Shown piece by piece: positions 1 to 28,185 of a DNA stretch of 28,185 nucleotides; within the stretch, counting starts at the first letter, position 1, and every line of letters starts with the position of its first letter. A model generated the notes under the pieces. That model did no database searches. It was given only the letters and a program-made list of their open reading frames with translations, and was not told the DNA's origin. Source of the DNA: a virus; the IMG/VR virus record IMGVR_UViG_3300028388_001718, positions 1-28,185 of that record, one strand, 5' to 3'. Position numbers and translations under genes: made by a program.

Positions 1-141
1 AAGCTAGTCGATAAGCAGGCTAAGATGCTGAGAGATCGCGAGGCCGTACTAAAGCGGGCTAGGCGGTTTTATCAGCAAGGCAGGGATGAAGAAGCCAAGC
101 ACTTAATTATTGGCTATATCGGAAGAATAAATAAGGCATAA
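1..141 (+). CDS. 3' end of an unidentified gene (partial)
   Basis: The first frame is open from the window edge to a TAA and gives the last 46 residues of a protein. The tail is rich in Lys, Arg, Gln and Glu and looks alpha-helical (for example KLVDKQAKMLRDREAV). I do not recognise a family from this fragment. It is followed by a promoter for the next genes, so it probably ends the preceding transcription unit, which lies outside the window. Confidence 0.55.
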   Translation, partial: KLVDKQAKMLRDREAVLKRARRFYQQGRDEEAKHLIIGYIGRINKA

Positions 142-151
142 TGCGCTATAG

Positions 152-180
152 TTCAAACGCTAGTTAAATGATGCTAAAAT
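152..180 (+). promoter_or_regulatory. sigma70-like promoter with extended -10
   Basis: A -35-like TTCAAA (152-157) is followed after 17 bases by TAAAAT (175-180), preceded by TGC, which makes an extended -10. Transcription would start near 187, about 20 bases before the first small gene. It is well placed to drive the small membrane genes and perhaps the head operon. Seen by consensus only. Confidence 0.5.
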
Positions 181-207
181 ACTCGAAACGCACCAAAGGA
201 TAGAGCT

Positions 208-315
208 ATGAAAGGCAAAGCAAAAGACCAGAAAACCAAGAAAGACAAAAAGAAGAAAGGCCCGCAAATAGCAGGCGCAGGCGGTAACGGCAAAACACGC
301 AAGAACTATGCTTAG
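208..315 (+). CDS. small lysine-rich protein, 35 aa
   Basis: This short frame starts at an ATG with an AAAGGA ribosome site about eight bases upstream. It encodes a very basic 35-residue peptide, Lys-rich through its first half (KTKKDKKKKG) and Gly-rich in the middle, ending NYA. It has no membrane segment. Its stop overlaps the next start (ATG at 308), so the two genes are probably translationally coupled. I do not recognise the family; a nucleic-acid-binding peptide would fit the charge, but that is inference. Confidence 0.5.
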   Translation: MKGKAKDQKTKKDKKKKGPQIAGAGGNGKTRKNYA

Positions 316-754
316 TGTAATTCTTTTATCATTTGCAACCATAGTTGCTGTATTTAGGGGCTTATGGAGCAGGGCTAAAGTTGGCATTATCGCATTAGTG
401 CCAGCAATAGCCCATTACTCGTTTTTAAATGATGTAAATGCCCATGCTTACTACCTATCAGCGGCGGTTGCTAGCTTTATTGTAATAGTTATCCTGGAGC
501 TTCTACCGCGCTCCCCCCTAGCTCTTGATTTCATGAAAATCAATATTGCTTATATCTTCATTCATGCCGCGGGGTATGTAATGTGGTACAGTTACATGGA
601 GCCGACAATTTACAACTATGTATGCTACCTGATGTTCATTGTTGAATTTGTCAGACTGCTAACAGTAACCAAGCTGGATGCAAAACATGGAATTTGCCGG
701 AATCCTTGCTCTATTCGTAATAATGATAATAACAGGCATATGGGTGCTGTATAG
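308..754 (+). CDS. multi-pass membrane protein, 148 aa
   Basis: The first 120 residues are strongly hydrophobic, with about four membrane segments: LSVILLSFATIVAVF near the N-terminus, VGIIALVPAIAHYSF, AAVASFIVIVILELL and a last pair around residues 80-115. The C-terminal 30 residues are polar, Asn-rich and contain two Cys. The start overlaps the end of the preceding basic peptide by eight bases. I recognise no family. Its place among other small membrane proteins just upstream of the terminase genes suggests a role at the host membrane, such as lysis or superinfection exclusion, but nothing in the sequence proves this. Confidence 0.6.
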   Translation: MLSVILLSFATIVAVFRGLWSRAKVGIIALVPAIAHYSFLNDVNAHAYYLSAAVASFIVIVILELLPRSPLALDFMKINIAYIFIHAAGYVMWYSYMEPTIYNYVCYLMFIVEFVRLLTVTKLDAKHGICRNPCSIRNNDNNRHMGAV

Positions 755-848
755 CGATGACAGGGAAACACGAAATAGTCGAACAAATAGTACAGAATCC
801 AAAAAGCCAGGCTGGGGTGCTAAGCGCTACTGCCGCGATAGGCGTTGA
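687..848 (+). CDS. possible overlapping small membrane protein, 53 aa
   Basis: This frame overlaps both neighbouring genes. It starts MEFAGILALFVIMIITGIW, a single hydrophobic segment of about 20 residues, and continues with a polar, basic tail that has one Cys. Nested small membrane genes are common in phage lysis regions, and a hydrophobic N-terminus followed directly by a charged domain is not what a random shadow frame usually gives. However, the ribosome site is weak and every base is shared with a neighbour, so it may not be translated. Confidence 0.3.
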   Translation: MEFAGILALFVIMIITGIWVLYSDDRETRNSRTNSTESKKPGWGAKRYCRDRR

Positions 849-987
849 CCATCAGCTATTAAAGATGCTGCCAGATTACATTACGATAGTCGGCGGCTCA
901 CTCGGGATAGTGCTAACGTGCATGATGATTGTTCATAAATGGGTTCAAATAAAGCGCGACCTAAAAGACCTTATATATACCAACTAA
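757..987 (+). CDS. holin-like single-TM protein, 76 aa
   Basis: A polar N-terminus of about 38 residues is followed by one clear membrane segment (YITIVGGSLGIVLTCMMIVH, about residues 41-60) and a short basic tail (KWVQIKRDLKDL). Small size, a central membrane segment and a charged C-terminus fit single-span phage holins. It is not next to the endolysin, which lies near 19.1 kb beside another holin candidate, so this could be a second holin, an antiholin or an unrelated membrane protein. It directly follows the four-TM protein with a two-base gap. Confidence 0.45.
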   Translation: MTGKHEIVEQIVQNPKSQAGVLSATAAIGVDHQLLKMLPDYITIVGGSLGIVLTCMMIVHKWVQIKRDLKDLIYTN

Positions 988-1008
988 CGAAACGAACTGG
1001 TTAAGACG

Positions 1009-1221
1009 ATGGCTACTCAACTAAACGAAATCGAAACAAATGAAAATAATGTAAAGTGGATTGAAGTTTCTGGTACTGACTACGGTACAGGCTGGGAATT
1101 TGAAGGCGCAGAGATTTTTGGGATTACAGGCGATAATAGGATTTTAGATTGTGATGGCTGTCCGCTAACTGAAGGCGATCATCAGGAAATAGCTGTAAAA
1201 AATGCGATTGCATCATCATAA
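1009..1221 (+). CDS. hypothetical acidic protein, 70 aa
   Basis: A short soluble protein rich in Glu, Asn and Gly, with two Cys in a DCDGCP stretch near residue 49. It has no signal peptide or membrane segment. Codon use and the 21-base gap to the preceding holin-like gene fit a real gene of this operon. I do not recognise a family, and the DCDGC cluster is too small to call a metal site. Confidence 0.5.
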   Translation: MATQLNEIETNENNVKWIEVSGTDYGTGWEFEGAEIFGITGDNRILDCDGCPLTEGDHQEIAVKNAIASS

Positions 1222-1316
1222 TGATGTGAAGCGCATGGGTGAATTTAATGTTAATCCACCGCTATAGGCATTCTATGAGTGTCTATGTCAGTGCATTAGC
1301 ACTACAAGAGCGAATT

Positions 1317-1379
1317 AAAAGCGCTTTTGTTCTTGATTGACAGTGGGAAAGACCACTGTGCCAAGGCGCTACCCTTGGC
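1317..1379 (+). other. palindrome plus two abutting hairpins in the gap before the 72-aa gene
   Basis: The gap 1222-1412 holds no convincing gene. It contains a 12-base perfect palindrome AAAAGCGCTTTT (1317-1328). Next come two hairpins with 7-bp stems and 6-base loops that touch each other: ACAGTGG/CCACTGT (1340-1359, loop GAAAGA) and GCCAAGG/CCTTGGC (1360-1379). Neither has a T-tract, so they are not ordinary terminators. TCTTT at 1383-1387 could pair with AAAGA of the first loop. They lie about 550 bases before the small terminase gene. Confidence 0.5.
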
Positions 1380-1412
1380 CGCTCTTTACTTGATTATGCA
1401 ATAGGTGGTGAT

Positions 1413-1631
1413 ATGGATTATTTGGCATACGCAGTTGTTTTTGTATTTATTTTTTTGTGGCTTCCGTATTTTATTGGCTTTAAGCTAAATGAATGGGATG
1501 GCTCGTTTGGTGAAAACGTCTTTACTGGTCTTATGTTTATTATCGCAATTCCTTTTGGGTTTGCTTTCACAGTTTTGATATTTAGCCCGTTTCTATTGGT
1601 TGGCTGGGCTATATTTCACTTAATAGGGTAG
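1413..1631 (+). CDS. small membrane protein, 72 aa
   Basis: Almost the whole protein is hydrophobic. One membrane segment covers about residues 3-22 (LAYAVVFVFIFLWLPYFIGF). After a polar link of about 15 residues with Asn, Glu and Asp comes a long apolar stretch (about 35-72) that could cross twice. A GGTGGTG ribosome site sits six bases before the ATG. No family is recognised. It follows the twin hairpins and is followed by a weak terminator-like hairpin, so it may be a separately controlled unit. Confidence 0.5.
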   Translation: MDYLAYAVVFVFIFLWLPYFIGFKLNEWDGSFGENVFTGLMFIIAIPFGFAFTVLIFSPFLLVGWAIFHLIG

Positions 1632-1654
1632 AATAACCGATAGACCTCCACCTT

Positions 1655-1681
1655 GGCCCTGAAATATGGGCCGATCTTTTT
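1655..1681 (+). terminator. weak rho-independent terminator candidate
   Basis: GGCCC and GGGCC form a 5-bp stem around an 8-base loop (TGAAATAT), followed by GATC and five T. The stem is short and the T-tract is displaced by four bases, so it would terminate only partly. The GAGGG after it serves as ribosome site for the gene at 1693. Confidence 0.35.
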
Positions 1682-1692
1682 GAGGGTTTTAT

Positions 1693-1908
1693 ATGTTTGA
1701 AGCAATATTCATTATACTAATCGGCTTTAAAGCTGGTTACCAGATAGGTCATGAATCTGGCGAGATAGATGGAGCCATACAAGCGCACACTGGCGATACG
1801 GTATGCGTAGAGGTTCCACAGTTCAATAAACCAAACGAATGGCAGTGTGTACACGGATGGCAAGTAGAGATGGCGAAACAGGCCGAAAACCGTGATATAA
1901 TCAAATAA
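1693..1908 (+). CDS. small membrane-anchored protein, 71 aa
   Basis: A hydrophobic N-terminus (MFEAIFIILIGFKAGYQIG) could be a membrane anchor or an uncleaved signal. It is followed by a polar domain with two Cys (DTVCVEVP and EWQCVHGW) that might form a disulfide if it faces the periplasm. A GAGGG ribosome site is seven bases upstream of the ATG. The product precedes the small terminase gene. I do not recognise a family; size and topology would fit an accessory lysis or exclusion protein, which is inference. Confidence 0.5.
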   Translation: MFEAIFIILIGFKAGYQIGHESGEIDGAIQAHTGDTVCVEVPQFNKPNEWQCVHGWQVEMAKQAENRDIIK

Positions 1909-1929
1909 ACACTAGATAGAGTATTTATT

Positions 1930-2409
1930 ATGGCTTCAGGCCGCCCAACAATGTGCACAGTAGAAATAACAAACACTATATGTAAGCGTATAGCTGATGG
2001 CGAGTCATTGCGCTCTATATGCTCTGATGAAGGTCTACCGGAAAAGGCCAGTGTTTTATATTGGGTGGTTGAAGGGCGATATGTAGAAGGTACAGAAGAA
2101 CTCTTTTCTGACCATTACATGCGCGCTAGAGAGGCAGGAGGCTTTTCTCATGCTGATAGAATCATTGATACAGTGGACAAAGTGGCCTCTGGTGAGTTTG
2201 AGCCAAACCAAGCTAAAGCCATGCTAGACGGGCTAAAATGGGCGGCTGAAAGAATGGCGCCTAAGAAGCACAGCCCTAGGCAAGAGATCGATCATCGTTC
2301 GCCTGATGGCAGCATGTCCCCAAAACCCGCTATCGATGTAAGCAAGCTATCCACTGGCGCACTAGAAGAGCTTTTAAATGTCAGCAATACCGACGATAAC
2401 CCAAGCTGA
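1930..2409 (+). CDS. terS: terminase small subunit (Sf6-like)
   Basis: The small terminase binds the packaging site on concatemeric phage DNA and brings it to the large subunit. The N-terminal half fits the Sf6-type small terminase: a helix-turn-helix region with ICKRIADGESLRSIC at about residues 17-31, then a Pro and a Trp as in the family, then DHYMRAREAG near 60-69. The second half has the family's KWAAERMAPKKHS signature (about 106-118). The C-terminal 35 residues are polar and Ser/Asp-rich. Length 159 is usual. The gene overlaps the large terminase by 32 bases in another frame, which suggests coupled translation. Confidence 0.88.
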   Translation: MASGRPTMCTVEITNTICKRIADGESLRSICSDEGLPEKASVLYWVVEGRYVEGTEELFSDHYMRAREAGGFSHADRIIDTVDKVASGEFEPNQAKAMLDGLKWAAERMAPKKHSPRQEIDHRSPDGSMSPKPAIDVSKLSTGALEELLNVSNTDDNPS

Positions 2410-3808
2410 TTTAGTTGAGATAGAAAAAGAACTCTGTAGCCGCTCTTTAGCGGCTTTTGTGCGTAGAGCGTGGCATGTATTAGAACCCGGCCAGCCTTAC
2501 ATTCATGGATGGCACGTTGATGCCGTATGCGAACACCTAGAAGCCATAACCCATGGCGATATATCCCGATTACTTGTAAACATCCCACCGGGTACAATGA
2601 AATCAACACTGGTTTCCGTATTCTGGCCTGCTTGGGAATGGGGGCCATGTAATAAACCGTCTACTAGGGTTATAGGCGCATCTCATGAGCAGGGCTTAGC
2701 CGTTCGTGATACCCGTAAAATGCGAAACCTTATTATCTCTGACTGGTATCAAAGTCGATGGCCTACCGCATTAACTAGCGACCAGAATCAAAAAACCTTC
2801 TATGAAAACGATCAAACAGGCTTTAGGCAGGCTTGCGCCGTTGCTGGGATGACAGGTCGGCGAGGTGATAGGGTTATATGGGATGACCCTCACAGCGTCG
2901 AGGCGGCATTGTCTGACGCACACAGGGAAACCGCGCTTAGGGTATTCCAAGAGACGCTACCAACACGATTAAACAATCCTGATACATCCGCAATCGTAAT
3001 TGTTATGCAACGATTGCATGAGATGGACGTATCAGGGCTGATATTAGAAAATGATTATGGATATGAGCATCTTTGCTTGCCTATGGAGTACGAGCCGGAG
3101 CGACACTGTAAAACCAGTATAGGGTTTAGCGACCCGCGCACCAAAGAAGGCGAGCTATTGTTTCCTGAACGCTTTAGCCGCGAAACAGTCGATAGAGATA
3201 AAAAAGTAATGGGTTCTTTTGCCGTTGCTGGGCAATTGCAACAGCGACCAGCACCACGGGGCGGCGGTTTTTTTGCCTGGCAGTCTATTAGCGTCATTCA
3301 ACGGGCACCAAAGATCATTAGAAAGGTGCGCTATTGGGATAAGGCGGGCACTGATGGCGGTGGAGCCTATACCGCTGGCGTTCTAATGGGTGTATCTGAT
3401 GAGAATGAGTATATTGTATTGGACGTTGTTCGCGGCCAATGGGGGGCGCCACAGCGAGAGAAGACGATCAGACAGACCGCTGAGCTAGATGGCCCTGAAG
3501 TTGAAGTGTGGATAGAGCAAGAGCCGGGTTCGGGTGGTAAAGAATCAGCGCAAAACACAATCAAGAACTTATCAGGGTTTAATATACGGGCAGAACGCGC
3601 CACTGGTGACAAGGCGGTAAGGGCGGAGCCGTATAGTGTGCAAGTTGAAGCGGGCAATGTTAAAATCCTTAGAGCAGACTGGAATAAAGACTTTATCGAC
3701 GAGCACAAGACTTTCCCCGTCGGTAAATACAAAGACCAAATAGACGGCTCAAGCGGGGCGTTTAATAAATTAGCACTAGGCAATGAATTTATATTCGAGG
3801 CGTTATAA
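2378..3808 (+). CDS. terL: terminase large subunit (ATPase and nuclease)
   Basis: This is the motor and endonuclease that cuts and packages DNA at the portal. The N-terminal ATPase has a Walker A-like PPGTMKST at residues 70-77 and Walker B VIWDD at 166-170, followed by a QRLHEMD segment (211-217) in the coupling region. The C-terminal RNase H-like nuclease shows YWDKAG with Asp321, an acidic pair in WIEQEPGSGGK (380, 382) and KDQIDGSSGAF with Asp453 and Asp456. At 476 residues with both domains it is complete. It starts inside the small terminase gene and its stop shares a base with the portal start (TAATG). Confidence 0.95.
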   Translation: MSAIPTITQADLVEIEKELCSRSLAAFVRRAWHVLEPGQPYIHGWHVDAVCEHLEAITHGDISRLLVNIPPGTMKSTLVSVFWPAWEWGPCNKPSTRVIGASHEQGLAVRDTRKMRNLIISDWYQSRWPTALTSDQNQKTFYENDQTGFRQACAVAGMTGRRGDRVIWDDPHSVEAALSDAHRETALRVFQETLPTRLNNPDTSAIVIVMQRLHEMDVSGLILENDYGYEHLCLPMEYEPERHCKTSIGFSDPRTKEGELLFPERFSRETVDRDKKVMGSFAVAGQLQQRPAPRGGGFFAWQSISVIQRAPKIIRKVRYWDKAGTDGGGAYTAGVLMGVSDENEYIVLDVVRGQWGAPQREKTIRQTAELDGPEVEVWIEQEPGSGGKESAQNTIKNLSGFNIRAERATGDKAVRAEPYSVQVEAGNVKILRADWNKDFIDEHKTFPVGKYKDQIDGSSGAFNKLALGNEFIFEAL

Positions 3809-5127
3809 TGTGGCCATTTGATAAAAAGATACAAGCGCCCAGTGTGGCGGTAGAGCAGCAAGCCGTTAACACTTTGGCGCAGGCTATCAAAAGCCTATCA
3901 GGGCCAGCGGCAACGCCATCATGGAAGATTAATTCACCGCAAGTGCGAACCGATTGGGATTTTTTAACGGCGGTAGTTGAGGGCTACAACGTCTCAGCGG
4001 TCGTTTATGCGTGCGTAGAGAAGCGGGCTAAGTTGCTAGCCTCTGTACCATGGGTAGCCAAGCGCCGTAACCGTAATGGCGATTACGAGCCAGCGCCAGA
4101 CAGCGAACTACAGCGAATCATTGACCGTCCTAATCCAGACCAATCATTTTACGAGCTAATGTATAACGCCAGCCAAAGCCTTGACCTTGCGGGCCATGCG
4201 TTTATTAGTGAGATCAAAGCAGGTCGACGCAATCAGCCGCAAGAGCTTTGGTACCTAAACCCGCATAAAATGAAAATCAAGCAAGGCCGTGAACGCCTAA
4301 TAGATTCATACGAGTACAACAACGGCACAAAGCACACAATTCAAGCCGATGACATGATCATGCTTAAAATGCCAAACCCTAATAGCCCTATCTTTGGCCA
4401 GCCTGTATTGATGGCAGCAGGCCGGGCTACGGACATAGATCGTGAATCTGGTATCTGGCAGAAAGTGAGCCTAGAGAATCGCGGTGCATCGGATATTAAT
4501 ATTAAACTACCTGAAGGCGCTACACAGCAGCAGGTAGACTCAGTTAAGAAACAGTACAAAGACCAACAGGCAGGCGCTAAAAACGCCCGCAAGGCAATGG
4601 TAACCAATGCCGAAATACAGATGCTAGGACAAACAGCGGTTGAGCTAGACTTTGTTAATAGCCGTAAATCCGTATGGACGGAAATCTGCGCGGTGTTTGG
4701 TTTGTCATTGTCGAACCTTGGCATGACTGAGGACGTAAACCTTGCTAATGCCGAGGCTATGGACAAAGCGCTTTGGAAAAATACGGTTATCCCACAGCTA
4801 GAGTTAATCAGTCGCCAATTAAATCACCAGCTTGTTAGCGAGTTTGGCGATGAGTACCGCCTCGATTACGACCTATCGAACGTCGAAGCATTACAAGAAG
4901 ACCGCAAGGAAAAGCTAGAAGCAGCAGAGCGTTTATACCGCATGGGTGTTCCGTTCAATGAGATTAATCAGCGCCTAGATCTTGGCTTTGATGATATTGA
5001 AGGTGGTAATACTGGTTACATTCCGAGTGGCATGATTCCAACCAGTTTTGATATGCCTAATGATGACCCGGTAACAGACGAATCAGCAGAGGCGCAAGCG
5101 GATGCCGAAAACGCTGACGGGGAATAA
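3808..5127 (+). CDS. portal protein (HK97 family)
   Basis: The portal forms the dodecameric ring at one capsid vertex through which DNA enters and leaves. The sequence fits the HK97-type portal family: an early segment with SAVVYACVEKRAKLLASVPW (about 63-82), the LWYLNPHKMKI wing region, IFGQPVLMAAGR, and an FGLSLSNLGMTEDVNLANAE stretch followed by a long helical stem ending near residue 390. The last 40 residues are acidic and probably disordered. Length 439 is normal. It lies between the large terminase and the gp7-like morphogenesis gene, which is the standard order. Confidence 0.93.
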   Translation: MWPFDKKIQAPSVAVEQQAVNTLAQAIKSLSGPAATPSWKINSPQVRTDWDFLTAVVEGYNVSAVVYACVEKRAKLLASVPWVAKRRNRNGDYEPAPDSELQRIIDRPNPDQSFYELMYNASQSLDLAGHAFISEIKAGRRNQPQELWYLNPHKMKIKQGRERLIDSYEYNNGTKHTIQADDMIMLKMPNPNSPIFGQPVLMAAGRATDIDRESGIWQKVSLENRGASDINIKLPEGATQQQVDSVKKQYKDQQAGAKNARKAMVTNAEIQMLGQTAVELDFVNSRKSVWTEICAVFGLSLSNLGMTEDVNLANAEAMDKALWKNTVIPQLELISRQLNHQLVSEFGDEYRLDYDLSNVEALQEDRKEKLEAAERLYRMGVPFNEINQRLDLGFDDIEGGNTGYIPSGMIPTSFDMPNDDPVTDESAEAQADAENADGE

Positions 5128-5884
5128 CCCTAGAAGGGAGCAAAGGCTACAGCAGCTTATGCTTGATCGCATTGAGCAGAAATACGTTAGGCGTGTAGCG
5201 TGGGAAGTTAATCGGGCTATGCGTGAAGCTGCCAAGCTGGTAGATGCTGGCGAACCCGTGCCGACTGACCAGATATTACCCGAACACAGAAAGCGCATGA
5301 GCCGCCTACTTGATCAGCTATGGATGGATTCAGGCATGGACATGAGCGAGCACATAGCCGGAACAAAAAAGGCCATGGCATCATTCGAGACTAAACGCAC
5401 ATTCGATGCCGTACAACCCACAGAGCAAGCCGATAGGGTTATGCAAGACTGGATACTCTCAGTTGGTGCCGCAAAGATCGTGCGCATATCAGAGACAACC
5501 AAGCGTGACGTTAAGCGCATAATCAACAAGGGTATTCGAGAGGGCTTGAGTGAAAAGGAAATCGCTAAACTAATACGGGAATCATCCCCGTCACTGGCTA
5601 ACAACCGCGCCCAGCTAATAGCGAGAACCGAAACACACACAGCGGCCAATGTAGCGGCCCAAGCAACAGCAGAGGCAAGCGGCGTACAGCTTCAACGTGA
5701 ATGGGTAGCTAATATGGGTTCAGAGCGCACGCGGGTTAGCCATAGAGAGGCAGACGGGCAGAAAGTCGGCATGAAAGAGCCGTTTATTGTCGATGGTGTG
5801 CCGCTAATGTATCCCGGTGACCCTGAAGGTCCAGCAAGACTAACGATTAATTGCAGGTGCGCCGTAGCGTATGTTGTCAAGTGA
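5102..5884 (+). CDS. head morphogenesis protein (Mu F / SPP1 gp7 family)
   Basis: Members of this family are minor head proteins that associate with the portal and enter the procapsid in low copy. The N-terminal 160 residues are helical and charged. The C-terminal part carries the family signatures: RTETHTAAN at 175-183, RVSHREADGQ at 211-220 and INCRCAVAYV near the end, where the two Cys of the CRC motif are conserved. The gene overlaps the portal gene by 26 bases. Length 260 is within range for the short form, with no toxin or nuclease domain added after the core. Confidence 0.9.
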   Translation: MPKTLTGNNPRREQRLQQLMLDRIEQKYVRRVAWEVNRAMREAAKLVDAGEPVPTDQILPEHRKRMSRLLDQLWMDSGMDMSEHIAGTKKAMASFETKRTFDAVQPTEQADRVMQDWILSVGAAKIVRISETTKRDVKRIINKGIREGLSEKEIAKLIRESSPSLANNRAQLIARTETHTAANVAAQATAEASGVQLQREWVANMGSERTRVSHREADGQKVGMKEPFIVDGVPLMYPGDPEGPARLTINCRCAVAYVVK

Positions 5885-5929
5885 TACTTATATTGTGTTA
5901 CAATGCTAAAAACTTCTAATGGTGTAATC

Positions 5930-6553
5930 ATGGAATATAAAGCAATTCAGTTTAAAGATGCTGACGTAGATACGGAAAAGCGTATTATCCGCGGTTATGC
6001 CAGCACCTACGATATTGACCAAGGCAATGACATTATCCAGCCAGGCGCGTTTAAGAAGACGTTATCCGAGCGCATGGATAGAATCAAAGTATTGCGCAAT
6101 CATAAAGACTTGATTGGCAAGCCAATGGAAGCCTATGAAGATGGCAAAGGCTTGGTAACCGCTTCCTACATTGCTAAAACCGAATTAGGCGATGAAACCC
6201 TAGCACTAGCCAAGGAAGGCATCCTTGATTCAATGAGTATTGGTTACATGGTACCCAACGGCAAGTCTAATTATGATGGCGATGTGCGCAGCATTTCAGA
6301 GGTTAAGCTTTACGAGTGGTCAATGGTTGATTTCCCGATGAATGAAGCCGCGCGTATCACTGATGTTAAGAGCTTGCACGAAAAGATAAAAAGCGGAACG
6401 CTAGATCAAACCGAATTAAAACAGTTGGCCGCTATGGTCGCTGATTTAAACGCACTGTTAACCGATCAAGAGCCGTCTGATGACACTCCTGAAGGTGGGC
6501 AGCCGCATGACTTTAAATCGTTATTAGACGATATTAAAAACTGGGGCAGATAG
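5930..6553 (+). CDS. prohead protease (peptidase S78, HK97 gp4-like)
   Basis: A serine protease packaged in the prohead that removes the capsid scaffolding domain and then itself. I chose the ATG at 5930, which has a GGTG ribosome site and starts at MEYKAIQF as in the family; an ATG at 5903 would add nine residues but has no ribosome site. From the chosen start, the GDxIxPGAF-like motif is at residues 32-41, the catalytic His is in LRNHKD (His58) and the nucleophile Ser is in SMSIGY (101-106). The last 50 residues are polar and helical. It sits directly before the capsid gene, as expected. Confidence 0.92.
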   Translation: MEYKAIQFKDADVDTEKRIIRGYASTYDIDQGNDIIQPGAFKKTLSERMDRIKVLRNHKDLIGKPMEAYEDGKGLVTASYIAKTELGDETLALAKEGILDSMSIGYMVPNGKSNYDGDVRSISEVKLYEWSMVDFPMNEAARITDVKSLHEKIKSGTLDQTELKQLAAMVADLNALLTDQEPSDDTPEGGQPHDFKSLLDDIKNWGR

Positions 6554-6580
6554 CCCACTTTAAACCAAGAGGAAAAAATT

Positions 6581-7801
6581 ATGGATATCAAAGACATCCA
6601 AGCGGCTCTAGATGAGTCAGGCAAAGAGCTTAAAAGCTTAATTGAACAAACCCAAAACGAAGCCAAGCAAGCGGGCGAAGTTTCAGCAGAGACTAAAAGC
6701 GCACTTGAAGCGGCTGAAAAGAAAAACGCGGAACTATCCGAGGCTTTCGAGCAAATGGATAAGAAGCTTATCGAAATTGAAACCGAGCAAAAACGCTTTC
6801 GTGATTCCGGCGGTGCCCGTGAGTCTAAGAGCTTGGGTCAGGCTTTTGTAGAGTCTGATGTATTCGGTGAAGTCAAAAGTACCATGCGCGGCAATGGCTC
6901 TCCTGTAGCTATCGAGAAGAAAGACATCACCACTGGTGCAGCTTCAGCGGGTGCCTTGGTTGATTCCTTCCGTGACCCTACGGTTTACCGCGACCCTAAC
7001 CGCCCGATGCGTATTCGTGACCTAATCCCCACGATTCCATCGAGCACTGGTGCAGCGGAGTTCATGCGTCAAAACGTATTTACCAACAACGCAGGCCCAC
7101 AAGATGGTGAGTTTACCGCCAAAGGTAAATCTGAAATCACTTGGGAGCTTGTTCAGTTGCCAGGCACTACTGTTGCTCACTGGGTAGCCGCTTCGCGTCA
7201 AGCGCTATCTGATGCGCCTCAGCTTCGTACTTTGATTGATGTAGACCTAAACTATGGTTTGCAGCTTGAGTCTGACACTCAGCTATTGCTAGGCACTGGC
7301 TCTAACGGTGACATGACAGGTCTACTAGTAGACGCTGATGTGCCTACAGTTGGTGAGATTGCCAGCGGTACGGCGACGGGTGATGTTCCAGCGGCTATGA
7401 TTGAGCATGTACGCGCAGCAATCACAGAATGCCAGAAGTCTGAGTACTACAATATTAATGGCGTGGTATTCAACCCAGAGGACTGGGCTAAAATCGAAAC
7501 CGCAAAAGCTTCGGATGGTCATTACTTAATGATTCAATTCCCTGCTAACGGTGCCGACGAGCAAATCTGGCGCGTTCCTGTGATCGTAACCAATGCAATG
7601 CCTGTCAATAACTTCTTGCTTGGCGATTGGACTATGGGTGCGAAAATCTATGACCGTGAATCGGTTGAGGTTCGAGTATCTGAGTCACACGCTGACTACT
7701 TCGTTAAGAACGGCGTGGCAATCTTGGCAGAAGAGCGTTATACACTGGGTATCCAGCGTCCTAAAGCGTTCTGCAAAGGTTTGTTCACTGTAGCGGCATA
7801 A
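6581..7801 (+). CDS. major capsid protein (HK97 fold)
   Basis: This builds the icosahedral shell. Residues 1 to about 90 are a Lys/Glu/Ala-rich coiled coil, the delta scaffold that the upstream S78 protease should remove. The shell domain follows, with GALVDSFRDPTVYRDPNRPMRIRDLI-type N-arm features, a WVAASRQALSDAP spine helix, LLLGTGSNGDMTGLL, and VVFNPEDWAKIE. The end is GIQRPKAFCKGLF. A strong AAGAGG ribosome site stands nine bases before the ATG. A strong terminator follows the stop, as expected for the most abundant product. I cannot tell from sequence whether the HK97 crosslink residues are present. Confidence 0.95.
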   Translation: MDIKDIQAALDESGKELKSLIEQTQNEAKQAGEVSAETKSALEAAEKKNAELSEAFEQMDKKLIEIETEQKRFRDSGGARESKSLGQAFVESDVFGEVKSTMRGNGSPVAIEKKDITTGAASAGALVDSFRDPTVYRDPNRPMRIRDLIPTIPSSTGAAEFMRQNVFTNNAGPQDGEFTAKGKSEITWELVQLPGTTVAHWVAASRQALSDAPQLRTLIDVDLNYGLQLESDTQLLLGTGSNGDMTGLLVDADVPTVGEIASGTATGDVPAAMIEHVRAAITECQKSEYYNINGVVFNPEDWAKIETAKASDGHYLMIQFPANGADEQIWRVPVIVTNAMPVNNFLLGDWTMGAKIYDRESVEVRVSESHADYFVKNGVAILAEERYTLGIQRPKAFCKGLFTVAA

Positions 7802-7805
7802 CCAC

Positions 7806-7828
7806 AAGGGGCTTCGGCCCCTTTTTTT
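7806..7828 (+). terminator. rho-independent terminator after the capsid gene
   Basis: GGGGC and GCCCC form a stem closed by a very stable TTCG tetraloop, with seven T right after it and two extra A-T pairs at the base. It lies between the capsid gene and the neck genes, so it should reduce neck and tail expression relative to capsid. Confidence 0.85.
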
Positions 7829-7837
7829 GGGTGGCTT

Positions 7838-8038
7838 ATGAAATTGAGACTATTAGCAACGTGTAAGCTTGGCCAATACGGTTCCGTTATCGAAATGGAC
7901 GACAAAGAGCGAGCGCGCCAATTAATTACTAAGCGAGTTGCTGAAGAAGTCACAGAGAAAGTAGAAAAGCCAAAAGACCGAGAAACAAAAGGCGGTAAAA
8001 AGGCGAAATCTGCAAACAAAGACGTAGAGACTAAATAA
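7838..8038 (+). CDS. small protein downstream of capsid, 66 aa
   Basis: The N-terminal 40 residues (KLRLLATCKLGQYGSVIEMD, then helix RARQLITKRVAEEV) match a pattern often seen in short genes placed between the capsid and the gp6-like connector: a small beta-rich segment with a Gly turn and a following helix. The rest is a Lys/Glu tail that is probably disordered. A GGGTGG ribosome site precedes the ATG, and the stop overlaps the next start. The family's role is not known to me; a capsid accessory role is inferred from position. Confidence 0.6.
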   Translation: MKLRLLATCKLGQYGSVIEMDDKERARQLITKRVAEEVTEKVEKPKDRETKGGKKAKSANKDVETK

Positions 8039-8628
8039 TGTTTAATAGCTATGCGGTGGGTGATGCACAAGACGTAATAACAGTCACTGAGTTGGCCGTT
8101 ATTCTTGACGTTGACCAGACAGACCCGGTTCTGCCATCTATAGTGCAAATGGCAACCAGCATGGCTATTGAGTATTTAGAGCGCGAACTAATAGACCGTG
8201 ATCGCGTTTTAATTTATGAGCATTGGCCTATTACTGGCACGGATACAACACCTAGCCTGAGCCGTAATAATGCGCGGTTTGATGTTTATATACCGCTACC
8301 CTATGCGACCTTTGCGACTGTAAATAGCGTTGAGGTTTACGGCGACACTTACACAGATTATCGAGTAGTGCAGAGTTCGCCTGTTAGAATTTACGTTGAT
8401 CAATTGCCGACGATTGGCAATGACGATAATCCAGCAATAAAAATTGAATACACCGCTGGCTATGGACCCCTATCTGGTGATGTTCCTAAGCAAATCAAAG
8501 GCGCGGTACTTGCTTTGGCTGCTTACTTATACGAGCACCGAGGTGCGTGTGACGCTGGAAAGGCTTTAAACGATAGCGGCGCGGCTTTGGCATTAACGCC
8601 ATTTAAAATGAATGCGGTGAATATATGA
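8038..8628 (+). CDS. head-tail connector protein (HK97 gp6-like)
   Basis: The connector ring stacks beneath the portal and starts the neck. The N-terminal helical part (TVTELAVILDVDQTD, then MATSMAIEYLERELI) and the central beta region (IPLPYATFATVNSVEVYG, then KIEYTAGYG) are typical of gp6/gp15-type adaptors, in which the TAGYG segment is followed by a helix like IKGAVLALAAYLYEHR. Length 196 is usual for the longer form. It overlaps its neighbours by one and four bases, which fits a tightly coupled neck operon. Confidence 0.85.
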   Translation: MFNSYAVGDAQDVITVTELAVILDVDQTDPVLPSIVQMATSMAIEYLERELIDRDRVLIYEHWPITGTDTTPSLSRNNARFDVYIPLPYATFATVNSVEVYGDTYTDYRVVQSSPVRIYVDQLPTIGNDDNPAIKIEYTAGYGPLSGDVPKQIKGAVLALAAYLYEHRGACDAGKALNDSGAALALTPFKMNAVNI

Positions 8629-8963
8629 AATGTTGCGAGCTAACGCCCGGCATGCTTCGCCATTCAATTACATGGCAAGAAGAAGTTGAAGTGTCAGATG
8701 GTGGCGGCGGCTATTCTCGCACATGGCAGGACGTGGCAACCGATAAAGCCATGATTAAACCTTTGCGCGGTAATGAACGTTGGCAGTCACAGCGCATTGA
8801 GTCGAATATCACGCATAGAATTTACATGCGGTATAAGCAAAACCGATTACCTAGTATGCGAATTGTATTCAAGGGCCGCGCTTTTCAAGTTAAAGCAGTT
8901 TTAAACATTGAAGAACGCAATCGCTGGTATGAGATAGAAGCCATTGAAGGTGAGGCCACGTAA
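8625..8963 (+). CDS. head-tail joining protein (phage head-tail adaptor family)
   Basis: This fits the small beta-barrel head closure family that plugs the connector after packaging (SPP1 gp16-like). The pattern is clear: MLRHSITWQEEVEVSDGGGG, then WQDVATDKAMIKPLRGNER, IESNITHRIYMRYK, MRIVFKGRAFQVKAVLNIEER and a final EIEAIEG. Length 112 is standard. Two Cys at residues 3-4 are not a family feature. It is located between the gp6-like connector and the gp10-like gene, exactly where the family is found. Confidence 0.88.
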   Translation: MKCCELTPGMLRHSITWQEEVEVSDGGGGYSRTWQDVATDKAMIKPLRGNERWQSQRIESNITHRIYMRYKQNRLPSMRIVFKGRAFQVKAVLNIEERNRWYEIEAIEGEAT

Positions 8964-9418
8964 TGGCAGGCGTGAAAACCGACGGCATCAAAGAAACACA
9001 AAAAAACCTTGCTAGGCTTGCTGACAAATACAACGACGAGATAGTCAAAGCCGCAATGGAAAGCGCAAACCTAATCCGTAATGAGGCTATTAAGAGCATT
9101 CAGGATGGCAGCGCAGGCGAGACGGTAACGAGATACACGGCAAACGGTAACGCATACGAGCACACAGCATCAGAAGAGGGTAGCGCGCCAAATACAGACA
9201 CGGGTCGACTAGTTAGCAGTGTTCAGGTAGAAGTAACGCCGCTAGGTATATTTGTAGGCAGTACCCTAGAGTATGCTGGACACCTAGAATACGGAACAAA
9301 GACAATGGGTGCACGCCCTTGGCTAATACCAGCGGTAGAAAAAAACAAGGCAGCGATTGAGCGGCTAATGCGCAAAGACATTGATAAAATCACGAGAACA
9401 TACGGACAAAACTTATGA
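8963..9418 (+). CDS. neck/tail completion protein (HK97 gp10-like)
   Basis: HK97 gp10-like proteins act at the neck or tail end during head-tail joining. The diagnostic C-terminal part is present: TGRLVSSVQVEV, then IFVGSTLEYAGHLEYGTKTMGARPWLIPAV (about 95-124), matching the family's YA-x-E-x-GT and ARPF/WL pattern. The N-terminal helix (IKETQKNLARLADKYNDEIV) and the middle segment with repeated Asn and Thr are less conserved. It overlaps the preceding gene by one base and the next by four. Confidence 0.88.
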   Translation: MAGVKTDGIKETQKNLARLADKYNDEIVKAAMESANLIRNEAIKSIQDGSAGETVTRYTANGNAYEHTASEEGSAPNTDTGRLVSSVQVEVTPLGIFVGSTLEYAGHLEYGTKTMGARPWLIPAVEKNKAAIERLMRKDIDKITRTYGQNL

Positions 9419-9798
9419 GCGCTCAATGGGAATTGCAAAAGGCTATTTATAGCGTATTAGAAAACGCATTAAGCGAGCCTATTTATGATGACGTGCCCCA
9501 AGATGCTAGCGCGCCTTACGTTACTATTGGTGATGCAACCTTTGCGGATTTTAGCGCAGACAATAAAACAGGCTTTGATTGCACACAGACAATCCATGTT
9601 AGGAGTGACTATAAAGGCACCAAAGAAGCCAAGATTATTCAAGGCGCTATATACGACGCTTTGAATCGTGTAGAATTAGCAGTAACAGGATACACAGTGC
9701 TAGGCCCAGACATTGAGTTTAGTAATGTATTAAACGACCCCAACGGCGTAACCCGCCACGGTGTTCAACGATTTAGAATCAGACTGATAAAACAGTAA
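9415..9798 (+). CDS. tail terminator/completion protein (DUF3168-like)
   Basis: The sequence matches the short DUF3168 family, thought to cap the tail tube where it meets the neck. Features seen are an N-terminal helix (WELQKAIYSVLENAL), then VPQDASAPYVTIGDAT, the HVRSDYKGTKEAKIIQGAIYDAL segment and a final RFRIRLIKQ strand. Length 127 is typical. It lies between the gp10-like gene and the tail tube gene, the usual position. Confidence 0.87.
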   Translation: MSAQWELQKAIYSVLENALSEPIYDDVPQDASAPYVTIGDATFADFSADNKTGFDCTQTIHVRSDYKGTKEAKIIQGAIYDALNRVELAVTGYTVLGPDIEFSNVLNDPNGVTRHGVQRFRIRLIKQ

Positions 9799-9807
9799 GG
9801 TGATGAC

Positions 9808-10212
9808 ATGGCAGAAATATTAGGCCGCAAGGCAAGCGTAACGATTGGCGGCAATACGGTTGCCACTGGTCGAACCAAAAACCTAACAATCAATAACGAA
9901 CTAATTGACGTTACGGGTGACGATGACGCAGGCATCCAGCGCATGCTAAACGAACCTGGTCAAAAAGCGGTTGAGTTCACTTATGATGGATTGTTTGATA
10001 CTGAGGACACTACCTTGCTAGATCAAGCGCTCGATGGCTCTGATGTTAGCGCTGAGGTGGTTGTAACCTTCCCTACAACAGCAGGCTCATTTACGCTTAC
10101 GGGTACGTTCCTGATTTCTTCATTCTCACTTGGTGCGCCATACAATGAAGCGACCACGTTCTCTGCTTCGTTTAACAGCTCAGGTGCGGTGGCTAAAGCG
10201 GTGGCTCCATAA
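9808..10212 (+). CDS. major tail (tube) protein
   Basis: Hexamers of this protein stack to form the tail tube. It is a Thr/Ser/Gly-rich beta protein of 134 residues beginning AEILGRKASVTIGGNTVATGRT, followed by KNLTINNELIDVTGDDDAGIQRML and an EFTYDGLFD segment, as in the TP901-1-type tail tube family. GTFLISSFSLGAPYNEATTFSASFNSSG near the end is the expected beta-hairpin. The start has a GGTGATG ribosome region. The next gene begins at its stop. Confidence 0.88.
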   Translation: MAEILGRKASVTIGGNTVATGRTKNLTINNELIDVTGDDDAGIQRMLNEPGQKAVEFTYDGLFDTEDTTLLDQALDGSDVSAEVVVTFPTTAGSFTLTGTFLISSFSLGAPYNEATTFSASFNSSGAVAKAVAP

Positions 10213-10571
10213 TGGCTAGTATCTGGAATGATATTGAAATCACGTGGGATGATGAGACTTATGTCGTCACTCCCACCATGGAGTTTATCAACTTCCTAGA
10301 AAAGCGCGATGGTCGCAGCCTGTCACGTATGCTCGTTCGCCTAAGTAATCAAGACTTACCAAGTGGCCAAGCGTGTGAGCTTATCGCTGATACTATTAAC
10401 TGGGCGGGCGGTAAAGTCGATGCTATGGACGTAATGCGAGCTACGGCAGGATTGAATCAGGATGCTATTAGTCTTGCTTACACCATCTTAACAGGGTGTA
10501 TGCCTGAGCCAGCAAACAAACCCACTGCAAAAAAAAAGACAGCCGCAAAAAAGACGGCCAAGAAGAAGTAG
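10212..10571 (+). CDS. tail assembly chaperone, short form, 119 aa
   Basis: This takes the place of lambda gpG, which with the frameshifted G-T form coats the tape measure protein during tail assembly. The N-terminal domain (WNDIEITWDDETYVVTPTME, then INFLEKRDGRSLSRMLVRL) and a helical middle are followed by an Ala/Lys/Thr tail built of AAKKT-like repeats, encoded by A-rich DNA that contains the slip sites. It stops at 10571 while the -1 frame stays open to 10771. It stands between the tube and tape measure genes, as in other siphoviruses. Confidence 0.82.
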   Translation: MASIWNDIEITWDDETYVVTPTMEFINFLEKRDGRSLSRMLVRLSNQDLPSGQACELIADTINWAGGKVDAMDVMRATAGLNQDAISLAYTILTGCMPEPANKPTAKKKTAAKKTAKKK

Positions 10572-10771
10572 AGGAAGTTGACTGGTCGTCAATATATGGA
10601 ATAGCGGTTAGTGATTTAGGTTTACCGCCTAGCGAAGTACGGAAAATGACGCTAGGCGAGATTTACGCAATAATCAGCGCTAAGACACGCGACGAGCGCG
10701 CTAAACAAGATGATAATGCCGAGTTATACGAATGGTTGCAGGAGTTAAAAGAAAATGAGCGTAACGGTTAG
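10532..10771 (+). CDS. -1 frameshift extension of the tail assembly chaperone
   Basis: The -1 frame is open across the end of the short chaperone. After the stop of the short form it encodes EEVDWSSIYGIAVSDLGLPP and then SEVRKMTLGEIYAI, a pattern typical of the second tail chaperone domain, ending at 10771 inside the tape measure start. There is no usable start codon or ribosome site for it alone. Two canonical A AAA AAG heptamers lie in the correct frame, at 10532-10538 and 10547-10553. Slipping at either gives the same 186-residue total length. I see no strong downstream pseudoknot. Confidence 0.8.
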   Translation, partial: KKDSRKKDGQEEVEEVDWSSIYGIAVSDLGLPPSEVRKMTLGEIYAIISAKTRDERAKQDDNAELYEWLQELKENERNG

Positions 10772-12512
10772 AATACTCGGTGACGATTCAGACTTACAGA
10801 ACAAGCTACGCGATTCAGCGACAAAAATAGCTAAGTGGGGTGCAGCAGCTACCGCAGCAGCCGCAGCAGGTGGATCCGCATTACTTCGTTCTGGGTTGCA
10901 GAACGCTGATGCACAGGCAAAACTAGCCGCCCAGCTAAACACCACCAGCAAAGACCTAGCCACAACGTCTCGCGCTTTTGACATGGCTGGCGTATCTCAA
11001 GAAAAGCTAACCAGCGGCACGCGCGCACTTACCAACCGACTATCTCAAGCGGTTACAGGTACGGGCGCAGCGGCAACGGCCTTTGATGAATTAGGACTGA
11101 GCGCTGAGAAACTTAGTAGCTTGCCTTTGTCCGAGCGTATCGAGGCAATCAACAACTCCCTAAACACCAATGCAGATGCAAACCAACGCGCAGCGCTTGC
11201 GGCTCAAATATACGGTGAAGAAGCTGGCTTGGCCATTAGTAAAGTTGATGGCGATACAATCCAAACGGCAGCAAATCAGGTAGAGCGCTTTAACTCAGCA
11301 CTAAGCGAAATTGATGCAGCTAAAGTAGAAGCGGCTAATGACTCAATGAGTCAGATCGGAATGGCAACTGATGGCCTAACCAAGCAATTGGCGGCTGAAT
11401 TTGCCCCGGTACTGGAAGCAGGCACAGAAAAAATACTTGATATGGTTGAGGAACTTGGCGGCTTTGGCAACGTATCAGAACAAGTATTCAACGGTTTTAT
11501 AAAAGGCGCTGGCTTTGTTGCTGACGCTGTTCATGGCATTCAAACCACATTCCAAGTGGTTGCCGAGGGAATTAACGTAGCAATAGCTGGTTTCCTTGCT
11601 GGTGCCGCTGATAACGTTGCCAGCATGCTAGAGATTGCCACAAAAGTACCTGGTATAGACTTTTCATCCCAAGCGGCAAGCGTTCGTGCTTTTGCCGATA
11701 CCCATAAAAGCGTAATGAATCAGTCAATTGATTCTATCCATGACCGACTTATGGAGCCGCTACCTAGTGAAGGCTTTGAAAAATGGGTTCAGGCCAGCGT
11801 CACCGCATCCGAGCGCGCAGCACAAACACTAGCAGAGTCAAAAGAAAAACAGCGTGAAGTTGACGCGGAAAACAACGAGATTGATTTAGAGCTACTACGC
11901 GAGAAGTTTGCCAATGAGCAAGGCGTGCTAGAAGAATACTTGGCAGCAAAAAACAACAAATCTAAAGAGTGGCGCGCAGAGGACATTCAAAACGAACAAG
12001 ATTATGCCGATGCAATGGCGGCAATTAGCAGTCGATTGGCTAGTGAGCGCTTAGGTTTAGCCTCAAGCATGTTTGGTAATCTATCAAGCTTAATGGACAC
12101 TGAGAATAAAAAGCTTTTCCGAATCGGCAAGGCGGCGGCATTGGCTCAAGCCACGCTAGACGGATACAGTTCTGTTTTAAGCTCATATCGTGAAGGTACT
12201 AAGATTGGCGGCCCTGTAGTGGGTGCGGCATTCGCAGCAACAGCGGGTATTGCTACAGCGGTCCAGATTTCTAAGATCGCCAGCGCCTCTTATGGTAGTG
12301 GCGGCGGCACTCCTGCAATGGCGGCAACGTCTAACCCTAATGTTCCAGCTAATGAACAAGTGGGCGGCCAAGGCGGTGGGCAACCAGCGCAAGACCGTAC
12401 AGTAAGAATTGAGGGCTTTGACAGTAACCAACTATTCTCAGGTGATCAATTAAACTCACTAGCTGAAAAACTGGTAGAATACCAAGACGATGGATTCAGG
12501 TTGGTGGTATAA
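10755..12512 (+). CDS. tape measure protein
   Basis: The tape measure sets tail length and is ejected with the DNA. The 585-residue protein is Ala-, Ser- and Gln-rich and mostly helical. It begins VTVRILGDDSDLQNKLRDSA followed by an Ala-rich apolar stretch, has a central hydrophobic region (about 255-285, VAEGINVAIAGFLAGAADNV) and a coiled coil around 350-400. Near the end is FRIGKAAALAQATLDGYSSV with GPVVGAAFAATAGIATAVQI, a frequent C-terminal feature of tape measure proteins. At 585 residues it implies a fairly short tail. Its start overlaps the chaperone extension. Confidence 0.9.
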   Translation: MSVTVRILGDDSDLQNKLRDSATKIAKWGAAATAAAAAGGSALLRSGLQNADAQAKLAAQLNTTSKDLATTSRAFDMAGVSQEKLTSGTRALTNRLSQAVTGTGAAATAFDELGLSAEKLSSLPLSERIEAINNSLNTNADANQRAALAAQIYGEEAGLAISKVDGDTIQTAANQVERFNSALSEIDAAKVEAANDSMSQIGMATDGLTKQLAAEFAPVLEAGTEKILDMVEELGGFGNVSEQVFNGFIKGAGFVADAVHGIQTTFQVVAEGINVAIAGFLAGAADNVASMLEIATKVPGIDFSSQAASVRAFADTHKSVMNQSIDSIHDRLMEPLPSEGFEKWVQASVTASERAAQTLAESKEKQREVDAENNEIDLELLREKFANEQGVLEEYLAAKNNKSKEWRAEDIQNEQDYADAMAAISSRLASERLGLASSMFGNLSSLMDTENKKLFRIGKAAALAQATLDGYSSVLSSYREGTKIGGPVVGAAFAATAGIATAVQISKIASASYGSGGGTPAMAATSNPNVPANEQVGGQGGGQPAQDRTVRIEGFDSNQLFSGDQLNSLAEKLVEYQDDGFRLVV

Positions 12513-13865
12513 ATGGCATTAGTAATAAGTTCTAATTTTTATGTAACAAACGAGCAGCAAGACGATAACCGCCCGTTTATTGGCTATCGTAACCTTGTTA
12601 CGCCTAACACCGTCACCGCGTCAAGCGAAACCGTAGCCAACCCTATAACCAACGTGGCAAACCCAGCTACAGCTTGGGGGTGGGTGTCTAAGGTTTCTGA
12701 TGAACCTGGCTCTATAGAATATGAAGGCACAAATTACATGCCTAGTCCGTTTGATCCAGAAGGGTGGTATGGCGAAACTATAGACACAGATGGGACAATT
12801 ACAAATGTAGCGCTACCTAACCCTAGCGGCTCCAGTGTTGTAGGTCTTGCTGAGCAGACAGGGACTGGTGTATTTCAGCTTTCCGATTCACCTGCTCAGT
12901 CGTTCGCGATTAATGATACTGCTCACGCTTCTATTTTATGCAAAAATACCACTGGGGATTCGTCTGTTCAGTTTTTCTTTAACAGGCTGACCGCTTCTGA
13001 TAGGTCGGCAGTAATAAGAGTATCAACTGGCGAAGTTATAGACGGGGCAATTGCCGCCGGAATGAATCTTAAATACGATTCGCTAGGTGACGGGTACTAT
13101 TTGATCCAAGTTAGCATGGATCAAGAAGTCGCTGACGATATAAATTTTAGGTTTTACTTGCGTGGATCTGACGGATCTACAACGCCACCTATCGGTCAGC
13201 AGTTATACGTTCAAGCCGCCTATTTCGGCAAGGCCGACGATTGGCCCGCAACAATCAACGAAAGCGGCGTAAAAATAAACGTAAACACCCAAGGTCAAGA
13301 AGTTGACTATATCGGCATCGCCAAGCACAACCTAAATCAAGTTGGCCTTACTATTAAGATTAAATACAACGGCGTTACAGTGGTTCCTGAGCAATCAGTA
13401 TCAGCGCAGCAAGCTTTATTATTTCTAAATAACCTAGCATCGCCAGATAACATACAGATAATCATTAAAGGGGCAACTACGCCGCCTCGTATAGCGGTAT
13501 TGTATTTGGGCAAAGGTGTTAGATTAGAGCGCAACTTATACGTTGGCCATACTCCAATTAATTACGGGCGAAACCGAACGGCAATCAACGGCGTATCTGA
13601 GAACGGCCAATATTTGGGCGAAATCGTAGTGCGCGAAATCAACGAAACCAGCGTAAACTTGCAAAACCTTACGCCGCAATGGTATCGAAACCAGCTAGAC
13701 CCATACTTTGCACTTAGCCCTAGACCGCCATGTTTTTTCGCTTGGCGACCATCTAAGTACGAGGCAGAGATTGGCTATGTGTGGGTTGACGGAAACCCGC
13801 GCATTGATAACCAGCGCTCCAATGGCATGATGTCAGCAAGCTGGAACTTCCGGGGGCTTGCATAA
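12513..13865 (+). CDS. distal tail protein with inserted carbohydrate-binding-like domain
   Basis: The core, residues 1-60 and 250-450, looks like a tail-tip protein found directly after the tape measure: ITNVANPATAWGW, then DYIGIAKHNLNQ, LYVGHTPINYGRNRTAINGV, ENGQYLGEIVVREI, WYRNQLDPYFAL and a final SWNFRG. The region about 62-248 has another character: it starts NYMPSPFDPEGW, contains YDSLGDGYYLIQVSMD and ends with QLYVQAAYFGKADDW. This is the signature of the jelly-roll, CBM-like modules that recur in phage tail and head fibres. The insert sits between core strands without breaking the frame. Saccharide binding is inference from the module type. Confidence 0.72.
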   Translation: MALVISSNFYVTNEQQDDNRPFIGYRNLVTPNTVTASSETVANPITNVANPATAWGWVSKVSDEPGSIEYEGTNYMPSPFDPEGWYGETIDTDGTITNVALPNPSGSSVVGLAEQTGTGVFQLSDSPAQSFAINDTAHASILCKNTTGDSSVQFFFNRLTASDRSAVIRVSTGEVIDGAIAAGMNLKYDSLGDGYYLIQVSMDQEVADDINFRFYLRGSDGSTTPPIGQQLYVQAAYFGKADDWPATINESGVKINVNTQGQEVDYIGIAKHNLNQVGLTIKIKYNGVTVVPEQSVSAQQALLFLNNLASPDNIQIIIKGATTPPRIAVLYLGKGVRLERNLYVGHTPINYGRNRTAINGVSENGQYLGEIVVREINETSVNLQNLTPQWYRNQLDPYFALSPRPPCFFAWRPSKYEAEIGYVWVDGNPRIDNQRSNGMMSASWNFRGLA

Positions 13866-16297
13866 TGGCTGAGCGCATCCAGATTGTCGAGCTTGACCTA
13901 GACCGATGTTCAAATACCTACGGCGTAGCACCTTGCACCGCATCCGTTCCGGCAACGGGCGAACAGAAGTGTTTTAATTGCCTAGCGTCATGCCAAGACC
14001 GCCCTAATTATAATAGCGAAACCGTTACCGTTCGTTACAGTACTGCTACTGGCAGAAACATGCCGCCCGAGATTGAGCTTATACCTAACCTAAAATCGGT
14101 GAACCAGCGCCCTGCCAAGCTAGAGCTAGGCGAGTCTATTGGTATTCGTGCGAGTATTGATTTAACGTTTAGTGACAGCCGCAGCCCCGATACTGGGCCG
14201 GATGGTGATTACTACCTATCAGACAGAGACTATGACCCATACCAGCAAGGCACCTACTGGGGTAAGCACCGCGCTCGCTATCCTTTCCTAAAGGGTTCTG
14301 ACATTCGCATATTACAAGGAACCACAGACCAAACACTAGAACAGATGGAAGTGCGACACTTTATTGTCGACACAAGGTCTGGTCCAGACAGCGGCGGCAC
14401 ATTCACCATTAAGTGCAAAGACGCTCTACAGCTAGCAAGCGGCAAGCAGGCCCAAGCGCCACGATTAAGCAACGGCAGCCTGAGTGCAGACATAACAGCA
14501 GGCACAACAAGCGTCACACTATCCCCTAGTGGCGTAGGCGATGAGTACCCATCAAGCGGCACGGCTCAAATCGGCGGAAAAGAAGTAGTGACGTTCACCC
14601 GCTCAGGCGATACGTTCACAATTACGCGCGCCCAAAACAACACAGAAGCAGTTGAGCATAAGCAAGATGAACGATTCCAGTTATGCTTAGTCTATTCTGG
14701 TGAGCGTAGCGTTAATATCATTCAAGACTTGCTAGAGAATTATGCAAACGTGCCTAGCAGCTATATCCCGTTCGCAGATTGGACTAATGAATGGGAGGTT
14801 TATGTCCAGATTCTGTATAGCGCAGTTATAGCGGAGCCGACAAGCGTTACCGATCTAATTAACGAGCTTTTGCAGCAAACAGCAACGTCTTTGTGGTGGG
14901 ATGATTCATCTAGGCTGTTGAAGCTGAAGGTTTTGCGGGACGTGGCTGGTACAGCTGCAACGTACAATGACGACTTAATAAAGGCCGGAAGCTTTAGCGT
15001 TAAAGATCAGCCTGATAAGCGAGTATCAAGGGTTTGGACGTTTTACGGCCAGCTAAACCCACTAGAAAAATTAGATGATTCAAGTAATTACACAAACTCA
15101 CTAGGAACTGTCGCGCCGCAATCAGAACAGGATTACGGTTCACCTTCAATAAAGCGAATATTTAGCCGATGGATAGCAAGCAACGACAAAGATGCAGCTG
15201 CGCGCTTGAATGATTTAATACTAAGTCGATACTCGACACCGCCTAGACTGTTTTCATGGGGGCTGCAAAGGTCTGATTTATTAATACGTCCAAGCCTTGG
15301 AGGTGGCTATCAGATAGAAAATAGGGGTGTACAAACCTTTGACGGTAGTACTGAAAAAAGACCTGTTCAGGTGGTTCAAGTGAAGACTACAGACACTGGC
15401 CATTCCGTGTTGGCTGAGGAAGTTCTTTACAGTGAAACAATTACACCCGACGACCCAACAACAAAGAATTTTGAGATTGATACAGACGACAACCTGAATA
15501 TCAATCTATATGAATACGCAATTGCTAGGCGCGAGATAAATAGCGGCGACACGGTAAACCTAACCATCAATACAGGTGCGGTCATTGGTAGTGCCTCAAC
15601 ATCACAACCAGCATTCACCACGGGCAGCGGATGGCCTAGTGGTGTAACGATTAATATTGTTAACCGCGGTCGTATAGAAGGTGCAGGTGGTAAGGGCGGC
15701 GATGGTGGCGATTCTGTAGCTAGCAGTAAAAACCCAATAGGCAGCGATGGGGCTGATGGTGAAGATGGCGGCTTAGGTGTCAGTTTTCTTTATAACTGCT
15801 CTTTCACTAATGATGGTTTTGTTGCTGGCGGCGGCGGCGGCGGTGGTGGCGGCGGTGGCGCTACACATAACGAATCAGATAACTTTGAAATTAAACAGGC
15901 GACTGGCGGCGGTGGTGCTGGCGCTCAGGGCAATATAGGCGGTGGCGCTGGTTTGTCTGGTGAGTTTTTCCAAGGGACTATATCTGGCGAAATACCGGGG
16001 CCAGCAGATACTGCTATTACAGGATCAGGAACCGATGGTACAGCAGGTTCTAGAGGCGGCGAGGGTGTTCGAGGTAATGGCGCGCAAGCTGGAAATATAC
16101 AAAGCGGTAGAGGCGGGTCGGCTGGTTCATTTGGTCAAAACGGTCAAAGTGGTACAGATGGTACAGGCCCAGATGATAGTGCTTATGATTATGGCTTTGG
16201 CGGCTCTGGTGGTTCGGCTGGATTTGCCGTAGATAAAAACGGAAATACCGTCACATATACAGATAATGGGACAACACTAGGAAGCATTGTCCCATAG
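13865..16297 (+). CDS. tail hub protein with C-terminal glycine-rich adhesin-like domain
   Basis: The N-terminal 560 residues form a conserved tail-tip family that follows the distal tail gene. It opens with Cys at 15, 24, 36, 39 and 43 (RCSNTYG, KCFNCLASC), and continues with SDTGP-like DTGPDGDYYLSDRDYDPYQQ, YWGKHRARYPFLKG, and TAQIGGKEVVTFTRS. From about residue 600 to 790 the sequence turns into Gly-rich runs: GGKGGDGGD, eleven Gly in a row encoded at 15827-15859, GGGGAGAQGNIGGGAG, and SGRGGSAGSFGQNGQSG. Such runs form polyglycine-II bundles in the receptor-binding tip of phage S16 gp38, so this end probably contacts the host surface. It terminates just past the inverted gene's stop. Confidence 0.75.
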   Translation: MAERIQIVELDLDRCSNTYGVAPCTASVPATGEQKCFNCLASCQDRPNYNSETVTVRYSTATGRNMPPEIELIPNLKSVNQRPAKLELGESIGIRASIDLTFSDSRSPDTGPDGDYYLSDRDYDPYQQGTYWGKHRARYPFLKGSDIRILQGTTDQTLEQMEVRHFIVDTRSGPDSGGTFTIKCKDALQLASGKQAQAPRLSNGSLSADITAGTTSVTLSPSGVGDEYPSSGTAQIGGKEVVTFTRSGDTFTITRAQNNTEAVEHKQDERFQLCLVYSGERSVNIIQDLLENYANVPSSYIPFADWTNEWEVYVQILYSAVIAEPTSVTDLINELLQQTATSLWWDDSSRLLKLKVLRDVAGTAATYNDDLIKAGSFSVKDQPDKRVSRVWTFYGQLNPLEKLDDSSNYTNSLGTVAPQSEQDYGSPSIKRIFSRWIASNDKDAAARLNDLILSRYSTPPRLFSWGLQRSDLLIRPSLGGGYQIENRGVQTFDGSTEKRPVQVVQVKTTDTGHSVLAEEVLYSETITPDDPTTKNFEIDTDDNLNINLYEYAIARREINSGDTVNLTINTGAVIGSASTSQPAFTTGSGWPSGVTINIVNRGRIEGAGGKGGDGGDSVASSKNPIGSDGADGEDGGLGVSFLYNCSFTNDGFVAGGGGGGGGGGGATHNESDNFEIKQATGGGGAGAQGNIGGGAGLSGEFFQGTISGEIPGPADTAITGSGTDGTAGSRGGEGVRGNGAQAGNIQSGRGGSAGSFGQNGQSGTDGTGPDDSAYDYGFGGSGGSAGFAVDKNGNTVTYTDNGTTLGSIVP

Positions 16298-16588
16298 CTT
16301 ATTACACTGTGATATGAATTTTTGGTAGTTCTTGTTTAGCCATTTTATTGCTGGGCCTTTGTGAGTTGGTCTGTATCGAACTGGCATAATAGAAAGGATT
16401 TCTTCAGGCCCAAATCCTTTATGAATGGCATGAAGAGCAAACCAAATAACATCGGTTTTAGGCATTTTATTAAATGCTTCTTGAAGGGTTACGGTTTTAT
16501 CACCAAAGCGGGCTTTAAAAGCAATGATTCCGTCTTGGCATGAGCCGCAATCTATCAATGTTTTTTTAGAAATCATGTATCGCTGCAT
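16277..16588 (-). CDS. inverted moron-like small protein, 103 aa
   Basis: This is the only minus-strand gene inside the tail module. I chose the ATG at 16588 because AGAGGG lies eight bases before it; the frame is open for 13 more residues upstream without a ribosome site. The N-terminal part (LIDCGSCQDGIIAFKARFGD, then VTLQEAFNKMP) resembles a short domain seen in accessory phage proteins in which a Cys is followed by a helix, Phe-x-x-x-Phe-Gly and a Val-Thr-Leu strand; its function is unknown to me. The remainder is basic with aromatic residues. It has its own promoter, and its end overlaps the hub gene by 21 bases, so it may be a lysogeny-expressed accessory gene. Confidence 0.6.
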   Translation of the reverse strand: MQRYMISKKTLIDCGSCQDGIIAFKARFGDKTVTLQEAFNKMPKTDVIWFALHAIHKGFGPEEILSIMPVRYRPTHKGPAIKWLNKNYQKFISQCNKLWDNAS

Positions 16589-16620
16589 AATATTACCCTC
16601 TGAATATTCATAGTGATACA

Positions 16621-16649
16621 ATAACATAAATTAATATTTTAGGTGACAA
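16621..16649 (-). promoter_or_regulatory. promoter for the inverted gene
   Basis: On the minus strand TTGTCA (16644-16649) and TGTTAT (16621-16626) are 17 bases apart, with transcription starting near 16613 and the ribosome site at about 16595-16600. The -35 covers the plus-strand AGGTGAC ribosome site of the tailspike gene, so the two genes share these bases. Confidence 0.5.
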
Positions 16650-16650
16650 C

Positions 16651-19065
16651 ATGGCACTACCAGTATTTCAAAGAACAATCGTAAATGATAATGGTGATGT
16701 TATTGCGTCGCCTGTAATCACTGTAGTGGTAGAATCCACAGGCGCGGCTGCTGATTTGTTTAGCGACCGCAACGGAACAACGCCACTTGGTACAGATGGT
16801 GTGTTTGACGGCACCACAAAAGGATTTGTTCAGTTCTACGCAGAGCCGGGCGAATACCGAGTAATAGCAGAGGATGCTGGGACGGGATTTAGCCAAACGT
16901 GGGACCCTGAAAATATTCCATTGAACAGTGATTTAGGTGGAACCGCTGGCGGAGATGTACCAAGAAACAGCGACCGAAACATCAATTCAATAGCCGACCT
17001 AGGCAGCGTAGAGCGCAACGATCAAGCGTGGATTTTCGTCATCGGCTATCAACCTGATAGTGACGTAGGTGGTGGAAATCTTGTTTATGACGCTAATCGT
17101 GCGAAATCAGATCATACTGGTGTGGATGTGTTCGACCCTGATAAAGCCTTCCCTACCGACTGGACTAACGCAACGCAGGTTGATGATTGGTTCACGGCTG
17201 ATGGTGTTGGTAATGGGGTGTATGTTCGCCCTGATGTTAAGATCATTACGCCGGAAATGGCCGGTGCGCTTAGTGGTGCAGGGACAGATTACTATAAGTC
17301 ACTAGAGCAAATAATGCTTTCTGAATATCCTGTTCTTATCTCTTATGGGACGTTTGAAATGTCGGGCTGGCTGCCTATCCCTTCAAATAAAATCGTTAAA
17401 TTTGACGGGTGGATTAAGGTTGTCAATCCTGTTGCACAATACGAAGCCGGACTTACCATGTCTAACGTGCTTAACGGGTTTAGCACGTCCAATTCTGTGA
17501 TCATAAACCCACAATTGGATATGAATAATGTTCCAGCGTCAAATGGGATTATATTCAGGGATGGCACCCATAATGTCCAAGTAATTGGAGGCACAATAAA
17601 GAACTGCGCTCATGAAAAAGGAGGTTATGGCGGAGGAAGGGCGTTAAACATCGAAGCAGGCTCGGGGGCTTTATCACAACCAAGCAATATTTATATTAGC
17701 GGGGTTACTATAGAGGATTCGTATCAAGCCATTAATATTGGTGGTAGCGATGATTCGCCCGAGAAAAATATAGTAATAGATGGAATTATAGCATCTAATT
17801 GCGAAAGCTTGATCCAACTAGCAGGGAATAGTCCTGGGTTTCCACACGGCGGTGACGTGGCTGGCGCGCTGGTTAGCAATATAACAGGCTATAACATAGG
17901 TAAATCAGTAACATATTCGCGCGAACATGGGATTATAAATAGTAATCGCGGGTGTAATGCAAAAATCTCAAACGTGAAAATTTTTAATGATTCAACCTAT
18001 ACTGGGGTTGGTTCGGTTTTCATGGGGGAATCTGCAAATGTGATTCTAGATAATGTTGACGTTTTCGGTGATGTTTCTGATATTGTCAACATAAACACAT
18101 GGGCAGAGGTCGATGCACTGCCAGTGTTCAAGTATGGGTCACGGAAGCTTCGGTTTGATATTAGATTGCATGGTGAGTGCGAGAATACAGTGGAGTATGC
18201 CTACTCATACAACCCTGCACTACCTGAAACCGAAGGCGACTCCAACCCGGTTGATAACGTATTTGTTCTGGATTTAGATTCATCCACTTCTACAAATATA
18301 GTCCCATCCACGATAGGGACTTATGATAGTTTTGATTTGACTATAAGGAATGTTGATAAGAACGGCACTTACCACGGTAAGGCGATAAATGCTAATTTGA
18401 ACTGGAATAGGCTACAGGATGAGCGAGTAATTGGCGGTGGCGCATCTGTACTTGATGATAAGTCGGATAGAAGTGGCGGCCTTAATATTGCGAGCTTCGC
18501 ACCATCTTTAAAGTTGAAAGACCTAACAACGTCGGCATGGATTTGGGAGCTTTATAGTGATTCAAATGACCTTAGGCTTGCAATATCAACAGATGGCGGC
18601 TCATCTTATTCCGACTATTACCAATGGGATGCAAACCACTTCAACGCTGTAAACACAAATACTTCGGATTTAGGTGAGTCGGGTGTTACATCTTGGCGCA
18701 ATCTTTATATTCAAAATAGTCCAACAGTGACTTCAGATTCAAGATTAAAGTTTGATATTAAATCAATAGATCAAAGCTTGCTTGATTTTGCACTATCTGT
18801 AGAGATTAAATCATACAAATTACACGAAGAAGAAGAAGATAAGATTCATTTTGGTGTCGTTATTGATCAAGAATTTATTAATAATTTATCCAATGTAATT
18901 GATACACATAAAATTTCCGCGCTATGCCACACTGTTTTCAAAGATAAGAGCGGAAACCCTGTAGAGTTAAACAAGGGTGGTATTATTCTTGGTGATGTCT
19001 GGCAAGTTCGTTACGATGAGTGGCAAAACATCATGCTAGAGGCACTAAGGAGGAAAGTTGCTTGA
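16651..19065 (+). CDS. tailspike with beta-helix and S74 autocleaving chaperone
   Basis: The N-terminal 95 residues fit a common virion-anchoring domain (ALPVFQRTIVNDNGDVIASP, then LFSDRNGTTPLG and FYAEPGEYRVIAED). Residues about 200-560 contain repeated short hydrophobic strands with Asn and Gly turns (NVQVIGGTIKNC, NIYISGVTIEDS, NIVIDGIIASNC), typical of a right-handed beta-helix such as polysaccharide-degrading tailspikes. The C-terminal 110 residues are a peptidase S74 intramolecular chaperone: TSDSRLKFDIKSI, then IHFGVVIDQEF. Cleavage is expected between Ser695 and Asp696. The exact enzymatic activity cannot be read from sequence. The stop overlaps the endolysin start. Confidence 0.85.
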   Translation: MALPVFQRTIVNDNGDVIASPVITVVVESTGAAADLFSDRNGTTPLGTDGVFDGTTKGFVQFYAEPGEYRVIAEDAGTGFSQTWDPENIPLNSDLGGTAGGDVPRNSDRNINSIADLGSVERNDQAWIFVIGYQPDSDVGGGNLVYDANRAKSDHTGVDVFDPDKAFPTDWTNATQVDDWFTADGVGNGVYVRPDVKIITPEMAGALSGAGTDYYKSLEQIMLSEYPVLISYGTFEMSGWLPIPSNKIVKFDGWIKVVNPVAQYEAGLTMSNVLNGFSTSNSVIINPQLDMNNVPASNGIIFRDGTHNVQVIGGTIKNCAHEKGGYGGGRALNIEAGSGALSQPSNIYISGVTIEDSYQAINIGGSDDSPEKNIVIDGIIASNCESLIQLAGNSPGFPHGGDVAGALVSNITGYNIGKSVTYSREHGIINSNRGCNAKISNVKIFNDSTYTGVGSVFMGESANVILDNVDVFGDVSDIVNINTWAEVDALPVFKYGSRKLRFDIRLHGECENTVEYAYSYNPALPETEGDSNPVDNVFVLDLDSSTSTNIVPSTIGTYDSFDLTIRNVDKNGTYHGKAINANLNWNRLQDERVIGGGASVLDDKSDRSGGLNIASFAPSLKLKDLTTSAWIWELYSDSNDLRLAISTDGGSSYSDYYQWDANHFNAVNTNTSDLGESGVTSWRNLYIQNSPTVTSDSRLKFDIKSIDQSLLDFALSVEIKSYKLHEEEEDKIHFGVVIDQEFINNLSNVIDTHKISALCHTVFKDKSGNPVELNKGGIILGDVWQVRYDEWQNIMLEALRRKVA

Positions 19066-19445
19066 TGTTTAAAAACATAAGCCAACACGAACTAGACTGC
19101 AAATGCGGCTCATGCGAAGTAACCATACAACCGCATGAGCCGATAATTCAGCGCGTTCAAGATTGCTGCGACTACTTCGCCACAAAATACGGCATTGACA
19201 GGGTTGTTCTTTACATCACAAGCGCCGCTCGATGCTATAAATATAATCGTGAGGTAGGTAGCTCAGACGGAAGCCAGCACCCACGCTGTAACGCCATGGA
19301 CATAGCAATGACCGCCAATGGCGAAGTAGTACCGCCTAAAGACATCTACGATTGGTTTGATGAGCACTGGCCTGATACCATGGGTTTAGGTTTATACGAG
19401 GGTTTTGTTCATGCCGACACAAGAGAATCATACGCCAGATGGTGA
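19065..19445 (+). CDS. endolysin, peptidase M15 family
   Basis: A zinc peptidase that cleaves the stem peptide of peptidoglycan at lysis. I chose the ATG at 19065, which overlaps the tailspike stop (TGATG) and has AAGGAGG upstream; a start at 19020 would add 15 residues without such a site. The M15 zinc triad is visible: His72 in SQHPRC, Asp79 in AMDIAM and His116 in FVHADTR. The preceding ITSAARCYKYNREVG is the conserved substrate-side segment. The N-terminal DCKCGSC replaces the usual EFxC region. There is no signal peptide, so it needs a holin. Length 126 is typical for a single-domain form. Confidence 0.88.
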   Translation: MFKNISQHELDCKCGSCEVTIQPHEPIIQRVQDCCDYFATKYGIDRVVLYITSAARCYKYNREVGSSDGSQHPRCNAMDIAMTANGEVVPPKDIYDWFDEHWPDTMGLGLYEGFVHADTRESYARW

Positions 19446-19650
19446 GTATCTGCCGAAGTGGGAGAATCGCAGGCGGGTTTTGTTTGCGACTCTTATTTTT
19501 TGTGCTGGTATTATTCTTTATATTTTGCTGGCTGGTGAAGATACACGTATTAACGAAACAATAGTGAGTTATGCATTTATGATCGGTGGCGGCGTTATCG
19601 CATCGTATATATTCGGCGCAACTTGGCAGGATATAGGGCTTAAAAAATGA
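19411..19650 (+). CDS. holin candidate, two-TM protein, 79 aa
   Basis: The protein has a polar N-terminus of about 20 residues ending in Arg-Arg-Arg, a membrane segment (VLFATLIFCAGIILYILLAG), a short charged link (EDTRINE) and a second membrane segment (IVSYAFMIGGGVIASYIFGA) followed by a short tail. This layout and the position between endolysin and spanin genes fit a two-span class II holin with both ends in the cytoplasm. The gene overlaps the endolysin by 35 bases and the Rz-like gene by four. The family is common in phages of gammaproteobacteria, but I infer the function from position. Confidence 0.65.
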   Translation: MPTQENHTPDGEYLPKWENRRRVLFATLIFCAGIILYILLAGEDTRINETIVSYAFMIGGGVIASYIFGATWQDIGLKK

Positions 19651-19964
19651 CTGGCTTAGAATTGCTTTTTCTTGTTTCAATTGGGTTTAATGTGTGGGCC
19701 GGATACGAGCTGGGAGAAGAACGCGAAACCTCCGACAATATAAGCCAAATCGTAATAGACCAGTCAAAGCTAATCGATCAGTGCTACCAAGAGCTAGATA
19801 AAAATGAGCAACTTAACGCAAAAACTGAAAACGCAATACGAGAGCTTGCAAAGTCGAACTCAGATCAGCTTAGTGAGCTGGAAAGGCTTAATGGTATTAG
19901 CGCTGATTTTTATAGCTGCGAAATTCCTGATGAATTGGTTAGCGCCTTGCAGCCCGATAATTAA
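19647..19964 (+). CDS. Rz: i-spanin (Rz-like)
   Basis: Inner-membrane spanin subunit that joins the o-spanin to fuse inner and outer membranes in the last step of lysis. It has one N-terminal membrane anchor (TGLELLFLVSIGFNVWAGYE), a periplasmic coiled coil rich in Gln, Glu, Leu and Lys (about 30-90), and a C-terminal CEIPDELVSALQ, the usual Rz end in which a Pro-Asp-x-hydrophobic motif is conserved. Length 105 is short but normal. The o-spanin gene starts inside this gene in the +1 frame and runs past its end, the overlapping Rz/Rz1 layout. Confidence 0.78.
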   Translation: MTGLELLFLVSIGFNVWAGYELGEERETSDNISQIVIDQSKLIDQCYQELDKNEQLNAKTENAIRELAKSNSDQLSELERLNGISADFYSCEIPDELVSALQPDN

Positions 19965-20145
19965 AACCGAATACGTTGTAAAGAGTATCCCTGCCCAACG
20001 GCTAAAACTTCACGCATTGCCGGAAATAGAAAAGATTGATGGTAAGTACACAGGAAAATCATTGGTTAACGCTTACCAACAGAGCATTTATGAACTAAAG
20101 CAATGCAATATTGATAAGCGTTATATTCGCGGGATTCAGGATTAG
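19804..20145 (+). CDS. Rz1: o-spanin (Rz1-like lipoprotein)
   Basis: Outer-membrane partner of the Rz-like protein. A hydrophobic stretch (MVLALIFIAAKFLMNWLAPC, residues 30-49) ends at a Cys that would be the lipidated residue; Pro at -1 is unusual for a lipobox. The mature part is Pro- and Lys-containing and ends with LVNAYQQSIYELKQCNIDKR, matching the AL-x-x-CN-x-DK pattern common near the end of this class. The internal ATG at 19891 has a better ribosome site (GGAAAGG) and gives a cleaner signal peptide, so the true product may be only 84 residues. Its stop overlaps the convergent minus-strand gene. Confidence 0.68.
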   Translation: MSNLTQKLKTQYESLQSRTQISLVSWKGLMVLALIFIAAKFLMNWLAPCSPIIKTEYVVKSIPAQRLKLHALPEIEKIDGKYTGKSLVNAYQQSIYELKQCNIDKRYIRGIQD

Positions 20146-20393
20146 AGTTTTAATAGGTGAGACATAAGACCTACGCCCTGCTCTGTGTGCTGCTTTAGCT
20201 TCTTGATTGCTTCATAAACACGGGTTAGCTCGGTCTGGCACTCTTCAAGGTTTTCAGCAACCGACTCATACTTTGCGTGCAATCGTGCGTTTTCTTGACG
20301 TAATTTGTCATTATCGGCACATACACGCGCATTAGCTTGAATTAACTGCTCTGATTTCTTGTATAATTCATCGGCTGCTTTTTCGAATGGCAT
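20142..20393 (-). CDS. coiled-coil protein, 83 aa
   Basis: Last gene of the minus-strand operon. I prefer the ATG at 20393, with AGAGGA six bases upstream; an ATG at 20459 just after the preceding stop would add 22 residues but has no clear ribosome site. The product is nearly all helix: KAADELYKKSEQLIQANARV, then heptads through ENARLHAKYESVAENLEECQ and ending KLKQHTEQG. No membrane segment. It probably dimerises; function unknown. Similar short coiled-coil proteins often occur among phage early genes. Confidence 0.55.
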   Translation of the reverse strand: MPFEKAADELYKKSEQLIQANARVCADNDKLRQENARLHAKYESVAENLEECQTELTRVYEAIKKLKQHTEQGVGLMSHLLKL

Positions 20394-20460
20394 AGTCCGT
20401 CCTCTTTTGTAAAATACAAGCTTGCCACCAGTGGCCGCATCCTTTCTTGCTGTGATCATT

Positions 20461-20847
20461 TTACTGCCCAAAAATCTCATTAAAACGATTATCGAAATTA
20501 GCCGCAAACTCAGCCGCTAATAGCTCTTTTGCATCTTCGTCTACGCTAGACGACATGTGACGGGAATGGAATACACCTTCAAGCACCTGACGCTTAACTT
20601 CTTCAGTCATGCCTTCTTGCTTGACCTCAGCCTTTTCACCCGTATCCATTGCCGTATACACCTTGGCCAGCTCTTCAAAATACGGCGAATCCTGATAAAG
20701 CGTATAACCTGCCAGTGATAGCGCGTATATGTGCCCGTCTAGCTCCTTATAACCCGTCACGGTGTATTCTTCACGATTGCTGTGCGCTGCGTTGAATTTA
20801 TCGCTTAAACGCTTAGAGCGTACTGTGATTGTCTTGCGTTGTGTCAT
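20461..20847 (-). CDS. hypothetical protein, 128 aa
   Basis: A soluble protein that begins with a basic strand region (TQRKTITVRSKRLSDKFNAA) and continues with YTVTGYKELDGHIYALSLAGY, followed by an acidic helical half with Met-Ser-Ser-Ser and ending NFDNRFNEIFGQ. A GGAG nine bases before the ATG supports the start. I do not recognise a family. It is part of the antirepressor operon, separated from its neighbours by only a few bases, so it is probably expressed together with them. Confidence 0.6.
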   Translation of the reverse strand: MTQRKTITVRSKRLSDKFNAAHSNREEYTVTGYKELDGHIYALSLAGYTLYQDSPYFEELAKVYTAMDTGEKAEVKQEGMTEEVKRQVLEGVFHSRHMSSSVDEDAKELLAAEFAANFDNRFNEIFGQ

Positions 20848-20860
20848 TCTTCATTCTCCA

Positions 20861-21007
20861 CTAAATAAAATCGAAAATATCCGTAGGGTATGGGTTCTTA
20901 TCGCATTCCCATTCGCCTTGGCCTCTGTATGTAAAAACAAAGCGCTCACCGTAAAAGAAGCGTGTAACTTTCATCCCTATTGTTGGGGTTTTTATTTTTT
21001 CACTCAT
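20861..21007 (-). CDS. small hypothetical protein, 48 aa
   Basis: I chose the ATG at 21007 because GGAGG lies seven bases before it and the gene then overlaps the preceding stop by eight bases; the open frame extends 30 residues further upstream without support. The product starts SEKIKTPTIGMKVTRFFYGE, likely a compact beta structure, and ends with an acidic, aromatic tail (PYPTDIFDFI). No family recognised. Confidence 0.5.
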   Translation of the reverse strand: MSEKIKTPTIGMKVTRFFYGERFVFTYRGQGEWECDKNPYPTDIFDFI

Positions 21008-21386
21008 AACCTGCCTCCAGTTTGTCAGCGTATGACCCAAGCAACGCCTCAATACCTTGACCAACATACTCATTCTTGTAGTCTTCGATAGCTCCACGAA
21101 CTGCCTCCGCCCGCAACTTTGGTAGGCTGGATTTTAGTTCCGATAACTCTTTCATTAAATCTGCATTTTCTTTGCGCAAAGCGGTTACATGCTTATTGTA
21201 TGCGTTGAACTCACAAACTCCGTCAGGGCAAGGCTTGCTACTGTCGCCTGTGTATTTCAGGTCGGCTAGCTCTTGTTCAAGCTTCTGGATTATTTCTGAG
21301 GATGTTTCAAAAGCAACGCGCTTCCCGATATTATCCTCTAATTTCGCCAACCCATCTAAGTGGTCTGTCCATGCTGTTTTATTCAT
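21000..21386 (-). CDS. coiled-coil protein with CxxxxC segment, 128 aa
   Basis: I chose the ATG at 21386, preceded by GGAGGTGAT, an almost perfect ribosome site; 13 further upstream residues are open but unsupported. The product is helical, with coiled-coil stretches around residues 28-45 (ETSSEIIQKLEQELADLK) and 63-90 (KHVTALRKENADLMKELSEL) separated by CPDGVCEF. It resembles the other coiled-coil genes of this operon in general style but not clearly in sequence. Function unknown. Confidence 0.55.
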   Translation of the reverse strand: MNKTAWTDHLDGLAKLEDNIGKRVAFETSSEIIQKLEQELADLKYTGDSSKPCPDGVCEFNAYNKHVTALRKENADLMKELSELKSSLPKLRAEAVRGAIEDYKNEYVGQGIEALLGSYADKLEAGYE

Positions 21387-21457
21387 AATCACCTCCAAAT
21401 ATTTAACCCTAACAATACCAGCCAATACCTATAAATCATTGGCAAGAAGTATCATTT

Positions 21458-22111
21458 TTATTGGTCGATTAGCTCATGAATAAATTTACGTCCCTTCTCA
21501 GACCACTTCATAGCATGGCGCGATACGCCGCCATCATCTATATGCGTAGTCTCGACATCGTAGCCTTTACCGATATTAGCCGCGGTAAGCACCCATCGGC
21601 GACCTATCTTGCGCTGAACCTTCATGGCTTCCAGTAGCTTATTGAGCTTATTAGCTGTCATGCCTAGCTCGCTGGCTATTTCCGTAGTCGTGATTCCATT
21701 CTCAGTTGCAAGTACTTTGTCGTGATACTCAAGTTTGGGCTTGGCTTCTTCTAGCTGTTTGGCTTGATCAGCGGCTAACTGAAGGGCTTCGGCGTAGGTT
21801 TGCGGAATTGCTGGTGGCTGATTCTGCTTACTTTTTAATAGCTCTCGTATCTTTTTACGAACCGATTTTGATTCGCGCATGCCAACTTGCAAGGCTTGGT
21901 CTTGGTCGAGCTGAGAAACAGTGGTTTCAGTATTGTTTGAATTTCGAACTACAAAAGTTTTGTAGTGCTCGCCTTCCAGCTCATCCGCTATTCGATCATT
22001 GAAAACATTTGAACGTAGGCTTTTTTCGCCCGCTTCTTCACGTAGTTTATTAATAACATTCAGAAAGTCGCGACTATCAATTAGCCCATTTACTATGGTT
22101 AGGTTGTTCAT
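21458..22111 (-). CDS. phage antirepressor with KilAC domain, 217 aa
   Basis: Antirepressors inactivate the lysogeny repressor and so promote lytic growth. I chose the ATG at 22111, with TTGGAG nine bases upstream; the frame runs to 22264 upstream but crosses the promoter and terminator of the leader. Residues 1-95 form a variable N-terminal domain (NNLTIVNGLIDSRDFLNVIN, then QDQALQVGMRES). Residues about 107-215 are a KilAC domain: QTYAEALQLAADQAKQLEEA, then KLEYHDKVLATENGITTTEI, ASELGMTANKLNKLLEAMKV, and a C-terminal WSEKGRKFIHELI. Expression is probably controlled by the attenuator in its leader and by the C4-like RNA. Confidence 0.85.
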   Translation of the reverse strand: MNNLTIVNGLIDSRDFLNVINKLREEAGEKSLRSNVFNDRIADELEGEHYKTFVVRNSNNTETTVSQLDQDQALQVGMRESKSVRKKIRELLKSKQNQPPAIPQTYAEALQLAADQAKQLEEAKPKLEYHDKVLATENGITTTEIASELGMTANKLNKLLEAMKVQRKIGRRWVLTAANIGKGYDVETTHIDDGGVSRHAMKWSEKGRKFIHELIDQ

Positions 22112-22125
22112 TGGTTGGCTCCAAT

Positions 22126-22192
22126 AAAAAAGGCAGTGCACTAAATCAGGTGAGAAATTGGCCAAAGCAAGCCTCTGATTTAATACACTGCC
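22126..22192 (-). terminator. attenuator hairpin in the antirepressor leader
   Basis: On the minus strand GGCAGTGTATTAAATCAG (22192-22175) pairs with CTGATTTAGTGCACTGCC (22149-22132): 18 positions with two mismatched, around a 25-base loop. Six T (22131-22126) follow at once, then the ribosome site and ATG of the antirepressor. It has the form of a rho-independent terminator inside a leader. GTGAGAAA at 22222-22215 is fully complementary to TTTCTCAC in the loop (22157-22150), so another fold is possible. The loop also has the complement of a C4-like RNA segment (22177-22168). Confidence 0.78.
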
Positions 22193-22234
22193 CGTTTTAT
22201 GCTTTATGTTCGGCTTTCTCACGGCCTTGGGTTG

Positions 22235-22263
22235 ATTATAGCAATTACTCTGTATTTTCGCCA
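22235..22263 (-). promoter_or_regulatory. promoter of the antirepressor leader
   Basis: On the minus strand TATAAT (22240-22235) is preceded by TGC, giving a perfect extended -10. A poor -35 (TGGCGA, 22263-22258) is 17 bases away. Transcription would start near 22228 and give a leader of about 117 bases that contains the attenuator. It lies just after the 82-aa gene. Confidence 0.6.
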
Positions 22264-22270
22264 TCTAGGA

Positions 22271-22519
22271 TTATTTTAGGTTTTTAGCCCAATAATCTCT
22301 ACACACTCTATCAAGCTCATCGTGGTCAATCGTATCAAATAAAAACCTTATCATCTCAGCAAAATCAGATTTCCATAAAACTTCGATGGAATAATAATCA
22401 CCTACTGTTAAATAGCTAACATCAATGCAAAGCTTTTCTATTTCTCCTGCCTCTGTGTACTCCACATCCCTATAAATATGGCAGCAAGGTGTGAGGAATA
22501 TTGTGCTTTTTGTGCTCAT
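22271..22519 (-). CDS. hypothetical protein, 82 aa
   Basis: I chose the ATG at 22519, with AGGAG six bases upstream; ten further open residues lack support. The product is a small acidic protein with Cys-Cys at residues 12-13, a central beta region (IEKLCIDVSYLTVGDYYSIE) and a helical end (MIRFLFDTIDHDELDRVCRD). It has no membrane segment. It begins one base after the stop of the RMF-like gene's TGA, so both are translated from one message. I do not recognise a family. Confidence 0.55.
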   Translation of the reverse strand: MSTKSTIFLTPCCHIYRDVEYTEAGEIEKLCIDVSYLTVGDYYSIEVLWKSDFAEMIRFLFDTIDHDELDRVCRDYWAKNLK

Positions 22520-22520
22520 A

Positions 22521-22691
22521 TCAACTCCTAATTCCGGTATCATTCTCAATATGCCAATCGTGCCAGCCTGCTAGCCACCAATGGCGTTGGCGCAATTCAG
22601 TCCAGTTTTTTAGCTGACATGCCGCTTTTGGCTTTCCGTTTTTTGCGGCACTGTGACCACTTTTATATATATCTCGCTCGTATTTATTCAT
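22521..22691 (-). CDS. RMF/CrpP-like small protein, 56 aa
   Basis: The short protein fits the ribosome modulation factor/CrpP family: YERDIYKSGHSAAKNGKPKA, then a Cys (residue 25), a spacer, and LRQRHWWLAGWHDW near the end. The GxxAAxxG, Cys, and WWLAGW parts match the family's conserved small domain of about 55 residues. RMF dimerises ribosomes in stationary phase of gammaproteobacteria; CrpP was reported in connection with quinolone resistance in Pseudomonas. Phage copies have no defined role that I know. An AGG seven bases upstream supports the start. It heads the antirepressor-side operon. Confidence 0.7.
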   Translation of the reverse strand: MNKYERDIYKSGHSAAKNGKPKAACQLKNWTELRQRHWWLAGWHDWHIENDTGIRS

Positions 22692-22772
22692 AAAACCTCG
22701 CTATCATTTAAAACCAATAATACACGCCCAGCACAAAACCGCATTGGCAAAAACTACCAAAATAATCATTAA

Positions 22773-22799
22773 ATTTGGAATATTTGGCCAATTGCAAAT
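22773..22799. promoter_or_regulatory. inverted repeat, candidate operator
   Basis: ATTTGGAAT (22773-22781) and ATTGCAAAT (22791-22799) are inverted 9-base half sites that match at eight of nine positions, with a 9-base spacer, so their centres are 18 bases apart. The right arm overlaps the -35 of the plus-strand promoter. It lies in the 154-base gap between divergent genes, as expected for a repressor operator. Confidence 0.5.
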
Positions 22800-22818
22800 A
22801 GGCTTCTATGGCTATAAT
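22792..22818 (+). promoter_or_regulatory. promoter for the two-gene plus-strand cassette
   Basis: A perfect TATAAT (22813-22818) with a -35-like TTGCAA (22792-22797) at a short 15-base spacing. Transcription would start near 22825, just before the ribosome site AAGGTGAG. The -35 lies in the right arm of the inverted repeat, so a bound protein would block it. Confidence 0.55.
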
Positions 22819-22845
22819 TAAGGTGAGCTAATGAGAGGAGTTAAC

Positions 22846-23034
22846 ATGTTTAAAGGCATTAAACCAATTTCAAAATGCGGTATTTGCGCGTTTACACATA
22901 CCGATAGAAACTACGACGAGCTAGGTCACACGCTTTATGTGACGTCATTCAACCCTGATGGTAGTGTGAGTTGTTTTGCAAATGTAGTGGCAGGAAGCGA
23001 CAGAGACGAAACTCAACTATTCGGAGAACTATGA
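22846..23034 (+). CDS. hypothetical protein, 62 aa
   Basis: I chose the ATG at 22846 because AGAGGAG stands seven bases before it; an ATG at 22831 with AAGGTGAG is a possible alternative and would add five residues. The protein has three Cys (SKCGICAF and VSCFANV) and a likely beta-rich fold (LYVTSFNPDGSVSCFANVVA). It is the first gene of a two-gene cassette between the two halves of the immunity region. Function not recognised. Confidence 0.55.
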   Translation: MFKGIKPISKCGICAFTHTDRNYDELGHTLYVTSFNPDGSVSCFANVVAGSDRDETQLFGEL

Positions 23035-23381
23035 TGAGCAACCTACAAAAACACCAAGGCAAAATCTTCGACGGCTCTAATATGCCAGAGTTTTATAGAT
23101 ATATTGCGGATTATTTGGATGAGTATGGCGCACCAGTAGATTATGGTCTTGAATTTAATCTTGACGATAACAATTGGAAGATATCTGAGGCAGGGTTGCT
23201 ATCGATACTTAAAAATTTGTCTAACGATGGTTGTTATAAATACCGCCCCACCCCACTAACCAAGACCATGTACAACATCCATACGGGTGAAGCGGTTGAG
23301 GTGCCGGTTGATATACAAGTTACTGTTTCAGTGGCTGGCTCATATTACACAGAGTCACTACTAAAGCTAACCAGTAAATAA
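23034..23381 (+). CDS. hypothetical protein, 115 aa
   Basis: A GGAG seven bases before the ATG at 23034 supports this start; the overlapping ATG at 23031 is possible too. The first 60 residues are helical and acidic with many aromatics (MPEFYRYIADYLDEYGAPVD); the second half is likely beta strands (VEVPVDIQVTVSVAGSYYTE). No known motif. It overlaps the stop of the first cassette gene and is followed by a strong terminator, which closes this short transcription unit. Confidence 0.6.
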   Translation: MSNLQKHQGKIFDGSNMPEFYRYIADYLDEYGAPVDYGLEFNLDDNNWKISEAGLLSILKNLSNDGCYKYRPTPLTKTMYNIHTGEAVEVPVDIQVTVSVAGSYYTESLLKLTSK

Positions 23382-23386
23382 TCACA

Positions 23387-23412
23387 GGTCGCTATATGCG
23401 GCCTTTTTTTTT
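23387..23412 (+). terminator. rho-independent terminator after the two-gene cassette
   Basis: GGTCGC and GCGGCC pair (one G-T pair) around a TATAT loop and are followed by nine T. On the other strand the same nine bases are Lys codons of the small Icd-position ORF, so the two elements share DNA. Confidence 0.8.
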
Positions 23413-23493
23413 GGTTGGCGGGTTATCCATCGTCACCGCCGAGCGCCGCCCGATGGTGGCAGTAATTACCCGCATCAATTTGAGCTTGATCAT
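23392..23493 (-). CDS. tiny ORF in the icd position, 33 aa
   Basis: Directly after the C4-like RNA on the same strand is a short open frame with ATG at 23493 and a second in-frame ATG at 23475. It encodes a basic peptide with RVITATIGRRSAV followed by TMDNPPTKKKGR. From memory, similar short peptides with a conserved MDxPPTKKKGR-like end occur in the ash/icd-like immunity segments of enterobacterial prophages. In P1, icd (a cell division inhibitor) lies between c4 and ant. There is no strong ribosome site, and much of the frame overlaps a GC-rich hairpin region (23418-23473), so conservation may come from RNA rather than peptide. Confidence 0.4.
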   Translation of the reverse strand: MIKLKLMRVITATIGRRSAVTMDNPPTKKKGRI

Positions 23494-23496
23494 TTT

Positions 23497-23596
23497 CGTG
23501 GCGCCACGGATATGACCAGAGGCTTGGCGGGGCTAGGTCGTTCGGGGACTCCCAAACCTTAACCAACAGCTACTTACGGCGCGCTGTGAAGCCAAG
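23497..23596 (-). ncRNA. c4: C4-like antisense RNA
   Basis: The segment is GC-rich, has no supported gene and folds well. On the minus strand the 5' end CTTGGC (23596-23591) pairs with GCCAAG (23528-23523), enclosing a hairpin in which GTTTGGG and CCCGAAC (one mismatch) close an AGTC loop. It ends near a CGTGGCGCCACG palindrome (23508-23497). The order promoter, CUUGGCUUCAC start, GGGAGUCCCC loop, and GCCAAGCC matches my memory of the C4 antisense RNA class of phages P1 and P7, about 80 bases long, which represses antirepressor synthesis. Two adjacent segments, CCTAGCCCC (23537-23529) and CAAGCCTCTG (23526-23517), have perfect complements in nearby leaders. I could not run a covariance search. 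Confidence 0.62.
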
Positions 23597-23599
23597 GGC

Positions 23600-23608
23600 A
23601 TTATATCA
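23600..23608 (-). promoter_or_regulatory. extended -10 promoter of the C4-like RNA
   Basis: On the minus strand TGATATAAT combines a perfect -10 hexamer (TATAAT, 23605-23600) with TG one base upstream. No good -35 is seen. The start would be near 23593-23594, at the first stem of the RNA. The stop codon of the preceding 25-aa ORF lies within the hexamer. Confidence 0.6.
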
Positions 23609-23678
23609 CATTAGGCTTTGATTTTTTCCTGTCTTGTATGCTTGCGGTGGCTTCTGCGTCTATGTTGAATAAGATCAT
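23601..23678 (-). CDS. possible 25-aa peptide upstream of the C4-like RNA
   Basis: An ATG overlapping the stop of the 76-aa gene (TAATG) has AGGAG nine bases upstream. The 25-residue product has an acidic first half (LFNIDAEATASIQ) and a basic end (DRKKSKPNVI). The stop-start overlap and ribosome site suggest coupled translation. The stop lies within the promoter of the C4-like RNA. No family can be given for so short a peptide. Confidence 0.4.
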   Translation of the reverse strand: MILFNIDAEATASIQDRKKSKPNVI

Positions 23679-23908
23679 TATTGTTGCTCCTGTAATGGAT
23701 CAAACTCGCTTAGAACCATTTCAGCTATATAATTCTTTGCTGTAATTATGTTTGAGCTGCATCCATGCTTGCAAGTTGGTAGGTCATCTCTGTCTTGACC
23801 GCCAACAGACCCTTTGCCGCAATTAGTATAATAGGCTTCCCCGCAATTACAGATTTCACTACCATTAGCATAATGCTTTATTAGTTTTTTAAAGCTATCT
23901 GACGACAT
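23678..23908 (-). CDS. Cys-rich small protein, possible zinc ribbon, 76 aa
   Basis: I chose the ATG at 23908, with GGAG twelve bases upstream; a GTG at 23917 would add three residues. Five Cys occur in EICNCGEAYYTNCGKG and LPTCKHGCSS, a spacing (CxC...C...CxxxC) that could bind one zinc ion. The start is helical (SSDSFKKLIKHYANG) and the end is an acidic helix. It lies between the 59-aa gene and the 25-aa ORF in the minus-strand immunity operon. Function unknown; DNA or RNA binding is only a guess from the Cys pattern. Confidence 0.55.
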   Translation of the reverse strand: MSSDSFKKLIKHYANGSEICNCGEAYYTNCGKGSVGGQDRDDLPTCKHGCSSNIITAKNYIAEMVLSEFDPLQEQQ

Positions 23909-23913
23909 TGTTA

Positions 23914-24093
23914 TCACTCCATTATTTGCATGTATTCGCGTTTTTCTTGTTCTGCATGAAGGTTCAGCGAGCCAAGGTAAAGCATAATCGGCACAGCTTG
24001 GTATTTTTCCGTATTGATCTGCCTTGCAGTCATTTCGTTAAACGTCTCTAAGATACCTTCTAGCGTTGCCTTTTCTACTATTACCCAGCTCAT
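23914..24093 (-). CDS. small hypothetical protein, 59 aa
   Basis: First gene of the minus-strand immunity operon, about 25 bases after the predicted start of transcription. The ATG is preceded by AAGGGGCTAGGC, which serves as ribosome site and is also the 9-base complement of the C4-like RNA. The product is a helical, slightly acidic protein (SWVIVEKATLEGILETFNEM, then PIMLYLGSLNLHAEQEKREY). Five bases separate its stop from the next gene's ATG. No family recognised. Confidence 0.55.
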   Translation of the reverse strand: MSWVIVEKATLEGILETFNEMTARQINTEKYQAVPIMLYLGSLNLHAEQEKREYMQIME

Positions 24094-24123
24094 GCCTAGC
24101 CCCTTTTCTCTGTGTATGGATTC

Positions 24124-24155
24124 AATATAGACACTAATTGCGAAACTTACAAGTT
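24124..24155 (-). promoter_or_regulatory. promoter with palindrome over -35
   Basis: On the minus strand TTGTAA (24152-24147) and TATATT (24129-24124) are 17 bases apart; the start is near 24117. AACTT-AC-AAGTT (24144-24155), a palindrome with perfect 5-base arms, covers the -35. A gene for a ribbon-helix-helix-like protein begins 77 bases away on the other strand, so it is a candidate operator for that protein. The rest of the gap 24094-24231 is A/T-rich. Confidence 0.5.
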
Positions 24156-24231
24156 AAATATTTATTTATTTAGGTTTACTTTTAATAATTCCAAGTGATA
24201 GGATGGAACCCTACCCACAAGGAGAATAAAG

Positions 24232-24387
24232 ATGACAAAGCAAGTAAAGTTATTAGAAGTAACCAACAATGCTCTAGATGAACTGGTAATGCTGCGCAAG
24301 GAAAAGACCCCGCACCTAGTACCAAAGAAACAAGATATTGTCGCCGAGCTGATTATTGCGGCGCTAAAAAAGGAAAGCAAAAAATGA
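24232..24387 (+). CDS. ribbon-helix-helix-like DNA-binding protein, 51 aa
   Basis: This short gene has AAGGAG seven bases before its ATG. The product fits the ribbon-helix-helix pattern: an N-terminal strand (TKQVKLLEV), a first helix (NNALDELVMLRKE), a loop with Pro, and a second helix (KKQDIVAELIIAALKK). The size matches Arc/Mnt-type repressors, which bind as dimers through the strand. In P22, Arc controls the antirepressor gene, so a similar regulatory role here is reasonable but not shown. It begins the plus-strand early operon and has a palindrome in the promoter of its divergent neighbour. Confidence 0.6.
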   Translation: MTKQVKLLEVTNNALDELVMLRKEKTPHLVPKKQDIVAELIIAALKKESKK

Positions 24388-24463
24388 AATGGTTTAAATG
24401 TATTTACACCACTTTGTTTTTAATTTAGTGTGAAATGGTCTAGCACAAAGCATGGGTGATAAT

Positions 24464-25000
24464 ATGGAATGCATTAAGTGTAGAAAAAATCTTTCATTGG
24501 ATAATTTTTATAATGACAATAGCAAATCTTCTGGGAAGAAACCTAGATGCAAAAAGTGTGAATTGCTATATATCGATAAAGACAGGAGAAGAAAATATGA
24601 GGCTGAATATTGGTCGCATCCTGATCGAATAGAGAAGAAGCGAAAGAAACAAAGGGATCACATGGCAGCAAACAAGGATAAATACAAGGAAAAAAGGAAA
24701 GAGTACTTAAAAACAGATAAGGGTATTGCCATGTATAGGCGGCAAGCACAAAAGCGCTACGCGATGGAAAAAGCTGCTTATGTGGAGAATGTTGACCCAT
24801 TAGAGGTCTACCAGTCACAGGATGGGGTTTGTTATTTATGCAATGGTAAATTCACATTTAAAGAAATGGAGATGGATCACGTACATCCAATTGCAAAAGG
24901 CGGAAAGCATAAAAGATCAAACTGCAAAATGGCTTGTGTAAAATGCAATAGAAGCAAGGGTTCAAAGACCCTAGAGGAGTTGACTTATCAAGTGGTTTAA
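24464..25000 (+). CDS. HNH endonuclease with N-terminal zinc-finger segment
   Basis: The C-terminal 55 residues form an HNH nuclease: GVCYLCNGKF, then MEMDHVHPIAKGGKHKRSNC, then ACVKCNRSKGSKTLEEL, with two CxxC pairs for zinc and the catalytic DH and N. The N-terminal segment (MECIKCRKNLSLDNFYND, then RCKKCE) is a second four-Cys metal site, followed by a long basic helical linker of KKRKKQRDH type. GGTGAT precedes the ATG at 24464; the ATG at 24452 would add four residues. Such genes act in phages as free-standing homing endonucleases. It is directly upstream of the replication initiator-like gene, whose beginning it overlaps. Confidence 0.85.
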   Translation: MECIKCRKNLSLDNFYNDNSKSSGKKPRCKKCELLYIDKDRRRKYEAEYWSHPDRIEKKRKKQRDHMAANKDKYKEKRKEYLKTDKGIAMYRRQAQKRYAMEKAAYVENVDPLEVYQSQDGVCYLCNGKFTFKEMEMDHVHPIAKGGKHKRSNCKMACVKCNRSKGSKTLEELTYQVV

Positions 25001-25709
25001 ACATCAATCAACTGCAAACATGGATGCAAAGCTTCAGGAGGTTTTACTCGATTACGGTTTAGAGGGTTACGGCCTTTACTGGTATTGTTTAGAGCTTATA
25101 GCGAAGGATGTGGAGCCTGAAAACTTAACATTCGAGCTTGAGCATGATTGCAGAATAATAGCTCGAAACACAGGCTCAACAAGCCAGAAAGTCCAAGAGA
25201 TGATGACAAAGTTTGTTGAGTTAGGGCTTTTTGAGAACAATTCTAATGTAATAACATGCCTAAAGCTGGCAAAAGTTAGCGATGACTACACAGCAAAGCT
25301 TGTTCGCAATAATCCGCCTGAAAGCCGCATAAATGCTTATGTCCGACAAACTCCGACAAAATCCGAGAAAGTCCCCCTAGAACAGAGTAAAACAGATAAG
25401 ACTAAAACATATAAAAGTAAACAAGATGATACCAATGTAACAATTGTGCTTGACCACCTAAACACAGTTTGCGGTCGTAATTTCAGCACTAGTAAAGAAG
25501 TCGAGGCAAGACTAAAGAAATACACGGTCGATGATTTAAAAATGGTTATTGAGTACAAGGCGAAGCAATGGATGGGAACTGATATGCAAATGTATCTAAG
25601 ACCGTCAACATTGTTCAACAAAACCAAATTCGAGGGATACTGGAACGATGCCCAGCAGCAGGTTCCAGCTAACCAGCAAAACCAGAGCACCCAGCAGGGG
25701 GCGGATTGA
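24987..25709 (+). CDS. phage replication initiator-like protein (DUF4373-like) with possible AUC start
   Basis: The N-terminal domain resembles the winged-helix DUF4373/Lin1244-type domain: WFKHQSTANMDAKLQEVLLD, then YGLEGYGLYWYCLELIAKDV. The C-terminal domain (LDHLNTVCGRNFSTSKEVEA, then VDDLKMVIEYKAKQWMGTDM and YLRPSTLFNKTKFEGYWN) matches the conserved end of phage replisome organisers. The only ATG, at 25020, has no ribosome site and cuts off the conserved WFKHxxxA residues. The frame is open to an ATC at 24987, with AGAGGAG exactly seven bases upstream; other members begin with Met at this place. I give the longer form, about 240 residues, with ATC as proposed start. Confidence 0.72.
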   Translation: MKWFKHQSTANMDAKLQEVLLDYGLEGYGLYWYCLELIAKDVEPENLTFELEHDCRIIARNTGSTSQKVQEMMTKFVELGLFENNSNVITCLKLAKVSDDYTAKLVRNNPPESRINAYVRQTPTKSEKVPLEQSKTDKTKTYKSKQDDTNVTIVLDHLNTVCGRNFSTSKEVEARLKKYTVDDLKMVIEYKAKQWMGTDMQMYLRPSTLFNKTKFEGYWNDAQQQVPANQQNQSTQQGAD

Positions 25710-25711
25710 CC

Positions 25712-26050
25712 ATGGATAAAGAGCGATCATTCAAGTCGGTAATGGCTTCAATTGCCACGATGTACGACAAACAGATAACCAAAGAATTGGTGATGATGTA
25801 CTGGAATACGCTGAGTTTTGCTAAACCTGAACACCTTCAGCGGGCGCTAAGCGACCACATTGCAGACAAAGAGCAAGGGCGCTTCATGCCAAAGCCTGCT
25901 CACTTGATCGCGTGGATTGAATCGTACCAAGCGCATGACAAGCGACAAGATGAGATTCGCCAGCAGTTAGAGCAATCCAGAATCGAGAAGAAGCCGCAAG
26001 ATAAAACGGAAGGCTTGGAAGTACTAAAAAAATTAAAGGCTGAACTATGA
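25712..26050 (+). CDS. putative helicase loader, 112 aa
   Basis: The gene lies between the initiator-like gene and the DnaB-like helicase, the usual place of a helicase loader. The sequence is helical, with FKSVMASIATMYDKQITKEL, then VMMYWNTLSFAKPEHLQRAL and FMPKPAHLIAWIESY, a pattern seen in small phage loaders and in G39P-like proteins. No ATPase motif is present, so it is not a DnaC-type loader. The ATG at 25712 is three bases after the preceding stop. The C-terminal 35 residues are highly charged and could be flexible. Function is inferred from position and shape. Confidence 0.6.
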   Translation: MDKERSFKSVMASIATMYDKQITKELVMMYWNTLSFAKPEHLQRALSDHIADKEQGRFMPKPAHLIAWIESYQAHDKRQDEIRQQLEQSRIEKKPQDKTEGLEVLKKLKAEL

Positions 26051-27309
26051 ATTTTGAAAAACCACTGATTGGGGCGCTATTGGTTGACAGTTCGGCAATT
26101 GAGTCAGTCAAGGTTAAGCTAAACCCGTCTCAATTTATGAATACCGATTGTAGCGAGATTTACCGTGCTATCTGTTCTTTGCACGACAAAGGTGAAAGCA
26201 CTGACGTTTTGAGCGTTAGTGATGAAGTAAGTCGCGACAAATATCACACTGGCCCAAACGTACTAAACCTAATTTCTGAATGCTATGAGTCTTGCCCTAG
26301 TGCGATAAATGCTGAGAGCTACGCAGAGCGCGTCCTAGATGCTCATAAGCGTAGACTGGTATCAACACTCGCAAATATAGCTGAAACGGCGGACAACGGC
26401 GCTCAGGCCGTAGACGAGGCATTAAAACAACTGACAGAGATAAATAACAGCGAAACAAACAGCCAGCGCCACATTAACGATGCTTTAACATCGGTTATCG
26501 AACGTACCGAGCGCATATTCTCAGGCGAAGGCGAGGACTGGATTAGGACGGGGTTGATTGACCTAGATCGACAGATAGACGGTTTTGCTAATGGTGGCCT
26601 ATACATCCTTGGTGCGCGTCCTAGCATGGGTAAGACCGCGTTAGCTTTAAACTTTGTGAATGAAGCAATATTCAAAGACATCCCAACGATATTCTTCACG
26701 ATGGAAATGCCAGATCATGAGTTGGCGTATCGCCAGGTATGCGCTTGCGCCTCACTGAATACTAAATCACAAAAAGACATGCAGGATGAAGATTGGCCCA
26801 AGCTAACCGCTGGTTTTACCATGCTAAAAGACAAACCATTGATCATTGACGATGGTGCAGGCTATACCGTTGATTATCTGAAAAACGCTATCCGTACTCA
26901 CGCAGCAAAAACCGAAAAAAGCTTTTATGTCATTGATTACCTTCAATTAATTAGGATTAAAGGTGACAACCGTGTTACCGGTATTGGTGAGATAACCAGA
27001 GAGCTAAAGCTATTAGCGAAAAGCATTGACCGCCCAATATTGCTATTGAGCCAGTTAAACCGCGGCCTTGAGCAGCGTAATGACAAGCGCCCAATCATGT
27101 CAGACTTACGGGAATCAGGCGAAATAGAACAAGATGCCGATGTGATTATTTTCATTTACCGAGATGAGATTTACAACGAGGATTCGCCGGATGCGGGTAT
27201 TGCTGAGCTTTTGGTGAGAAAGAACAGGCAGGGCGAGACGGGTGTTATCCGTGTAGCCTCAAACCTTAAATACTCGCGATTCGATAACTTAAACTTAAAT
27301 AGGGGGTAA
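26047..27309 (+). CDS. replicative DNA helicase (DnaB-like)
   Basis: Hexameric 5'-3' helicase for phage DNA replication. The N-terminal domain (about 1-105) is the DnaB dimerisation domain, beginning EKPLIGALLVDSSAIESVKV. The C-terminal RecA-like domain has Walker A GARPSMGKT at 189-197, catalytic Glu220 in FFTMEM, Walker B VIDYLQLI at 295-302, and motif H3/H4 with LLLSQLNRGLEQR (about 332-344) and SDLRESGEIEQDADVIIF (352-369). KNRQGETGVI near the end carries the arginine-finger region. At 420 residues it is a little shorter than host DnaB but complete. It overlaps the loader gene by four bases. Confidence 0.95.
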   Translation: MNFEKPLIGALLVDSSAIESVKVKLNPSQFMNTDCSEIYRAICSLHDKGESTDVLSVSDEVSRDKYHTGPNVLNLISECYESCPSAINAESYAERVLDAHKRRLVSTLANIAETADNGAQAVDEALKQLTEINNSETNSQRHINDALTSVIERTERIFSGEGEDWIRTGLIDLDRQIDGFANGGLYILGARPSMGKTALALNFVNEAIFKDIPTIFFTMEMPDHELAYRQVCACASLNTKSQKDMQDEDWPKLTAGFTMLKDKPLIIDDGAGYTVDYLKNAIRTHAAKTEKSFYVIDYLQLIRIKGDNRVTGIGEITRELKLLAKSIDRPILLLSQLNRGLEQRNDKRPIMSDLRESGEIEQDADVIIFIYRDEIYNEDSPDAGIAELLVRKNRQGETGVIRVASNLKYSRFDNLNLNRG

Positions 27310-27311
27310 GT

Positions 27312-27635
27312 ATGAAACAACCACACGAAATGACAGATATAGAGCTTAATAGGGCTATGATTTGGTGTTACCACAAAGGGACAATAAGGTATGCGGCTGG
27401 AATGGACTTTTGTGTAGAGGTTACACAAGACTTTAGGTCTCTTGACTATATAGACGATTACAATCAAACAATGCCGCTAGCTTTTAACAATGGAGTGAAC
27501 ATCCATGTGACGTTTAGCGATTCAAACAAATTCAGGGCATACGAGCAGAACGCAAGGTTTAGTGCGACTAGAGAAACCCCTCTCCGCGCAATCTGCGAAG
27601 TATTAGTAGCCATTGCAATGGAGAAGGCAAAATGA
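27312..27635 (+). CDS. NinX-like protein (DUF2591-like), 107 aa
   Basis: The pattern fits the phage NinX/DUF2591 family: an N-terminal helix (MTDIELNRAMIWCYHKG), a central acidic and aromatic section (FRSLDYIDDYNQTMPLAF), a strand with INIHVTF-like NGVNIHVTFSD, and TPLRAICEVLVAIAMEKA at the end. The family is frequent in lambdoid phages, but its function is unknown. It begins two bases after the helicase stop and overlaps the next gene. Confidence 0.65.
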   Translation: MKQPHEMTDIELNRAMIWCYHKGTIRYAAGMDFCVEVTQDFRSLDYIDDYNQTMPLAFNNGVNIHVTFSDSNKFRAYEQNARFSATRETPLRAICEVLVAIAMEKAK

Positions 27636-28048
27636 CACCGATTTACCACGGCATGAAGCCAACAGTAAAGCTTAGCGCTGGCCTAAAGCTTAGCGCGTAT
27701 GAGAAAGAAAAAATTAAGGCTATCAACAACTTAGAAGCTTTCGAAATGGTTGAGCGCAGAACGCAAAACCGAGTCAAGGCAAGGGGTTCGGCTAGAGGTT
27801 ATCAAGTGCGAGAGTCGGGAGGCGCGCTTAGGTTTCAGGTTTACCGTGAGTATAACGGTGAGCGGCTTTATTTTCTGAGTAGCAAAAGAGAGGAGTCGGC
27901 CCAGTGGCTTGCTAATCATACGACCCACGCAATAAATCAAGGCACACTGCGCGAGATGTGGAAATTGTTTAAGCGCAAGAAGTACGACGAAGCAATCAAA
28001 AAATACGGCGACCCTGAGCTGTCTGGTAGTTTTAGCCAATACTTTTGA
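27632..28048 (+). CDS. hypothetical basic protein, 138 aa
   Basis: The protein is basic and contains a repeated LSAGLKLSAYEKEKI-like start (KLSAGLKLSA), a helix with Arg-Arg, and then a beta-rich part: RGYQVRESGGALRFQVYREY followed by NGERLYFLSSKREESAQWLA. This strand-strand-helix arrangement resembles small AP2-like or integrase-arm DNA-binding domains, but I cannot assign it firmly. The end is Lys- and Gly-rich. It overlaps the NinX-like gene by four bases and is followed by about 68 bases without a gene. Confidence 0.55.
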   Translation: MTPIYHGMKPTVKLSAGLKLSAYEKEKIKAINNLEAFEMVERRTQNRVKARGSARGYQVRESGGALRFQVYREYNGERLYFLSSKREESAQWLANHTTHAINQGTLREMWKLFKRKKYDEAIKKYGDPELSGSFSQYF

Positions 28049-28116
28049 TACATTCTGCCAATGCTATATGAAATAGGTCGTGTAATATTGGAATAACTAA
28101 CAACGGGAGACAAAAG

Positions 28117-28185
28117 ATGAAAATCAAAAACAAATATACAGGAAAAGTAATACTAGAAATAAATGGCTTAATTGACGCAGACCTA
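28117..28185 (+). CDS. 5' end of a probable pentapeptide-repeat protein (partial)
   Basis: A GGGAG site eight bases before the ATG starts an open frame that runs off the window. The 23 visible residues (MKIKNKYTGKVILEI, then LIDADL) resemble the beginning of phage pentapeptide-repeat proteins, which often start with MKIKN-x-(F/Y)TG and continue with A(D/N)L repeats. Only one ADL is visible, so the repeats must be confirmed outside the window. Confidence 0.45.
   Translation, partial: MKIKNKYTGKVILEINGLIDADL

Follow-up and report, generated by a model that had tools for sequence, protein, structure and literature searches.

The window (the whole stretch of DNA that was analysed, 28,185 nucleotides of the IMG/VR virus record IMGVR_UViG_3300028388_001718) carries on its minus strand an antirepressor gene, the leader of this gene, and a small RNA. 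The features of the locus are as follows.

23600–23605, minus strand: −10 element TATAAT (extended) of the small RNA; the promoter region is nearly identical in L122
23468–23531, minus strand: core of the small RNA, abiF-type (RF03085, 31.2 bits) and C4-like in the original prediction
23517–23526, minus strand: CAAGCCUCUG, which includes the 5′ conserved abiF arm CCCGCCAAGCCUCU; CAAGCCUCU is common to 24 other phage contigs with the motif
23478–23488, minus strand: CAAGCUCAAAU, the 3′ conserved abiF arm; in L122, this is the arm that matches the leader
22235–22240, minus strand: −10 element TATAAT of the leader (extended, TGCTATAAT), from the sequence
22212–22226, minus strand: 5′ hairpin GGC-CGUGAGAAA-GCC, displaying U1 in its loop (covarying stem)
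22215–22222, minus strand: U1, GUGAGAAA, pairing with D1 (7–8 perfect pairs in 5 of 6 leaders)
22200–22205, minus strand: U2, AAAGCA, pairing with D2 (6 pairs kept in 6 of 6 leaders)
22175–22192, minus strand: O5, the 5′ arm of the terminator stem, pairing with 22149–22132 (covariation, 6 leaders)
22168–22177, minus strand: the reported 10-mer CAGAGGCUUG, comprising the top of O5, the inner hairpin and the first two bases of D2
22164–22169, minus strand: D2, UGCUUU, the loop of the inner hairpin (cis pairing, covariation)
22150–22157, minus strand: D1, UUUCUCAC, the unpaired part of the terminator loop (cis pairing, folding)
22132–22149, minus strand: O3, the 3′ arm of the terminator stem (pairing with O5, covariation)
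22126–22131, minus strand: T6 run of the terminator, from the sequence
22122–22119, minus strand: Shine-Dalgarno sequence GGAG, right after T6, from the sequence
21458–22111, minus strand: antirepressor gene (217 aa; KilAC domain, PF03374; phrog_63)

The Shine-Dalgarno region and the start codon (22103–22125, minus strand) can be folded as a small hairpin, AUUGG-AGCCAA-CCAAU, and, if this predicted fold is formed, an extra translational control of the antirepressor is possible.

In the original prediction, the small RNA was a C4-like RNA that pairs with the loop of an attenuator in the antirepressor leader. Several parts of this claim were borne out. One is the 10-base complement itself (CAGAGGCUUG at 22177–22168 against CAAGCCUCUG at 23526–23517, both on the minus strand), which is extended by two more pairs to 12 bp when G-U is allowed (AUCAGAGGCUUG/CAAGCCUCUGGU). 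Another is the estimate that such a match is expected by chance about once in a hundred cases, which is fair for a pair chosen post hoc, after the whole window had been read: when the leader was dinucleotide-shuffled, 10 perfect pairs with the 76-nt RNA core arose in 0.7% of cases, and with 201 nt of the RNA in 2.7%. The last is the position of the match on the edge of the terminator loop: T6 follows a strong hairpin, whose outer stem is closed by CAG, and GGCU belongs to the weak inner hairpin.

The label given to the RNA, however, had to be replaced. C4 identity was rejected because no Rfam C4 match was found in the window at E ≤ 1, nor in the region 23380–23620 at E ≤ 10, while in the positive control the C4 of phage P1 scored 68.8 bits, with the a1b1 leader beside it. 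The RNA carries instead an abiF-type core, the one credible Rfam match, with E values of 0.053 (the whole window against all Rfam) and 1.2e-5 (the abiF family alone against the window record). Since its 31.2 bits lie below the cut-off of RF03085 (the Rfam gathering threshold, 37 bits), the RNA is termed abiF-type and not regarded as a certain member. It aligns to the full-length model with all the conserved bases of both arms and no non-standard pairs, and the conserved core (CCCGCCAAGCCUCU ... GCUCAAAU ... GCGGGU) is present. The abiF RNAs, for example RCd22 of C. difficile, are RNA antitoxins of the AbiF/Abi_2 toxins and bind AbiF directly (PMC12373285). The window RNA is similar to them in the alignment over the whole model and in having its own promoter region, and differs from them in the sub-threshold score, in the longer apical hairpin, and in that no Abi_2 gene (PF07751) was found in the window record.

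Many further copies of the complete motif turned up when viral contigs were scanned, and several of them have TATAAT just upstream. An Abi_2 gene was found in only 1 of the 31 viral records with the motif (the window included; many of these records are fragments). The motifs lacking a detectable Abi_2 gene (30 of the 31 records) include those of the window (23468–23531, minus strand), L002, L017, L020, L024, L026, L032, L033, L036, L064, L069, L090, L110, L121 and L232–L245. Such phage RNAs may be mimics of the AbiF antitoxin, in other words, RNA decoys against AbiF defence. An abiF RNA was also noted in a lytic cyanophage that has protein antitoxin genes as well (PMC9964418).

The closest relative of the window, L122, has a homologous leader, the near-identical promoter region of the RNA, and both abiF arms. 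In its abiF-type RNA (3580–3700; 12.3 bits), about 40 nt are inserted between the 3′ arm and the closing stem. A near-invariant hairpin-like segment (UGCCACCAUCGGGCGGCGCUC..GGCGGUGACGAUGG) adjoins the 3′ side of the RNA core in both (window 23415–23465, minus strand; L122 3690–3740, plus strand), and a search of viral contigs for this hairpin and for a 56-aa ORF recovered the L122 contig alone. A tRNA gene (CCA anticodon by eye) is located just 3′ of the abiF-type RNA in L122 (3789–3860, plus strand) and is absent from the same place in the window.

The leader, in turn, was found to be an element common to six phages, collected by a covariance model, a pattern scan and blastn. Besides the window and L122, it occurs before an antirepressor gene in Oceanospirillum phage GJ44 (found by a covariance model built on three leaders), before a PAPS-reductase-like gene in L256 (found by the pattern scan), and before HNH genes in Marinomonas phage P12026 and Idiomarinaceae phage 1N2-2 (the latter found by blastn). 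Because genes of these other kinds are also preceded by it, the leader is not tied to antirepressors. It is not tied to the small RNA in its occurrence, either: four of the six leaders lie in phage records with no detectable abiF RNA. Three of these records (P12026, GJ44 and 1N2-2) are complete, and the fourth, that of L256 (40.5 kb), may be incomplete.

Blastn of the leader or of the RNA region against phages gave no relatives beyond those named, no relatives were found among plasmids, and none were found when the antirepressor was aligned against genome contigs. Six stretches in genome contigs that fit the leader pattern were rejected, as the leader model gave no support for their membership. 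Within the window, no further copies of the leader were found apart from weak echoes on the reverse strand. The leader matched no Rfam family; matches of P12026 to rimP and AaHKsRNA82 were below the cut-off and located elsewhere. In the part of the literature covered by our search, no description of the leader was found, and it is apparently an undescribed switch-like RNA.

Two observations concern the genes next to the leaders. The antirepressors of the window (21458–22111, minus strand) and L122 (5761–6402, plus strand) are almost identical in the C-terminal half (KilAC), while their N-terminal domains differ, that of L122 being of the Rha type; judged from the sequences, this is a clean domain swap adjoining the leader. 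In 1N2-2, the HNH gene is inverted amid structural genes, and the promoter, the leader and this gene (L261 2963–3606, plus strand) form one inverted unit between them, placed as a mobile module would be.

The six leaders have in common an A-rich stretch, a hairpin with an 18–19 bp stem, an inner hairpin and U6, which is directly followed by a Shine-Dalgarno sequence in most of them. A recognisable −10 element and the 5′ hairpin are present in five of the six; elements similar to the −10 element of the window leader are seen upstream of the leaders in P12026, GJ44, L256 and 1N2-2, and the promoter in 1N2-2 reads TTGGCA-17-TATAAT. In the alignment of the six leaders, double changes occur at 11 of the 26 consensus pairs of the terminator hairpin, and the stem of the 5′ hairpin covaries from GGC/GCC to CGG/CCG among the five leaders that carry it. 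Thus, a terminator hairpin with a U run, conserved with covarying stems, precedes the gene in all six leaders, as in an attenuator.

A second set of conserved pairs is found within the leader: U1 is complementary to D1, and U2 to D2, both D segments lie in the terminator loop, and the two pairings are nested. The nested cis pairs number 14 in the window, 15 in GJ44, 14 in L256, 15 in 1N2-2 and 12 in P12026, where the count includes a helix other than U2:D2. With the U segments placed by hand in these six leaders only, after the sequences had been viewed, the numbers of shuffles (of 2000 each) that equalled these counts were 5, 3, 1, 0 and 44, respectively. When each of these five leaders was compared with all the other loops, its own loop was the best fit. 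U1:D1 is kept in all five with compensatory changes, several positions being altered on both sides: GUGAGAA:UUCUCAC is replaced by GUGAUAA:UUAUCAC in P12026 and by UUCAGACC:GGUCUGAA in GJ44. U2:D2 is kept in all six leaders, with 2–4 pair types at every position and two wobbles in P12026. The exception is L122, which lacks U1 and the 5′ hairpin and whose cis pairing is not above chance. Concerning the antirepressor leader, then, the claim of a terminator-type attenuator with a loop that is a pairing target stands, while the abiF-type RNA is not supported as the partner: the segments with which the loop pairs in a conserved and covarying manner lie in the 5′ part of the leader itself.

Folding was predicted both for the transcript that ends before O3 and for the full leader. 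The U:D pairs are part of the best fold of the unfinished transcript in four of the six leaders (window, GJ44, L256 and 1N2-2), and the terminator is the fold of the full leader in all six. In these predictions, the U:D pairs prevail as long as the terminator arm is not yet made, and the terminator prevails from then on, which is an attenuator-like behaviour. The conserved pairing is thus a putative alternative to the terminator, although the two could also coexist in a pseudoknot.

What the comparison shows is the terminator, complementarity in cis, compensatory changes and the distribution of the element. On this basis, we consider it probable that the leader is a self-contained, cis-acting transcription attenuator and a general switch for accessory phage genes, from which the abiF-type RNA is separate, the 10-nt match being coincidental. 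During the synthesis of the leader, U1 and U2 would pair first with D1 and D2, and O5 would be held in the intervening loop. When O3 emerges, the 18–19 bp terminator would win and transcription would stop, unless some factor held the U:D state and thereby prevented termination. Only read-through transcripts would reach the antirepressor gene, and read-through would set its expression. The abiF-type RNA would be a separate element, plausibly a mimic of the AbiF antitoxin. Since the same element stands before HNH and PAPS-reductase-like genes, it is more naturally seen as a general switch for accessory genes than as belonging to a single immunity circuit. No ligand, protein or signal for the leader was found in this analysis. 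The model offers a directly testable account of the silencing and activation of such genes. With its compact build and its two sets of covarying cis pairs, the putative attenuator in front of antirepressor, HNH or PAPS-reductase-like genes is a candidate for a new class of structured RNAs.

The same pairs can be read differently, as tertiary contacts of one compact pseudoknotted terminator, in which U1:D1 and U2:D2 stabilise the fold or make a site for a protein or ligand. U1 is exposed by the loop of the 5′ hairpin, whose stem covaries, and D1 is single-stranded in the terminator fold. This is a loop-loop geometry, in which U1:D1 could form with the terminator standing, and the antiterminator is a candidate. 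However, the order of U1, U2, D2 and D1 is a nested one, and an extended hairpin is predicted for the unfinished transcript in four of the six leaders; we regard the pseudoknot as possible but rather unlikely.

A doubtful reading is that the leader, once terminated, serves as a small RNA of its own, which acts in trans through U1/D1 on newly made leaders of the same phage and so provides self-specific immunity or autoregulation. The CI RNA of phage P4 is a precedent for such a role of a phage RNA. The leader has its own promoter and a short terminated product, its U/D pairs are specific to each phage, and IsrK of Gifsy-1 acts in trans on its own operon (PMC4825925). Nevertheless, the element also precedes HNH and PAPS-reductase-like genes, for which no immunity role is known.

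Control in trans by the abiF-type RNA, the form closest to the original prediction, appears improbable. The RNA would bind the loop of the unfinished leader at or beside D2, block U2:D2 and favour the terminator, and would thus repress or tune the antirepressor in the manner of the P1 C4 without being C4. Independent variation of the two segments among relatives, which was to count against such pairing, was found by half: in L122, the RNA arm is unchanged and the leader segment is changed, so that the register with the 5′ arm is lost, yet UGAGCUUGAA of the leader matches the 3′ arm of the RNA over 10 nt (1.7–2.2% by shuffling). This is a fair independent trial at a chance level of about 2% and keeps the idea alive; it is the reason why a small probability is retained for some form of trans control. 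The two phages that have both the RNA and the leader thus each show a perfect 10-mer, at a chance of about 1–2% in each case, and both matched sites touch D2, while the leaders of P12026, GJ44, L256 and 1N2-2 show matches of no more than 6 nt to the two RNAs and do not share the reported 10-mer, which is the only hint against coincidence. However, the arms used by the two RNAs are different, hence no pairing is conserved, and the segment of the window RNA belongs to the invariant core of the abiF motif, which is identical across many bacteria and phages and is not tunable to a target. For a segment dictated by the motif, an equal match to the abiF RNAs of unrelated phages is expected, and the window leader in fact matches these over 9.8 nt on average and 11 nt at maximum, as well as it matches its own RNA. 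Among the 24 abiF contigs, targets of the 5′ arm were not in excess (1 seen, 1.7 expected); 10-mer targets of the 3′ arm numbered 3 against 0.4 expected, which are numbers too small to use.

The predicted energetics depend on the state of the leader. With the unfolding of both partners paid, binding to the finished leader comes to a net −0.75 kcal/mol in the window and −4.85 kcal/mol in L122. For the leader truncated ahead of the 3′ arm of the terminator, the corresponding values are −5.2 and −5.9 kcal/mol; these speak for trans control, and the −0.75 kcal/mol of the window speaks against it. With the 10-mer blocked, 16 bp of the terminator stem remain. Raw duplex energy was also tried as a measure of trans pairing and was rejected, as it was no better than shuffles (21–47% of which were equal or better). 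On balance, the 10-nt match is probably a coincidence between the leader and a sequence set by the abiF motif, and the case illustrates that a 10-base match to an invariant family motif says little about a target. A combination in which the abiF-type RNA has two jobs, as a mimic of the AbiF antitoxin and as a partner that pairs beside D2 via either invariant CAAGC(C)UC arm, with the level of free abiF RNA, and hence that of the AbiF toxin in the host, controlling the attenuator and whether lysogeny or induction follows, is very unlikely.

The locus was also compared with known systems. The C4 RNA of phages P1 and P7 (RF01695) and the c4-a1b1 leader (RF03163) resemble the present locus in that a small phage RNA near an antirepressor gene has been proposed to limit the expression of the antirepressor by RNA pairing. 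In P1, however, C4 and ant are on one transcript, with the a2/b2 targets between C4 and icd, whereas in the window the RNA and the leader are 1.3 kb apart, ORFs on the opposite strand (22831–23381) lie between them, and the leader has a separate promoter-like element. Furthermore, the matched site is inside the terminator loop, and the RNA has a single complementary 10-nt segment (a different one in L122), whereas C4 has two, a′ and b′, directed at two sites ahead of its target gene.

Closer in arrangement is IsrK, the leader and sRNA upstream of anrP in the prophage Gifsy-1 (RF01394; PMC4825925), which shares with our leader the promoter-proximal position, an intrinsic terminator before an antirepressor gene, a read-through mRNA, and alternative structures. 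The two differ in architecture and in that our leader is also found before other genes; no isrK covariance match was obtained in the leader region (22080–22260, E ≤ 10). IsrK acts mainly on the translation of orf45-anrP (PMC4825925). The ant leader of P1 likewise puts a terminator in front of an antirepressor gene. Like the classical attenuators, the leader has two putative alternative folds ahead of a U run, which in its case are backed by compensatory changes. It differs from them in having no leader peptide or known ligand, in standing before unrelated accessory genes in phages, and in that the alternative hairpin would not pair with the 5′ arm of the terminator but enclose it in its loop. 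In phage P1 (L247 918–1012, plus strand), the isrK model also matches the c4-a1b1 stretch below its threshold (35.1 bits, with 50 required) and as far as a U run, which suggests that the antirepressor leaders of P1 and Gifsy are related.
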